Assembly: GCA_903879705.1 (NCBI GenBank) | Contig: CAIRMO010000061.1 | Span: forward strand, 1-64,000 | Direction of reading: 5' to 3' | Length of the DNA: 64,000 nt | Source of the DNA: an uncultured Candidatus Competibacteraceae bacterium | Lineage (GTDB): Bacteria; Pseudomonadota; Gammaproteobacteria; Competibacterales; Competibacteraceae | Notes under the pieces: generated by a model | Told to the model about the DNA's origin: nothing | The model's input: the letters and a program-made list of their open reading frames with translations, nothing else | The model's database searches: none | Shown: positions 1-64,000 of the stretch, piece by piece | Layout of the letters: the number at the start of each line of letters is the position of its first letter | How positions within the stretch are numbered: position 1 is the first letter of the stretch | Made by a program: the position numbers and the translations under genes

Positions 1-10
1 TCCGACCTGA

Positions 11-180
11 GTTGTGGAATTGCCGCTTCGAACCACCCCGGCGCTTCGCGCCACCCCTCCTTATCCAAGGAGGGGATAAAACCAGCACGGTACATCGCTT
101 TTTCCCCTCCTTGAGTAAGGAGGGGTGGCCCCGTCAGGGGCTGGGGTGGTTCGCTCCTCAGCGAGGGGAAATTCCACAAC
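11..180. repeat. MITE-like inverted-repeat element
   Basis: The segment begins with GTTGTGGAATT (11-21) and ends with its exact complement AATTCCACAAC (170-180). Between these termini, CCCCTCC/GGAGGGG-rich arms at about 50-76 and 102-126 can also fold on each other. No protein is credible here; the open frame running through it into cysH is fortuitous. The same terminal motif bounds an unrelated-looking hairpin at 60337-60413, so the termini rather than the interior define the family. Confidence 0.6.
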
Positions 181-268
181 TCCAACCGGATGGCTATACT
201 ACGTCTGTCCAGTACGAGGCGGACTATGAGACGCTTCGATGCTTGGGGCCTTTGACCCTTCCGGGTTC

Positions 269-296
269 CGTCATACCCGCCTCTGCGGGTATGACG
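269..296. repeat. 12-bp stem hairpin repeat
   Basis: CGTCATACCCGC (269-280) and GCGGGTATGACG (285-296) are perfect complements around a CTCT loop. This resembles the dispersed 'GTCATxCCCGC' intergenic hairpins common in proteobacteria. A partial relative is seen at about 37203-37230. It lies about 85 bp before cysH and could be a structured leader or simply a dispersed repeat. Confidence 0.5.
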
Positions 297-380
297 AATA
301 GGGTGGTTTTTGACCTGAAAAAGATAAAATCTATCGGGAAACGGTGTTATTTTACAATCAGTCAGCAAGGCAGACAGGCG

Positions 381-1118
381 ATGACGCAGATACCGACAAC
401 CTCCAGTGTTCAGGGCAACGACCAGCAACCGGGATTCGACTTGGCCAGCACGAACCGTCATCTGGAAAAGTGCAGCGCCGAGCAACGGGTCGCGTGGGCG
501 TTGGAGCAGTTTCCGGGTCGGGTAGCGCTCACCTCCAGCTTTGGCGCGCAATCGGCGGTCTGTCTGCATCTGGCCACGGTTCAGCAACCCGACATTCCGG
601 TAGTGCTGGTCGATACCGGCTATCTGTTCCCGGAAACCTATCAGTTCATTGATGAACTGACTGAGCGGCTCTCCCTGAATCTGCATATCTACCGCGCCCA
701 GCAAAGTCCGGCCTGGCAGGAAGCCCGTTATGGCAAGCTGTGGGAACAGGGGCTGGAGGGCATTGGTCGTTATAACCAGTTGAACAAGGTGGAACCGATG
801 CAGCGAGCGCTCAGCGATCTCGGCGCGGCGGCGTGGATTTCCGGGCTGCGCCGGCAGCAAGCTAAAAGTCGTCAGCATCTCGACGTGCTGCTGTGGCGCA
901 ACGGCCGTTGCAAGGTTCACCCGCTGATTGACTGGACCGACCGCGATGTATACCGCTACCTGACCTGCCACAACTTGCCCTATCACCCGCTGTGGGAGCA
1001 GGGCTACGTCTCGATTGGCGACGTTCACACTACCCGCCAACGGGTTGATGGCATGATCGAGGAAGACACCCGTTTTTTTGGTCTCAAACGCGAGTGCGGT
1101 TTGCACGAACACGTTTGA
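381..1118 (+). CDS. cysH: Phosphoadenylyl-sulfate (PAPS) reductase
   Basis: The 245-residue product reduces activated sulfate (PAPS) to sulfite with thioredoxin as electron donor, in cytoplasmic assimilatory sulfate reduction. Visible are the nucleotide-binding SSFGAQS at residues 52-58, the basic [10 protein letters not shown] at 155-164, [11 protein letters not shown] at 180-190 and the C-terminal KRECGLHE with the catalytic Cys239. The paired cysteines that bind the 4Fe-4S cluster of APS reductases are absent (NKVEP at 135-139 lies where one pair would sit), which favours PAPS over APS. The ATG at 381 is chosen because upstream sequence is repeat DNA and AAGG lies about 10 nt before it. 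No other cys gene is adjacent. Confidence 0.93.
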
Positions 1119-1146
1119 GCGCTAACCTGTTCAGGAGCCGCCCGGC

Positions 1147-1638
1147 TTGAATCCACTTCGACTCTTTCCCGGTATTCTCCTTTTCGCCCTCCTGACTGCC
1201 TGTAACCAGCAGGGCGTCCCCCAGGCCAATGCCCCCGCCGCCCCCTTTACGCTCCAGAAACTGGATGGCGGCTCGGTCCGCTTTCCTGATCAGTACCAGG
1301 GTCAAGTGGTCGCCATCCATTTCTGGGCGAATTGGTGCCCGCATTGTCTGGGTGAGATGCAGGCGCTGGATCCGGTCTATCGCCAGCACCGTAATCAGGG
1401 CTTGGTGTTTCTGGCCATTAACGTGATGGAGGAACCAGACACGGTGCGGGCGTTTATCAAAGCCACGGGCGTCTCCTACGAGGTGCTGCTGGACCCGGAG
1501 GGTGAAGTGATGCGCCGTTATGGCGCGATGGGCTTGCCCGCCACCTTCGTGGTGGATCGGCAGGGGATCATTCGCAGCCGGATCATTGGCGAATCCACAC
1601 CCGAGGTGTTCGAATCGATGATCAAAAAGCTGCTTTGA
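1147..1638 (+). CDS. TlpA-like thioredoxin-fold lipoprotein
   Basis: 163 residues. It starts at TTG with AGGAG about 11 nt upstream. A lipoprotein signal ends at LTAC (Cys19), so the protein should be anchored in a membrane facing the periplasm. The thioredoxin domain has WANWCPHC with redox cysteines 64 and 67, and a cis-Pro segment near GLPATFVVD. The family (TlpA/ResA) passes electrons to periplasmic cysteines. Here it stands directly before two NosL-type copper proteins, so reduction of copper-site cysteines is a reasonable inference. It is 28 nt after cysH. Confidence 0.85.
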   Translation: MNPLRLFPGILLFALLTACNQQGVPQANAPAAPFTLQKLDGGSVRFPDQYQGQVVAIHFWANWCPHCLGEMQALDPVYRQHRNQGLVFLAINVMEEPDTVRAFIKATGVSYEVLLDPEGEVMRRYGAMGLPATFVVDRQGIIRSRIIGESTPEVFESMIKKLL

Positions 1639-1693
1639 CTGGGGCTTGAATTACACTCGCCATCCCTTTCATCACTCAATTGCGGAGTTACCC

Positions 1694-2341
1694 ATGAACG
1701 ATTCAGTCCAATGCAACCGCCGGCAGGCGCTACGACTGCTTGCCGTAACCGGCGCTGCTGGCGCTGTAGTCCTCAGTGCGCCAGCCCTGGCCGCGAAATG
1801 CGAGACCGACGGTACACCGCTGCAATTCACGCCCAAAACCGCGCCGGACGCTAACCCAGTCGAAAATGACATCGCCAAATATCCGAAATGCCCGTATTGC
1901 GGCATGGATCGCAAGCAGTTCAACTATAGCCGCCATCTGGTTCAATATCAGGACGATCTGGTGGATGGGATCTGCTCGTTGCATTGCGCCGCACTCAGTC
2001 TGGCGCTGAACCTGGATCGGGGCACTAAAGCGATCTATGCCGCTGACTTCGGTGCGAAGACCGATCCGAAACCCTTGGTCAATGTTGATCAAGCGACTTA
2101 CCTGATCGGTTCCAAGCTGCCGGGAGTGATGACCCAGCAGAGCAAGGTCGCCTTTGCCGCCAAGGCTGACGCCGAAGTCGCCAAGGTTGAGAACGGTGGG
2201 GAACTCGGCAATTTCGACACGGCCCTGCACGCCTCCTATCTGAGCATGGCTGGCGATACCGCGATGATCCGCAAGAAGCGGGTGGAGATGCAGCAGAAAG
2301 CGGCGGGTCAAGCCGGTCACGCGGCGGGTCATACCCAATGA
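1694..2341 (+). CDS. Tat-exported NosL-like copper protein
   Basis: 215 residues. ATG 1694 is preferred over an upstream in-frame start because GGAG lies 6 nt before it and it begins a clear Tat signal (NRRQALRLL at residues 8-16, hydrophobic stretch to about 33, cleavage near ALA). The mature part has CPYCGM (Cys66, Cys69, Met71), the metal-binding signature of NosL, plus a second pair ICSLHC (Cys94, Cys98). NosL proteins deliver Cu(I) to nitrous oxide reductase. The extra cysteine pair and Tat signal differ from ordinary lipoprotein NosL. It overlaps the next gene by 4 nt. No nosZ is in the window. Confidence 0.75.
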   Translation: MNDSVQCNRRQALRLLAVTGAAGAVVLSAPALAAKCETDGTPLQFTPKTAPDANPVENDIAKYPKCPYCGMDRKQFNYSRHLVQYQDDLVDGICSLHCAALSLALNLDRGTKAIYAADFGAKTDPKPLVNVDQATYLIGSKLPGVMTQQSKVAFAAKADAEVAKVENGGELGNFDTALHASYLSMAGDTAMIRKKRVEMQQKAAGQAGHAAGHTQ

Positions 2342-2829
2342 TCATCGACCGGCAGTGGGCGGCGCTGCTGCTGGCGTTCGCGCTGCTGCCGGCCTGGGGG
2401 GATGGTCTGCAACTACCCGCCCCCGGTGCCAAAGATACCTGCCCGGTCTGCGGGATGTTTGTCAGCCTCTATCCCGACTGGGTCGCGACCGTGCTTTACA
2501 AGGATGTCCACGCCCATCATTTCGACGGTCCCAAGGACCTGTTCAACTACCTGCTGAACCTGCCGAAATACGCGCCCGGCCACACGCAGGCCGACATCGT
2601 CGCCATTGGCGTCACCGATTACTACAATGTGAGCCGGATTGACGCCCGCACCGCCTGGTATGTGATCGGCTCCGACACGCTGGGGCCGATGGGTCATGAA
2701 CTGGTTCCGCTGGTGACTCAAGCCGAGGCTGAGGAATTCAAGCGTGATCACCTGGGCAAACGCATTCTGCGCTTTGATGACATCACTCCGGCGCTGCTGG
2801 AACCATTGGACCGGGGGAAATTTGAATGA
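2338..2829 (+). CDS. nosL: NosL copper chaperone
   Basis: 163 residues. It has an N-terminal hydrophobic secretion signal (about 6-21, MIIDRQW start) without an obvious lipobox cysteine. CPVCGM (Cys35, Cys38, Met40) is the Cu(I)-binding motif of NosL. It is followed by the family's HHFDGPKDLFNYL region and the later YVIGSDTLGPMGHELVP segment. It is expected to act in the periplasm in copper supply to nitrous oxide reductase. It is translationally coupled on both sides by ATGA overlaps (with the upstream NosL-like gene and with cobM), so the three are one operon. Confidence 0.88.
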   Translation: MIIDRQWAALLLAFALLPAWGDGLQLPAPGAKDTCPVCGMFVSLYPDWVATVLYKDVHAHHFDGPKDLFNYLLNLPKYAPGHTQADIVAIGVTDYYNVSRIDARTAWYVIGSDTLGPMGHELVPLVTQAEAEEFKRDHLGKRILRFDDITPALLEPLDRGKFE

Positions 2830-3605
2830 CGGTTTACTTTATTGGCGCTGGTCCCGGCGATCCCGAATTGATCACCGTCAAGGGCCGACGGCTGATTGGC
2901 GAGTGTCCGCTGGTGCTGTACGCCGGATCGCTGGTGCCGAAAGCGATAGTTCTGACCGCCAACCCGACCGCGAAAATCGTCAACACGGCTGATTTGAGGC
3001 TGGATCAGATCATCGATCACCTTCGCACCGCTCATGAGCAGGGGCTGGATGTGGCACGGGTGCATACGGGCGATCCGGCCCTCTATGGAGCGATAGGCGA
3101 GCAGATTCGGGAACTGGAGAAACTGGGGATTCCCTACGAAGTGGTGCCGGGAGTCACTGCTGCTTTTGCCGGGGCGGCGATGTTGCGTCGGGAACTGACT
3201 CTGCCGGGCGTCAGCCAGACCCTGATTCTGACCCGCCATGCCGGCAAGACCCCGATGCCGGAAGGGCAAAGCCTGCCGGAATTGGCGCAACATCAGGCCA
3301 CTATGGCGATTTATCTCAGCGTGGATCAGTTGCCGGAGATTGTGGCGGAACTGACCCCGCATTATGGCGCGGACTGTCCGGCGGCGGTGCTGCACCGGGT
3401 GTCCTGGCCGGATCAGGATGGAGTGGTCGGTACGCTGGCCGACATCACGGCCCAGGTTGAGGCCAAGGGTTTTACTCGCACCGCGCTGATTCTGGTCGGG
3501 TGGGCGCTACAGCCGGAGGGATTTCCCGCATCCTACCTGTACAGCGCCGAACATGCGCAATGCTATAGAGTTCCCAATTCAGAACCGGATATAGATCAGC
3601 ACTGA
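2826..3605 (+). CDS. cobM: Precorrin-4 C11-methyltransferase
   Basis: 259 residues, the usual size of CobM/CbiF, a cytoplasmic SAM-dependent enzyme that methylates C-11 of precorrin-4 (or cobalt-precorrin-4) in cobalamin ring synthesis. GAGPGDP (7-13) is the N-terminal tetrapyrrole-methylase motif. TGDPALYG (81-88) and VPGVTAAFA (107-115) form the SAM pocket. The ATG overlaps the nosL stop (ATGA). No other cobalamin gene is near, so its position after nosL is an isolated placement. CobM and CbiF cannot be separated from sequence alone. Confidence 0.92.
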   Translation: MTVYFIGAGPGDPELITVKGRRLIGECPLVLYAGSLVPKAIVLTANPTAKIVNTADLRLDQIIDHLRTAHEQGLDVARVHTGDPALYGAIGEQIRELEKLGIPYEVVPGVTAAFAGAAMLRRELTLPGVSQTLILTRHAGKTPMPEGQSLPELAQHQATMAIYLSVDQLPEIVAELTPHYGADCPAAVLHRVSWPDQDGVVGTLADITAQVEAKGFTRTALILVGWALQPEGFPASYLYSAEHAQCYRVPNSEPDIDQH

Positions 3606-3946
3606 GCTAACGCGATGTTCGACTTTTCAGGCAATCAGCCCCTCGAACTGGTGGTCTGAACGACCGATGAGCCGGTTCCCAAAAATACACAGGGTGTAGC
3701 CTAAAACCTCCCGTGCAATCCGACTCGTCAAGGGCCACCAATCCCGATTCCGGGTTTTTCAAAACGAAACCGTTCGGTCATTTGACTAATCAAGGTTATA
3801 CCCCTTGGGCCGGTTGCACTCCAAAACCGAGCAAGCCGTAGCCATGCACCGTACTGATAAACCTGGGCAAGACAGTCACCGCGAACTTCATTAAATGAGT
3901 GGCGTTGAGTAACCGCAGGACCGGGATGCCAAGTCCAAGCTGAATT
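3606..3946. other. Gene-free interval after cobM
   Basis: About 340 bp between cobM and the fadL terminator. A weak hairpin CCCG-ATTC-CGGG followed by TTTTT (3743-3759, plus strand) could end the nosL-cobM transcript, though the stem is only 4 bp. A short minus-strand open frame here has no recognisable features and no ribosome-binding site. I see no RNA gene. Confidence 0.5.
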
Positions 3947-3947
3947 A

Positions 3948-3981
3948 AAAAAGCCCACTGGCTGATACCCGCGGGCTTTTT
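3948..3981. terminator. Bidirectional rho-independent terminator
   Basis: AAAAAGCCC (3948-3956) pairs with GGGCTTTTT (3973-3981). The T-run exists on both strands, so it can end fadL (minus) and also read-through from the plus-strand cob operon. Confidence 0.75.
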
Positions 3982-4013
3982 AACTGATGAATCGGCCAGG
4001 AAGATTTTAAGGC

Positions 4014-5369
4014 TTAAAACCGATAATTGGCCTGGATACCGACCAAGTTGCCCGAACCCGTGTAATCGAGCTTCAGGTTGTCAATCGCCAGCCCGGAGGG
4101 AAGCGGCGCTGGCAGCAAATTGAAGGTGTTATCGGTGCTGGCGTCGGCGAAGTCGATATACATATAGCCGAAGTCCAACGACAACTGCGGCATGGGGCGA
4201 TAGCTGAAGCCGACGCCAAAAGCGTTGCGGTTGCTGTCAGGAATGCGCGGAGTGCGATATTCGGCAGAGGGAACCGGAGTCTGGTCATAGACATAACCGG
4301 CCCGGAAAGTCCACGCCGGGTTATAGTCGTAGCTCACGCCGATACTGAACGACCAGCTGTCTTGCCAGTTCTCCTGAGTCAAGTCTTGCGAGCCGTCAGC
4401 AAAATCAAGCTGCAACTTTTTAAACAGGCTCCAGTTGGTCCAGCGTACCCCGCCCATCACCGCCCATTGATTGTCGATCCGCCGATAAGCCGCCAATCCC
4501 AGCCAATCGGGCAAGGTGACATCCGCTTTGGTCGATACCTTGCCATTACGGTCTGGAACCCAGTAGTCGGTGATGGTGCGATCCCCCTCCACCGAGTGAT
4601 TGATCCGCGATCGGTAGCTGACGCCGAACCGGGTATTCGAGTCGAGTTCGTACAGCGCGCCCAGGTTATAGCCAACGGTCCAGCCATCAGCCTTGACCTC
4701 GACGTAGCCATCTTTCACGAAGGCTGTGGTCGGATTAAACAGGGCTCGGGTCAGTTTGGCATCGGCATATTGGGCGCTGATGCCTGCCCCAATCGAAAAG
4801 TTCTCGTTCATCCGGTAGGCGAGGGAGGGATTGATATCGACAGTACTCAATTCCGAATCAACCGCGTGGTAGCGACCCACCCAGTCCCGGCCATAGCTGG
4901 TCGATACCGCAAAGGGCGCAGTCATGCCCAAGCCGAACCGCATCCGGTCGTTGACATCCATCGCAAAAAACGCATTGGGCACTACGTTATCGCTACCACC
5001 GTCATCATGGCCGCGGCCAAAACTCGGAATGGTCACAAACACCGGCAGGGTGCCCGGTTTGGTTAGTACGTCCTTCAGATTAGCCGGAAGTCGGGTAGCA
5101 GAACCGGCGTTATCCGCTTTCATGGAAATCCCGATAAAGGTCAGGCCGGCCTGCGCCTGCATCCCCGTACTCAGCATCATATCGGCGGGGTTATAGAATA
5201 CGGCGGAGACATCGTCGTTCGGCAGACTGCCGGCGGCGAAGGCCCGGCCCAGACCGGTTACGCTCTGCTCGGTAATTTGCAGGCCGGAGGCGTAGGCTTG
5301 ACCGGTCGCGGCGAGTGCTCCGGCCAGACCGATAACAAGTAGTGAGCGGCGGTGATGATGCTGCTGCAT
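4014..5369 (-). CDS. fadL: Outer-membrane long-chain fatty acid channel FadL
   Basis: 451 residues from ATG 5369, which has GGAG about 8 nt upstream; the longer open frame adds no signal peptide. A Sec signal ends at about AYA (25-27), so the mature protein starts SGLQITEQS, which is very close to the FadL N-terminus (the plug begins with a short alpha-helix). YNPADMM and the C-terminal YRF ending with an aromatic residue are typical of FadL/OmpP1/TodX beta-barrels. It imports hydrophobic compounds such as fatty acids or aromatic hydrocarbons across the outer membrane. It is monocistronic, followed by a terminator. Confidence 0.92.
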   Translation of the reverse strand: MQQHHHRRSLLVIGLAGALAATGQAYASGLQITEQSVTGLGRAFAAGSLPNDDVSAVFYNPADMMLSTGMQAQAGLTFIGISMKADNAGSATRLPANLKDVLTKPGTLPVFVTIPSFGRGHDDGGSDNVVPNAFFAMDVNDRMRFGLGMTAPFAVSTSYGRDWVGRYHAVDSELSTVDINPSLAYRMNENFSIGAGISAQYADAKLTRALFNPTTAFVKDGYVEVKADGWTVGYNLGALYELDSNTRFGVSYRSRINHSVEGDRTITDYWVPDRNGKVSTKADVTLPDWLGLAAYRRIDNQWAVMGGVRWTNWSLFKKLQLDFADGSQDLTQENWQDSWSFSIGVSYDYNPAWTFRAGYVYDQTPVPSAEYRTPRIPDSNRNAFGVGFSYRPMPQLSLDFGYMYIDFADASTDNTFNLLPAPLPSGLAIDNLKLDYTGSGNLVGIQANYRF

Positions 5370-5429
5370 GGTGGTCACTCCGAGGGGGTTATCTGGTTTT
5401 CTGCGGGGGGACCGGTGTGAACGAAACCG

Positions 5430-5464
5430 GATTTGTTGTAAGAATACCCCGCGATTTGTTGTAA
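5430..5464 (-). promoter_or_regulatory. Duplicated 12-bp motif upstream of fadL
   Basis: GATTTGTTGTAA occurs at 5430-5441 and again at 5453-5464, same orientation, 23 bp apart, 60-95 bp before the fadL start. Two helical turns of spacing suggests tandem binding sites for a regulator. No match to a known operator is claimed. Confidence 0.4.
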
Positions 5465-5539
5465 TAATACACTGCCCCGCAACTTTTGCTCGCGGAGATG
5501 GCCGCCCTGCACTCCCGAGGGAAATGTCCTCAGACCGGA

Positions 5540-6838
5540 TTATTCCCCCCGCTCCCGGGCAATGGCCCGATAGCCAATATCGGTGCGGTAATAACCGCCG
5601 TCCCAATGTACCCGCTTGACCAGATCATAGGCGCGGCTTTGCGCCCCGGCGACGGTTGCGCCCAAGGCAGTCGCACAGAATACCCGCCCGCCGTGTGTCA
5701 CGACCTGGCCGTTTTTTGCTTCCTGAGTCCCGGCGTGGAACAGCTTTACGTCATCGCCCAGCTCCTCGTTATGCGCGGGCAGGCCACTGATGACATCGCC
5801 CTGCCGGTAGCTGCCCGGGTAACCGGCGGCGGTCATCACCACCCCCAGCGCCGGACGCGGATCCCATGCCACGGTGACTTCATGCAAGCGCTCCTCCAGC
5901 GCCGCTTTGCACAATTCCACCAGATCGGATCGCAGCCGCAGGATCAAGGGCTGGGTTTCGGGATCGCCCAGCCGACAGTTGTATTCCAGCACCTTGGGGC
6001 CGTCAGCGGTAACCATCACCCCGGCATAGAGGAACCCGACATAGCGGCACCCTTCCGCCGCCATCCCGCGCACGGTCGGCTCGATAATGTCGGCCATGAT
6101 TTGCGCGTGCAATTCCGGCGTGACCACCGGGGCCGGGGAATAGGCACCCATCCCGCCGGTATTGGGACCCCGGTCGCCGTTGTCGCGGGCCTTGTGATCC
6201 TGGGAGGAGGCCAGCGGCAAGATGTGTTCGCCATCAGTCATCACGATAAAGCTGGCTTCCTCGCCGACCAAAAATTCCTCGACCACCACCCGCCGGCCCG
6301 CCGCGCCAAAATCCTGGCCGCTCAACATGCCCCGAACCGCAGCAATCGCTTCCGCTTGGCTCTGCGCCAGAATCACGCCCTTACCCGCCGCAAGCCCGTC
6401 GGCCTTGACCACCACCGGCGCACCCATCGCGTGGATACAGGCTTCCGCCGCTGCCGGGTCAGTGAAACTCTGGTAGCGGGCGGTTGGAATCTGGTGGCGG
6501 GCCAAAAAATCCTTGGCGAAGACTTTGGAGCTTTCCAGTTGCGCCGCTGCTTGACAGGGGCCGAAACAACGCAGCCCGGCAGCGGCGAACCGATCAACAA
6601 TCCCCAGCGCCAGCGGTACTTCCGGGCCGACGATGGTCAGGTCAATGTGATGACTTTGGGCAAACTTGAGCAGGTCGGGCGGATCATCCGCGGTAATAGC
6701 GATGTTGACGACCTTGGGTTCACGCGCGGTGCCGGCATTGCCCGGTGCAACGTAAACGGTGCGAACCCGATTGGATTGCGCCACCTTCCAGGCCAGCGCG
6801 TGTTCGCGGCCACCGCCGCCGACAATCAGAATATTCAA
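5540..6838 (-). CDS. purD: Phosphoribosylamine-glycine ligase (GAR synthetase)
   Basis: 432 residues, standard PurD length. It catalyses ATP-dependent joining of glycine to phosphoribosylamine, the second step of purine synthesis in the cytoplasm. The N-terminal GGGGREHALAWK (7-18) and the ATP-grasp region with FLVGEEASF and the NCRLGDPETQ metal/ATP motif are all present. It starts at TTG (6838) with GGGAG about 9 nt upstream; no ATG lies closer. It stands alone from other pur genes, and 30 nt separate it from the upstream aminopeptidase gene on the same strand, so they may be co-transcribed. Confidence 0.95.
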   Translation of the reverse strand: MNILIVGGGGREHALAWKVAQSNRVRTVYVAPGNAGTAREPKVVNIAITADDPPDLLKFAQSHHIDLTIVGPEVPLALGIVDRFAAAGLRCFGPCQAAAQLESSKVFAKDFLARHQIPTARYQSFTDPAAAEACIHAMGAPVVVKADGLAAGKGVILAQSQAEAIAAVRGMLSGQDFGAAGRRVVVEEFLVGEEASFIVMTDGEHILPLASSQDHKARDNGDRGPNTGGMGAYSPAPVVTPELHAQIMADIIEPTVRGMAAEGCRYVGFLYAGVMVTADGPKVLEYNCRLGDPETQPLILRLRSDLVELCKAALEERLHEVTVAWDPRPALGVVMTAAGYPGSYRQGDVISGLPAHNEELGDDVKLFHAGTQEAKNGQVVTHGGRVFCATALGATVAGAQSRAYDLVKRVHWDGGYYRTDIGYRAIARERGE

Positions 6839-6868
6839 CTGGGGTTACTCCCTGAAAATTGGACATGG

Positions 6869-7963
6869 CTATTTCAACTCATCGCTATCAGCCAGCATAG
6901 ATGGCGGGCGGGCGATCGCCAATTTCCGCAACCGGGCTTCCCGCTCGGCTGGGGGTAATCGCCCAATCACGGCTGCCGCTCGATAAAATGCTGCAAAATC
7001 ATGCCCTTCCCGCTCGAACAGCACCATAAACGCGGGGACTTGCCGGTGATAAGTGCTGACGCCGGCCAGCTTGGCGTTATTCAAATCCTGGGCGAACCAG
7101 CGGTCATAACCGGCATAGCCGCCCCATTCACGCTTTACTTCCTGATAACGCGCGCGCAATTCCGCCAGGATCCGCTGCTTTTCCACCCGCTTTTCCACAT
7201 CCGAGCTTGACCCGGCATAGACCGCCATCAACCGCTCGCGGGTGGTCGCCGCCAATTGCAGGAACTGCTCGCGCCGCCCCAGATCTGCCGCGTAGTCCAT
7301 CCGTTCCCGTTCCGTAGCGTGTTGCGCCAGCCAGCGTTCCGTCCCCAACCGACCCACCGCCGTTGCAAAGGCCTCGTTAAACGCCGAGTCGTCGTCGATA
7401 TACAACTGTTGATGGGCCAGTTCGTGAAACAGCAGTTCCGCCAGCCGCACGGTCGGCCATTGAATGAAGGTGTTGAGTAGCGGATCATTGAACCAGCCCA
7501 GCGTCGAATAGGCGGGAATAGCGGCGAGGTAAACATCATCGCCCGCCGCACGCAACTCCCCGGCCAACTGCTCGGCAGCGGCAACGTCGAAATAGCCGCG
7601 ATAGCTCAGGCAGCCCACGATCCAGAAACACCAGCGGCGCGACTCCAGGCTTAGTTCCGGCGCGGCGAACACGTTTTTCACTACCCAAGGGCGCTGGAGA
7701 TCGGCATAAGTCTGGTAACTGCCGTTATCGGGCAGCGCCAGTTCAGCGCTGGCGAAGGCGCGCAAGGCCTGGGTGGTTACCAGCCGTTGCCGCAGTTCGG
7801 AAGACGTGGCCGGATCGGTCAGCAGGTCGATGACGGGTTGCCGGGCTTCCAGCAAGCGCCACTGTCCCGCCGCGGCCTGCCGGTAATAGGCCAGATCGGC
7901 GCAACCCGCCAGCAGCAATCCCAAGCTGATCAGCGTAAAAAGAATCCAGGACATTTGCCGCAT
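6869..7963 (-). CDS. Putative lipoprotein zinc aminopeptidase
   Basis: 364 residues with a lipoprotein signal ending LLAGC (Cys21), so likely membrane-anchored in the periplasm. HELAH at 180-184 followed by NEAF (Glu197) is a zincin zinc-binding arrangement. The sequence matches the proteobacterial 'predicted aminopeptidase' family (COG4324-type), of which YRGYF and the PTVRLAELLFHELAHQ block are characteristic. No substrate can be named. It lies 30 nt upstream of purD in the same direction. Confidence 0.8.
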   Translation of the reverse strand: MRQMSWILFTLISLGLLLAGCADLAYYRQAAAGQWRLLEARQPVIDLLTDPATSSELRQRLVTTQALRAFASAELALPDNGSYQTYADLQRPWVVKNVFAAPELSLESRRWCFWIVGCLSYRGYFDVAAAEQLAGELRAAGDDVYLAAIPAYSTLGWFNDPLLNTFIQWPTVRLAELLFHELAHQQLYIDDDSAFNEAFATAVGRLGTERWLAQHATERERMDYAADLGRREQFLQLAATTRERLMAVYAGSSSDVEKRVEKQRILAELRARYQEVKREWGGYAGYDRWFAQDLNNAKLAGVSTYHRQVPAFMVLFEREGHDFAAFYRAAAVIGRLPPAEREARLRKLAIARPPSMLADSDELK

Positions 7964-8093
7964 CGTTTACAAAACCGTCTAAGGTTGGACAGGCCGCACG
8001 GAGTGTACGGCCCGTCGCCTGATACGATGAGTTCGATGAGTGGCTTCCGCCCATCCGAAAATAGCCAACATCCTCACGATGAACCCCTACAAC

Positions 8094-9323
8094 ATGGAAA
8101 TTTATTTGGTCGGCGGCGCGGTGCGCGATGAATTGCTGGGGCTGCCGGTCAAGGAGCGCGACTGGGTGGTGGTGGGCGCAACCCCGGATGAGTTGCTGCG
8201 GCGCGGTTTTCGCCCGGTCGGCAAGGATTTCCCGGTGTTCCTGCATCCCCAGACCCACGAGGAATACGCCCTGGCCCGCACTGAACGCAAGACTGCGCCG
8301 GGTTACTACGGATTCAGCGTCCACGCCGCGCCGGAAGTCACGCTGGAAGATGATCTGCTGCGCCGCGATTTGACCATCAACGCCATGGCCCGCGATGGCG
8401 AAGGCCGGTTGCTGGATCCTTACCGTGGCCGCGCCGATCTGGATGCGCGCTGGTTGCGCCATGTCTCGCCGGCTTTCGCCGAAGACCCGGTGCGGATTCT
8501 CAGAATTGCCCGCTTTAGCGCCCGTTATGCGCCGCTCGGCTTTCAGATCGCACCGGAAACCCGCGCTCTGCTACGGAGCATGGTCGCGGCTGGCGAGATC
8601 GACCATCTGGTTCCGGAACGGGTCTGGGCGGAAACGGTGCGGGCCTTGAGTGAAGCTCAGCCGGGGCGGTTTATCGAAACCCTGCGCGAGTGCGGGGCGC
8701 TGGCGCGGATTTTTCCCGAGCTGGACCGACTGTTCGGGGTGCCGCAAGCGCCGGCACACCATCCTGAAATCGATGTCGGCGCACATACCTTGCTAGCGCT
8801 GGACATGGCGGTACAGCTCGGTGCGGACGTGGTCACCCGCTTTGCGGTGCTGGTTCACGATCTGGGCAAAGGTGCCACCCCACCCGCAGAGTGGCCGCGT
8901 CATCTCGGCCATGAACAGCACGGCGCGGACGAGATTCGGTTGCTCTGCCAGCGGCTGCGGGTGCCCAATATGTACCGGGAACTGGGCGTGTTGACCGCCC
9001 GTTTTCATACTCATTGCCACCGCGCTTTGGAATTACGCCCCAAAACGCTCCTGAATACCTTGCAAGGATTGGACGCCTTGCGCAAGCCGCAGAGATTCCG
9101 GCAGTTCCTGGTCGCCTGTGAAGCCGATGCCCGGGGTCGGCAGGGTCTTGAAACACAGTGCTATACACAAGCGGCGTTGATGCGGCAAGTCTACCAGGCC
9201 ACCGCTGCAGTACCGGCCTGGCCCTTGGTTGAGCAGGGCTTGACCGGGCTGGTGCTGGCCGAGGCGCTGCGCCGTGAGCGGCTGGCAGCCATTGTCGAGG
9301 CGCGAAGGGTTTTCAGCTATTGA
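8094..9323 (+). CDS. cca: CCA-adding tRNA nucleotidyltransferase
   Basis: 409 residues from ATG 8094, giving [12 protein letters not shown] as in the E. coli enzyme (412 aa). ATG 8079, five codons upstream, is possible, and neither has a good ribosome-binding site. The enzyme adds or repairs the CCA end of tRNAs. The class II polymerase signature GGAVRD at 7-12, [10 protein letters not shown], the RRDL..NAMA segment and an HD-type domain ([17 protein letters not shown]) are visible, so it belongs to the bacterial bifunctional type with a phosphohydrolase domain. It is divergent from the aminopeptidase gene. Confidence 0.95.
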
Positions 9324-9431
9324 AATTTTTATTTCATAATAGGCTACAACAGTGCATTTCATACGTCATTAAACTCAGTTCATAGGCCATTAGCTCTCAT
9401 AGAAATTGTTGGCTTCCTAGTCGTTAAACGT

Positions 9432-9581
9432 ATGATTTTACTCGTTCTCAGGAACCTACCGCCAGTTGGGCGGGAAGTAACGCCTGTGGAAAGGAAGGCG
9501 CTGGCTAGGATTTAACAACCCTGGTGAAACCGGCCTCATTGAAGCAGGAAGTCAACCGTGGAATGAAATGTCATGGTTGAT
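9432..9581 (+). pseudogene. Remnant of IS200/IS605 tnpB 3' end
   Basis: Frame 9432-9515 reads ...LPPVGREVTPVERKALA and stops. The next frames continue with GETGLIEAGS or KPASLKQE-type sequence. Both kinds of tail are typical of the extreme C-terminus of OrfB/TnpB transposon nucleases, so this looks like the frameshifted end of a decayed copy plus its right-end DNA. The catalytic domain is gone. The rest of the 9324-9620 interval shows no gene. Confidence 0.45.
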
Positions 9582-9620
9582 GCAACGGATCGATAAGGAT
9601 CCCAAACCATCCTGAACAAT

Positions 9621-9649
9621 AAGGGGGCCTGATGGCCCCCTTAATTTTT
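9621..9649 (+). terminator. Rho-independent terminator
   Basis: AAGGGGGCC (9621-9629), loop TGAT, GGCCCCCTT (9634-9642), then AATTTTT. A strong 9-bp stem with a T-run on the plus strand. The complementary strand also has AAAAATTAAGG before it, so it mainly serves plus-strand transcripts coming from cca or the tnpB remnant. Confidence 0.85.
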
Positions 9650-9692
9650 GGCTGATCTTCTTCAGATAGCGCGATTGTCCTTTGCTCTGGGT

Positions 9693-9800
9693 TCAAGCCC
9701 CCTTGGTTTCCTTCTTGACTTTCTTTTCGGCCTTCTTCTCCTTCATGGTCTTGGCCGGTTTTTTCTTGGATTCCTTCTTGATATCTACGTTTTTGCTCAT
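9693..9800 (-). CDS. Small lysine-rich basic protein
   Basis: 35 residues, about 43% lysine (MSKNVDIKKESKKK start, ending ETKGA). ATG 9800 has AGGAG 8 nt upstream, so it is probably a real gene although very short. No membrane segment or cysteine. The composition suggests nucleic-acid or ribosome contact. I do not recognise a characterised family. It faces the strong terminator at 9621-9649. Confidence 0.6.
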   Translation of the reverse strand: MSKNVDIKKESKKKPAKTMKEKKAEKKVKKETKGA

Positions 9801-9990
9801 GGCTTGCACTCCTCTGATAGTCCGGGTCAGTCCATGCTCAGGCGCGGCCTGTCGACGAAAAACCGGCCATGAGCGAAGTAGAAGGATAGCCTAAGCGGTT
9901 ACGCAGTGGCTATGTTTTGCCTCAAATCAGGTTATAAAAATTTCAATAGATGCCAACTCCTGATCGGCAGTAATCAGCCAACGAAGAATA

Positions 9991-10102
9991 GCGCCTCGCC
10001 CGTTCGCAAGCGGGAAGCGGAACTCTTTACGGTCCAGCGAATGGCCCCTGCATTTTCGCCGCATATCGATCAGCATGGAGGCCGAGATCAGATGCAGCGT
10101 GT
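9991..10102 (-). pseudogene. Duplicated, frameshifted 3' end of ptsG
   Basis: Read on the minus strand, this segment reproduces the last codons of ptsG (ADRYAAKMQGPFAGP versus [15 protein letters not shown]), its stop codon and part of the GGGCGAGG hairpin that follows. One base is missing relative to ptsG, shifting the frame. It is in the same orientation as ptsG and on the far side of the TAXI gene, so the two copies bracket that gene as direct repeats. Confidence 0.75.
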
Positions 10103-10120
10103 GTCTGGAAGTGAAGGCGC

Positions 10121-11143
10121 TTATCGGGTCCGCAACAACATTTCCAGTTGGTTACCAATATCGACGGGTACATTACCGGTTTCCTTCCCCCCGCGTGAAC
10201 AGCGATCCAGTTTCCAAAGGCCAACGGTTTCATTGAGATTAACGTCCTTCCACTTGGGATGGCCGGTTTGCCGGAGTTGGTCGAGGTGGGTACGGATGGC
10301 CTCGCCCAAGGTCGCTAATTGCCGACAGCGCTGGGCAAAATAGGGGCTTTGCTTGCCGGAAAAATCGAAACTCATCAACACGGCCTTGACCGCAATAGTG
10401 GAGACCTCGCCGGTCATCCAGTCATAATCGGTCGGGCTGATTTTAGCGGGTGCGTATTCGCGGAGCAGACGCGGATCGTCCAGCGGGACGAAATGCACGT
10501 TCGCCAGCAGCGGCGCAAATTCCGGTTTGTCGATGAGATGACCGACTTGGGTGAACAGGGTAACCGGCTTGCCGGCAACGAAGAACAGGGCGTCGGCTTC
10601 GCCCTTGAGAACAGCGGTGACCCCTTGCAGCGGCGGCATGTTCAGCAGTTCCGCCGGCTTGACTCCGGTCAGTTGCAGCAGATTCATGGTAGTCAGCCAA
10701 GTGCCGCTGCCTGATTCGCCAGCGATGACCCGCTTGCCCTGCAAATCGCCGAGGGTCTGAATCGAACGCCGGGCCAGCAGGTGCGCCTCGGCAAAGTAGA
10801 GGGGGAAAATCAGGCGGAGTCGGCTGGCGACCTGGCGCATTGCCGGGCTTTCCGAACGGCTCAGATAGTTGAGGACGTCGGCGTAGACAATCCCCAAGGC
10901 GGCGTTCTCCTGGCTATCCATGCGCTTGATATTGTCGATGGAACCTTGTGATTCCTTGACCAGAATGTCGAGACCGGCCGTTTTGGCGACGCCCGCAATG
11001 TCACGACCGAATTGAATCTGGGTACCGGTGGTCGGGCCGGTGACCATCCCCATCTGACGGGGGTCGAGGTCTTCGGCACTGGCCAGCCCGCTGCGGCATA
11101 GGCCGCACAACAACAGCAGAATGCCGATGAATGAACGTGTCAT
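10121..11143 (-). CDS. TAXI-family TRAP transporter solute receptor
   Basis: 340 residues with a Sec signal (cleavage near ASA-ED, about residue 23). The mature part resembles TAXI periplasmic receptors: MVTGPTTGTQIQFGRDIA near the N-terminus, then QGSIDNIKRM and GESGSGTW around the ligand site. TAXI receptors bind small organic acids such as glutamate-type ligands and hand them to a DctM-type permease. No TRAP permease is adjacent, so it may be an orphan receptor or a sensor input. The MVTGP start of the mature protein (instead of the usual IGTGG) is slightly divergent. It lies 106 nt downstream of ptsG. Confidence 0.8.
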   Translation of the reverse strand: MTRSFIGILLLLCGLCRSGLASAEDLDPRQMGMVTGPTTGTQIQFGRDIAGVAKTAGLDILVKESQGSIDNIKRMDSQENAALGIVYADVLNYLSRSESPAMRQVASRLRLIFPLYFAEAHLLARRSIQTLGDLQGKRVIAGESGSGTWLTTMNLLQLTGVKPAELLNMPPLQGVTAVLKGEADALFFVAGKPVTLFTQVGHLIDKPEFAPLLANVHFVPLDDPRLLREYAPAKISPTDYDWMTGEVSTIAVKAVLMSFDFSGKQSPYFAQRCRQLATLGEAIRTHLDQLRQTGHPKWKDVNLNETVGLWKLDRCSRGGKETGNVPVDIGNQLEMLLRTR

Positions 11144-11208
11144 GGCGAAAACTCCTCAAGTTTGGCTTACACGGCTCTTGGCAGCGGTCTCCAAGGTCAG
11201 AAAGGAGG

Positions 11209-11236
11209 GCTCCTCGCCCGTGTGCAGGCGAGGAGC
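11209..11236 (-). terminator. Hairpin after ptsG
   Basis: GCTCCTCGCC (11209-11218) pairs perfectly with GGCGAGGAGC (11227-11236) just after the ptsG stop. On the minus strand it is followed by CCTCCTTTC, a poor T-run. It may be a weak terminator or a 3' stabiliser separating ptsG from the TAXI gene. Confidence 0.5.
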
Positions 11237-11249
11237 GGGGAGGAACTCC

Positions 11250-13028
11250 TTACGGTCCAGCTAGTTGCCCCTGCATTTCCGCCGCATATTGATCGGCATT
11301 CAGGCCGACGATCAGATGCAGGGTGTGATTGGCCAACCGCATGACGCCGGTGACTCCCGCCGCCTGCAAGGCCGCTTCGTTCACCGGCCCATCATCGCCA
11401 ACCACCAGCCGCAGCCGGGTTTCAGCGCAGGCATCTACCCGCTGAATGTTGCCGGCCCCGCCTAACGCCGCGATCATTTTCCGCGCCTTACCCGCCGCTT
11501 CGGGATCGCGCAGTTTCGATACGATGCCTGCCGGTCGCGGCGCAGTGACCGGCGACCGCTCCTCCACTGCATCCGCTTCCGGCCCGGCGGTGCGTAGATA
11601 TTCCTCCATGTCGGTTTTCAGGTTTTCCGACGGGGTGCCGAAAATCGCCTGCATATTGTTGCCGACCACCACCACTCCCGCTGCGCCCAGCGCCTTGAGT
11701 TTAGCGGTGCTGGCTTTGCCCACATCGCCCAGCTCGACCCGCAACCGGGTAATGCAGGCATCCAGATTTTTGATATTGCTGCGCCCGCCAAAAGCCAGCA
11801 CCAGTTGCTTGGCGAAGCTGAACGCGACATCCGATTGCGCGTCGGCCAGCGAGACGGCTTCTTCCAGTTCCCGACCGGGGGTCTTGAGATCGAATTTCAG
11901 AATTACGGTGCGAAATACCGTGTAGTACAGCAGCGCCCACAGCGGCCCAATGATCAGTAACCACCCGGCATGAGTCGATTGGGGAAACAACAGGATGTAG
12001 TCAATGGTGCCGTGCGAAAAGGTCATGCCATGCTTGATGCCGAGTTCGATGCAGAGGAAATAGGCGACTCCGGCCAACAGCGCATGAATCAGATACAGCA
12101 CCGGGGCAACGAACATGAAGGCGAATTCAATCGGCTCGGTAATGCCGGTCAGCCACGCGGTCAACGCCGCAGAAATCATGATCCCGCCGATCCTGGCGCG
12201 GTTTTCGGGCAGGGCGCAGCGCCAGATCGCAATCGCCGCCGCCGGCAAACCCCACATTTTGAACAGGTAGCCGCCCGCCATATTGCCCGCAGTGGGATCG
12301 CCGGCGATGTAGCGTTGAATTTCGCCGGTGATGACCTTGCCGGTATTCGGGTCCAGATAGCTGCCGACCTCGAAGAAGAACGGCACATTCCAAATATGGT
12401 GCAGGCCGAATGGTAGTAGCAGCCGCTCCACCACCCCGTAAATACTGAACGCCAGCGCCGGATTACTTTCCGCCGCCCAGTGTGAAAAGGCTTTGATTCC
12501 CGCACCAATCGGCGGCCATAAAAAACTGAGGACGATCCCAGTGCCAATCGCGGCAAAAGCAGTGATGATCGGCACGAAGCGTTTGCCGGCGAAAAAGCCG
12601 AGATAGGATGGCAATTCGATCCGGTAATAGCGGTTGAACAGCGCCGCCGCAATGCCGCCAATGACAATGCCGCCGAAGACTCCGGTATCGATGGACATAA
12701 TGCCCATCAGATTTTTGGATTCGACGCCCAGCGCCTTGGCCATCACCCCCAGAGTCGCCAGCAGCACGACGTAGCCGACCACCGCCGCCAGCGCTGAGAC
12801 ACCATCGTTGTGGGTCAGGCCCAGCGCCACGCCAATCGCGAAGATGATCGCCAGACTGCTAAAAATCGCCCCGCCGGACTGGGCCATGATGTTGGAGGCC
12901 AGATCGGGAATCAGGCCGAAGTGGGCGCTACCGATACCGAGCAGGATGCCGGCCACCGGCAACACCGACACCGGCAGCATCAGCGCCTTGCCGATTTTTT
13001 GCAGGAAGGTGAAAACGGATTGCCACAT
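11250..13028 (-). CDS. ptsG: Glucose-type PTS permease EIICBB
   Basis: 592 residues. Residues 1-385 form the EIIC membrane channel, with GITEPIEF matching the conserved substrate-loop motif. A first EIIB domain has Cys425 in DACITRLR, the phosphorylation site. A second EIIB domain has Cys534 in DACAETRLR, with one residue more between Cys and TRLR than in the first. The protein imports and phosphorylates a hexose (glucose or N-acetylglucosamine). It begins 5 nt after the EIIA-HPr-EI gene, so the two genes can supply the whole phosphorelay. Two EIIB domains in one permease is unusual. Glucose versus GlcNAc specificity cannot be settled here. Confidence 0.9.
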
Positions 13029-13033
13029 GACGG

Positions 13034-15613
13034 TTAGCTCCGGGCAGATGCAGAAGATTCGGTGAAAGGATCAGGACACAGCGCCCGCACTTCAGCGCCG
13101 GTCTCCAGAGTCAGCGCCCGTTGCGCCAGTGCCTGGCAGTCGCTCAGACGCAAGGTGCGAATCTGGGCCTTGATGCCGGGAATGGTGGGCAGGCTGGCGC
13201 TGAGTTCGTCCACGCCCATCCCGATCAGCAACGGCACCGCTTGCGGATCGCTGGCAATCCCGCCGCAGACCCCGACCCATTTACCCTCGGCATGCGCGGC
13301 CTGCACCGTCCAGGCGATCAGCCGCAATACCCCCGGATTCAGTCCGTCGACCTTCGGCGCGAGTTTGGGATGACCGCGATCCATCGCCAGGGTGTACTGG
13401 GTTAGATCATTGGTGCCAATGGAGAAAAAGTCGGCCTCGCGGGCGAACTGCGCGGCCATCACCGCGGCTACCGGAATTTCCACCATGATCCCAATCGGGA
13501 TCGGCGGGACATTCAACTGCTGCCGTTCCTCCTCCAGCATCGCCTTGGCGTCACGCAATTCCGACAACAGCCCGACCATCGGGAACATGATCAACACCTT
13601 GCCAAAGGCGGCGGAGCGGAGAATCGCCCGCAACTGAGTCCGCAGCATTTCCGGGCGATCCAGGCCCACCCGCAAGCCGCGCTCCCCCAGAAATGGATTG
13701 TCCTCTTTCGGAATCGGCAGATAGGACAAGGGCTTGTCGCCGCCCACATCCAGAGTGCGGATGATCAGCGGCCGCTCCGGTCCCAATGCCTCGGCAATGG
13801 CTTTGTAGGCCTCAAACTGCTCATCTTCGCTGGGCGCGGTGCTGCGTTCCATGAACAGAAACTCGGAACGCAATAGCCCGACGCCTTCGCCGCCCAACGC
13901 CGGAATCTGCTCGGCATCAGCCAGTCCACCGATATTACCGACCACTTCCACCCGCTGCCCGTCCAGCGTGATCGCCGGTTGATCCGCCGCCGCCAGATCG
14001 ATTTTCCGGCGATCTGCCCACTGGTCCTGAGTCTGGCGAATCCGGGCGATTTCTTCCGGGCTGGGATTCATCCACAGCGTGCCTTTGCTGCCGTCGAGAA
14101 TGACCGGGGTGCCATTGGGCACTTCCAGCGCCCGTGGCTCAATCCCGGCCACGGCGGGAATATCCATCGACCGGGCCAAAATAGCGACATGCGAAGTGGC
14201 ACCGCCGAGCGTGGTGCAAAAACCGCGCACCCGGTTCCGATCCAGACTGGCGGTATCGGACGGCGTCAGTTCTTCCGCAACCAGAATGGCGTTGACCGGC
14301 GGTTCCTGGCGTTCCGGTTTGGCACCGGTCAACAGGGTCAGCACCCGCCGCCCGACATCGCGCAGATCATTGGCCCGCGCTGCCAGCAGTTCATTCCGCA
14401 AATTAGCCAGCCGGTCGGCGTGGGTGCTGAATGCCCGTTGCCAGGCAAAGGCCGCGCTCTTGCCCTTGGCCAGCGCCGAATAAGCAATGTCGAGCAGGTC
14501 GGGATCGTCAAGCAATTCCTGATGCGCGCCGAAAATGGCGGCCTTATCCGCCGCCCGTTCGCCATGCAACCGCGCCTGCAACGCCTCCAATTGGCTGCGC
14601 GCCTGACCGAACGCCTCGTCCAGTCGGGCGCGTTCCAGTTGCGGATCGCCCTCGGCAGCTTCGATGACTTGAAGCTCGGTATGGCGCACCTGGAACACTT
14701 CGCCGACCGCCAAGCCCGGCGAAGCCGCAACGCCCATCAACAGGTTGGGATCATCAGAACGAGGTTTGGGCGCGGGCGCAGCGCCGGCGGAGACCACAAA
14801 GCTGGCCGGGGCCGGAGCCGGGGCATAACCCTCATCGCCCAACCCTTCCCACAGCAACGGGGTGAGCGTGTTAATCGCGGCTTCAGCATCGTCGCCTTTG
14901 GCGGTCAGCACCACCTTGTCGCCGCACTCGACCTCCAGACCCATGATCGCCACCACGCTCTTGGCGTTGGCCTGCGCATCGCCCTTTTGCAAGCGAATTT
15001 CCGCCTTGAACTTCTTGGCGAGATTAGCCAGCACTGCCGCTGGCCGGGCGTGTAACCCGGTCGAGTTGGGAATCAGGATCGCTTCAGAGGTCGCGGTTTT
15101 CATCGATTCCGACGCTGCCGCTGCGGTTTGGCCATCCACCAGCGTCAATTCCAGAATCACGTCGCGCCCGGCAATCACTGAACCAGAATGCGGGCTAAAA
15201 ATCGCGACGCGCTCGCTGTTGGTAATGACGATTTGCGTCAACAGGCTTTTGGCGTGAGTGGCAATGTAATCAGCGTCGAATTCGATCAACGCCTCACCGG
15301 TTTGCACCCAATCGCCCGCCTTGACCTTGGGAGTGAAACCCGCGCCCTTGAGACCCACGGTATCGAGGCCAATATGCATCAGCACTTCAATGCCTTGCGG
15401 CGTGGTGAGGGTCACGGCATGTCCGGCGGGATGCAACTGCACAATCCGACCCGCGCACGGTGCCCGCAGACATTGATCCAGCGGGTCAATGGAAATACCG
15501 TCGCCGACCATTTTCTGAGCAAATACCGGGTCGGGAACCCGCTCAATCGGCAACAACGGGCCAGAGAGCGGCGCAGTCAGGACAAGTCGCGGGGAAGCGG
15601 AGGAAGGGTTCAT
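13034..15613 (-). CDS. Fused PTS EIIA-HPr-Enzyme I protein
   Basis: 859 residues from ATG 15613 (a TTG eight codons earlier lies inside a tandem repeat). Residues 1-165 are a glucose-type EIIA with phospho-His80 ([12 protein letters not shown]). Residues 175-260 are HPr with His189 (TGLHARPA). Residues 292-859 are Enzyme I with His476 ([12 protein letters not shown]) and the C-terminal PEP-binding barrel ([24 protein letters not shown]). It moves phosphate from PEP through EI, HPr and EIIA to ptsG immediately downstream, in the cytoplasm. Fusions of this order are known for PTS systems of beta/gammaproteobacteria. Confidence 0.93.
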
Positions 15614-15614
15614 T

Positions 15615-15635
15615 ATTTGTACTCGATTTGTACTC
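15615..15635 (-). promoter_or_regulatory. Tandem 10-bp repeat at PTS operon start
   Basis: ATTTGTACTC occurs at 15615-15624 and 15626-15635 (GAGTACAAAT in the sense of the gene), 11 bp apart and ending just before ATG 15613. One-helical-turn spacing suggests a regulator site or a repeat that gave rise to the alternative TTG start. Confidence 0.35.
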
Positions 15636-15725
15636 AAGCGTTCGGAAGGCTGGGATCAAGCATAGGCGATATTGAAATACCCTGCCCCAAACCGTAACTG
15701 CTCAACTCTAGTCAGCAATCACCAC

Positions 15726-15754
15726 AAAAAAACCCCGCCGAAGCGGGGCTTTTT
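15726..15754. terminator. Terminator after groEL
   Basis: CCCCGC (15733-15738), loop CGAA, GCGGGG (15743-15748), with an A-run before and a T-run after. It is symmetric, so it can end groEL (minus). The PTS operon on the same strand starts just downstream of it. Confidence 0.85.
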
Positions 15755-15784
15755 CATTCAGGAATCAGCAGGCGCGGGGTGCGC

Positions 15785-17783
<1,999 letters not shown>

Positions 17784-17844
17784 GGGTAAAACTCCTTAAA
17801 GTGAAGGGGTTAGGTTCATTGACCTGAGGTGGGCGCTTGCGGTA

Positions 17845-17898
17845 TTAGCACTCGCCATTAGTGAGTGCTAATCATAGTCAGCGGCAACACCCTGTCAA
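17845..17898 (-). promoter_or_regulatory. groES promoter with CIRCE operator
   Basis: TTAGCACTC (17845-17853), nine bases, GAGTGCTAA (17863-17871) is a perfect CIRCE, the binding site of the heat-shock repressor HrcA. Immediately upstream on the minus strand is a sigma-70-type promoter: -35 TTGACA (complement of 17893-17898), 16-bp spacer, -10 TATGAT (complement of 17871-17876). The operator overlaps the -10 box and start site, as expected for repression. HrcA control is thus likely, whereas E. coli uses sigma-32. Confidence 0.92.
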
Positions 17899-18037
17899 GG
17901 GCTGACCACGAAGTAGGGGACGATGGCGAAATTTCAAGGGGTCGGTGTGAAGAAAAATGGTGGAGCGGGGTCTATGGTGTGCCGCAACCGCAAGGTCGGA
18001 ACTCGCCCAATGTCATGCACTGCAAGAGGAATCGATC

Positions 18038-18367
18038 ATGGAGAACCAAGCGCTGGTGGTTTATTGCACCTGCCCGGATCAGGGTGTGGCCGAGCGCATC
18101 GCTGAGGCCGTGGTGGCTGAACGGCTGGCGGCCTGCGTCAATCTTATCCCCGGCGTGACCTCGGTTTACCGTTGGGAAGGTCAGCTTCAGCGCGATGCCG
18201 AATGGCTGCTGATCATCAAAACCCGCAGCGCGGTTTATCCGCAACTGGAAGCCCGGATTCGTCAACTGCACCCCTATCAGGTCCCGGAAATCATCGCCCT
18301 GCCGATTCAAGCCGGGTCGGCGGCTTATCTCGACTGGATCGCCGCCAATACAGGAATGTCAGCATGA
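18038..18367 (+). CDS. cutA: CutA divalent-cation tolerance protein
   Basis: 109 residues from ATG 18038 with AAGAGGA 7 nt upstream. The small trimeric CutA1 protein is linked to copper tolerance. ERLAACVNLIPGVTSVYRW carries the family core (Cys-Val-Asn, Ser-x-Tyr-x-Trp). It overlaps dsbD by ATGA, and the cutA-dsbD pairing is the classical enterobacterial arrangement for this locus. Confidence 0.95.
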   Translation: MENQALVVYCTCPDQGVAERIAEAVVAERLAACVNLIPGVTSVYRWEGQLQRDAEWLLIIKTRSAVYPQLEARIRQLHPYQVPEIIALPIQAGSAAYLDWIAANTGMSA

Positions 18368-20253
18368 AGCGTTATCGGCAGGTATGGCTGTGGCTACTGT
18401 TGTTGCTGGCGGCGGGAACGGCGGCGGGCGGGCTGTTCGACCGGTTTGGCAGTTCCGGCCACGACCGGATTCTCGATGCCGATCAAGCGTTTCAGGTCAT
18501 CGTCAATGTGCCTGATCCATTGACGCTGGAGCTGCGCTGGACGATTGTGCCCGGCTATTACCTGTACCGCGACAAGTTCCGGTTGAGCCTGATCGATGCG
18601 CCGGGCGTCAGCATGGCCAGCATCGAGATTCCACCGGGCGAACCCAAGGATGATCCCTACTTTGGTCCGCAACAGGTATTCCATCAGGCGGCGGTAATCA
18701 CGGCCCGGCTGAACCGCAGGCCGGCGGGCGAAACCGAAGTGCGGGTGAAAATAGACCATCAGGGCTGCGCCGAGATCGGGGTCTGCTATCCGCCGCTGAG
18801 TCAAACTTTGGCGGTTGCGCTGCCGGTTTACTCCCCTCGCCCGTTGGCGGGAGGAGGGTTGGGGGCGGAGCCTCAAACTCCCCCGGCGCTTCGCGCCACA
18901 CCTCTTTATCCGAGGAGGGGAGAAGGGCTGCGGGAAGACCGAGTTGAGGCAGAGCAGGATCGGTTGGCGCGGTTGCTGGGTGAACAGCGATTTTGGGCGA
19001 TTCCGGCTTTTTTCGGCTTCGGGCTGCTGCTGGCGTTTACCCCGTGCGTCTTCCCGATGATCCCGATTCTGTCCAGCCTGATCGCGGGTCAGGGCGCGAA
19101 CCTGACTCGGCGGCGAGCGCTGCTGCTGTCCCTGACCTATGTACTGGCGATGGCCGTGACGTACACCATCGTCGGAGTACTGGCGGCGCTATTAGGGCAA
19201 AACCTGCAAATCTGGTTTCAAAATCCCTGGGTATTGGCGGCGTTCAGCGCGCTGTTTGTAGCGTTGTCACTGTCGATGTTCGGCCTGTATGAGTTGCAAT
19301 TGCCGACCACCCTGCAAAATCGGCTGGTGGACTGGAGCAACCGGCAACGCGGCGGCCATCACGCCGGAGTGGCCGTGATGGGGCTGTTGTCAGCCCTGAT
19401 CGTGGGTCCCTGCGTCGCCCCGCCGCTGATCGGCGTTCTGACCTTTATCGCCGTGACCGGCGATCTGGCGCTGGGCGCGGCGACGTTATTCGCGCTCAGC
19501 CTGGGGATGGGCGCGCCGTTATTGCTGATTGGCGCCTCCGCCGGCCATTGGTTGCCCCACGCCGGGCATTGGATGGAGCGGATCAAGGCGGTGTTCGGAG
19601 TGTTGCTGTTGGCGGTGGCGCTGTGGCTGCTGGATCGGATTCTGCCGGCGGCGGCGAGCATGGCGCTGTGGGCGACATTGCTGATCGTGACGGCCACTTA
19701 TATGGGCGTGCTACAGCCGGTGGCGCATGGCGCACCCGCTTGGCGAACCTTGATTCGAGGCTTGGGACTGGTGCTGCTGATTTACGGGATTTTATTGCTG
19801 GTTGGGGTTGCGGCAGGTGGGCGCGATCCGTGGCAGCCCTTGCGCGGAGTCCGTCTGGTGGCTACTGCGGCCAGTGAAATCCCTGAGTCCGGGTTTCGCC
19901 CGGTTAAAACCATAGCTGAGGTTGAACAGGCCGTGCGGGCAGCGAATGGGCAGCCGGTGTTGCTGGATTTTTATGCTGACTGGTGCGTGACCTGCCGGGA
20001 ACTGGAGCGTGAAACTTTCACCGATCCGGCAGTGCGGGCGACATTGGCGGGCATCACGGCATTGCGGGCTGATGTGACCGCCAATGATGATGACGATCAG
20101 GCTTTATTGCGGCAGTTCGGAATAATCGGGCCACCAGCCTTGCTGTTTTTTGGCCCGGAAGGGACAGAGCGCCGTGAATACCGGATGGTCGGTTTTGTCG
20201 ATGCGGCACAGTTCAATCAGCAGGTGCAGAGTTTGCGGCGATTGCGGAATTGA
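18364..20253 (+). CDS. dsbD: Thiol:disulfide interchange protein DsbD
   Basis: 629 residues. It carries electrons from cytoplasmic thioredoxin across the inner membrane to periplasmic DsbC-type proteins and cytochrome maturation. After a signal anchor, the N-terminal domain has Cys135/Cys141 (GCAEIGVCYPP). The membrane domain has FTPCVFPM (Cys228) and VGPCVAPP. The C-terminal thioredoxin domain has DWCVTC (Cys541, Cys544). The start at 18364 overlaps cutA; the longer frame is ignored. Residues about 157-192 are encoded by a dispersed repeat lying in the linker between the first two domains, so it adds about 35 residues without breaking the frame. Confidence 0.95.
   Translation: MKRYRQVWLWLLLLLAAGTAAGGLFDRFGSSGHDRILDADQAFQVIVNVPDPLTLELRWTIVPGYYLYRDKFRLSLIDAPGVSMASIEIPPGEPKDDPYFGPQQVFHQAAVITARLNRRPAGETEVRVKIDHQGCAEIGVCYPPLSQTLAVALPVYSPRPLAGGGLGAEPQTPPALRATPLYPRRGEGLREDRVEAEQDRLARLLGEQRFWAIPAFFGFGLLLAFTPCVFPMIPILSSLIAGQGANLTRRRALLLSLTYVLAMAVTYTIVGVLAALLGQNLQIWFQNPWVLAAFSALFVALSLSMFGLYELQLPTTLQNRLVDWSNRQRGGHHAGVAVMGLLSALIVGPCVAPPLIGVLTFIAVTGDLALGAATLFALSLGMGAPLLLIGASAGHWLPHAGHWMERIKAVFGVLLLAVALWLLDRILPAAASMALWATLLIVTATYMGVLQPVAHGAPAWRTLIRGLGLVLLIYGILLLVGVAAGGRDPWQPLRGVRLVATAASEIPESGFRPVKTIAEVEQAVRAANGQPVLLDFYADWCVTCRELERETFTDPAVRATLAGITALRADVTANDDDDQALLRQFGIIGPPALLFFGPEGTERREYRMVGFVDAAQFNQQVQSLRRLRN
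18829..18931 (+). repeat. Dispersed repeat inserted in frame within dsbD
   Basis: This stretch contains CCCCCGGCGCTTCGCGCCAC and the TTATCC(A/G)AGGAGGGGA block also seen at about 41-76 and, more diverged, at about 50009-50052. It keeps the dsbD frame open (SPRPLAGGGLGAEPQ...) and does not resemble DsbD sequence. Confidence 0.65.
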
Positions 20254-20282
20254 TGCGGAATAGCATCGTTCCTTAATCCAGC

Positions 20283-20311
20283 CCTCTCCCATTCATTGGA
20301 GAGGATTTTTT
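20283..20311 (+). terminator. dsbD terminator
   Basis: CCTCTCC (20283-20289) and GGAGAGG (20298-20304) form a stem, followed by ATTTTTT, 30 bp after the dsbD stop. Confidence 0.85.
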
Positions 20312-20369
20312 AATGCCGCGTTATTGCGGCTGGCGGCGCGATTCAAACATAATATTTTCAGGAAAACAC

Positions 20370-23297
20370 CTAACTTTTCATCTTCCCCAACGTAGAAATC
20401 GAGAAGATGCCGGTATCCAGCCAGTAGCCGTATTCATCTTTCAGGGTCTGCAATTTTAATTGCACCACCCCGCCCGGCTGCTGATTGCCATCGGCATCAG
20501 CAACCCCGGCAATCTTGAAATCTACCTCCGCGTTCTCGTCAGTGGATCGTTCCAGCGTCACTTTGAGCGGTAACTTCCTGGTGTGGGTGTCCTGCGGCTG
20601 GGCCAGCGCGACCCGGTATAGGGGCGTTGCTGGCCAGCGTTCGACCGCCAGTTGCCGGAAGCCCAGAAATACCGGCGCGTAAAAATCAAAGGTTGCTTCC
20701 GGCAGCCGGGTTTTGCGGTCCTCCAGTTCCAGATTGGCGAACAGCACATCCTCCTTTTTCAACCGGCCCGTCTGCTGCAACACCCCGACGAAGCGGGCTG
20801 TAGACTTCATGCTCAACGTGCTGGTTTGCAGATTGAATTTTTCCAGTTGCCCTTCCGACAACGCGCAGACCATTGCGCCGATGACCGCTGTGGTTTTCGG
20901 ATCGCTGACAAACCGGCCATTGTCGGTGCGGAATGGATACCAACTGCCGATCCGGTAAGCGTGCAGGCTGATGATCCGATCCGGGGGAGCCGGCAGTTTG
21001 GCCAGAATCGCCGCCCGCACCGCCGGCAACCGGCAAGGTCGCCCGGAAATCAGCAGATAGTCGCAATCGTAGAGATACGCCACCTCGCACAGGTCGCTGA
21101 GGACTTGGCCGATGATCCGCCGCACCGTGGCATCCAGCGCTTGCAGGGTGGTCGACACCACCGCCTCGGTCAATTTGAAATTCTGGCCACCCGCGGCGCG
21201 CACCGCTTCCTCCAGAAACGCCGTTACCTGCTCATGCGGACCACTGCCGGGCGGATAGGCATCGGCCAGCCGCAGCGTGATCGCTTCGTTACCCGCGCTG
21301 AGATCGGCGTTTTCGTAGCGGTGCAGCAGCGCCAGCGCCAGCGGCAGAGCCACCTGACTGGCGAACCGCTGGCGCAACGTCCGCTCGCGCTCGGCCTGAT
21401 CGCCGCGATTGGCCCCCAGCAACCGGGCCAGCAATTCGCCGGGATTAGCCGCGCCGCTGAGCTGAATCGCCTCCTGCAGCGCCGGCAGTACGTTACGCTC
21501 GATCAAACCACAGAGAATGTCGTCGCCGGCGATGTTGAAGCCTTCACGAAACTCCTGGGTCGGGCGCAACGCGGTCCCGCCTTCCAATTGGTAGGTGGTG
21601 ATAATGAGATCGGTGGTGCCGCCGCCAATGTCGATGCTGGCCAGCCGCAGGCAGGGACCTTCGCCGTAGCCCTCGCGCACCCGCCCGAAAGTCTGGAACA
21701 CCAGGCTGGCGTCGCCCTGAAAGTTGTCCTTGATCTCGTTGTACAGAAACACGATCTGGGTGCCGGTGGACTCGTCCCAATTCAGGAAGGACTTTGGAGC
21801 CTGATTCTCATCCAGGCCCAGCGCCCGCCAGGTTAGCCGCAGCGCGGTCTGAACCCGGCGGGCGAACAGTTTGCGCTCGGCCAGCGGCATGGCGGTCGGC
21901 ATGGTCAGGATCACCCGCCGCAACCGGCGCGGCGCTTCGGGATAATGGCGCTCGTAGCGGTGGGCGGGTGAATTGGCTTGGATGAAGGCCTGCAACAGCA
22001 CCTCGGCGACGAAAAAGTTCATCAGCGCGCTGCGTGAGAACAACGCGGCGATGGCTGGCGGGTCTTCAGCCGTCTTTTCCTCGCCGTCTTCACGCAGGTG
22101 GCCGACGAAGGGGCCGGCGGTCACCGGGCCGCCGGCATCGCTAAGGCCGTCCGGGCCGGGATTGAAGCGCCACGGATGATGGCGGACGGCGACATCCCAC
22201 AGATAGCGCTTGGGGCTGGACAAACCGGTGGCGCCCTCGGCATCCTGGCTGAACCAGGACAGCGCCTGGGCTTCAAAACCGATCCGGGTCGCGGTCGGCC
22301 ACAGGAAGGCGCTGGGTCGGCCACTGCGGCGCGACAGCTTGTCGTCGCCAAACCCGCCCCGCGCAAATTCGACCTGGCTGGGAAACGGCTCGTTGTAGAC
22401 CTGTTCCGGGCGGGATAAATCGCGCAGGGTCAACCGGTAGCTGTCATTGGTGTCCACCATCCGGTCGTTGCTGGTCTCCATCAACATCCCGCAGGTGCGG
22501 GAATTGCCGATGTCCAGCACCAGATCGGCATCCACCGGCTGATTGAGCCGGGCGGTCGGACCCTGGTCGGTGAAGGTAAACCGCAGGCGCGGCGGCGACA
22601 CCGCCCGTTTCAGCAGGGTCAGCACAGTGAGATATGCGGCGAGAGCATCGGGACTTTTCCGCAGCTCCGCTTCATCGATCCGACGCGGGGCGCGGCGGCG
22701 CTGTTCAAAGATGCGAAACCGCTGGTGCAACCATTCTCCCACCCAGTCCTGCGCCAAAAACCAGCCGGTATCCTCCTCAGCATCGGTCAGGGCGAATTCT
22801 TCCCCGGATTGCATATCCGGCGGGCTGGGGGCCAGATAGGGACGGCCTTCCTGCGCCGGTAGCAGATGGGTGTCGAAGGCCAGGGTCAATCGGTGGGTGT
22901 CACCGGTGGCCTCCGGAGTCGGCAGTTCCACCAGCCGTGCCCGCGCCCAGTTGGTCGGCCCTTTATCGAACAGATGATGACCGTCCGGGCGTGGCTCCCG
23001 CACCCGCAAAAACGGCAGCGGCAGCCATGCGCTATCGAGGATGGCAGCAGCCTTGGCGACGTTCAGCGAATAGACCTGTTCCGGCGGGGCGGTCCGGCCG
23101 TCCTGGGTGATGAACTGGCCGCCGGCGTCATCCGGGTACAGCGCAGTCAGCGCCGCCCGGCCATCGGTTCCGATTTCCGCCAGAAAGGCCCGCGACAGCC
23201 GCGTTTCGTTGAGGTTGAAGCCGAAATCCAGAAACTGGATGGCGGTATTCGGGATCAGGTTAATCAGTGCGGCAAATTTCTTGAGTGGCGCCAGCAT
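20370..23297 (-). CDS. srfB: SrfB-like Hsp70-fold protein
   Basis: 975 residues matching the SrfB 'virulence factor' family. An N-terminal unique region (about 1-250) precedes an actin/Hsp70-type ATPase core: LDIGNSRTCGML from residue 261 (phosphate-1 loop) and DIGGGTTDLII near 570 (phosphate-2 loop). The closing part is beta-rich. In enterobacteria srfB lies with srfA and srfC; here the partners are a coiled-coil membrane protein and a membrane-tethered response regulator. The biochemical role is unknown. It probably acts in the cytoplasm or at the inner membrane. No ribosome-binding anomaly is seen. Confidence 0.85.
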   Translation of the reverse strand: MLAPLKKFAALINLIPNTAIQFLDFGFNLNETRLSRAFLAEIGTDGRAALTALYPDDAGGQFITQDGRTAPPEQVYSLNVAKAAAILDSAWLPLPFLRVREPRPDGHHLFDKGPTNWARARLVELPTPEATGDTHRLTLAFDTHLLPAQEGRPYLAPSPPDMQSGEEFALTDAEEDTGWFLAQDWVGEWLHQRFRIFEQRRRAPRRIDEAELRKSPDALAAYLTVLTLLKRAVSPPRLRFTFTDQGPTARLNQPVDADLVLDIGNSRTCGMLMETSNDRMVDTNDSYRLTLRDLSRPEQVYNEPFPSQVEFARGGFGDDKLSRRSGRPSAFLWPTATRIGFEAQALSWFSQDAEGATGLSSPKRYLWDVAVRHHPWRFNPGPDGLSDAGGPVTAGPFVGHLREDGEEKTAEDPPAIAALFSRSALMNFFVAEVLLQAFIQANSPAHRYERHYPEAPRRLRRVILTMPTAMPLAERKLFARRVQTALRLTWRALGLDENQAPKSFLNWDESTGTQIVFLYNEIKDNFQGDASLVFQTFGRVREGYGEGPCLRLASIDIGGGTTDLIITTYQLEGGTALRPTQEFREGFNIAGDDILCGLIERNVLPALQEAIQLSGAANPGELLARLLGANRGDQAERERTLRQRFASQVALPLALALLHRYENADLSAGNEAITLRLADAYPPGSGPHEQVTAFLEEAVRAAGGQNFKLTEAVVSTTLQALDATVRRIIGQVLSDLCEVAYLYDCDYLLISGRPCRLPAVRAAILAKLPAPPDRIISLHAYRIGSWYPFRTDNGRFVSDPKTTAVIGAMVCALSEGQLEKFNLQTSTLSMKSTARFVGVLQQTGRLKKEDVLFANLELEDRKTRLPEATFDFYAPVFLGFRQLAVERWPATPLYRVALAQPQDTHTRKLPLKVTLERSTDENAEVDFKIAGVADADGNQQPGGVVQLKLQTLKDEYGYWLDTGIFSISTLGKMKS

Positions 23298-23321
23298 GGG
23301 TTCCCGCCTGTGGGTGATAGC

Positions 23322-24323
23322 CTAACCGTTACGTTCGCGGTGTAGATGCAGCAACCGCTCCATGAGTTGTTCGATTTCGGCTTCCAGCGCCCCGCGTTCC
23401 TGTTCCGCCCGCTGTTCGCGCATCGCCAGCTTTTCCTCCAGATTCCTGCGTTCCTGGCGTTGCCGTTCCAGTTGCCGGCGCAGTTCCTGCGTCTCTTCGG
23501 TATGGCTGATCGGCGATCCATCAGCCGCCATTTCCGCTTGTTGCGCCGCACGCTCCCGTAGCGACTGACGTTCGGCCTGCAAGCGCTCGATCTGCCCCTG
23601 TAACGCCTGGCGCTCATCATCCCAGGTGGTTTGCCGCCGGTTGAGTTCTGCCGCCGCATCCGCCCGGATCTGTTCGGCTCCCCGGGTGCCATCCGCCGGC
23701 AATCCCCGATCGGCGCGGGCTTTTTGCAGCGTCAGGGTATCTTCCAGGGTATTCATCTGAATCTGTAGCGCCAGGCGCTCTTCTTCCCAGGAGTCATGCT
23801 GCTGCTCCAGCCGACCGTCCAGCGTCAGCCGGTCCCGCTGCAAGGTCCGTAGCTGGTCCTCCAGTTGCGCGACTTGCAATAGCTGACTCTGGCGTTCCCG
23901 ATCCCACTCCGCGCTTTGCCGGGCGAAGCGATCCTGCAACGCCTCCTGCTCCTGTTCGAGCCGGGCAATCGTGTTGCGAAGCAACGCCGCTTCGCGAACG
24001 GCCTGCTCCTGCTGCCGGTCAGCGTGAGCTTTGCTCTCGGCGCTCTGCCGTTCCAGTTCACTCTGGCGCTCGTGCGCTTCAGCCAGTTCGTTTTCCAGCC
24101 GTCTCTGCTGGAGCAGCACCGCTTGCCGTGTCTGATAGGTCTGGGATTGTCCATCAAGCAGGGTCGATTGCAGTTGGTTATTCTTCGCTTGCGCCTCAGC
24201 CAGATCCACTTGAATCCCGGCATATTCCCGCCGCACGGTTTGGTAGGGCAACAGATAGATCAGGCTAGCGCCTGCGATCAGGCCCGCAAGACCACCGATA
24301 ATCAAATAGATAATGTCCGTCAT
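23322..24323 (-). CDS. Membrane-anchored coiled-coil protein
   Basis: 333 residues. A single N-terminal membrane segment (about 3-25, IIYLIIGGLAGLIAGASLIY) is followed by an almost continuous Gln/Glu/Arg-rich coiled coil (about 30-330, many LEQ/QLE/ERQ heptads). It is 24 nt upstream of srfB in the same direction. No enzymatic motif. It probably scaffolds the SrfB complex at the inner membrane. Long coiled coils match many unrelated proteins, so no family is assigned. Confidence 0.75.
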   Translation of the reverse strand: MTDIIYLIIGGLAGLIAGASLIYLLPYQTVRREYAGIQVDLAEAQAKNNQLQSTLLDGQSQTYQTRQAVLLQQRRLENELAEAHERQSELERQSAESKAHADRQQEQAVREAALLRNTIARLEQEQEALQDRFARQSAEWDRERQSQLLQVAQLEDQLRTLQRDRLTLDGRLEQQHDSWEEERLALQIQMNTLEDTLTLQKARADRGLPADGTRGAEQIRADAAAELNRRQTTWDDERQALQGQIERLQAERQSLRERAAQQAEMAADGSPISHTEETQELRRQLERQRQERRNLEEKLAMREQRAEQERGALEAEIEQLMERLLHLHRERNG

Positions 24324-24395
24324 GTTGAAAACCCGCTCGCTTTCTTCAAGTATATGGCCGTTGATCTGGCGCTGATTGCCGTGCCGCTGTCGGTT

Positions 24396-25484
24396 TTACC
24401 GGGCGACATAGGCCAGCAGCCCCGCGCTAATCCCGATAGCGGCTGCGCCGCCCGCCGCCAGATAAATCCGTCGCTGTAAATCGCGGCGGGCGGCGGCCCA
24501 TAACCGCTGGACGATCTGCTCTGCTGCTCCTGCCCCCGCAGTCGTTGCCGCATCCTGATCCCCGGCGCGAGCCGCCGCCGCCTGGCCAACGGCTTGCACC
24601 GCGGCTTCCTGCGCTACCTCAACCGCGGCCTGCCGCGCCGCCGCGCCGGCTTTCTGCACCGCCTCGGCGAACCGTGCGCTGAGCCGCCGGACCAGCCGCC
24701 CGGACAGTTCATGCAGTTGCTCCTTGCAGGTTTGGATCGCCACCTGTCGCGCCAACTCTTCGAGATCGGCGCGCTCCTGTTGCCGAAATTGTTCAAGCCG
24801 ATCGTTCAGACGAGGGGCCAGCCGGATCCAGATTACAGTGGAATCTTCCGGCGGTGGCGGTTCCGGTGGTCGCCATTGGGCCAGCCGCGTCGCGCAGATC
24901 CGCGTCGCAATTTCTTCAACCGCCGATCTCTGGTTGGTGTCCAGATCCCGTCGCAACTTGGCAACGACATCGTTAAGCAGTGGCAGCACCTGCGATTCAA
25001 TGGCCTCGTAGAACACCATCTCGGCTTTCTCAACCGCCAGCTTCCCTACTTGCTCAATGGTTAGCCCCGTGACAGGCGCAGCGGGACTGGCGGCTGACGG
25101 TGCGGCGGCATCGACCGCGGCGCGCATCTGGTCGAGCATGGCGCCCAGCACCTCGGTCACCGCCGGTTTGATCAAAACGCCGATCGCGCCAGCGGCCCGG
25201 GCCTGGATTTGATAATCGGGTTCATCTTTTGAGGTGTACATCGCGATGGGAACGGCGGCGGTCGCGGGATCGGCCCGGATCTGCCGCGTTGCGGTCAGCC
25301 CATCCATGCCCGGCATGGTGTGATCCATGAAGATCGCGTCGGTCCGCTGGTCGCGCAGGTAGACCAGCGCATCCTCGCCTGACTCTGCCATATCGACGGT
25401 CAGACCGAAACCTTGCAGCATTTTGCGCAACATCAGCCGCGCTGATTTGGAATCGTCTACCACAAGAACATGTTGAATGGGCAT
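24396..25484 (-). CDS. Response regulator with C-terminal membrane anchor
   Basis: 362 residues. Residues 1-122 form a CheY-type receiver: acidic pair Asp10/Asp11, phospho-acceptor Asp54 (IFMDHTMPGMDG), Thr84 and the LIKP lysine near 108. The middle is an alanine/arginine-rich helical region. Residues about 340-360 form a membrane helix (AAGGAAAIGISAGLLAYV). A receiver tied to the membrane by its C-terminus with no DNA-binding or catalytic output is unusual. It is the first gene of the operon with the coiled-coil protein and srfB. No histidine kinase is nearby. Confidence 0.85.
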   Translation of the reverse strand: MPIQHVLVVDDSKSARLMLRKMLQGFGLTVDMAESGEDALVYLRDQRTDAIFMDHTMPGMDGLTATRQIRADPATAAVPIAMYTSKDEPDYQIQARAAGAIGVLIKPAVTEVLGAMLDQMRAAVDAAAPSAASPAAPVTGLTIEQVGKLAVEKAEMVFYEAIESQVLPLLNDVVAKLRRDLDTNQRSAVEEIATRICATRLAQWRPPEPPPPEDSTVIWIRLAPRLNDRLEQFRQQERADLEELARQVAIQTCKEQLHELSGRLVRRLSARFAEAVQKAGAAARQAAVEVAQEAAVQAVGQAAAARAGDQDAATTAGAGAAEQIVQRLWAAARRDLQRRIYLAAGGAAAIGISAGLLAYVAR

Positions 25485-25662
25485 AACTCCCTTCCTCCCG
25501 CCGGCTTTCCTGACAGATTAGCAGGATTTATCCCCAGCTTATTCTAAATTTTTGTGGGTAAAGTTCAAACATCGTCGGCGTTTGGCTGATTAATTGCATC
25601 TATTTAGCGCAAAATGACCGGCAAGATCGCTTGCTTTTTCAAAAGGGCAATGCGAAACTTAT

Positions 25663-25677
25663 TGTTGCGGCGCAACA
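25663..25677. promoter_or_regulatory. Inverted repeat before the acyl carrier gene
   Basis: TGTTGC-GGC-GCAACA is a perfect 6-bp inverted repeat about 60 bp before the ATG at 25739, in the 254-bp divergent interval between the response regulator and the acyl carrier protein gene. It is a plausible operator. Nothing else in the interval is recognisable as a gene. Confidence 0.35.
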
Positions 25678-25738
25678 TGCCGATTCCGTCAGCCACAAGC
25701 CGGTTTGAACCTCCAATACCCGCGAGAAGGAAATAGCC

Positions 25739-26002
25739 ATGAACACCACCAACCACGAGCAGATTCGCGAAACGATTCTGCGTACTTTGGGCGATATCGT
25801 CCCGAACGCCGATACCCAGGCGTTAGCGCCAGATATCAGTTTTCACGATCAGCTGGAACTGGATTCCATCGATTTTTTGCGGCTGATGATGAGTCTTGAA
25901 AAGGAGATGAACGTCACCATATTCGACTTCGACTATCCCAAGCTGTCGACCTTGAAGGGGTGTGAGCGCTACTTGGACGAACGGCTGGCGTCAGTCGCCT
26001 AA
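25739..26002 (+). CDS. Stand-alone acyl carrier protein
   Basis: 87 residues. The phosphopantetheine attachment site is Ser43 in ELDSIDFLRLM. The protein carries acyl chains as thioesters in the cytoplasm. It is not the housekeeping AcpP, which normally has DSLDTVEL and lies with fabD-fabG-fabF. Its HDQLELDSIDFLRLM is closer to specialised carriers. AAGGA lies about 9 nt before the ATG. No ketosynthase or ligase partner is adjacent. Confidence 0.88.
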   Translation: MNTTNHEQIRETILRTLGDIVPNADTQALAPDISFHDQLELDSIDFLRLMMSLEKEMNVTIFDFDYPKLSTLKGCERYLDERLASVA

Positions 26003-26088
26003 ACCGGGTTCGCGTTTGAATCGCGGGTTTGCCGTAGCGGCGGGGATCAGTTTGACCGGAGCGCCGCCATCAACCTGATCCAGCGGCG

Positions 26089-26394
26089 TCAAAGACGGTC
26101 AATCTCTACTACATCATAAAGACTGACCGATGGCACTGCGTCTATCACCAGGGTAGCGAACCGGCCGCCCACTAACTCCTGAAAACAGGCGCTCTCGTAA
26201 TGCTGTTCCAGCGCCTGCCGATCCGTCCAGTAGCCGACAATCAGTAATCGATCGGCACCTGTGATGTCCTGATAGCACCCGTACTCCAGACAACCGGCAT
26301 CGGTGCGTGAATGCTCGGCTAATACCCGCACCAGTTCCAGCAATTCCGTCCGGGTTTCGGGAAGCGCCTCGAATTTCGCAATCGTCATTAGCAT
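26089..26394 (-). CDS. ABM-domain (antibiotic biosynthesis monooxygenase-like) protein
   Basis: 101 residues from ATG 26394, with GGAG 8 nt upstream; a longer frame to 26436 is not supported. The ferredoxin-like ABM fold is recognised by MTIAKFEALPETRTELLEL, the HSRTDAGCLEYGCYQD segment and WTDRQALEQHYES. Such small dimeric proteins include quinol monooxygenases (YgiN type) and haem-degrading enzymes. The haem-binding Asn/Trp pair cannot be verified, so a monooxygenase role is only a guess. Confidence 0.75.
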   Translation of the reverse strand: MLMTIAKFEALPETRTELLELVRVLAEHSRTDAGCLEYGCYQDITGADRLLIVGYWTDRQALEQHYESACFQELVGGRFATLVIDAVPSVSLYDVVEIDRL

Positions 26395-26460
26395 GACACT
26401 ATCTCCAGCAGGGCCAGCGCCGCATTCCGGGCGCAACTCTGCGACAAGCTGAATTCAGAC

Positions 26461-26487
26461 AAAGAAAACCGATCCGCAGGGGATCGG
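26461..26487 (-). terminator. pdxH terminator
   Basis: CCGATCC (26469-26475) and GGATCGG (26481-26487) form a stem. On the minus strand the following TTTTCTTT (complement of 26461-26468) supplies the U-run, about 130 bp after the pdxH stop. Confidence 0.7.
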
Positions 26488-26616
26488 CTATCGTATGGAG
26501 ATCAAGGGCAAGCAATTGAGGTATTAGCTCTAAACCGGAATCCTGGAATCGGCGACGTACGGCAGATTTTTGACCTCGCAACCTTTTCGAGTTTGCATGG
26601 CCACCCAAGCGATCAA

Positions 26617-27261
26617 TCATGGCTCGAGCCGCTCCAGAATCCAGCTGTTATCTTTTTGCAGTCGATACCGCAACCGGTCGTGCATCCGGCCATGCCGACC
26701 CTGCCAGAATTCCAGTAAATCCGGTTTTAGCCGGTAGCCACCCCACTGATTGGGCATAGGAATGTTGTCATCGGGGTATTGCTCAGCCACTTGGGCAAAC
26801 CGCTCGTCCAGGATCTCGCGACTGAGTACGATCTGGCTTTGCCGCGAAGCCAACGCTCCCAGCCTATTTTCACGGGGGCGGGTGCGAAAATAGGCTTCCG
26901 ATTCCGCCGGGGACACTTTTTCAACCACCCCCTCGATCCGCACCTGCCGTTCCAGCTCCAGCCACAGAAACAGCAACGCCGCATGGGGATTTTCAGCCAG
27001 TTGCCGGCCCTTGTCGCTGCGGTAGTTGGTGTAGAACACGAAACCGCCGGCGTCGCAGTCCTTAAGCAGCACCGCCCGGACAAAGGGCCGACCGGTGCGA
27101 TCAGCAGTCGCCAGGATCATAGCGTTAGGTTCGGGCAGTTGAGCGGTCAGCGCTTCCTGAAGCCAGCGCTGAAATTGCTGGATCGGATCGGCATCAACAT
27201 CAGTCTGGTTCAAAGCGCCCAGTGCATACTTCTGACGCAATTCGGCGAGAGATTTGCTCAT
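26617..27261 (-). CDS. pdxH: Pyridoxine/pyridoxamine 5'-phosphate oxidase
   Basis: 214 residues, the usual PdxH length. This FMN enzyme oxidises PNP/PMP to pyridoxal phosphate in the cytoplasm. Visible are the FMN-binding RAVLLKDCDAGGFVFYTNY and the RLRYRL segment with C-terminal ERLEP, and the family GGYRLKPDLLEFWQG. The gene ends before a clear terminator. Confidence 0.97.
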   Translation of the reverse strand: MSKSLAELRQKYALGALNQTDVDADPIQQFQRWLQEALTAQLPEPNAMILATADRTGRPFVRAVLLKDCDAGGFVFYTNYRSDKGRQLAENPHAALLFLWLELERQVRIEGVVEKVSPAESEAYFRTRPRENRLGALASRQSQIVLSREILDERFAQVAEQYPDDNIPMPNQWGGYRLKPDLLEFWQGRHGRMHDRLRYRLQKDNSWILERLEP

Positions 27262-27322
27262 ACGACGGAACTCCTGTGACAGGGCGGTTGGGATGGAGCG
27301 TCATTATAGCTCCGGCCAATTA

Positions 27323-27640
27323 TCATTCAACCTGTTGATGATAAATTAAATACTGAAAACCAGCAGTCTTTAAAAACGGCGTCAGCGCAACCAGAACACT
27401 TCGCCACGCGGCGTAAAGGGTTAACGCAGGACCTTCTGGCGTCAGGAAAGCATGATCGAAAGCGATATCCAGCTGGCCTTGGCAACCGCCATCGGCGATC
27501 AACCGCACCGGCCCCCGTGGCGGAAAATCATCGCGCCGCATCGCCGGTACAGGCTTCTGGCAAAAAACAACCGTTTGTCCACCCGCGCCATCTGGGCACT
27601 CCGGCTCAGCAGCCGGTTAGCCTCCTGGGCGACCTGATCG
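27323..27640 (-). pseudogene. Possible decayed gene, family unknown
   Basis: A minus-strand frame of 72 residues (27323-27541, ...LTLYAAWRSVLVALTPF...) is preceded in another frame by QVAQEANRLLSRSAQ-type sequence. The two would join by one frameshift near 27545. The composition looks protein-like but I recognise no family, and there is no clear start. The remaining 27262-27322 and 27641-27747 bases show nothing. Confidence 0.25.
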
Positions 27641-27747
27641 AGAGCTGCCCGCTTCCGTGATGATCCGCGTCAGGAACCACCTTATTCCATCTGCTCCATG
27701 TTCCTGGCTTCCGTCTGACTCAGCCCACGAAATTGCAGTCAAATGGT

Positions 27748-27775
27748 TTGCAATTGCGGTAATTCATGCTATCTT
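27748..27775 (+). promoter_or_regulatory. Promoter of initiator tRNA / rimP operon
   Basis: -35 TTGCAA (27748-27753), 16-bp spacer, -10 TATCTT (27770-27775). Transcription would start about 6 nt before the tRNA at 27788. Confidence 0.6.
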
Positions 27776-27787
27776 GCTCCCCTCAGA

Positions 27788-27864
<77 letters not shown>

Positions 27865-27875
27865 AATCTCAAGGA

Positions 27876-27896
27876 AGCCCGTCAAGGGCTTTTTTT
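27876..27896 (+). terminator. Terminator/attenuator between tRNA-fMet and rimP
   Basis: AGCCC (27876-27880), loop GTCAA, GGGCT (27886-27890), then a run of seven T. It probably uncouples part of tRNA transcription from the rimP operon. Confidence 0.8.
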
Positions 27897-27970
27897 ATGC
27901 TGCGGCTTCCGGGAAGGCTTTAGCTTGAGACAGCGCTGGAAGCGAATTTGACCATGATGGGCGAACCCGT

Positions 27971-27990
27971 GGGCCATTGGCCCATTTTTT
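27971..27990 (+). terminator. Second leader hairpin before rimP
   Basis: GGGCC-ATT-GGCCC followed by ATTTTTT, 17 bp before the rimP ATG. It has the layout of a short rho-independent terminator and may act with the upstream one as a transcriptional attenuator. Confidence 0.45.
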
Positions 27991-28006
27991 ATTTCCGGTG
28001 ATCGAA

Positions 28007-28495
28007 ATGAGCCAGGACCTTCAAACACTGCAAAGGATCGTGGCGGCGACGGTAGCGACCTTGGGTTATGAACTGGTCGGGGTTGAATTCCACGGCCAGC
28101 GGGCCAAGGCGTTGTTGCGGGTCTACATCGATAGCGCACCGGGCATCACCGTGGAGGACTGCCAGCGGGTCAGTCATCAGTTGAGTGGCATTCTGGAGGT
28201 CGAGGACCCTATCACCGGGCCGTACACCCTCGAGGTGTCCTCGCCCGGCATCGATCGACCGCTGTTTGAAGCCCCGCATTTTGAGCGGTTCGCCGGTTCC
28301 GAGGTACGGATTCAGTTGCGGGAGTTGCTGGACGGGCGGCGTAAATTGACGGGCCGCCTGCTGGGAATGCGCGATGGCGCCGTGGCGATGATGGATAGCG
28401 AGGAACGGGAATGGCGGGTGCCGCTCGACCAAATTGAGAAAGCGCGGCTGGCACCCAAGTTCCAGGACGGAATGACAACGGGTGGAACCGGCTAG
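28007..28495 (+). CDS. rimP: Ribosome maturation factor RimP
   Basis: 162 residues from ATG 28007. It binds the 30S precursor and aids its maturation. ELVGVEF, DCQRVSHQLSGILEVEDPI and LEVSSPGIDRPL are the RimP signatures. First protein gene of the rimP-nusA-infB operon; nusA follows after 13 nt. Confidence 0.95.
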   Translation: MSQDLQTLQRIVAATVATLGYELVGVEFHGQRAKALLRVYIDSAPGITVEDCQRVSHQLSGILEVEDPITGPYTLEVSSPGIDRPLFEAPHFERFAGSEVRIQLRELLDGRRKLTGRLLGMRDGAVAMMDSEEREWRVPLDQIEKARLAPKFQDGMTTGGTG

Positions 28496-28508
28496 GAGGC
28501 AGAGCGCT

Positions 28509-30080
28509 ATGCGCAGAAAAGACAGTAAAGATAGTAAAGACAGTAAAGAAGCTAATGCTAATAAAGAGATTTTGCTGGTGGTGGATGCCGTCGCCAATGA
28601 AAAAGGCGTCAGCAAGGAAATCATCTTTGGCGCTCTGGAAATCGCGTTGGCCTCAGCGGCGAGAAAACGCTATTCGGGCGATTCAGACGTGCGGGTGACG
28701 ATCAATCGGCGTAGCGGCGTTTATGAAACATTCCGCCGCTGGCAGGTCGTGGCGGACGGCGCTCCACAGGACATGCCCGATCGGCAAATGGCGCTCGCCG
28801 CCGCCCGCCAGCTTCGGGCTGAGGTCCAGGTCGGCGATACCGTCGATAAACCCCTGGAAAGTGCAGATTTCGGTGGCCGGATCGCCGCGCAAACCGCCCG
28901 ACAGGTCATTATCCAGAAAGTGCGGGATGCTGAACGCGCCCAGATCGTCGACGCCTTTTTACACAGCAAGGGCGAGTTGCTCAGTGGGGTGGTCAAGCGT
29001 GTGGAGCGCGACAAGGAACGCCGCATGGAACGCAGCGACGTGATCATGGACGTCGGCGGTAATGTCGAGGCCAAGATCGCTGGTGAGGATTTGATCCCCC
29101 GTGAATCTTTCCGGATCGGTGAACGGGTACGCGGTTATCTGAAGGATGTTCGCAGCGAGAGTCGCGGCCCGCAGTTGTTCGTCAGCCGGATCGCCCCGGA
29201 ATTTCTGATCGCGCTCTTCACCCTGGAAGTGCCGGAAATCAATCAGGGGCTGATCGAAATCAAGGCAGTAGCCCGTGATCCCGGCTCCCGCGCTAAAGTG
29301 GCGGTCAAAAGCAAGGATGCGCGGATCGATCCCATCAGCGCCTGTGTAGGGATGCGCGGGGCGCGAGTGCAGAGCGTTACCAACGAACTGTCTGGCGAGC
29401 GGGTTGATGTGGTGCGCTGGGATGACGACTCGGTGCGGTTTGTAATGAACGCGATGTCGCCCGCCGAGGTGGACTCGATCATCGTCGATGAAGATACGCG
29501 CAGCATGGACATTATTGTTTGCGATGAGAAACAACTGGCGCAGGCGATTGGCAAGGGTGGGCAGAATGTCCATCTGGCCAGCCGCCTGACGGGTTGGACA
29601 CTAAACGTGATGACCAAAACTCAGGCGCAAGACCGGCGCGGTCAGGAAGAACAACCCTTGCAGCAGATGTTTATGGATCAATTGGGCGTGGACGATGAAA
29701 TTGCCGCGATCCTGGTGCGGGAAGGCTTCCCCGGTCTGGACGAGGTGGCCTATGTGCCGGTGCATGAGATGCTGGAAATCGCCGAATTCGATCAGGAGAT
29801 CGTTGATGAGTTGCGTGGGCGTGCGCGGGATGTGCTGTTGACCCGGGCGATCGCCGCCGAGGAACAACTCAACAGCGCCCAACCCGCTGAGGATCTGTTG
29901 CGGATGGAAGGCATGGACGAAGCGCTGGCCTTTCTGTTGGCCGGGCGCGGGATTACGACCATGGAGGATCTGGCCGAACTGTCGGTGGATGATCTGAACG
30001 AAATCGCCGGCCTGGGTGAGAAACGGGCCGCACAATTGATTATGAAGGCGCGGGAGCCTTGGTTTTTGAGCGGACAGTAG
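28509..30080 (+). CDS. nusA: Transcription termination/antitermination factor NusA
   Basis: 523 residues from ATG 28509 (AGGAGG 9 nt upstream). It binds RNA polymerase, modulating pausing, termination and antitermination. Order: N-terminal polymerase-binding domain ([10 protein letters not shown]...), S1 domain, two KH domains (second with IGKGGQN), and two C-terminal helix-hairpin-helix units ending GEKRAAQLI. Before the usual start it carries an extra Lys/Asp/Ser-rich stretch ([15 protein letters not shown]), coded by a short 9-bp tandem repeat (28517-28555). Confidence 0.97.
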
Positions 30081-30106
30081 GAATTGGCCCGTTTTGGGGG
30101 TGGATA

Positions 30107-33103
30107 ATGGCGGATGTAACGGTCAAGCAGTTTGCAACGGTAGTGGGCATTCCGGAAAATCGGCTGTTGGAGCAGTTCACCGAAGCCGGGATCACGGTGG
30201 CTGGTGCGGACGCGACGATCACGGAAAAGCAGAAAGTGGATCTATTGGCGCACCTGCGCAAGAGTCATGGCAATCCGCCGACCCAAGGGACGGCCGAGCC
30301 TAGAAAAATCACGCTCAAGCGCAAAACTCATAGCGAAATCAAGATGACCGGCGCAACTGCCGGGCAGGTTAAGACCGTCAGCATCGAGGTGCGCAAAAAG
30401 CGGACCTATGTAAAGCGCGGGCCAGCCGAGGAAGAAACGCCGCGTCGCGTTGCACCTGAGGTTCAGGTGCCATTGCCCGCGCCTGCACTGACCGTAGCGG
30501 TCGATCAAGAACCACCGCCTCGGGCAGCGGTGGCTCCAGCCCATGTTGAACCGGAACCGGGTTTGAGTCCGGAAGCCGCCCAAGCAGAGGCCGCGCCTCA
30601 AGCCGGGCCAGGAGTTCAACCCCAACTCGCAGAAGAAGCGGGGGAAGCTGTTATCCAGGCTAAAGATAAAACCCCGTCTCAGCCCAGGGAGGAGACCCGA
30701 TCTCCGACCAGAACATCACCGGCTAGAACAGAAACGTATCGTCGAACCGGTGAGGAACCCCGGCGTCGGCCGACTGAAGAGCCGCCGCGTCCAGCCGGGG
30801 ATGAAACCCGCCGTCGCTCCCCGACTGATTCGCGTCGCCCACCGACTGATCGACCCTCTGATCGCCCGGCGACCAGTCGTCCGACCAGCGCTCGTCCCAC
30901 TGACAGTACCGGCCGACCGACCAGCGCTCGTCCCACCGACAGTACCAGTCGTCCGACCAGCGCTCGTCCCACTGACAGTACCGGCCGGCCGTCCGGCGCT
31001 CGTCCCACTGACAGTACCGGCCGCCGGCCAGCCTACGCTGGAAATACTGGCGCTGCGACGCCCCGCTCCGCCGCGACCGGCGCTCCGGCCCGAAGATCGC
31101 CAGGGGCAACTCCTGATGCTGCCCGGCCCAAGAAGCGCGCTGACGGCGGACCTGCCCGTGCCCCCGCAGCGCGAGGCGTGCCTGATGCCGCGGGGCAGCG
31201 TCGCAAAGACGCCCTGACTGAAGAACGGTTTCCCCGGCAAGGCCGCGGTGAAGGTGCCGAGGGCGGCGGTCGCCGTAAACCGAGAAAATCCAAAGGCGGC
31301 AAAGCAACCTTGCAATCACCGGCGCTGCGGCACGGCTTCGCCAAACCGACCGGGCCAATGGTGCGCGAAGTGGCGCTTCCGGAATCCATCAGCATTACCG
31401 ATCTCGCCCAGAAGATGTCCGTTAAGGCCCCAGAGGTCATCAAGGTCTTCTTCAAGATGGGCATGATGGTGACCATCAATCAGGTTATTGACCAGGACAC
31501 TGCCGCGCTGGCGGTGGAAGAACTCGGCCATACCTACAAACTGTTGAATGAAAACGCGCTGGAAGAGGCACTGGCGGTCGAGACCGGCGGCGAGGCGCTG
31601 CCCCGGCCCCCCGTGGTAACCATCATGGGTCACGTCGACCACGGCAAGACCTCGCTGCTCGACTATATCCGCCGCACCCGGGTTGCTGCCGGCGAGGCGG
31701 GCGGGATTACTCAGCATATTGGCGCTTATCACGTCAACACGCCCAAGGGGGTTATTACCTTCCTCGACACCCCTGGACATGCCGCATTTACCGCGATGCG
31801 GGCACGGGGCGCAAAGGCTACCGACGTGGTGGTGCTGGTGGTCGCGGCCGATGACGGGGTGATGCCGCAGACCATCGAAGCGATTCAGCATGCCCGCGCT
31901 GCCGGGGTGCCCTTAGTGGTCGCGGTGAACAAGATGGACAAGAGCAGCGCCGATACCGATCGGGTTAAAAGCGAGCTGTCTGCCCAAGGCGTCATTTCCG
32001 AAGAATGGGGCGGCGATGCCCTGTTCTCCTATGTGTCGGCCAAGTCCGGGCAGGGCATTGACGGCCTGCTGGATCAGATTCTGGTGCAGGCCGAGGTGCT
32101 GGAGCTGAAAGCGCCGGTCGATGGTTCGGCCAAGGGCGTGGTCATCGAATCGCGGCTGGACAAGGGCCGTGGCCCGATAGCGACGGTGCTGGTGCAAAGC
32201 GGCACCCTGCGTAAGGGCGACATGATCCTGACCGGGCTGGAATATGGCCGGGTGCGGGCGATGCTCAATGAAAGCGGCCAGGGCATCACCGAAGCTGGCC
32301 CGTCGATTCCGGTCGAGGTGCTAGGCCTGTCCGGGGCACCCAAAGCCGGCGATGACGTGATCGCCGTCACTGACGAACGCAAGGCCCGCGAAATCGCTTT
32401 GTTCCGACAGAGCAAGAGCCGCGAGAGTCAGGCTGTGACTAAGGTGTTCGGTCTCGACGAAATCAACAAGCAGTTCGAGGCTGGCCAGATCAACATTCTC
32501 AACGTGGTGATCAAGGCTGATGTGCAGGGTTCGGCGGAAGCGATTGTCGATGCCCTCAACCGGCTGTCCACCGCCGAAGTGCAGGTCAAGATCATTGCCA
32601 GCGGGGTCGGCGGTCTCAATGAATCGGACATCAATCTGGCTCGTAATGGCAAGGCCATCATCATCGGTTTCAATGTTCGCGCCGACAATGTTGCCAAGCG
32701 GCTAGCCGAAGAAGAAGGGCTGAAGCTGCATTATTACAGCGTCATCTATGAGTTGATCGACGACGTGCGGCGGGCGATGGTCGGGATGCTCAAGCCGGAA
32801 TTCAAGGAATCGATCATCGGCCTGGCCGAGGTGCGTCAGGTGTTCAGTTCGCCCAAGTTCGGGGTGGTGGCGGGCTGCATGGTGGTGGATGGCGTGGTGC
32901 GGCGTAACAATCCGATCCGGGTGCTGCGCAGTAACGTGGTGATTTTCCAGGGAGCGCTGGATTCACTGCGGCGGTTCAAGGACGACGTGAGCGAGGTGCG
33001 GGCCGGCATGGACTGCGGGATGGGCGTGAAGAACTATAACGACATCCACGAAGGCGACCATATCGAAGTGTTCGAGCGGGTCCAGGTCGAGCGGACCCTG
33101 TAG
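30107..33103 (+). CDS. infB: Translation initiation factor IF-2
   Basis: 998 residues from ATG 30107, longer than the 890 of E. coli. This GTPase brings initiator tRNA to the 30S subunit. An N-terminal IF2N domain ([20 protein letters not shown]) is followed by a long Pro/Arg/Thr/Ala linker (about 100-420), a second IF2N-like piece ([20 protein letters not shown]) and the G domain with G1 GHVDHGKT at 508-515 and later NKMDKS and DTPGH. Domains II-IV close the protein. The linker contains four perfect-frame 12-residue repeats. Confidence 0.98.
30878..31021 (+). repeat. Four 36-bp tandem repeats in the IF-2 linker
   Basis: Consecutive 36-bp units each encode [12 protein letters not shown] or a one-to-two-residue variant (the fourth starts RPSGARP). 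They are back to back with no spacers and stay in the infB frame, so they vary protein length rather than form a CRISPR. Confidence 0.9.
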
Positions 33104-33127
33104 CCGCGCCGGAGCGAAGCAATCCCC

Positions 33128-33535
33128 ATGATGAAGGTTACCCCGCGTACCCGCCGGATCGGTGAACAGATTCGCCGCGATCTGGCGGAGTTAATCCGCG
33201 ATGAACTCCGCGATCCGCGCCTGACGCTGATTTGCATGACCAGCGTCGAGGTCAGCCGCGATCTGGCTTATGCCCGGATTTACGTCACCCTGCTCGGTGA
33301 TCCGGCCGACCGGGCCGACCGGGTGGCTGACCTGAACCGGGCTGCGCCGCTGCTGCGCCGGGAACTGGGTCGGCGGTTGCACCTTCACACCATTCCCAAA
33401 CTGGAGTTCCGCTACGACGACGTGGTGGAGCATGGGGCGCAACTGTCGGCGCTGATTGATGCCGCGGTGGCTGCTGACGTGGATCGCCATCACGATGATC
33501 CAGTGGAATCAACCGGTACCGGAGAACCCGCATGA
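33128..33535 (+). CDS. rbfA: Ribosome-binding factor A
   Basis: 135 residues. A KH-fold protein needed for late 30S assembly and cold adaptation. MMKVTPRTRRIGEQIRRDLAEL, ELRDPRL..ICMTSVEVSRDL and the IPKLEFRYD region are canonical. Two Met codons (33128, 33131) could start. It overlaps truB by ATGA. Confidence 0.95.
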   Translation: MMKVTPRTRRIGEQIRRDLAELIRDELRDPRLTLICMTSVEVSRDLAYARIYVTLLGDPADRADRVADLNRAAPLLRRELGRRLHLHTIPKLEFRYDDVVEHGAQLSALIDAAVAADVDRHHDDPVESTGTGEPA

Positions 33536-34440
33536 CCCGCAACCCCCGCCGTCCAGTCAATGGCTTCCTGTTGCTGGACAAGCCCGTCGGCTGGACCTCC
33601 AATGCCGCATTGCAAGCGGTTAAGCGGCTGTATCAAGCCGCCAAGGCCGGCCACACCGGCAGCCTTGACCCACTGGCTAGCGGGTTATTACCGCTCTGCC
33701 TGGGCGAGGCGACCAAATTGTCCGGGTTCCTGCTGAACGCGGATAAAAGCTACCGGTTCACCTGCCGGCTGGGAGTGACTACCGCGACCGGCGATGCCGA
33801 AGGCGTAGTGATCGCTACCCGGCCAGTAAATCTGCCCAGCCATGAAGCGGTAGAAGCTGCGCTGCACCGCTTTACCGGCCGCATTCGGCAAATCCCGCCG
33901 ATGTATTCTGCCCTGAAGCGCCAGGGTCAACCGCTGTATAAGCTGGCGCGAAAAGGGATTGAAGTGGAGCGCGAGCCGCGTGAAGTCACGATTCGCCACC
34001 TGCGGCTGGTGCGGCTGGAAGGCGAGGAACTGGAGTGTGAGATGCGCTGTTCCAAGGGCACTTATGTCCGGGCGCTGGCTGCTGATTTGGGCGAGGCCCT
34101 GGGTTGCGGGGCGCACATTGCGGCGTTGCGACGCACCGGGGTGGAGCCGTATGACGCAGCGCAAATGGTGACTCAGGAAACGCTGGTTGAACGGGCGGAA
34201 CTGGGTTTTGCGGCGCTGGATGAATTGCTGCTGCCGCTAGACAGCGCCGTCGCCCAATGGCCGGCAGTGCGGGTGCTGGCCGACAGCGCCTTCTATCTGC
34301 GCCAGGGTCAGCCGGTGCTGGTTCCCCGCGCCCCGACCCAGGGCTGGGTGCGTCTTTACCTGGGCGAACACGAGTTTCTCGGCCTCGGCGAAGTCAGCGA
34401 CGATGGCCGAATCGCTCCACGCCGGCTGTTGGCTTGTTGA
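33532..34440 (+). CDS. truB: tRNA pseudouridine-55 synthase
   Basis: 302 residues. It makes pseudouridine 55 in the T-loop of tRNAs. Catalytic Asp46 lies in GHTGSLDPLASG. NGFLLLDKPVGWTS and KGTYVRALAADLG are conserved TruB blocks, and the C-terminal PUA-like region is present. Overlaps rbfA by ATGA. Confidence 0.97.
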   Translation: MTRNPRRPVNGFLLLDKPVGWTSNAALQAVKRLYQAAKAGHTGSLDPLASGLLPLCLGEATKLSGFLLNADKSYRFTCRLGVTTATGDAEGVVIATRPVNLPSHEAVEAALHRFTGRIRQIPPMYSALKRQGQPLYKLARKGIEVEREPREVTIRHLRLVRLEGEELECEMRCSKGTYVRALAADLGEALGCGAHIAALRRTGVEPYDAAQMVTQETLVERAELGFAALDELLLPLDSAVAQWPAVRVLADSAFYLRQGQPVLVPRAPTQGWVRLYLGEHEFLGLGEVSDDGRIAPRRLLAC

Positions 34441-34524
34441 ATGTTCCCAGCGGGATTAACATTCCTGACCCGGCAAAATGAACCCGTGAATGACTCATTT
34501 GGAATCTGATTGGAGTTTGATTCA

Positions 34525-34794
34525 ATGCCCCTGAATACTGAGCAAAAAACCCAAATTATGCAGAATTTTCAGCGTGCGTCCGCTGATACCGGTTCGCCGG
34601 AAGTGCAAGTCGCGCTACTGACTAACCGGATCAATGGGTTGCAACCCCATTTCGGCGTCCATAAAAAGGACCACCATTCCCGGCGCGGGCTGTTAAAAAT
34701 GGTGAATGAGCGCCGCAAGTTGCTGGATTACCTGAAGCGGAAGAATTTATCGGGCTACCAAAGCCTGATTAGCCGCCTCGGCCTGCGCCGGTAA
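34525..34794 (+). CDS. rpsO: 30S ribosomal protein S15
   Basis: 89 residues, standard length. ATG 34525 has GGAG 9 nt upstream; the in-frame TTG five codons earlier is not needed. [18 protein letters not shown] and [11 protein letters not shown] are diagnostic of S15, which binds 16S rRNA and often represses its own translation. Confidence 0.98.
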
Positions 34795-34831
34795 GACTTT
34801 CCATCGATCTTTTGCTGCACAGGACGCTTTC

Positions 34832-36907
34832 GTGACGCCTATTAAAAAGACCTTTCAGTACGGCCAGTACCCCGTGACCCTGGAGACTGGCGAAATCGCT
34901 CGCCAAGCCAGTGGGGCCGTTATTGTAAATATGGCCGACACCGTGGTGCTGGTGACGATGGTCGCCGCCCGCGAAGACGAAGGCCGCGATTTTCTGCCCA
35001 TGCGGGTGGACTATCAGGAACGTACTTACGCGGCAGGCCGGATTCCCGGTGGCTTTTTCCGCCGCGAGGGCCGGCCGTCCGAGAGTGAAACCCTGACTTC
35101 CCGGCTGATCGACCGGCCGTTGCGTCCGCTGTTTCCCGACGGCTTCACCAACGAAGTCCAGATTATTGCCACGGTGATGTCGCTGAATCCGCAGGTGGAT
35201 GCGGAAATCCCGGCATTGCTGGGCGCTTCGGCAGCGGTGGCGATGTCCGGCGTCCCATTCAACGGTCCTATCGGCGCAGCCCGGATCGGCTACTGTAATG
35301 GTCAATATCTCCTCAATCCGACCCGCCGCGAGTTGAAAACCTCGCAACTGGATTTGGTGGTGGCTGGGACCGCGCATGCGGTGCTGATGGTGGAATCCGA
35401 AGCGGATGGCCTGTCCGAAGCGGTGATGCTGGGCGCGGTGATGTTCGGCCATGAACAGATGCAAGTCGCCATTCAGGCCATTCGCGAACTGGTGGTGGAA
35501 GCCGGGGTGCAGCGCTGGGACTGGCAAGCGCCGGCTGCCGACGCCGCCTTAAACCATGCGGTGCGTGTCGCCGCCGAGGCGGATCTGACCGAGGCGTACC
35601 AAATCGTCGATAAGCTGGCCCGGCAACACCGGGTGCGCGAAATCCGGGTGCAAACCGTCGCGCATGTGACTGCGCAGACCCCGGAGCGCTGGACGACGCT
35701 GGTGATTGAAACCGCTTTTGCTGCGCTGGAAAGCGAAATCGTCCGGGGGCGGGTGCTGGCCGGTCAGCCGCGCATTGATGGGCGCGATACCCGCACCGTG
35801 CGCCCGATCACGGTGCGCACCGGCGTGTTGCCGCGCACCCACGGCTCGGCGCTGTTCACTCGCGGTGAGACTCAGGCGCTGGTGGTGACAACGCTCGGCA
35901 CTGCCCGTGATGCCCAGATCGTCGACGCTATTGAAGGCGAATACCGCCAGCCGTTCCTGCTGCATTACAACTTTCCGCCCTATTCGGTGGGCGAGATCGG
36001 CCAGGTCGGCAGTCCCAAGCGCCGCGAAATCGGCCATGGCCGGCTGGCCAAACGCGGGGTGCAGGCGATCATGCCCATCCCCGACGAATTCCCTTACACG
36101 GTGCGGCTGGTGTCGGAAATCACCGAATCCAACGGCTCCAGTTCGATGGCGACGGTGTGCGGAGCTAGTCTGGCATTGATGGACGCCGGAGTGCCGATTA
36201 AAGCGCCGGTGGCCGGGATTGCGATGGGACTGATCAAGGAAGGCGAGCGGTTTGCGGTGCTGACCGACATCATCGGCGACGAAGATCATCTAGGCGATAT
36301 GGATTTCAAGGTGGCCGGCACCGCCACTGGCATCACCGCGTTGCAAATGGACATCAAGATCGATGGGATTACCCGCGAGATCATGGAGCAGGCGCTGGCT
36401 CAGGCGCGGGAAGGGCGGCTGCACATTCTCGGCAAGATGAGCGAGGCAATCACTCAGCCGCGGGCGGAACTGTCTGAATTTGCGCCGCGTTATACCATCA
36501 TGCGGATCAACCCGGAGAAAATCCGCGACGTGATCGGCAAGGGCGGCGTCACTATCCGTTCGATCACCGAGGAAACCGGGGCCACCATCGACATTACCGA
36601 TGATGGCGTGATCAAGATTGCCTCAGTAGACAAGCGGGCTGGCGATGAGGCCCGCCGCCGGATTGAGCAACTGACCTCCGATGTCGAATCCGGGCAGATC
36701 TATGAGGGCAAAGTGGTGCGGCTCATGGATTTCGGCGCGTTCGTGGCGATTATGCCGGGCCGCGATGGGATGGTGCATATCTCGCAGATTTCCGAGGAGC
36801 GTGTGGAGGCCGTCGGCGACAAGCTGAATGTGGGCGATGTGGTCAGAGTGCGGGTGATGGAAGTGGACAAGCAGGGCCGTATCCGCCTGACCATGAAGGG
36901 TCTCTGA
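34832..36907 (+). CDS. pnp: Polyribonucleotide nucleotidyltransferase (PNPase)
   Basis: 691 residues from GTG 34832 with AGGA 8 nt upstream. This phosphorolytic 3'-5' exoribonuclease is part of the degradosome. Two RNase PH domains ([17 protein letters not shown], later [21 protein letters not shown]), then KH ([16 protein letters not shown]) and S1 ([14 protein letters not shown]) RNA-binding domains. The order after rpsO is the classical one. Confidence 0.98.
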
Positions 36908-36930
36908 ACGCTGAAAGCGGCCATGCCGGT

Positions 36931-36960
36931 TTGCCTTGGCGTTGTCGCTTCGCGTATAGT
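36931..36960 (+). promoter_or_regulatory. tRNA-Ser promoter
   Basis: -35 TTGCCT (36931-36936), 18-bp spacer, -10 TATAGT (36955-36960), with the tRNA starting 35 bp later. It lies in the 88-bp gap after pnp. Confidence 0.65.
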
Positions 36961-36995
36961 TTCCAGTCTTGCCGCCAAGGACCGGGCGGTGTTTC

Positions 36996-37085
36996 GGAGA
37001 GGTGGCCGAGCGGTCGAAGGCGCAGCACTGGAAATGCTGTTTAGGGGTAACTCTAACGAGGGTTCGAATCCCTCTCTCTCCGCCA
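36996..37085 (+). tRNA. tRNA-Ser (GGA)
   Basis: 90 nt with encoded CCA. Acceptor GGAGAGG; anticodon loop CTGGAAA gives GGA; a long variable arm (TTTAGGGGTAACTCTAAC region) is typical of serine tRNA. The T-loop GGTTCGAATCC is canonical. Reads serine UCC/UCU codons. Confidence 0.97.
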
Positions 37086-37122
37086 AATTATAATCCATTG
37101 CAATTTATAGCGAAGTTTACAG

Positions 37123-37143
37123 CCCGCCACGCGCGGGTTTTTT
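37123..37143 (+). terminator. Terminator after tRNA-Ser
   Basis: CCCGC (37123-37127), loop CACGC, GCGGG (37133-37137), then six T. Confidence 0.8.
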
Positions 37144-37237
37144 AATGCTCCGATCATTTCAATAGCCCTTTTATAGCGTTTACCGATAGATTTTGTCTTT
37201 ATTCGTCATTCCCGCGAAAGTGGGTATTGTCCGCATC

Positions 37238-37378
37238 ATGGTTCATATCACAGGAAAATTTGGAGGGGACAAGACCTTGGCGATGGTGGCTCGTTACAGC
37301 CACCCGTCGGGAAAGCATATCGCCAGTGCCATGAACCGGCTCTCCGAACGGGTTACGCAGGAATTACGCAGGGCATAA
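37238..37378 (+). pseudogene. C-terminal remnant of a tyrosine-type integrase
   Basis: The frame reads KTLAMVARYSHPSGKHIASA, the classical end of the integrase catalytic domain, with RYSH carrying the nucleophilic tyrosine. The upstream catalytic Arg/His boxes are missing and a dispersed hairpin-type repeat (about 37203-37230) replaces them. It sits between tRNA-Ser and tRNA-Thr, typical integration targets, so it looks like the scar of a lost element. Confidence 0.6.
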
Positions 37379-37407
37379 AAAAAGCCTTGCCGGAATTCCG
37401 CCAAGGC
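37377..37407 (-). terminator. tRNA-Thr terminator
   Basis: GCCTTG (37384-37389) and CAAGGC (37402-37407) form the stem. On the minus strand seven T (complement of 37377-37383) follow. It sits just after tRNA-Thr. Confidence 0.85.
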
Positions 37408-37418
37408 ATTGATTATTC

Positions 37419-37494
37419 TGGTGCCGGAAACAGGAATCGAACCTGCGACCTACTAATTACGAATCAGTTGCTCTACCGACTGAGCTATTCCGGC
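37419..37494 (-). tRNA. tRNA-Thr (CGT)
   Basis: 76 nt with encoded CCA, read on the minus strand. Anticodon loop TTCGTAA gives CGT, within stem ACTGA/TTAGT. D-arm GCTCAGTCGGTAGAGC and T-arm GGTTCGATTCC are canonical. Closest in kind to E. coli thrW. A cloverleaf with acceptor GCCGGAA/TTCCGGC. Confidence 0.97.
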
Positions 37495-37515
37495 CTGTTG
37501 CCAACAAGGGCGTTC

Positions 37516-37544
37516 ACTATAGCCAACTTGAATCCGGTCCACAA
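37516..37544 (-). promoter_or_regulatory. tRNA-Thr promoter
   Basis: On the minus strand: -35 TTGTGG (complement of 37539-37544), 17-bp spacer, -10 TATAGT (complement of 37516-37521). Start site near 37510. Confidence 0.65.
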
Positions 37545-37577
37545 GGTTCCCGGATGGCCGCGAGCGCCATCGACTGT

Positions 37578-38309
37578 TTAGCCATCCTTGATGAACTGGC
37601 GAATGGCCGAAAGATGACGGCGGCTGACTTCCAACTGGTCGGGAATGTCATCAAACACCAGGCTTACCCTGCCATCAGCCGCTTTCTCCAAACCGGCGAC
37701 GTGTACCACCATTGCCAGCGCATTGCGATGAACTCGCACCACCCGGGAACCGAGATCCTGTTCCAGCATTTTCAATGATTCTTCGATCAGCGCCTCGCCG
37801 TGGCGGTGCCGAACGGTGACGTACTTCAGATCGGCCTGAAAATAGAACACATCCACGAAGGGGATCAGCTCCAGCCGCACCCCCAGCCGCGCCCGGATAT
37901 GGGTATGGCTGGTCGCTGTCGGCTCGGCCGCCAGGTTCGCCAACTGGGCCCGGTTGATCCGGCTGGCGGTGGCGAGCGCCTGCTCCAGCCGTTCCCGGCG
38001 GACCGGCTTGAGCAGATAGGCGACTGCCTGCGCCTCAAAGGCTTCCAGCGCATATTGGTGGTAAGCCGTGGTGAAAATGATCGCGGGAGGGCGAGCCAGA
38101 TCCGCCAGTTGCTGCGCAATCTCCAGCCCGCTTAGCCCAGGCATCTGAATATCCAGCAACACAATATCGGGATTCAAGCTGCTCGCCAGCCGCAAGGCCT
38201 CAGCGCCATTGCCGGCCTCACCACAGGGTTCATGATCCGGCAGCCGATTGAGCAAATCCCGCAACCGGTCACGGGCTGGCGGTTCATCATCGACGATCAG
38301 CACGTTCAT
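37578..38309 (-). CDS. algR: LytTR-type response regulator (AlgR family)
   Basis: 243 residues. Receiver domain 1-120 with Asp7/Asp8, phospho-acceptor Asp53 (IVLLDIQMPGLSG) and LLKP lysine near 103. The C-terminal LytTR DNA-binding domain spans about 138-243 (LIPFVDVFYFQADLKYVTV, HRNALAMV, SRRHLSAIRQFI). AlgR-type regulators control envelope polysaccharide and motility genes. No cognate kinase is adjacent. The symbol indicates family resemblance. It is 13 nt downstream of glgB on the same strand. Confidence 0.88.
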   Translation of the reverse strand: MNVLIVDDEPPARDRLRDLLNRLPDHEPCGEAGNGAEALRLASSLNPDIVLLDIQMPGLSGLEIAQQLADLARPPAIIFTTAYHQYALEAFEAQAVAYLLKPVRRERLEQALATASRINRAQLANLAAEPTATSHTHIRARLGVRLELIPFVDVFYFQADLKYVTVRHRHGEALIEESLKMLEQDLGSRVVRVHRNALAMVVHVAGLEKAADGRVSLVFDDIPDQLEVSRRHLSAIRQFIKDG

Positions 38310-38322
38310 CGCCGCTGTCGGC

Positions 38323-41300
38323 TTAACCGGGCTGCAACGGGGCCGGTTTCAGCGCTACCGCGCCAAACGGCGGCAAATCCAGCACGATGGAGAAGGCAAA
38401 GCCGTGGCTGGAAAACTCCTCGGCGCGAATCGTGCCCCCCGGCAAGGTCATCCCGGAGCCACCATAGTCGCGGGCGTCGCTGTTCAATAATTCCCGATAG
38501 GCCACCGGATAGGGGACGCCGATCCGGTAATTCAGATGCGGTTGGTCAGAGAAATTCAGCACCCACAGGATCGCATCGCGGGGATCGCGGGCCTTGCGCT
38601 GAAACGCCAGCACATTGGTTTCTGCACCATTGGGGTCCACCCAGTCAAAACCCGCGCCGTGAAAGTCCATCTGGTGCAGAGCCGGTTCCCGCGCATACAG
38701 CCGGTTCAGCGCGGCCAGAAACCGCTGCAAACCCTGATGCCCCGGCTGCCGCGCCAATGCCCACTCCAGCCCGGTGTCGTGGTTCCACTCCCCGGCCTGG
38801 CCGAATTCACAGCCCATGAACAGGAGTTTTTTACCCGGATGGGCGTACATGTAGGCGTACAACACCCGCAGATTGGCGAGCTGTTCCTTTTCCGTACCCG
38901 GCATTTTGCCCAGCAGCGACTTTTTCAGATGCACCACTTCGTCATGCGACAGCGACAGGATGAAGTTCTCGCCGAAGGCGTAGGAGACGCTGAAGATCAG
39001 CTTGTCGTGGTGGTAGCGGCGATGCACCGGCGGTTTCTCCATGTAAAACAGCACGTCGTGCATCCAGCCCATGTTCCACTTGAAACCGAAACCCAGTCCG
39101 CCGGCGTCGGTCGGGCGCGACACGTTCGGCCAGGCGGTCGATTCCTCGGCGATCATCAGGACTCCGGGGAAACGGGCATGAACCACCGCGTTGGTGTGCT
39201 TGATGAACTCAATCGCCTCCAGATTCTCGTTGCCGCCGTATTGATTCGGAATCCAGTCCTTCTTGGAATAATCCAGATACAGCATCGACGCCACCGCATC
39301 GACCCGCAGCCCGTCGAAATGGAAAGTATCCAGCCAGTACAGGGCGTTGGCGATCAGGAAATTTTCGACCTCGTGGCGGCCATAGTTGAAGATCAGCGTA
39401 CCCCAGTCGGGATGTTCGCCTTGACGCGGGTCGGCATGTTCATAAACACAAGTGCCGTCGAACCAGGCCATCGCGTGGGCATCCTTGGGAAAATGCGCCG
39501 GCACCCAGTCCAGAATGACGCCGATACCGTTCTGGTGGCAGCGGTCAATCAGCTCCATCAGGTCTTCCGGGCGACCGTAGCGGGCCGTCGGGGCGTAGAA
39601 ATTGGAAATCTGGTAGCCCCACGACGGCCCGTAGGGATGCTCGGCCAGCGGCAAAAACTCGATGTGGGTAAAGCCCATCTCCCGCACATAGGGAATGAGC
39701 TGATCGGCCAGTTCCCGGTAGGACAGGAACTCGCCATCCGGCCTGCGCCGCCACGATCCGGCATGTACCTCGTAAATCGACACTGCACGGCCCCAGGCAT
39801 TGGTTCGCGCCCGTTGCTGCATCCAGTCGCCGTCGTGCCAGACATGCTTGCCGGCCCGGTCGTAGACCACGCTGGCGGTGCCGGGCGGCACTTCGGTATA
39901 AAAAGCGACCGGATCGATTTTCAAAAAGATATTGCCGTTACGGGCCAGGATTTCAAACTTGTACAGCTCGCCTTCATTCAGATCGGGAAGAAACAGTTCC
40001 CAAATCCCGGAGCCAGGCCGCAGCCGCATCGGATGACGGCGGCCATCCCAGTGGTTAAACGTCCCGACCACGCTGACCCGCTGGGCATTCGGTGCCCACA
40101 CCGCAAAGTTGATCCCGTGCAAGCCGTCGGTCTGGCAGGGATGAGCGCCGAGGTTCTCGTAAATCTGGTAATGATTGCCCTCGGCAAACAGGTGGCAATC
40201 CTGATCGCTGAGGATCGAAAAGCGCAGCGCGTAGGGATCGACAAAGGTGTGGTTGTGGCCGTGTTCAGTGGCGTTGATCCGGTAACGCAAGGTATTCGGA
40301 TCAGCAGCGACAATGGCCTCGAACAGCCCGGCGTGGGTCGGTTGCAGCGGATAGAGCAAGTACGGGCGGTCATCGCGGACCAGCACCGGATTTTCGGCCC
40401 CCGGCAACAGGGCGCGAACCACACTCAACCCCGGTTCAGTCAGCGGATGCGGCCCCAGTAAAGTATGTGGATGGACATGCCGACCTTCAATCAGCGCCAT
40501 GCTATCGGTCGGACTGAGCAGCGGCGTCGTTGCTTCGTCGCGCAGCAGGAAGCGTAATCCCGCCGCCAGTGGTTCCCGTTCCAACCGGGCGGCATAAGTC
40601 CGAACATCAGTCCGCAACGCATCAACGTGATAAATCTGCTGCCAGAACCGGGCGTTGGCCGTCAAAAAATTTCGCACTTCGGGCCGGTTCAAGTCGAAAG
40701 CCAGCAACCCCGGCTGTTCAGGCACGTCGGCGTCATAAATCCGGGTGCCGTCAAACCAGCTCAATTCCTGACCTTCACGGGGAATAAGCGGCGGAATCCA
40801 GGCGAAAATCACCCCGATGTGGTGCTGGTGGCAGGCATCGATGAACGCCATCAACTCCTGCGGCTGGCCGTAGCGTGGATTGGGCGCAAAGTAGCTGGCG
40901 ACCGTTTCGTCCGGCGCCCAGAACGACACTTCAACATGAGTGGATTTCTGCTCCAGCAGTGTCGGTAATACCCGCTCTTGCCACTGACCATAACCGCAGG
41001 TCGCGTTGAGCGTAACCTGGTGAATGGCAACCGGCAGGTCCCAGCCCGGTTGTTCCAGCGCCCGCGCTTGCCAGGCGGCATCGCCCCAAGCGTGGCTGTG
41101 GACCAGATCGCAGGTGAACGCGGCGGTTTTGGGATAAACCTCAGTCTGCAACGCTAGCGGATCGGTCTTGAGAAACACCGCGCCTTCGCCATTGCGGATT
41201 TCGTATTTGTACAGTTCGCCCAGGCCGAGACCGGGGATAAAAATCTCCCAGACCCCGGACTCATGCCGCTCCAGCGGATGGCGACGGCCATCCCACTGGT

Positions 41301-41763
41301 TAAAGGTCCCGACCACGCTGACCCGGCTGGCATTTGGCGCCCACAGGGTGAAATTGATCCCCGGCTGGCCGTGCTTGATTTGCGCCTGCGCTCCGATTTG
41401 GCTGCACAGGTTCGCCAGCGTTCCCTGTTGCAGCGCCTGACCGTTAGCGTCGCTGAAGATCGGTTCGTGAATGGCGTAAGGATCGGGGCCAGTTATAGTC
41501 TGGCCGGCGGGGTTGGCGATTCGCAATTGATAGTCCAGTTGCTTGATCCCCGGTAGCTGCAACGCGAACAGTCCATCAGGATGCAGCCGCTGCATCTCGC
41601 GCGGGCCGGTTCCGTCGGCGGGTACGATCCAGGCGCGGGCAATGCCGGGCAGAAAGGCCCGAATCGTCAACGCCCGATCGCGTTCGGAATAATGAGGCCC
41701 CAGAACCGCATAAGGGGCGCTATGACGCAATTCGATGATTTTTTGAAGATTTTCTTCCAGCAT
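38323..41763 (-). CDS. glgB: Double-length glycogen branching enzyme
   Basis: 1146 residues, versus about 730 for E. coli GlgB. The C-terminal part (about 416-1146) is a complete enzyme: N1 domain, CBM48 (NFAVWAPNAQRVSVVGTFN), then the GH13 barrel with DWVPAHFP, LRVDAVAS (nucleophile Asp822), IAEEST (acid Glu873/874) and LSHDEVVH (His940, Asp941). The N-terminal part (1-415) repeats the same order: N1 (SAPYAVLGPH), CBM48 (NFTLWAPNASRVSVVGTFN) and a barrel that stops after LRTDVRTY, with FAWIPPLIP replacing DWVPAHFP and no acid or HD motif. So a catalytically dead truncated copy is fused in front of an intact enzyme. It makes alpha-1,6 branches in glycogen. No other glg gene is adjacent. Confidence 0.92.
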   Translation of the reverse strand: MLEENLQKIIELRHSAPYAVLGPHYSERDRALTIRAFLPGIARAWIVPADGTGPREMQRLHPDGLFALQLPGIKQLDYQLRIANPAGQTITGPDPYAIHEPIFSDANGQALQQGTLANLCSQIGAQAQIKHGQPGINFTLWAPNASRVSVVGTFNQWDGRRHPLERHESGVWEIFIPGLGLGELYKYEIRNGEGAVFLKTDPLALQTEVYPKTAAFTCDLVHSHAWGDAAWQARALEQPGWDLPVAIHQVTLNATCGYGQWQERVLPTLLEQKSTHVEVSFWAPDETVASYFAPNPRYGQPQELMAFIDACHQHHIGVIFAWIPPLIPREGQELSWFDGTRIYDADVPEQPGLLAFDLNRPEVRNFLTANARFWQQIYHVDALRTDVRTYAARLEREPLAAGLRFLLRDEATTPLLSPTDSMALIEGRHVHPHTLLGPHPLTEPGLSVVRALLPGAENPVLVRDDRPYLLYPLQPTHAGLFEAIVAADPNTLRYRINATEHGHNHTFVDPYALRFSILSDQDCHLFAEGNHYQIYENLGAHPCQTDGLHGINFAVWAPNAQRVSVVGTFNHWDGRRHPMRLRPGSGIWELFLPDLNEGELYKFEILARNGNIFLKIDPVAFYTEVPPGTASVVYDRAGKHVWHDGDWMQQRARTNAWGRAVSIYEVHAGSWRRRPDGEFLSYRELADQLIPYVREMGFTHIEFLPLAEHPYGPSWGYQISNFYAPTARYGRPEDLMELIDRCHQNGIGVILDWVPAHFPKDAHAMAWFDGTCVYEHADPRQGEHPDWGTLIFNYGRHEVENFLIANALYWLDTFHFDGLRVDAVASMLYLDYSKKDWIPNQYGGNENLEAIEFIKHTNAVVHARFPGVLMIAEESTAWPNVSRPTDAGGLGFGFKWNMGWMHDVLFYMEKPPVHRRYHHDKLIFSVSYAFGENFILSLSHDEVVHLKKSLLGKMPGTEKEQLANLRVLYAYMYAHPGKKLLFMGCEFGQAGEWNHDTGLEWALARQPGHQGLQRFLAALNRLYAREPALHQMDFHGAGFDWVDPNGAETNVLAFQRKARDPRDAILWVLNFSDQPHLNYRIGVPYPVAYRELLNSDARDYGGSGMTLPGGTIRAEEFSSHGFAFSIVLDLPPFGAVALKPAPLQPG

Positions 41764-41821
41764 TGCCCTTGCCTTTTGAGAGTGCGCCGCTTGTGCCGCA
41801 AGCTGATTAACATAACAAATT

Positions 41822-41932
41822 TACCGGTTTATGTAGACAGCGGAATGCCGGTCGAGCGGGTGAATCGGGAGCGCTGAAACGATCAAGGGCGGCGTTCCAA
41901 TGAACGCCGCCCCTGCTTAAGCGGATGATTTC
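41822..41932 (+). repeat. Left copy of island-flanking direct repeat
   Basis: A roughly 111-bp sequence: a first identical block of 32 bp starting TACCGGTTTATGTAGACAGC, then a diverged middle, then the hairpin GGGCGGCGTTC (41887-41897), CAAT, GAACGCCGCCC (41902-41912). A second copy in the same orientation lies at 59460-59570. The rest of the 41764-42004 gap shows no gene. No T-run follows the hairpin, so a terminator role is doubtful. Confidence 0.85.
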
Positions 41933-42004
41933 AACTCCGGCGCAATTATTTGGTTCGTAAATTTTTCTGTAACCGAAACCGGGGCAAAAACTGGCTGAGC
42001 GTTA

Positions 42005-43306
42005 TCAACCCGACGGGTAGCCCAGCCGCCGCTGGGCGTCACGCCGGGCTTCATGCTCAAATGCCGATGCGAAGTCATCGAGTTCGTTGGTGGGCAGACC
42101 GACCGCCGCGCTGCGCGCTTCAGTACGCCAATCGGTGACGGCGACGTACACCTCCGCCAGCACCTGGAGTGCGGCGTCTGGGGTCAAGCTGAAATAGGCC
42201 GCGGCCTCCATCAGCATCGCCAGTGAATCAATAGGTCCAGTATCGGGAGACAGCCAGGTCTTGGATTCGCGGTCCTTGTCCGGGAACGGATTCAGATCGA
42301 AAGCCGGGGCCAGCCGCCACTGCCCGTAACCGACCGACAGAAATCCGTGGTTTTGCAGGTGGTCGTCGACATTGGTGATGAGCAGATTGAACACCAGTCG
42401 CCGCCACAGTTGCTGAACATCTGGCGTGGGCGATGCGCAGTAGGTGCGGATGGCGTCGGCGATCTCGAAGTAGGAATGGTCATGCTCCCGGGACGCCTGT
42501 AGCAGCGAAGCCGCCGACCAGTAATGAATCCGGCCCTGATCCGGCGTGCGGTCGAACCGTGTAATGACGGCGACCGGAGTAGGGTCCAGTTCAACGATCC
42601 GTGCCGTGGCGGCCTCGATGCCGGCCCGGGTGGCAAGACGCAGGGCCAGGACTTCACCCCGGGTGACGCTGCGGGAATCGTTGACGCTCGGAAACTTCCC
42701 AATAGCCAATGTCCCGTTCTCATCGAGAACCGTACATTTCGGGCGCATTCCGCCCAAGGAGGTCCCTTTACCTTGCAGGTATTGGAGATCTTCTTCGGTG
42801 TCCTGACCGGTTTCCACCGCCCGGCTGGCATCACAGAGACGCCGTAATTCGATGAGCGGCGGCGCAGCCCGTTCGCCTTTCGCCACCGAGCGCAGATACT
42901 GACCATCGGCATCGCGCAACCGCAGTGCGCCAATCCGGCTGAAGTCATCGACGGCCGTCAGGTAGTCCAGTTCAGTCAAGGCAGCCAGCCTGGGATTATT
43001 CCGGCGCAACTTGGCGTGCGCTCGGGCAATGACGCGCCGCCCCCAGGCATCCGGCTCGGTATCGGCCAGGGCCAGGTGGAACACCGAATCAACCCTGGAT
43101 GGCGCCCGGCGTGGTTGGTGGCCAGCGATCAGGGGCAGGTCCGGCGACACGGCAAAGTGGGCAGGGTCGTCCAGCCAATCGGCGTTGTAGGCGAAAACCG
43201 TGTACTCGCGAGGCCCTTGCTTCACGTAGGTGAGGCGGCCAACTGAAAGGCCCACCTTCCCAATAGCGACCTCGACCTGTTCCTTGATGTGATGTACGGG
43301 CTTCAC
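42005..43306 (-). CDS. hipA: HipA-type serine/threonine kinase toxin
   Basis: 433 residues, normal for HipA. The N-terminal couple-hipA subdomain is followed by the kinase core: GTSLGGMRPKCTV (P-loop-like), the IGKF lysine region, NVDDHLQNHGF (catalytic, about residue 310) and FDLNPFPD (metal-binding Asp). HipA kinases phosphorylate glutamyl-tRNA synthetase or other targets to induce dormancy, neutralised by the HipB partner. It overlaps hipB by 4 nt (ATGA). The GC-rich composition matches the host backbone. Confidence 0.9.
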   Translation of the reverse strand: MKPVHHIKEQVEVAIGKVGLSVGRLTYVKQGPREYTVFAYNADWLDDPAHFAVSPDLPLIAGHQPRRAPSRVDSVFHLALADTEPDAWGRRVIARAHAKLRRNNPRLAALTELDYLTAVDDFSRIGALRLRDADGQYLRSVAKGERAAPPLIELRRLCDASRAVETGQDTEEDLQYLQGKGTSLGGMRPKCTVLDENGTLAIGKFPSVNDSRSVTRGEVLALRLATRAGIEAATARIVELDPTPVAVITRFDRTPDQGRIHYWSAASLLQASREHDHSYFEIADAIRTYCASPTPDVQQLWRRLVFNLLITNVDDHLQNHGFLSVGYGQWRLAPAFDLNPFPDKDRESKTWLSPDTGPIDSLAMLMEAAAYFSLTPDAALQVLAEVYVAVTDWRTEARSAAVGLPTNELDDFASAFEHEARRDAQRRLGYPSG

Positions 43307-43680
43307 AGCGCCCCCGCGTCAGGCGTTGGCTTGCGGGTGCGGATACGTTGCGGGAGTTGGTCATCCATCAGCGCGAGGCCAATGGCATCCTCCGCGGTAT
43401 CCAGAAGGTTCGCGAGTCGTTCAATTTCGCCGAAGACGTGGAGCGCCCGGGCAATGAAGTGAATGGGCACTCGTAGATCGCCGTTCTCCAACCGCTTCAC
43501 GGTTGATACCGACGCGCCAATGCGCTCGGCCAGCGACGCTTGGGAAATGCGTCGGCGCCGTCGGGCCAGGGCTACGTCAGCGCCCAGTTTCTCGATGGCG
43601 CGTCGAACCGGCGGCGGGACAGGCAGCGGGTTTATTCTAAGGTTCTCTTGAGAACTCTTATCAACTTTATTAGCTTCCAT
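43303..43680 (-). CDS. hipB: HipB-type antitoxin repressor
   Basis: 125 residues with a Xre-type helix-turn-helix (about 36-85: ALARRRRRISQASLAERIG, VSTVKRLENGD). It binds HipA and its own promoter. The start ATG 43680 lies inside an 18-bp perfect palindrome, and the only good -10 box (TATTAT) ends 7 nt before it, so the transcript could be leaderless. A later start is not offered by the frame. Confidence 0.88.
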   Translation of the reverse strand: MEANKVDKSSQENLRINPLPVPPPVRRAIEKLGADVALARRRRRISQASLAERIGASVSTVKRLENGDLRVPIHFIARALHVFGEIERLANLLDTAEDAIGLALMDDQLPQRIRTRKPTPDAGAL

Positions 43681-43693
43681 GGAAGCTATAATA
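43642..43693 (-). promoter_or_regulatory. hipB autoregulatory region
   Basis: TAGCTTCCATGGAAGCTA (43671-43688) is a perfect 18-bp palindrome containing the hipB ATG. GTTCTC-TT-GAGAAC (43642-43655) is a second one inside the first codons. The -10 box TATTAT is the complement of 43688-43693, with a weak -35 TGAACA 17 bp further out. HipB-type repressors bind such palindromes. Confidence 0.65.
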
Positions 43694-43822
43694 CTATCAC
43701 TACTGCGTGATGTTCACTACAAATCTGCAGGATTACCAAAAATTGAGGAAAGTCGACGGTTGACCAGTTAGGGCAGCCAGACAGTTACGGTTGCAGTGGA
43801 AAAAATTTTTTCGAGGGTAATC

Positions 43823-43851
43823 TTGTTTTCGATCTGAACCAAGGCTACACT
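43823..43851 (+). promoter_or_regulatory. Promoter of the P-loop/nuclease unit
   Basis: -35 TTGTTT (43823-43828), 17-bp spacer, -10 TACACT (43846-43851). Start expected near 43858, with AAGGGGA just before ATG 43912. Together they support 43912 as the real gene start. Confidence 0.55.
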
Positions 43852-43911
43852 TTTTCAAGACTCGCAAACTTCGTTTTTTGAGACAACCACTGATTAACTT
43901 AAGGGGAATTT

Positions 43912-44064
43912 ATGTACGTTCAGTTGTGCGATGAAACCAAGAATCTGATAGGTGAAACCTTGGGAAAGATCGAAAACCAAAGTTTCTCTGATAAGCTCAA
44001 GAGACGGATGCTGAAGAGCATGGGAGAGTCGAGTTATAAGATTCCAGGAATTGCTCGCTCCTGA
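43912..44064 (+). CDS. 5' part of the P-loop gene, before a frameshift
   Basis: 50 residues (MYVQLCDETKNLIGETLGK...) ending at TGA 44062-44064. It has a promoter and ribosome-binding site, yet stops just where the next frame (from about 44015) becomes a large P-loop protein without a good start codon of its own. The simplest reading is one gene split by a single extra base. The stop context is TCC-TGA, so programmed +1 slippage is also conceivable. AT-rich, unlike hipBA next to it. Confidence 0.6.
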   Translation: MYVQLCDETKNLIGETLGKIENQSFSDKLKRRMLKSMGESSYKIPGIARS

Positions 44065-46009
44065 GAAGCGTAAGCTGGTGTTTATAGGCCAAGTGGGTTC
44101 TGGAAAAACCACGGCGCTTTGTCATTTGTTAGGGCTTAATTACTGGAAAAAAGAAGGTCAAAAAGAGGGGTATAGAGAATTACTAACGACCGGAGCGGGA
44201 GGAGTAACACTTTGTCGAGTTATTATTAAATTTTCCAAGCACCCCTACATCAAGATAACGCCTGAGGAAGAATCGGTGGTGGAAGGTTGGTTAGAAGAAC
44301 TTGCTGAATATGCAGTAGGACAGGCGAGGAATATTAAAGACAATCCTCCGCCAAATTTACCGGCTGAAATGCGTCGTGCCTTATCCAATATGACGGGATA
44401 TTATCTTCCAGAATATGACAAGAAACCAGCGCTTATGGATAAAGCGGCTGAGATTGTTCAACGTGTTGGTAAAGTTAGCGATGACTTCGAAGAATCCGAT
44501 TCGGCGATAGAAGAACTTTTTCAGTTTATTTTAGGAGCTGCTAATCTATCTGGGCGTAAAACCCATATTTTTAGCTATGAAGGAACAGAGGATTGGGATG
44601 AGCAAGCGGAATGGCTTAATGGCCTTTTCGAGGACATTAATTTAATGTCGCGAAAAGAAATACCGTTTCCAAAGTTGATCGAGGTTGGTGTCCCGAAAAT
44701 TCGTCCAGAGATTTTAGATCATTTTGATGAATTCATTGATACCAAAGGGTTACTCACGCAGGACGGTCAGATTAAAGAGGCAGAAGATTTGCTGGTTCGG
44801 CCTGATACAGTAGCGGCGTTTTGTTCGCCATTTGTTAATGCCCCTGAATCGAGTGTTCGCAAGGCACTGGAGTACTATATTGGTCAAGATCCAGAGCATC
44901 GCAAAGATCAATACCTCTTGATGGTCCTGCCACGTAATGGCGTACCAGAAGAAGTAATCGGTGTGAAGGGTCCGGTTGGAGATTTTGCTGAAGGATGCAA
45001 GATCAAGATCGGTGGACAAATTCAGCCTACTCTTGGAGAGGTTCTTCATATCGCACCTGATGACACTTATGAAAATGGAATTCAGCCAAACGTATTTATG
45101 TACAGTGCCAAAAAGTACTTGAATAATAAGGTTCCAATTCGCAATAGACAACCTTTGTGGAAAGATAATGGTGATAGGGAGGAAGGAGAGGAAAAAGAGA
45201 CTAATGATTCTTACTCCAATTTTGTGTTTGATAAGATCATTGCCAGCATTGAAACCCGGAAAAAACGACTAGGAACTGAAGTAGAGAAAATCAAAGAAAA
45301 ACTAAAAGACATTCGTGGATTGCTTTTGCTAAGCGCCGAAGAAGAAAGGGCTATTGAGCGGCTGGAGGATGATATTCAAGAAATACCCTCCTTGAAACCG
45401 GCATATGATCTCTGGTTTGAAAATAATGAAATATTAACGCCCCCTTACCTTACGTTGGATCGACAGGGCGGTTTTTCGGAAATCTTGGGTAACATCGGTC
45501 TGAGTTTGATCTATGAAGATGATGCTCACAAATCGCGGTTCCATGCTTTAACTGTACGGGCGTTTTGTAAGCATCAGGGAGTTCATAGTGGCGTTGCGGG
45601 TCCTTATGATTTTTATGCTCGGTCGGAGAAATTTACCCAAGAACTGGTTGATGAACCATTCAAAAAGCGAGTAGGTGAATTGAAGAATTGCTTAGTTAGG
45701 GTTTGCGAGGATTTTAAGACTCCATTGTTGAAAGAAATTCTTAGCGAGCAATTCCAAGTATTAGACGATGCTAAAAAGCTGTACTTAGAGGTATTGAAAG
45801 CTAGGGTCCGCGAAGAAGTTGAAAACCGGGTCGGGGAAGATGAGTGGAATGAAGCCTTCGATTTCCGAGGCACTGCTCTAACTGTGAAACGTATAGATTT
45901 TATTATGAGGCAGTTGGCTAATAATTTCTTCGAGAGGCAAGTAGCTACTGTTTTCCAAGAAAAAATTACCCAACCACTAATTGAGTTTTTTAGCCGAAAT
46001 GGGAATTAA
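44051..46009 (+). CDS. Dynamin-like or GTPase-like P-loop protein, frameshifted start
   Basis: 652 residues after the shift; with the upstream 43-46 residues the intended product is about 700. Walker A/G1 is GQVGSGKTT, a few residues from the join. A TTGAGGVTLC loop follows, and EFIDTKGLL resembles a G3 DxxG motif with APESSVRKAL downstream, as in dynamin-like GTPases. The middle part around ETRKKRLGTEVEKIKEK predicts a coiled coil. The C-terminal quarter is helical. I do not recognise a named family. A small nuclease gene follows at 76 nt, suggesting a two-gene conflict/defence unit. Marked AT-rich composition points to horizontal transfer. Start TTG 44051 is only formal. Confidence 0.6.
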   Translation: MLAPEKRKLVFIGQVGSGKTTALCHLLGLNYWKKEGQKEGYRELLTTGAGGVTLCRVIIKFSKHPYIKITPEEESVVEGWLEELAEYAVGQARNIKDNPPPNLPAEMRRALSNMTGYYLPEYDKKPALMDKAAEIVQRVGKVSDDFEESDSAIEELFQFILGAANLSGRKTHIFSYEGTEDWDEQAEWLNGLFEDINLMSRKEIPFPKLIEVGVPKIRPEILDHFDEFIDTKGLLTQDGQIKEAEDLLVRPDTVAAFCSPFVNAPESSVRKALEYYIGQDPEHRKDQYLLMVLPRNGVPEEVIGVKGPVGDFAEGCKIKIGGQIQPTLGEVLHIAPDDTYENGIQPNVFMYSAKKYLNNKVPIRNRQPLWKDNGDREEGEEKETNDSYSNFVFDKIIASIETRKKRLGTEVEKIKEKLKDIRGLLLLSAEEERAIERLEDDIQEIPSLKPAYDLWFENNEILTPPYLTLDRQGGFSEILGNIGLSLIYEDDAHKSRFHALTVRAFCKHQGVHSGVAGPYDFYARSEKFTQELVDEPFKKRVGELKNCLVRVCEDFKTPLLKEILSEQFQVLDDAKKLYLEVLKARVREEVENRVGEDEWNEAFDFRGTALTVKRIDFIMRQLANNFFERQVATVFQEKITQPLIEFFSRNGN

Positions 46010-46085
46010 TTAATGAAAGCCTACCTACTAACATTAGCTAAGCTATTTGGTGGGTAGGTTACATGATTTATGCAGGAGAGCAGTT

Positions 46086-46532
46086 ATGCGTTTTTTGGAA
46101 GAAATCTATCAACGATTTTCGACATCGCCTATTGGACCAGAGGAGAAAGTACGTCAGACTTTGTTTGAATTCTTAAAAGCTCATCTTAACCCTCGATTTC
46201 TAGAGATACTTCTCGAAAATAGACATCGGGATATAGTTATTAGAAGGCGACAAGATAATACAGATATTTTCATTATAGAACTTAAAAGAGAAGGATTTTT
46301 CATTTATAGAAATGCTGACGTATACAATCAGTTAAGATGTTATCTCAGGAGAAAATATCCACCTTACCATGGCGCATTGTTTAATTTAGATGATTTAATT
46401 TTGTTATCTCATCCTAGTAGAGAGCAGTATCCTTTGGGAAGGAGATTAGACAATATAGAGAAATTGATTGTAGCGATTCATGACGCAGCCAATGAAGAAA
46501 CCGTACCGATTAACAATGCTCGACGCAGATAA
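46086..46532 (+). CDS. Small PD-(D/E)XK-type putative nuclease
   Basis: 148 residues from ATG 46086, AGGAG 7 nt upstream. EEKVRQ (helix Glu19/Glu20), RDIVI (Asp) and DIFIIELKREG (Glu-x-Lys) are in the order and spacing of the PD-(D/E)XK nuclease core, and a following NQLRCYLRRKYPPYHG helix fits. It is probably a DNase acting with the P-loop protein. Family membership is by motif only. It ends overlapping, tail to tail, the methyltransferase on the other strand (23 nt). Confidence 0.55.
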   Translation: MRFLEEIYQRFSTSPIGPEEKVRQTLFEFLKAHLNPRFLEILLENRHRDIVIRRRQDNTDIFIIELKREGFFIYRNADVYNQLRCYLRRKYPPYHGALFNLDDLILLSHPSREQYPLGRRLDNIEKLIVAIHDAANEETVPINNARRR

Positions 46533-47181
46533 AAAATTTCTGCATTGACGACCGAACTACCTGACCTAACTGATAACCACTTGCAGCTAAATTTTGCTCC
46601 AACCACGAACGCGAAGCGTATCTCCACGGGAATGGTCCATCGCTCAGATTACGGTAGCGAATCGTGAAGTGAGAAACAAAAAAGTTGTTGCCAAACGGAT
46701 TGCCAGACTCCACTACCAACACCCCGCCTGGATTCAGTAACTGGTGAATCCGGCGCAACCCGGTCAGCGTCGACTGCTCATCGCCGAAGATCCCCAAACC
46801 ATTCCCCATCAGCAATACCAGATCAAAGCGTAAATCGTCGGGGACATCGGCAAAGGACTCCCGGAACATCGCCGACGGAAATCGCGCTGCGCAGTACTGG
46901 CGCAAATCGTTCGCTTTTTCAACGCCTACCAGTTGCGCCGCTGGCTGTTGCCGCCGAACAAAATCCAGATGTCGTCCCACGCCGCAGCCCACATCCAGCA
47001 CCGTTGGTGCAGGCCGATCCCGCAACAACCCAGTCAGTAGCGTTTCCTCCTCCGGGCGAAGTTGCAGGAAATCCTGGCATGAACAATCCAGTCCTGGCCC
47101 ATTCATCATCTCCAACCGAAACTGAATATCTCGGGTTGGGTGTTGCAACTGTCCCAGCATCGCCGTGGCAAAAGCATCCAT
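46510..47181 (-). CDS. SAM-dependent methyltransferase, intact copy
   Basis: 223 residues. A class I Rossmann methyltransferase: motif I VLDVGCGVGRHLDFV, acidic motif VGVEKAND, motif IV FDLVLLMGNGLGIFGDE. LNPGGVLVVESGNPFG is the motif V region. The substrate is unknown; the CDFLQL...SCQDF start suggests a small-molecule or protein target. A second, frameshifted copy lies at 58800-59460 in the same orientation. Ends overlapping the nuclease gene. Confidence 0.8.
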   Translation of the reverse strand: MDAFATAMLGQLQHPTRDIQFRLEMMNGPGLDCSCQDFLQLRPEEETLLTGLLRDRPAPTVLDVGCGVGRHLDFVRRQQPAAQLVGVEKANDLRQYCAARFPSAMFRESFADVPDDLRFDLVLLMGNGLGIFGDEQSTLTGLRRIHQLLNPGGVLVVESGNPFGNNFFVSHFTIRYRNLSDGPFPWRYASRSWLEQNLAASGYQLGQVVRSSMQKFFICVEHC

Positions 47182-47233
47182 CGAAATTCTCCAGACATTG
47201 GCAGCAAGCCTTTTATGTGGTCATATCAGGATT

Positions 47234-47731
47234 TTACATACCGGTACATGGCGCAATGGATTCCCCTATCGTTGCCGCCAATTTTTTGATCAAGCCAGGA
47301 TGATAAAAAATACCTTGTGATTGCATAGCCAGTACATTTTCAGTAAAGGAATCAATCCAGCCCGCCTGTTTGGCCTTGAGTAATACTCCTAAAGTGCCAA
47401 CCACTTTTAGACCAAGATATTCAGCGACATTCCTGCCGATTTTTTCGTCAATAACCACCCAGTCAGCTTGATATTTAATGGCCATATCCAAAGTGTGTTT
47501 TTCACCTTTATCCAGCGCCAGTAATAGCGTCGGATGAATTAACGATGAAGCATCGACAGTTTCTATCCAAGGTAGCTTGGCCAAGTCTGGAACACGAATA
47601 CGATGACCTGCGCGACATTCATCGACGACTTGTTGAACAACATGAATTCTCTCAAAAAGACGAGGCAACAAGCTCAGTTGGTCGATGCTGGCCAATGCAA
47701 TAAACGGCGTAGTATTTGAAAAAATGATCAT
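47234..47731 (-). CDS. DUF3368/PIN-like toxin
   Basis: 165 residues. Starts MIIFSNTTPFIAL, the conserved N-terminus of DUF3368 PIN-like RNases (Asn replaces the first Asp of the usual D-TP; acidic residues VVDECR and DWVVIDEK follow). Overlaps the UPF0175 gene by 4 nt, the standard antitoxin-toxin order. The first active-site Asp is thus Asn, a common family variation, so activity is not certain. Confidence 0.8.
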   Translation of the reverse strand: MIIFSNTTPFIALASIDQLSLLPRLFERIHVVQQVVDECRAGHRIRVPDLAKLPWIETVDASSLIHPTLLLALDKGEKHTLDMAIKYQADWVVIDEKIGRNVAEYLGLKVVGTLGVLLKAKQAGWIDSFTENVLAMQSQGIFYHPGLIKKLAATIGESIAPCTGM

Positions 47732-47982
47732 AATAACGCAGTTTCACGGTTGTAATCATCAGTGGAATCTTCCAGAAGCTTTGCACCAGCCCGCATAGCG
47801 AGAAAGAGAAATTCGGCGCGTGATATTTCCAGCCAAGAAGCAGCGGTTCCTGAAGATAATTTACCTTCCTTGAACAGACTAATAGCCGCTTGGTATTTGA
47901 GGTATTCCGCAAAATTCTCGGCATTAAGATGAAGGTTCAGTAGAATTTCCGCGGGACAATGAATTTGTAGGGTCTGCTGCAT
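47728..47982 (-). CDS. UPF0175-type antitoxin
   Basis: 84 residues. YLKYQAAISLFKEGKLSSGTAASWLEISRAEFLFLA carries the AHH-like DNA-binding motif of UPF0175 antitoxins. ATGA overlap with the following DUF3368 toxin gene. It is expected to repress its promoter and inhibit the toxin. Confidence 0.85.
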   Translation of the reverse strand: MQQTLQIHCPAEILLNLHLNAENFAEYLKYQAAISLFKEGKLSSGTAASWLEISRAEFLFLAMRAGAKLLEDSTDDYNRETALL

Positions 47983-48085
47983 CAGAATTTACCTCAAATA
48001 GAGTGTTTACTTACATCATGAACCATAGCCCTCACAACCTGAAATAGCGCTGCGAGAAAATAATAACACTTCACGGTTCTCTCAT

Positions 48086-49975
48086 TCAAACCGCCTCTGC
48101 CATTCCGCCTACCAGAACCCGTTCCAGCAAGGCTCCCAGTTGGGCGGCCAATTCAGGAACCGGCACATTAGCGACGGCATCCGGATAGTACTCGGTGACA
48201 TGTTCGGTATCCGGCCCCAACCCGATCCCGATCAGATTTAAACCGGGTTCCTCGCATAAGGTTGCAATGGCGCGACGCAAGTCGCTTTCATCGGAGCGCC
48301 GACCTTCCGGCAGACCATCGCTGATCACGATGAGTATATGGTCGCTGGCCGCTTGCATCAGCAACTGTTCCGCCGCCGCCAACAGACAGGGGCCATCGTC
48401 ATTATGCTGACTGCGATTATGCCCGCCGGGCCGGCTATTGCTGACTTCCTGGGGCATGGTTTCCAGCGTCTGCCGCCGTTCTGCATCCAGTGGATCGTGA
48501 AAGTCCAGCAACGGGATCAACTCGTCCTGAAAGCCGGCCACCGCCAGCGGTACGCCCAGCCGATGCAGGGTCTCGACCATCAGCACCGTCCCCAGCAATG
48601 CCGCCTCGCTCTTGGGACCCTGCATTGAACCGGACAAGTCCACCAGCAGGAACACCGCCGCATCATGCCGATCCGGGATGCTCTTGCGTCGCCACAGTTG
48701 ATGATAACGGCGGGCGTCCGCCGCAAAATCCATCACCCGCCGCAGGTCAATGCGATAGCCGCTGGGATAACCGGCGCGGTCGTGAAGCCGGCGGCGCGGC
48801 TGGAGGATGTACTCGATCTGTCCTGTCAAAGCGTCGATTTGTGCAGCAATGCGGAGTCGCGCCCGTTCATAATCATTAGCAACCGGCGGCAATTGAACGC
48901 GAGTGCGTGGACCGGGCGGGGGTTTATCCACCAACGCGCATTCTCGGATTGGCGGCGGCGGACCCGGACGTTGGCGTTGCCCGGTGGCTTCCGCCAGCAT
49001 CAGATAGAGCAGATCCGCCGCCAGCCGCTGTCCAGCTAGACCGGTTTCGCTCGCTGGCGCTACCGGAGGAGCCGCCAGCACCGTCAACACTAACCGGGTT
49101 GCGGCAGCGGAGTCGGGTTGGTCGCGAATCGCGCCAGCTTGCCGCCAAGCAGCGCGATCCGCCCGCAGGCCCGCCGCCAAGCGCTGGACATCGCCCTCCA
49201 ATAACCGCAACGCGGTCGGGACGATCTGGCGATGTGCCAGTTCACCAGCTTGCCAGGCGTGATGCTGAACGCCTTGTTCCCAACGACTGGGCCAGGTGCG
49301 GATGCGGATCGGAGCCAGTAGCCGAGGCCAAATCTGCTGGGGGTAGGTCTCAAACAAGGCGGGGTCAAGGTCGTTCGCATCCAGAGAAGTGGGCGGCAGC
49401 GTATCCTCGGCATAGCGGCGGCGATCCGTTCGGGTCGCGGCCAGCGCAGCGGCAATGGCTGGCGGCACAGCGAATGCCGGCGCTGCTGCTTGCCAATCCA
49501 GCGCCCATTCCCGGGCGCATTCCAGCGCAAATCGCAGAAAATCCGGCAACCCGGCGGGCTGCGGCTCCGGTTGCAGGGCCGTGGCGCGATCCACTTCACC
49601 GAACCAGTCGCGGCAACCGGGATAGCGTTGCGCCATCCAGCATTCAACGCGGGGATCTTCGATGGCGTTGAGCAGTTGGAGCAAAGCCCGTTCGGTCAAC
49701 CCGGAATGTTGAGCCACTGGCAAATGTTCCGGCGGGGTAAACAGGGAGTAGCGGCTGATCAGGGCGTGGCCGGCCTCATGGGCGAGGATGCCAGCGCAAT
49801 AGCCGGTGCCTTGCTCCGCTAAATCTCTGGTAGCGACCTGGATCACCCGGCGCACTGGATCGTAGGCCCATTGTTCGGTCAAGGTCGCTTCAACCTGGAT
49901 TTGCGCGTCGTAACAGAGGCCGGCAGCCAGCGCGTTGAGTTGCCGGACCTGATTGGAAATGGTGGTCGTCGTCAT
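48086..49975 (-). CDS. vWA protein with N-terminal zincin motif
   Basis: 629 residues. HEAGH at 66-70 with Glu106 (NAIEDPRVE) is a gluzincin-like pair in the first domain; the middle is Arg/Pro-rich. The C-terminal von Willebrand A domain has the MIDAS DLSGS at 446-450, followed by a later DGP and SDG. vWA proteins with MoxR/AAA partners act in insertion or remodelling of protein complexes. The AAA gene is 90 nt upstream on the same strand. GC-rich composition. Whether the zincin site is active is unproven. Confidence 0.8.
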   Translation of the reverse strand: MTTTTISNQVRQLNALAAGLCYDAQIQVEATLTEQWAYDPVRRVIQVATRDLAEQGTGYCAGILAHEAGHALISRYSLFTPPEHLPVAQHSGLTERALLQLLNAIEDPRVECWMAQRYPGCRDWFGEVDRATALQPEPQPAGLPDFLRFALECAREWALDWQAAAPAFAVPPAIAAALAATRTDRRRYAEDTLPPTSLDANDLDPALFETYPQQIWPRLLAPIRIRTWPSRWEQGVQHHAWQAGELAHRQIVPTALRLLEGDVQRLAAGLRADRAAWRQAGAIRDQPDSAAATRLVLTVLAAPPVAPASETGLAGQRLAADLLYLMLAEATGQRQRPGPPPPIRECALVDKPPPGPRTRVQLPPVANDYERARLRIAAQIDALTGQIEYILQPRRRLHDRAGYPSGYRIDLRRVMDFAADARRYHQLWRRKSIPDRHDAAVFLLVDLSGSMQGPKSEAALLGTVLMVETLHRLGVPLAVAGFQDELIPLLDFHDPLDAERRQTLETMPQEVSNSRPGGHNRSQHNDDGPCLLAAAEQLLMQAASDHILIVISDGLPEGRRSDESDLRRAIATLCEEPGLNLIGIGLGPDTEHVTEYYPDAVANVPVPELAAQLGALLERVLVGGMAEAV

Positions 49976-50008
49976 GGATTGCTCCTCAGTGCGGAAAAGC
50001 TCGAACCA

Positions 50009-50052
50009 CCCCGGCGCTCACTCGCCACTCCTCCTTTTCCAGGGAGGGGAGT
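50009..50052. repeat. Diverged copy of the CCGGCGCT repeat
   Basis: CCACCCCGGCGCTCACTCGC followed by CTCCTTTTCCAGGGAGGGGA resembles 35-76 and part of the dsbD insertion. It fills the gap between the AAA and vWA genes. Confidence 0.55.
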
Positions 50053-50065
50053 TTGCGGGGAATTT

Positions 50066-53000
50066 TCAGAGGGCGGGAGCGAAGCCAGCGGCGGCCAGCA
50101 GTTGCAACACGGTCTGCTGATCTTCGCCGGCGGTGACGCGGCTCAGGTAGTAGCGATGAATCGCGGTACGCAGGGCCTGATCCGGGTCGGTCTGGCCGAC
50201 CGCCGGGGCGCGGGCGAGGTAATCCAGGACGCTGAGCAGGTCGCGCCGGGTGAACACATAGCGTTCCCGCCGCCGGGCGCCAAGCCGAGCTGGCCCGTCG
50301 CCCTGACCGGTGGCGTGTTCCAAGGCAACGTGAAACCGGGTCAGGGCGCTCAGACGCGGTGCAAATTCGGGGGTATTCAAGGCCGGGTGCGAGGGCTGGC
50401 CTTGCTCGGCGCGGTAGCGCTGACCGAGTACGACGGTTTCCGGTTGCGCCCCGGAAGCTAGAAACCGGGCCATAGCCAGATACTCGCGCTCGCCCGGTTT
50501 GGGCGCTTGCCGGAAGGCTTGCCAGCGGTTGCGATAGGCCGGGCTGAGGGTCGAGCGGCCCGCATATTCCGCCGGATTCATGGTGGCGAACACCCGAAAG
50601 TCGGCATGAATCGGTTCGCCGCCATTGCCGTAAACCCGGTAGTCGTGTTCGGTCAGCACCAGGGTCGGCTCCCGCTCCAGCACCGAGTTCAACCGTTCCA
50701 CGATCTGCGGTTCGGCCAGATTGAGTTCGTCGAGGATGATCCACCAGCCTTGACGCAGCGCCTCGACGACGGGGCCATCCTGCCAGCGCCAAGGGTGGCT
50801 ACGCATCCGCTCGTTCGCCATGACCTGCTGCACCTCAGCGCGACCCAGCGCCCGCTGTTCCTGGGCGGCGCGGTTGAGAATCAGCCGGGTTTCCGGCTCC
50901 AGCAATTCCTCGACTTCGCGCAGTTCTTCCGGCGACACCGGTAGATCGGTTTCCAGCGCCCGCGGCACATAGCGCCCGACCAGTTCGCCGGTATCGGTCT
51001 GGCCGTTCAGGTTGATGCGGATCACCGGCTGATTGAGCAGGGCGGCCAGATACAGAATGGCGCTGGTTTTGGAGGTGCTGGTTTCGCCTTCGAGCAGGCA
51101 CGGCTCGCCGAGGGCGACGCTGGCGGCGATATGCGCCAGGGTTTCGGCGGTAATTGGATCAAGGCAATAGTGGACAAACGCCGCCGGGGAAGGGGCCAGC
51201 GCGTGGTGCGGGCCAGACCGGCGCGGCAGGGTGATTTCGCCAATGCGGACGGCGCTGGCAGTGATGTTGACCAAGGGGCGGGGGGCGGGGCCGACCGGTT
51301 CCCGGAACCAGGCGATGGGTTGCGGTGTGGCGACGTTTCGGCGACGGCTGGGCGGGCGGTCAGGTGAGTCCGGCAGATAAACCCAGATGTCGTGGTCGTT
51401 GGGTGGCCAACACCTGGTGAGTTCGGGTTCAAACCCGGTGTGTTCCTGGACCTTGGCGCGGATTCGTTCGATCAGCTCGGCGGGCGCGCCACCGTACTGG
51501 ATGTTGGGTTCACCGATATGCCGTTCCCGTTGGCTTTCACAGCGGGTCAATCCCCAAGTGCGAAACTCTTCCAACAGGGTTTCCACCCGATCCGGGTGGC
51601 GTGTATGGATCTGCAACCGATACGGCAGGGCGGTGGGTCGGCTACCGTCGGCGATTCCGGTGACCGGGCAATCGATTCTGATTTTGACGGCGGCGCGATC
51701 TTCATCGCCCTCTTCTTCGCTCAAGGTATAACGCGGCAGAGCGCCGAGATCAGTCATGGCACGGTGCAGGGCTGGGCGAATTTGCGCGGCGACTTCCGGT
51801 TGTGACTGGGCGGCGTTCCAGACCACGCGGAAACCAACCAAAGCGGTGTCGTCGTCATCATCCAAATCGGCAATGATTTGATCGATTTCGGCCTCCATCT
51901 CATCATCGTCGGCGGCGGTTGTTCCGGGGTCGATGGCCTCATCTTCGGGGAGATCCGGCGCTCCTAGCGCCCAATCGATCTCGTCTTTCTCCTCCTCAGC
52001 GGCGATCAATTCCGCCACGGTAGGCAACCGATGCGCTTCACTCGCGGCGGTGGAGCGGATTTCCACCGACTTGAACCCCATCGCTCGCAATGAGGCGGCC
52101 AGTTCCTGAACGGCGGGATGCTGGTCCTGATCGGTACGAATGGCGATCTCGAAGCGTTCCCGATCGGGGCCGTCATAGGGCGGGCGACGACGCTCGGCGC
52201 AGGCGGTGAGGGGCAGGACCAGTTGCGCCTGGCGGCAGGCGGATTCACCGTCGTCATCCACATCGAGCGGATAGCGGATGGGATCGACGCCGCGCCGGGC
52301 GATGATCTGTTGCGCCCGCACCTGCAACCGGGTTGCTGCCGGAGTATTGGCCAGCGGGCCGGGTTTAACCCGCAGTTTGGCTTGAATGGCGGCTCGCGGC
52401 GGCAAGGCTTCAATGGCGATGTCGCTGAACCCGTCCTCGCGCAATTGCTGCGAGAGTTCATGGGCAGCGGCGAGATCGTCGCTACGAATCAGCACCCGGA
52501 AGCGCTGCGCCAGCGGGGTAGCCGAGGGGTCTTTGGCGCGGATGAAGATGTCCTGGTCGCTGTCTTCCCATTCCTTGTTTTCGGTCAAGCTCAGGCCGTG
52601 TGGCTGGAGCAGCCATTGAATGATGTGGCGGGCTAATGGGGAAGCGCCGCCGTATTGCATCTGATTATTCTCCTGGGGGCCGTAGTGTTCCTCCAGCGAG
52701 TCGATATTGAAATCCAGCGCGGACAAGCCGTTACGCAGAGTGTCGGTCAGAGTGGGCGAGTCGCTGTGGATATGCAGATTCCAGTGGCCGAACGGGCGGC
52801 TGTCGCCCAGATGCAACTCGGCATCGACCCCGCCGGGAAGCTCGGCATCGGGGATGATCGGCGGCTGAAAGGGCTGAATCCGGTTCAGCAGGTCTTGCAT
52901 ATCGCCGGGGAGAACGCCCGATCTCAGCCGCAGCTCGTAGGTTTCGGTAGGACGGTTCAGCCGTTGCACCTGATAACCGCCCGGTTGCCGCAGGCGGTCA

Positions 53001-53092
53001 GCGAGCGACCGGGCGATGGTCGAGTGGGCGGAAATAACCCGGATGAACTGGGTTGGGGCGGATGATGACAGGGTGGGAGTACGCTTGGCCAT
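50066..53092 (-). CDS. AAA+ ATPase with long repeated N-terminal region
   Basis: 1008 residues. The C-terminal MoxR/dynein-like AAA+ module has Walker A GETSTSKTS (about 668-676), Walker B ILDELNL (about 780), sensor-type FATMNPAEYAGR and an arginine-rich AYRNRW. Residues 1-620 contain repeated small alpha/beta units: the IQYGGA-type block (144-190 and about 525-575) and RFRVLIRSDD / RFEIAIRTDQ units, with an acidic linker (DDDEMEAEIDQ). It is likely to remodel a protein or complex with the vWA partner. No family name is recognised for the N-terminal part. It diverges from the TetR-type regulator. Confidence 0.78.
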   Translation of the reverse strand: MAKRTPTLSSSAPTQFIRVISAHSTIARSLADRLRQPGGYQVQRLNRPTETYELRLRSGVLPGDMQDLLNRIQPFQPPIIPDAELPGGVDAELHLGDSRPFGHWNLHIHSDSPTLTDTLRNGLSALDFNIDSLEEHYGPQENNQMQYGGASPLARHIIQWLLQPHGLSLTENKEWEDSDQDIFIRAKDPSATPLAQRFRVLIRSDDLAAAHELSQQLREDGFSDIAIEALPPRAAIQAKLRVKPGPLANTPAATRLQVRAQQIIARRGVDPIRYPLDVDDDGESACRQAQLVLPLTACAERRRPPYDGPDRERFEIAIRTDQDQHPAVQELAASLRAMGFKSVEIRSTAASEAHRLPTVAELIAAEEEKDEIDWALGAPDLPEDEAIDPGTTAADDDEMEAEIDQIIADLDDDDDTALVGFRVVWNAAQSQPEVAAQIRPALHRAMTDLGALPRYTLSEEEGDEDRAAVKIRIDCPVTGIADGSRPTALPYRLQIHTRHPDRVETLLEEFRTWGLTRCESQRERHIGEPNIQYGGAPAELIERIRAKVQEHTGFEPELTRCWPPNDHDIWVYLPDSPDRPPSRRRNVATPQPIAWFREPVGPAPRPLVNITASAVRIGEITLPRRSGPHHALAPSPAAFVHYCLDPITAETLAHIAASVALGEPCLLEGETSTSKTSAILYLAALLNQPVIRINLNGQTDTGELVGRYVPRALETDLPVSPEELREVEELLEPETRLILNRAAQEQRALGRAEVQQVMANERMRSHPWRWQDGPVVEALRQGWWIILDELNLAEPQIVERLNSVLEREPTLVLTEHDYRVYGNGGEPIHADFRVFATMNPAEYAGRSTLSPAYRNRWQAFRQAPKPGEREYLAMARFLASGAQPETVVLGQRYRAEQGQPSHPALNTPEFAPRLSALTRFHVALEHATGQGDGPARLGARRRERYVFTRRDLLSVLDYLARAPAVGQTDPDQALRTAIHRYYLSRVTAGEDQQTVLQLLAAAGFAPAL

Positions 53093-53099
53093 GATCGAA

Positions 53100-53281
53100 T
53101 CTCCTGTGTTGAATATCTTGATCCTGAACTGTAGAATGGTAGTATGTGCCGCTACCTACCAATGATGGTAGTTGTACTACCCACCAATAGCGTTGGTTGT
53201 AGTGCCGCCAAAATTTGGCGATGTCACTACCAACAAAGCAATCAGGCCACACAACCTAATGTCTTGTCAAGGGCGGAAATC
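53100..53281. promoter_or_regulatory. Operator-rich divergent promoter region
   Basis: GGTAGT-TGT-ACTACC (53167-53181) and CGCCAAA-A-TTTGGCG (53207-53221) are perfect palindromes. Additional GGTAG/CTACC halves lie around 53136-53160 and 53225-53240. The region separates the minus-strand AAA/vWA operon from the plus-strand TetR-type gene, so one repressor could control both sides. Confidence 0.6.
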
Positions 53282-54034
53282 ATGATCAAAAAAGATATTG
53301 AAAATAAAGAAAAAATCAGCGTTAGAGATCGGATCATCAATACGGCTATCAGCCTCTTCTATGAAGAGGGTTTCAATGAAACGTCCTTGCGTGCTATCGC
53401 TAGAAAGGCGGGAACCAGCGAAACCGGTATTTTGCGGGTGTTTGAATCAAAACTTGACATCCTGCTGGCTGTTTTCAATAAAGGCTATGAATTGATTATG
53501 CATGAAATACAAATCAATTTATTAAAAAAAGGGCTTTCTATAGAGCAAGAAGAGGTTATTCCTGTACTTATGATCATTGCTGAAACTATCCTGAATCTGG
53601 GGGAATCTGAAGATGATAGATCAAAAAATCTGCTCCTGTTGACAATCGGAGAAGCCGGTATTTCTGTTCAAAAGTACAAAGATAATCCAGAAATAGCACA
53701 CAACTTTAAAGATAAAGTTATTAATTACATAGACCGACTTTTCGAGCATAGCTGTAATAGTAATATACAACCACTTGAAGCAAGGTGTTTTTTTTATGGG
53801 TTTATTGAACATGCTATTTTTGGTCGCGTTGCCAATTTGGGAAATTACAATAAAAATAATGTATTAATGATATTAAGTTGTCTGCTTGAATGCATCATTA
53901 AAAAACCAGAAACCGTTAATTATGATGACTTGGAAAGTCACGGTATATCTATTAGAGACTTGGCTGATTCGGCGAAAGCCATGATAGAATCAACCAAGCG
54001 CTTGATCAATGTTATTGAGGCAATAAAAAAATAG
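53282..54034 (+). CDS. TetR-type transcriptional regulator
   Basis: 250 residues from ATG 53282. The N-terminal HTH (about 12-60: RDRIINTAISLFYEEGF, LRAIARKAGTSETGI, LRVFESK) is TetR-like. The C-terminal ligand domain is helical and divergent. GGGCGGAA before the ATG is a weak ribosome-binding site. It begins an AT-rich plus-strand block and lies 89 nt before the helicase gene. Probably autoregulatory through the adjacent palindromes. Confidence 0.8.
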   Translation: MIKKDIENKEKISVRDRIINTAISLFYEEGFNETSLRAIARKAGTSETGILRVFESKLDILLAVFNKGYELIMHEIQINLLKKGLSIEQEEVIPVLMIIAETILNLGESEDDRSKNLLLLTIGEAGISVQKYKDNPEIAHNFKDKVINYIDRLFEHSCNSNIQPLEARCFFYGFIEHAIFGRVANLGNYNKNNVLMILSCLLECIIKKPETVNYDDLESHGISIRDLADSAKAMIESTKRLINVIEAIKK

Positions 54035-54123
54035 TTCGGAGAGTGGAAATCAAACAGACAAAGGTTGCTTGCAGATTGGCGGCTATCCTGATGATGTGCA
54101 AACGGAGAATGCGGTAGATTCCT

Positions 54124-57100
54124 ATGGAAATACAGATTAAATCCCCTGATGCCTGTACACCAGCACAACTAAAGGGGTTCGCTGATAGGGTGCATGTCGG
54201 TGGTGAGGTGATGGAGCATGGGCTTGAGGCGCGGATTCGTCATGCCAAATTATTGGCTTTAGGCTACGAGGAATCGGAACTGGTCGGGATCGCTGCGCTG
54301 AAAAACTCGCATCCTCATTATCGCCAAGATGTATTCAAACGCGCTGTATCGCAACTTGACCCTGAACGATTCATTTTTGAATTGGGCTGGATTTATATTA
54401 ACCCACAACTCAGGAGACATGGACTGTCCAAATCGATGATTGAGGCATTACTCGCTGCTGTAGAGACTACGGATATTTTTGCGACAGTGCGAGTAGATAA
54501 TATCCCTATCACTCGGATCTTATCGCAGCTTGAATTTTGTAGAGAGGGTTATATTTATTCCTCACAACTCGGGCAGTATGATCTTGCACTTTTCGTTTTC
54601 TCCCCTAACCTTGAGGTTTCTCAAATGGTCAGCAAACAGGCTCTTGTTAGCGTTCTTGAAGTTCTCCGTGTCATTGAACTCAAAGCTGCACTTTCCAGTG
54701 CTGGTCTTGCTAGTTCGGGATATAAAGATGATTTGGTTGATAGGCTTGCAGTTGCAATCAGGAATGAGAACGCATCTTTTGAAGAAAATATACTGGATGT
54801 CATTGATGACATTTTTTATGAGGCAATAGCTAATGCTATTACTGAATTGAATGAAACACAACAGGACAAATTTGTTCAAATTATTCCTCAATGGTTTTCT
54901 GATAATTACCTTGGTGGAAATACCGAAGAGAAAGAAGAGGAAGAAGAGGAAGAGGAAGAGGAAGAGGAATATGCGCCCCAAGATACTAATGATGATTGTC
55001 TTGGTGAAATGGACAGCTATCGTAGCGTAAATTACAGGAATCAGTTCTTTAACGATTTGAGGTATGATCAACACCATTTTCATGAGACTCGTCCATATCA
55101 AAAAGACGCAATAGATGCTTTGGAAAAAGCACTTGATAATTATGAATGTCCTGTTGTTCTTCATGTAGCAACTGGTGGCGGTAAGACTCGTATTGCTAAT
55201 GACTTTATTGTTAAGAAAATTCACCAAAGCCAGCAACCTATTCTTTGGGTTGCTAAAGATTGGCGCTTACTTCATCAAGCAGCGCTCGATCTGATTAGAC
55301 GCCATGCTCACCTGAGATATGAAGCAATAACCCGTTTGGGTGGTGACGGAGCGCTTCTACATCCTTTAAGAGAAATAAATGAAGGCTTAGGAATTGTTAT
55401 TTACTCTACCTTACAAACTGCAGGTCGCAGAGGTCGTTTAAGTGTCTTTACAAGAGGAAATCGCCCAAAGTTAGTCGTATATGATGAATTTCACTGGGGT
55501 CTTGAAGGGCAAACGGGCCAGCGCCTACGTAACTGGTGCAAACGCCACAAAATTCCAATTATTGGCCTAACGGCTACACCACGTTCTCCAGATGATACGA
55601 ACACCTATATTGCATACAGTAAGACTTTTTCTGCATTAATAGTTGAAGAATTTTTAGCTAAACCTAAACTAGAAAATATTGGAACTAACATTGATTGGTT
55701 TCCAAAAATGATTGGTGATGACGTTTCTTCTGCATCTCTCCGTGAACTGGCTGATAGTCAAGAGCGGAATAATTTGATTGTCAATCATTACATTAAAAAT
55801 GCACGACGCTACGGGAAGACACTCGTGTTCGCTTGTAATATTGATCACGCCAATAAACTTGGAAATTTATTTAATGGATGTGGGGTTGCTGTACGGGTTA
55901 TACATAGCCAGATGACTCGTGGTGAGCAACAGGAAGCCATCCAAGCCTTTCTCAATAATCAAGTCCAAGTCTTGATCAACGTAGCCCAAATGACACACGG
56001 AGTAGATATTCCAGATATTAGGACAATTTTTATGTGTCGTCCTACTGCGAGCGATATATTATTTTCACAAATGATTGGTCGTGGCTGCCGACGCTATAAA
56101 TTACCGGATAGTACATTCAAAACATTTTTTTACTTGGTTGAGTTTACTGATAATTTACAGCGCCATGACATTAAGCTAATTACGTCAAAAGCTTACTTTG
56201 ATGGCTGCCTTGGAAGTAACGAAAATTCTTCTCGTGTAGTTGTAAAACATCCTCACGATGGAGAAATTGCTTTTGATTCGACTGGTGTTATAACTTGGAT
56301 TGCGAGTGGAGTACCTGAATTGATTCGAGGTCTTTGCTATCGCCATAACCAGTCTTTTGGTATTGAGTTCGAATTTACTCATAAAGACTTTGATCCAGAT
56401 GATGAAACTATGCCTAATGATTGGTGGTTTCAAATCGCCGAGCAACTTCGGCAATCGCTTCACAACAAATTGCCTTCTGGAACTGTGGCAAGCCAACTCG
56501 AAGGTGGTGATAAGCGATTTTGGAATGTCAAATTTGACCGTAGTTGTGGGTGGGAAGTGACCAGTCGTGTTTTGCGAAATCAAGATGGTTTTAATGAAGT
56601 AGTTATTGTTTGTGAAGTACTAACAGAGTGCATTAAAAAAACGGGCCTTAAGGTTAATTACCGGACTGGGACACATATTCATTTAGGCTGGTTAGGACGT
56701 ACTGTAGATGAAGTTCGGCGAGCAATAGAATTAGCTCGCTTGTTTGAGCCAGCACTGGGAACACTGGTCAGTCCTTCGCGATTAATGGAATATCCTGATC
56801 AGTCTGGTGGTTATAATCCTGCTAACCCTAATTGCTACTGTCAACCCGTCTCCAGATTTTATTCAAACCAAAATTTGGAGCAGGTGCAAAATCGGGATCA
56901 GCTTTTGTCTCTTTGTAGTGTTGATGATTCCCGCTATGTGACCTTCAATATTTGCCCACTAGAGGATATTCATACTGTTGAAGTACGGATGCACAATGGC
57001 ACTCACGAAGCGGATAAAATTCTGTTGTGGTTGAGTCTGTGGATGCAAATTTTATGGGCAGCCTCTCACAGCGAAAAAATTCCTCCGGTACCGGATTGTG

Positions 57101-57288
57101 AGGTCATCGTACCAAATGGTGATGTTCTCGATCTTGCGCGTCAATATCTTGCAGTTGACACAGACACTGCTGATGAATTTCTTGCAAAGCTACGCAGACG
57201 TAGAATGCAGGTTGTCGAACTTTGGCGGGATAAATCAGAGTTGCATTCTTGGCTTGAATACCAAAACTCTTGGCGGACGGACTTGTAA
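54124..57288 (+). CDS. GNAT-SAP-helicase-amidoligase fusion protein
   Basis: 1054 residues, AT-rich. In order: a GNAT acetyltransferase domain (about 1-160; RRHGLSKS as the acetyl-CoA motif at 97-104); a SAP DNA-binding motif (about 175-215; VIELKAALSSAGL); a 12-Glu stretch (271-282); a superfamily II helicase with Walker A ATGGGKTRIA (349-358), DEFHW (454-458) in place of DEAD, GLTATPRS (481-488) and HSQMTRGE/QMIGRGCRR (about 595-660); and a C-terminal amidoligase-2-type domain from about 742 (GIEFEFTH, GWEVTSRV, GTHIHLGW, VEVRMHNGT). Each module is a known family, but I know of no described protein combining them. It suggests DNA-directed chemistry coupled to amide-bond formation. It begins the block with two peptidase genes. 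Confidence 0.85.
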   Translation: MEIQIKSPDACTPAQLKGFADRVHVGGEVMEHGLEARIRHAKLLALGYEESELVGIAALKNSHPHYRQDVFKRAVSQLDPERFIFELGWIYINPQLRRHGLSKSMIEALLAAVETTDIFATVRVDNIPITRILSQLEFCREGYIYSSQLGQYDLALFVFSPNLEVSQMVSKQALVSVLEVLRVIELKAALSSAGLASSGYKDDLVDRLAVAIRNENASFEENILDVIDDIFYEAIANAITELNETQQDKFVQIIPQWFSDNYLGGNTEEKEEEEEEEEEEEEYAPQDTNDDCLGEMDSYRSVNYRNQFFNDLRYDQHHFHETRPYQKDAIDALEKALDNYECPVVLHVATGGGKTRIANDFIVKKIHQSQQPILWVAKDWRLLHQAALDLIRRHAHLRYEAITRLGGDGALLHPLREINEGLGIVIYSTLQTAGRRGRLSVFTRGNRPKLVVYDEFHWGLEGQTGQRLRNWCKRHKIPIIGLTATPRSPDDTNTYIAYSKTFSALIVEEFLAKPKLENIGTNIDWFPKMIGDDVSSASLRELADSQERNNLIVNHYIKNARRYGKTLVFACNIDHANKLGNLFNGCGVAVRVIHSQMTRGEQQEAIQAFLNNQVQVLINVAQMTHGVDIPDIRTIFMCRPTASDILFSQMIGRGCRRYKLPDSTFKTFFYLVEFTDNLQRHDIKLITSKAYFDGCLGSNENSSRVVVKHPHDGEIAFDSTGVITWIASGVPELIRGLCYRHNQSFGIEFEFTHKDFDPDDETMPNDWWFQIAEQLRQSLHNKLPSGTVASQLEGGDKRFWNVKFDRSCGWEVTSRVLRNQDGFNEVVIVCEVLTECIKKTGLKVNYRTGTHIHLGWLGRTVDEVRRAIELARLFEPALGTLVSPSRLMEYPDQSGGYNPANPNCYCQPVSRFYSNQNLEQVQNRDQLLSLCSVDDSRYVTFNICPLEDIHTVEVRMHNGTHEADKILLWLSLWMQILWAASHSEKIPPVPDCEVIVPNGDVLDLARQYLAVDTDTADEFLAKLRRRRMQVVELWRDKSELHSWLEYQNSWRTDL

Positions 57289-57447
57289 TTCTATGCAGCC
57301 AGTCGATAATGATTGACAATAGAACTGACTGGTTGCCGGTTCCCGCTGAGCTTCGTCATGTAGCGAATGGAAACCATCTTTTGTCAATTACCACTGGAAT
57401 CATATCGATCACTACTTTTTTAGGACTACCCGCAAGAAGAGGATAAT

Positions 57448-58131
57448 ATGCAAACCATGACGATTCTGAAACAACAAGGTCACATCCTGGTATTGATCGG
57501 TAATAACAGAGCCATCATTGACACCGGTTCGCCGTCCAGCATGTCGCCTGCGCTGTTTAATTTTCTCAATCAGCGCCAGTGTCCACCAACAAATATCATG
57601 GGCATAACACCCCAAAAGATGAGTGAGCTAGCGGGCATCCGAATAGACCTACTCATCGGCTGCGATATCTTGTCGCAACACACTATCCGTTTCCGATGGC
57701 GCGATGGTCTGCTAGACGCCGGCGATGATATTCCCGATGGCCCCATATCAGCGGAACTCGAAACACTGATGGGAATCCCTGTCTTCCCGGTGACGCTCCG
57801 AGGCCAACTAACAAAGGCGCTTTTTGACACGGGGGCGCACCTTTCATACATAGACCCAGAACTTGTCGAGAGAGAATCACCTACTGGGCAACGGAATGAC
57901 TTCTATCCGTTTGTAGGCCAGTTCACCGCCCCAACCTATCGTATTACGACAGCACTGGACCATGAGTCCCTCGAAATCGAATATGGAACTCTCCCGCATA
58001 GTCTCCAAATGATGCTGGGCATGGCAATGGACGTGTCGGACTCTTCTGCCGTAATTGGGACTCAACTCCTGGAAACCTTCGATTGCACCATATCTTGGAC
58101 GCGAAACAGGATTTCATGGCAAAGGAAATGA
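57448..58131 (+). CDS. Single-chain retropepsin-like aspartyl protease
   Basis: 227 residues, AAGAGGA just before the ATG. Two halves each have the retropepsin layout: DTGS (25-28) with LIGCDIL (69-75), and DTGA (127-130) with VIGTQLL (about 207-213). So both catalytic aspartates of the usual homodimer lie in one chain, as in pepsin. No signal peptide or membrane segment; cytoplasmic. It follows the helicase-amidoligase gene by 159 nt, on the same strand. Confidence 0.72.
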   Translation: MQTMTILKQQGHILVLIGNNRAIIDTGSPSSMSPALFNFLNQRQCPPTNIMGITPQKMSELAGIRIDLLIGCDILSQHTIRFRWRDGLLDAGDDIPDGPISAELETLMGIPVFPVTLRGQLTKALFDTGAHLSYIDPELVERESPTGQRNDFYPFVGQFTAPTYRITTALDHESLEIEYGTLPHSLQMMLGMAMDVSDSSAVIGTQLLETFDCTISWTRNRISWQRK

Positions 58132-58144
58132 AACTGCAAACCAT

Positions 58145-58173
58145 CGCCTTCACCGGACAGTCCAGTGAAGGCG
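58145..58173 (+). terminator. Strong hairpin between the two peptidase genes
   Basis: CGCCTTCAC (58145-58153) and GTGAAGGCG (58165-58173) are perfect complements, with a nested GGAC/GTCC. Followed by TAAAATT rather than a clear T-run. It may reduce read-through or set the ratio between the two genes. Confidence 0.4.
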
Positions 58174-58208
58174 TAAAATTCGACTTTACACAGAGGTTCT
58201 TGTGAAAT

Positions 58209-58712
58209 ATGCCTTACAACCACACATCTACATTGTGGCCCACTGACGGCGATTGCTTTTATCGTAGCCGAGACGTAAATCCTCTCCGGCAGAGTGGTCC
58301 GCATTGTGTTTCAACGGTACTTGCGATGCTCACGGCCCAGACTGCCGAGATGTTTCAAGGAAGAATAAATACGCAGGATCCAGTCTCCTGGTCATTCGCG
58401 TTATCAGAGTTTGGAATGAAACTCGCGTATTGTCCGACCGATGTTCGTAAGTTGCAATTTTACCTTTCCGAACTGATTCGATTGGACGATCTGTTCACAT
58501 TAAGCTATTACTCGCCCGTTGATGGCTCAATTCTCAATGACCCGGATAAAAAGGGCTGGGTTTGCGGCTCCCATATCGTGATTCTTCACCGTTCGCAAAT
58601 ACTGGATCCCGCGAGTGGTCGGACTGTCAACGCGAAGGATCATCATTGCAGCAATCACTTCACAAAACGCGTATTTCGTGTCGTCCCATCAGATTGTCAG
58701 AGAGGACTATAA
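58209..58712 (+). CDS. Papain/C39-like cysteine peptidase
   Basis: 167 residues. QSGPHCVSTVLAML carries the putative nucleophile Cys33, and GSHIVILHRSQILDPASG carries His122 and Asp133, the order and spacing of C39-type peptidases. No signal sequence. AGAGG precedes the ATG at about 10 nt. Same strand as the aspartyl protease, 77 nt after it. Substrate unknown. Could alternatively be a non-proteolytic transglutaminase-fold enzyme. Confidence 0.6.
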   Translation: MPYNHTSTLWPTDGDCFYRSRDVNPLRQSGPHCVSTVLAMLTAQTAEMFQGRINTQDPVSWSFALSEFGMKLAYCPTDVRKLQFYLSELIRLDDLFTLSYYSPVDGSILNDPDKKGWVCGSHIVILHRSQILDPASGRTVNAKDHHCSNHFTKRVFRVVPSDCQRGL

Positions 58713-58799
58713 TGGGTTGAATGACCAGAAATTCCGGGTCTCCTGGAAATATTTGTAGCGCCGTGGGATTAACCCGTTAAGGTTTTAGTCTTTAGCTGA

Positions 58800-59460
58800 T
58801 CAATCGCATTTGCAAGCACAGGCAATAAAAAATCCACCCGGCATTGTTGATTTAATAACCCGATCAAGGCGATAGCCCAGTTCAGTCAAATTCCGCTCCA
58901 ACCACGCACGCGAAGTGTATCCCCCACGGGAATGGTCCATCGATCTGATTACGGTAGCAAATCGTGAAGTGAGGGGTAGAAAAGCCGTCTCCAAACGGAT
59001 TGCCTGACTCTACTATCAACACCCCGCCTGGATTCAATAACTGGTGAATCCGGCGCAACCCGGCCAGCGTCGCCTGCTCATCGCCGAAGATTCCCAATCC
59101 GTTCCCCATCAGTAACACCAAATTAAAGCGCGAATCGTCGGGGACATCGGCAAAGGATTCCCAAAACATCACCGACTGAAATCGTGCCGCGCAAGACTGG
59201 CGCAAATCGTTCGCCTTTTCAACGCCCGCCAGCACCGCCGCCTGCTGTTGTTGCCGGATAAAGTCCAGATGCCGTCCTATCCCACATCCCACATCCAGCA
59301 CGGCGGGTGCCGGACCATCCGATAGCAGCGCCGTCAGCAAGGCTTGTTCTTCCAGGCGAAGGTGCAGGAAATCTCGACACGCGCAATCGACTCCTCCCCC
59401 GTTCTCCATCTGCATCCGAAAGCGGATGTCTTGAGCCGGGTTTTGCAACTGATCCAGCTT
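58800..59460 (-). pseudogene. Frameshifted second methyltransferase copy
   Basis: Closely related to the intact gene at 46510-47181: VLDVGCGIGRHLDFI, VEKANDLRQ, LLMGNGLGIFGDEQ, LLNPGGVLIVESGNPFG. Near 58922 it has CCCCC where the intact copy has CTCC, one base more, so the frame shifts and the remaining RAWLERNLTELGYRL tail lies in another frame. Its first codons are replaced by the right island repeat, which begins at 59460. Confidence 0.88.
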
Positions 59461-59570
59461 ACCGGTTTATGTAGACAGCGGAATGCCGGTCAGGCAGGCG
59501 AACCGGGGGCACTAAAACGGCAAAGGGCGGCGTTCCAATGAACGCCGCCCCTGTTGAAGCGGATGGTTTG
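59460..59570 (+). repeat. Right copy of island-flanking direct repeat
   Basis: Same orientation as 41822-41932: the first 32 bp are identical and so is the GGGCGGCGTTC-CAAT-GAACGCCGCCC hairpin (59525-59550); the middle differs at several positions. Directly follows the broken methyltransferase. Confidence 0.88.
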
Positions 59571-59586
59571 AGAATCCAGACGTAAT

Positions 59587-60099
59587 TTATTGTGCCGGGG
59601 TTTGCGCGGGTGGTGATCCTGGCCCGCCGCCGCGCATCATCCCGTGCATGGGCCGGGTGGTGATGAAGTCATCCATGACCTTTTTCTGGGTCGGATCGAG
59701 CGCCGCGTACAAATCGCTGGCGGCCTTGGTCATCGCTTTCATGCTGGTCAGATTCTCCTCCATAGCCTGGGTCTGCTCCTCGAAGTGGGACATGGCGGTT
59801 ACGTCCTTATCGCGCTTTTCTTGCCACATCTTCTTCATCGCGGTGCGGTGCGTGTCCTGGGCGGCGGTGAACGCTTTCCAGGCTGCCGTCTGGTTAGCAG
59901 TCAGCTTAAGCCGTGCTTCCAGCAGCTCCATCTGTTCGGCGTGATGCTGCTGCATCATTGCCATCCGTTGTGGTTTACCACCACCCATCATTGGGCAGTC
60001 GCCGCCGCCCATTCCGCCAGGGCCAGCAAAAACGGCAGTACCCAAGCTCAGGCCAGCGACTGTGGCGGCGATTAACAGACGTTTGCGTAGCAGATTCAT
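59587..60099 (-). CDS. Spy/CpxP-like periplasmic chaperone
   Basis: 170 residues with a Sec signal (cleavage near VFA-GP, residue 25). The mature part is Met/His/Gln-rich and contains the LTxxQ-type repeats LKLTANQ and LDPTQKK, the family signature. Spy/CpxP proteins bind unfolded envelope proteins under stress. The GPGGMGGGDCPMMGGG stretch might bind metal. First gene after the island. Confidence 0.85.
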   Translation of the reverse strand: MNLLRKRLLIAATVAGLSLGTAVFAGPGGMGGGDCPMMGGGKPQRMAMMQQHHAEQMELLEARLKLTANQTAAWKAFTAAQDTHRTAMKKMWQEKRDKDVTAMSHFEEQTQAMEENLTSMKAMTKAASDLYAALDPTQKKVMDDFITTRPMHGMMRGGGPGSPPAQTPAQ

Positions 60100-60336
60100 C
60101 GTTCGAGTCCTCTTGGTTGTCGGGTTGCTTCAGGAGCGATTAGACACCCCGGATGTAACCATGATTTTGCCGGAACCGGAATTTTGTAACGATTTGTATC
60201 AGCCTGGTCGTCCGGCGTGAGGCGGCAAGCATCTTCGCCAAATTGCCCATCCCAGGGGGTCTCCACGGAATTGGGTTTCCCCATGCCTGCTTATCCTACC
60301 GCTTGTCAATCTCCCGCATACAGGAATCCGCCTTGA
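60100..60336. other. Gap between spy-like gene and leuC, first part
   Basis: No coding signal on either strand. It must hold the promoter of the spy-like gene (minus), but no clear boxes are visible. Confidence 0.4.
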
Positions 60337-60413
60337 GTTGTGGAATTTATCGTAGCACGGGCATCCTGCCCGTAAGCGGAACACGGGCAGGATGCCCGTG
60401 CTACATCCACAAC
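60337..60413. repeat. MITE-like hairpin with the GTTGTGGA termini
   Basis: Starts GTTGTGGAATT (60337-60347) and ends TCCACAAC (60406-60413). The interior is a long, nearly perfect hairpin built on GTAGCACGGGCATCC and its complement. Shares termini with the element at 11-180. Confidence 0.65.
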
Positions 60414-60541
60414 CGGTTTAGGAGATCTTATAGCGTGATTGCCCTGCATCCCAGCGCATTGCACAAAGCGCGTCACGCCATTTATGATAACCAGGTGCCG
60501 CAATGGCTAATTCAGGACAACAAGGATTGAAATAACAGATC

Positions 60542-61951
60542 ATGCCCAAAACCCTCTTTGAAAAAATCTGGGAGTCGCATGTCGTTGCCGAACAGCCCAA
60601 TGCCCCGGCCATTCTGTATATCGACCTGCATCTCGTCCACGAAGTGACCTCGCCCCAGGCCTTTACCGGCCTGCGCCAGCGGGGTTTAAAAATCCGTCGC
60701 CCCGAACGCACTGTGGCCACGATGGACCATTCGATCCCGACCACGCCGCTCCATGTGCCGATTGCGGATCCGCTGGCCGCCGCGCAAATCCGGCAAATGG
60801 AAACCAACGCCGACGAGTTCAGTATTACCCTGCATGGCATGGCCAGCGCCCGGCGCGGCATCGTCCATGTGATCGGCCCGGAACTCGGTCTCACCCAACC
60901 GGGCATGACCATTGTCTGCGGCGACAGCCATACCGCGACCCACGGCGCGTTTGGGGCGCTGGCTTTCGGGATCGGTACCAGCGAAGTCGAGCATGTTCTC
61001 GCCAGCCAATGCCTGCTCCAGACCCGTCCCAAGACCTGTGAAGTTCGCATCGATGGAACCCTCCCGGCGAGCGTGACCGCCAAGGACATTATTCTGGCGC
61101 TGATCGCTAAAATCGGCGTGGGCGGCGGCACCGGCTATGTCTTTGAATACACGGGCTCCACTGTTCGCGGGCTGACGATGGAACAGCGGATGACCGTCTG
61201 CAATATGTCCATCGAAGCCGGGGCGCGGGCCGGCCTGATAGGTCCCGACGACACCACCTTTGCCTATCTCAAGGGCCGCGACCACGCGCCCAAAGGCGCG
61301 GAATGGGAGCAAGCGGTGGCCCGTTGGCGAGCGCTTCCCAGCGATGAAGGCGCGACCTACGATCAGGTTATCACCCTCGATGCCGCCGCGCTGGAACCAA
61401 TGATCACCTATGGCACCCATCCTGGCATGGGCATGGCTATCACCGGGCGGGTTCCCGACCCGGTCAGCCTGAGCGACGCTAACCAGAGAGCCGCACTCGG
61501 CAAGGCGCTGCGCTATATGGGTCTGCAACCCGGTCAAGCCTTGCTCGGCCAGAAAGTGGACGTGGTGTTTATCGGCAGTTGCACCAACTCGCGGATTTCC
61601 GACCTGCGGGAGGCGGCGGCGCTGCTGAAAGGCCGCAAGGTCGCTAATAATGTGCGGGTGATGGTGGTGCCCGGCTCGCAGGTGATCAAACAACAGGCGG
61701 AAGCGGAAGGTCTGGATCAGGTGTTCAAATCCGCCGGCGCAGAATGGCGTGAACCGGGATGCAGTCTCTGCATCGCGATGAATGGTGATGAAGTTCCGGC
61801 AGGGCAGTATTGCGTCAGCACTTCAAATCGGAATTTTGAAGGCCGACAGGGAAAAGGATCGCGCACCTTGCTGGCCTCGCCATTAACCGCCGCCGCGAGC
61901 GCCTTGGCCGGCGCAGTGGCTGATCCGCGCACTTTGGCCGGAGATCGCTAA
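60542..61951 (+). CDS. leuC: 3-Isopropylmalate dehydratase large subunit
   Basis: 469 residues. This 4Fe-4S aconitase-family enzyme isomerises 2- to 3-isopropylmalate (and citramalate). DHSIPT and [17 protein letters not shown] are present, and cluster cysteines appear in GSCTNSR and GCSLCIAMN. leuD follows with a 1-nt gap. Together with cimA downstream it could serve isoleucine as well as leucine synthesis. Confidence 0.97.
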
Positions 61952-61952
61952 G

Positions 61953-62534
61953 ATGGCTCAATTTACTTCCCTGACTTCGCGTGTCGTCGTGCTGCCAGTC
62001 AACGACGTCGACACCGACCAGATTATCCCCGCCCGGTTTTTGAAAGCGACCGATAAAATCGGCATGGGTGACCATCTGTTTGCCGACTGGCGCTATACCG
62101 ATGACGGTTCGCCCAAGCCGGATTTTATGCTGAACCAGCCCGAAGCGGTGGGCCGCCAGATTCTATTGGCGGGCGATAATTTCGGCTGCGGTTCCTCCCG
62201 CGAACATGCACCCTGGGCGCTGACCGGGTTCGGCTTCCGGGCCGTCATCAGCACCTCGTTTGCTGACATTTTCCGCAGCAACGCGCTGAAAAACGGTCTG
62301 CTGCCGATCATCGTCGATGAGTCGATCCATCAGCGGTTGTTCACTCTGGTCGGAGCCAATCCCGGTATGGAACTCAGCCTTGACCTGGCGACCCAGACGC
62401 TGTCTTTCCCCGGCGGTTCGGTCACGTTCTTCATTGACCCCTTCAACAAAACCTGCCTGCTCAATGGGGTAGACGAATTGGGTTATATCCTGAGTTTCGA
62501 GAAGAACATCGCGGCCTTTGAAGCCCGAAGATAA
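61953..62534 (+). CDS. leuD: 3-Isopropylmalate dehydratase small subunit
   Basis: 193 residues. Carries the swivelling domain: [28 protein letters not shown] and NGLLPI are conserved LeuD blocks. Forms the heterodimer with LeuC. Ends 4 nt before cimA. Confidence 0.97.
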
Positions 62535-62538
62535 GCCC

Positions 62539-64000
62539 ATGTCATCCATTCAGATTTACGACACGACCCTGCGCGACGGCACTCAGAGCGAAGGTTTTAC
62601 CCTGTCCGGTCACGATAAAATCCGCGTCGCCCAGCGGCTGGACGATTTAGGCGTGGCCTTTATCGAAGGCGGCTGGCCCGGATCCAATCTCAGGGACGCC
62701 GAGTTTTTCGAGCGCGCCCGCGAAATGGAGTGGAAAACCGCGCTAATCGCCGCCTTTGGCTCGACGTGCCGGGTTAAAGGTGGCCCGGAAGATGACGCCA
62801 ACCTCCGGGCACTGCTCGACGCCCAGACTCCGGTTTGCACAATTTTCGGCAAAACGTGGACGTTGCATGTTACCGATGTGTTGCTGACCACACTGGAAGA
62901 CAACCTGCGGATCATCGAGCAGTCAGTGGCCTATCTGCGTACCGAAGGTCGCCGGGTCATTTATGACGCCGAGCATTTTTTCGATGGCTACCAGGCTGAT
63001 CCGCAGTACGCCATTGAGACGCTTAACGCGGCGATTCGCGGCGGGGCCGAGACGGTGGTGTTCTGCGATACCAACGGCGGCACGATGCCCTGGGCACTGG
63101 AAACCATCATTCGCGAGGTCAAGCAAGCCATCCATCATCCGTTTGGTATTCATACTCATAACGACGGTGAGAGCGCGGTCATCAACGCGCTGCTGGCGGT
63201 GCGGGAAGGCGCGATCCAGGTGCAGGGCACGATCAACGGCGTCGGCGAGCGCTGCGGCAACGCGAATTTGTGTTCGGTCATAGCGAATCTGGAACTCAAG
63301 ATGGGCCGTCGGTGTTTGCCGGAAGGCCGTCTGGGCAAACTGTACGAGCTGTCGCATTTTGTCGATGAAGTCGCCAACGTGACGCCCAATGATCATCTGC
63401 CTTATGTCGGCAAAAGCGCCTTTGCCCACAAAGGCGGCGTACATGTGGCGGCCATGCGCCGCTCGGCCCAGTCGTACCAGCATGTTGCGCCGGAGCGGGT
63501 CGGCAACAAGATGCGGGTCGTGGTTTCGGCGCTGTCGGGGCGGGCTAATCTGCTCAGCAAGGCCGAGGAACACGGCGTCGATGTGAGCAGCGTGGCCGAT
63601 GTGGTCGGCGTACTGAACGATGTGAAGGAACTCGAAGCGCGCGGCTTTTCCTTCGAGGCCGCCGAAGCGTCGGTGGCGATGATGCTCAAGCGCCAGCAGC
63701 CGGGCTATCAGCCGCTGTTTGAACTGGTGGATTTTCTGGTCAACGTCGAACATCGCCAAGGACGCGGGATTTTTGCCGAGGCGATGGTCAAGTTGAAAGT
63801 GGGCGGGGAAGTGCTGCACACCGCCGCCGAGGGCAATGGCCCGGTGAATGCGCTGGACTTGGCGCTGCGCAAGGCGCTGATCGGGCATTACCCGGAAATT
63901 GCCTCCTTCCATCTGGCGGATTACAAAGTCCGCATTCTGGAGGGCCAGGACGGCACCGAAGCTATCACCCGGGTGTTAATTGACACCCGCAGTCCCACCC
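62539..64000 (+). CDS. cimA: (R)-Citramalate synthase, cut by window end
   Basis: At least 487 residues, open to the end of the window. LeuA-like DRE-TIM metallolyase: YDTTLRDGTQSEGF at the start, GIHTHNDGESAVINA and GVGERCGNANL around the metal and substrate sites, then the C-terminal regulatory domain. The GWPGSN..D and DGTQ start favours the CimA subgroup over LeuA or homocitrate synthase. It condenses pyruvate and acetyl-CoA to citramalate, feeding LeuCD towards 2-oxobutyrate and isoleucine. Confidence 0.88.
   Translation, partial: MSSIQIYDTTLRDGTQSEGFTLSGHDKIRVAQRLDDLGVAFIEGGWPGSNLRDAEFFERAREMEWKTALIAAFGSTCRVKGGPEDDANLRALLDAQTPVCTIFGKTWTLHVTDVLLTTLEDNLRIIEQSVAYLRTEGRRVIYDAEHFFDGYQADPQYAIETLNAAIRGGAETVVFCDTNGGTMPWALETIIREVKQAIHHPFGIHTHNDGESAVINALLAVREGAIQVQGTINGVGERCGNANLCSVIANLELKMGRRCLPEGRLGKLYELSHFVDEVANVTPNDHLPYVGKSAFAHKGGVHVAAMRRSAQSYQHVAPERVGNKMRVVVSALSGRANLLSKAEEHGVDVSSVADVVGVLNDVKELEARGFSFEAAEASVAMMLKRQQPGYQPLFELVDFLVNVEHRQGRGIFAEAMVKLKVGGEVLHTAAEGNGPVNALDLALRKALIGHYPEIASFHLADYKVRILEGQDGTEAITRVLIDTRSPT

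Follow-up and report, generated by a model that had tools for sequence, protein, structure and literature searches.

A GNAT-SAP-SF2 helicase-Amidoligase_2 fusion protein in Candidatus Competibacteraceae, a candidate for DNA-coupled amide ligation

The locus and the fusion gene

The window analysed here is a stretch of 64,000 nucleotides from an uncultured Candidatus Competibacteraceae bacterium (contig CAIRMO010000061.1 of assembly GCA_903879705.1). Four genes follow one another on its forward strand (Table 1): a TetR-type regulator, a large protein fusing GNAT, SAP, SF2 helicase and Amidoligase_2 domains, a retropepsin-like aspartic protease and a small protein with papain/C39-like motifs. 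All four frames are open at the coordinates listed, that of the regulator also upstream to 53144, and the successive gaps measure 89, 159 and 76 bp. The frame of the fusion is far beyond chance, since the segment, when its mononucleotides were shuffled 200 times, gave no stop-to-stop frame above 190 codons. Promoter and terminator matches along the locus were at chance level, and we therefore make no statement about an operon.

Table 1. Features of the locus and of its surroundings (positions in the window)
Feature	Position	Strand	Details and evidence
HipAB	42005-43680		
DUF3368 protein	47234-47731	-	PADLOC candidate defence family PDC-S70, 3e-41
TetR-type regulator	53282-54034	+	250 aa, 35% GC; PF00440 (TetR_N) 3.2e-12; precedes the fusion
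GNAT-SAP-SF2 helicase-Amidoligase_2 fusion protein	54124-57288	+	1054 aa; Pfam profiles, motifs, second copy in G010
GNAT domain, fusion residues 1-165	54124-54618	+	motif RRHGLS; Acetyltransf_1
SAP motif, fusion residues 181-209	54664-54750	+	PF02037, 26.1 bits vs cut-off 23.9
Acidic Glu-run linker, fusion residues 268-282	54925-54969	+	not conserved in the G010 copy
SF2 helicase/translocase core, fusion residues 321-656	55084-56091	+	RadD/HsdR-like; motifs I, II, III and VI intact
Amidoligase_2 domain, fusion residues 742-975	56347-57048	+	PF12224, 5.4e-11; superfamily motifs
Single-chain two-DTG retropepsin-like aspartic protease	57448-58131	+	227 aa; RVP 1.3e-5
Small protein with papain/C39-like motifs	58209-58712	+	167 aa; motifs alone

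The initial annotation had proposed that one protein joins the four domain types, and profiles and motifs bore this out. Matches to ResIII (2.7e-14), Helicase_C (6.2e-14) and Amidoligase_2, as well as to DEAD and SAP, are above the Pfam curated cut-offs. For the GNAT region, Acetyltransf_1 scored 19.4 bits, slightly below the cut-off of 20.7, and it passed this cut-off in a second copy of the protein from another genome (23.1 bits); a two-sequence GNAT profile matched GNAT chains of the PDB with E values of 6e-4 to 1e-3. In those parts available to us of the literature that names both amidoligase and helicase, no paper describing a fusion of the two was found.

The helicase and amidoligase parts

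The helicase region has the four SF2 motifs intact (GGGKT at residue 351, DEFH at 454, TATP at 483 and GRGCR at 652) as well as both RecA-like domains, which identifies it as an SF2 helicase/translocase, and it matched the DNA helicase phrog_16 at 1.2e-49. Its best matches in the PDB were 7clg, a putative helicase of 953 aa, RadD (6jde) and HsdR (3h1t), and restriction enzymes of types I and IV are among the best helicase-level matches in PADLOC. The fusion has this core in common with the RadD, HsdR and type IV restriction motors, but differs from them in several respects: no nuclease domain was found in it by Pfam profile search, neither HsdM nor HsdS adjoins it, GNAT and amidoligase domains are present instead, and its scores stay far under the NCBIfam equivalog cut-offs (72 bits vs 720 for RadD, and 77.7 bits vs 550 for HsdR of the EcoAI type). 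No known anti-phage defence family spanning the whole fusion was found, the 25 PADLOC matches listed all lying within the helicase region.

At the C-terminus, PF12224 scored 43.3 bits against a cut-off of 22, over positions 2-243 of the 245 of the profile (45.3 bits for the second copy). The motifs G-x-E-x-E, HIHL, SR and T-x-E-x-R-x-H-x-G-T are present, and correspond to those of the stand-alone Amidoligase_2 enzymes of bacteria and phages (GxExE, HxHL, SR and TxExRxHxGT), with which the fusion shares a full-length match to the profile; in an alignment of seven amidoligase sequences, including phage and stand-alone bacterial members, the residues G, E, E, H, R, T, R and W are invariant. Both profile and motifs place the C-terminus of the fusion in Amidoligase_2, and an amide-ligase activity is predicted from its sequence. 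An AF2 model of this region together with one viral relative had a pLDDT of 43.9, too poor for fold comparison, and a Foldseek search with it gave no match at E<=0.001. The Amidoligase_2 family reportedly goes back to Iyer et al. in 2009, and we know of no established link between its enzymes and DNA. Identity of the fusion to the stand-alone enzymes is 18-26%. The proteobacterial members that we found lie in frames of 288-476 aa, whereas here the amidoligase is the end of a helicase protein of 1054 aa. The surroundings differ too: a class I glutamine amidotransferase or GGCT lies near the other Amidoligase_2 genes at the loci read (a class I glutamine amidotransferase-like gene adjoins the bacterial PF12224 locus L014, and GGCT or glutamine amidotransferase genes are near those of the three phage loci), while the fusion has neither as a neighbour.

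A second copy and the distribution of the fusion

Two of the 40 genomes of the order carry the fusion, the second (G010) coming from another genus in the family. The copies are 66% identical over helicase and amidoligase and 53% over the GNAT domain; with 73% identity, the amidoligase is better conserved than any other part. In G010, GNAT, helicase and amidoligase follow in the same order, and the SAP motif and the acidic linker are missing (a gap in alignment A2). Because the domain order is identical in two genera, misassembly and a one-off event are largely ruled out. The architecture is thus confirmed as real and present in more than one genome. Between the copies, dN/dS (Nei-Gojobori) is 0.30 for the GNAT domain, 0.12 for the helicase, 0.13 for the amidoligase and 0.16 overall, with a span of 0.06-0.30 across domains, figures that are rough because dS is high. 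Every domain is under purifying selection, the helicase being as constrained as the amidoligase.

The second copy sits on a contig of 8.8 kb (L009), with an AAA_25/winged-helix (RepA-like) gene upstream, and ParA, HD, PIN7, DUF4160/DUF2442 and Uma2 genes downstream. This contig is plasmid-like, so that the setting is mobile in one of the two cases, in agreement with the mobile surroundings suggested by the initial annotation; no overlap was found when its ends were compared. An in-frame TGA at L009:2869-2871 comes just after helicase motif VI, and the amidoligase frame is intact downstream of it. This stop may be a recent decay, a natural split or a sequencing error; since it falls between helicase and amidoligase, either the physical fusion may be non-essential or the G010 copy may be decaying.

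No further fusion was found when 369 genomes of the class and 337 genomes of another class were searched with the amidoligase end, nor in a PF12224 search of 398 genomes of the phylum, where the other matches lay in the frames of 288-476 aa. These genome sets overlap and are samples, and therefore support that the fusion is rare, not that it is absent elsewhere. Among 72,556 plasmid and 50,697 phage records none covered the fusion to 80%, and the listed matches were with its helicase part; the amidoligase end matched no plasmid and 13 phages, the latter at 23-26% identity. Scans of viral contigs with the fusion, A1, A2 and the C-terminal part gave no full-length relative, only helicase-level matches and one at amidoligase level. 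Because just two copies are known, statements on linkage rest on n=1.

Neighbouring genes and genomic setting

The annotation of a TetR-type regulator before the fusion held, and so did that of the first of two peptidases proposed after it: the retropepsin reaches 25.8 bits with RVP (cut-off 20.7), has DTGS at residue 25 and DTGA at residue 127, and matches tethered HIV-protease. The C39/papain-like label of the second found no profile support, as no Pfam family matched at E<=10; it was given by eye from RQSGPHCVST (C33) and GSHIVIL...DP, and the AF2 model of this protein alone had a pLDDT of 33.7. The retropepsin, whose single chain holds two DTG lobes in the manner of a tethered retroviral protease dimer, belongs to a family seen in just two of the sampled genomes of the class.

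The linkage of these genes to the fusion did not withstand comparison. The regulator had no match at E<=1e-15 in any other of 59 relatives, G010 included, and neither it nor the two peptidase-like genes were found anywhere in the G010 genome or in the other relatives searched. The small protein had no relative in any of the relative genomes searched nor in the viral-contig scan, in which a full-length relative of the retropepsin was not found either. The only retropepsin relative found (31-33% identity) is in G083, at L055:5696-6451, where no amidoligase was seen and the neighbours are, by eye, transporter- and topoisomerase-like. GC content is 0.35 for the regulator, 0.42 for the fusion, 0.51 for the retropepsin and 0.48 for the small gene; the flanking genes have 0.64 and 0.56. 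The codon usage of the regulator (0.67) and of the AT-rich gene at 44051 (0.83) correlates with that of the fusion, and that of the retropepsin (0.19) and of the small gene (0.35) does not, short genes being noisy. Because of the absence from G010, the stand-alone retropepsin relative, and GC content and codon usage (n=1 on each side), a co-inherited three-enzyme system is unlikely, and the retropepsin and the small protein are each probably unlinked neighbours. Their absence from G010, their composition and the stand-alone retropepsin relative led us to reject the regulator and both peptidases as parts of a system with the fusion. That homologues might lack the peptidases had been named beforehand as speaking against such a system, and the sole homologue found (n=1) does lack them.

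The AT-rich composition pointed out initially is evident in the contrast between the fusion (42% GC) and the flanking genes (56-64%). The copy of the window lies in an island of 40% GC within a contig of 60% GC, upstream of leuC. Congeners share DNA with the window from leuC onward only, so the side upstream of leuC is variable and, for the same reason, no empty site was found; convincing terminal repeats were not found in a repeat search for the ends of the island. The HipAB genes, the PDC-S70/DUF3368 gene and the diverged duplicate methyltransferases around the fusion fit a patchwork of acquired genes.

Further features of this region were observed. An AT-rich pair at 44051-46532 encodes a P-loop protein of 652 aa (GQVGSGKTT), whose codon usage is near that of the fusion, and a protein of 161 aa with a weak HSDR_N_2 match; the two genes may form a mobile or defence unit that has not been described before. 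At 48086-53092 on the reverse strand lie a VWA (CobT_C-like) and an AAA_5 (GvpN/CobS-like) gene of host-like GC, well under the cobaltochelatase cut-offs. Two methyltransferase genes on the reverse strand (46510-47181 and 58882-59448), in direct orientation, flank the segment of 47.2-58.9 kb and share 76% protein identity and 81% DNA identity over 571 bp; the latter of the two seems to carry a frameshift, with its C-terminus resuming in a different frame at 58800-58994. A 111-bp repeat occurs at 41821-41931, upstream of a glgB-like gene, and at 59459-59569, directly adjoining the second methyltransferase gene, with 87% identity. A perfect inverted repeat of 22 bp with a loop of 9 bases lies at 60352-60404, upstream of leuC.

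Alternative explanations

The initial annotation saw a system that responds to foreign DNA: on sensing it, the fusion attaches a tag through an amide bond, the retropepsin and the cysteine peptidase remove or process this tag, and TetR controls the whole. The common strand and the short gaps argue for it, as does the proximity of phage amidoligases to enzymes that process peptides, among them GGCT and glutamine amidotransferase. Retropepsins encoded near peptide-type ligases, as at this locus, also exist in the RimB-RimK and RloA-RloC pairs (PMC12239564). Such partnerships made the idea reasonable, but they concern ATP-grasp ligases, RimK and RloC not being GS-like, and the retropepsin of the window differs by having two DTG lobes per chain, and it is not kept together with the fusion. 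It is on linkage that the proposal fails: the sole homologue genome lacks all three neighbours, the retropepsin relative stands alone, and GC content and codon usage set the two peptidase-like genes apart, so that we regard it as very unlikely. Even more improbable is an assembly artefact or a decaying chimera, which would agree with the rarity (two genomes among all searched) and the internal TGA of the second copy, but hardly with an identical junction and domain order in two independent genomes, an open frame of 1054 aa and a dN/dS of 0.16.

The protein might modify nucleic acids instead: the helicase would open DNA or RNA, the GNAT domain would acylate a base amine and the amidoligase would build an amide on this amine, as an anti-restriction function of a plasmid. 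TmcA, a tRNA acetyltransferase, offers a precedent with helicase and GNAT in a single chain, and Mom-type GNATs decorate DNA; the plasmid-like setting and a motor related to restriction translocases are consistent with such a role. However, the helicase and GNAT families of TmcA are others, in another order, and TmcA has no amidoligase; the fusion gave no TmcA-type helicase or GNAT family match, no further gene for base modification was recognised in the vicinity, and the amidoligase relatives at the loci read adjoin GGCT and amidotransferases, not base-modifying enzymes, which leaves this explanation unlikely. Still less do we expect the substrates of the amidoligase to be small molecules or peptides of the cell surface, a role that has been proposed for the amidoligases of phages, with a helicase fusion that would be incidental or just regulatory. 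The contexts in which the family is known from phages and proteobacteria, and the in-frame stop between helicase and amidoligase in G010, point that way, but the helicase motifs are intact, the helicase is constrained as much as the amidoligase, and no GGCT or amidotransferase gene was recognised beside either copy. A role in superinfection exclusion, suggested for the phiEco32 amidoligase (PMC11318856), would also favour such substrates.

Proposed function and significance

We consider the functional unit to be the single fusion protein, an accessory cargo of mobile DNA that would unite a DNA motor with amide-ligase chemistry, and give this overall reading a probability of roughly 0.45. Its parts are not equally firm: we are highly confident of the unit and its architecture, DNA-coupled amide ligation by the predicted enzyme is an even bet, and a protein, rather than a nucleic acid, as its target is a tentative proposal. 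A restriction-type motor in which amide chemistry replaces the nuclease is the simplest reading because RadD, HsdR, 7clg and restriction enzymes are the nearest relatives of the core. Such a dsDNA motor of the RadD/HsdR type, a family assignment supported by its motifs, would load on DNA or move along it with ATP; the SAP motif may aid this in the copy of the window and would be dispensable, since it is absent from G010. The motor would bring the C-terminal GS/GCS-like Amidoligase_2 domain to a substrate met on DNA, where the domain would use ATP to link an amino and a carboxyl group through an amide bond; the most likely substrate would be a protein bound to DNA, and the N-terminal GNAT domain may acylate the same or a related amine. 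In our judgement a protein target is slightly favoured over nucleic acid because the known contexts of the amidoligase family are those of peptide chemistry. The plasmid-like and toxin-rich contexts suggest a conflict of the host with mobile elements or phages as the likely setting, and the TetR-type regulator and the two peptidases would be chance neighbours in a variable island.

In eukaryotes, helicase-ligase fusions are mainly known as ubiquitin ligases. It is conceivable, though we rate the chance as low, that the fusion is the first DNA-translocating amide ligase, in which a peptide-ligase domain and a GNAT domain replace the nuclease of a restriction-type dsDNA motor and would mark DNA-bound proteins, or DNA, on translocation, a functional parallel to the Rad5/HLTF helicase-ubiquitin-ligase fusions. 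The peptidase partners, attractive as they are, should be dropped before model building. As a conserved combination of motor and ligase in the mobile DNA of bacteria, the fusion would offer a directly testable case of amide chemistry coupled to DNA translocation.
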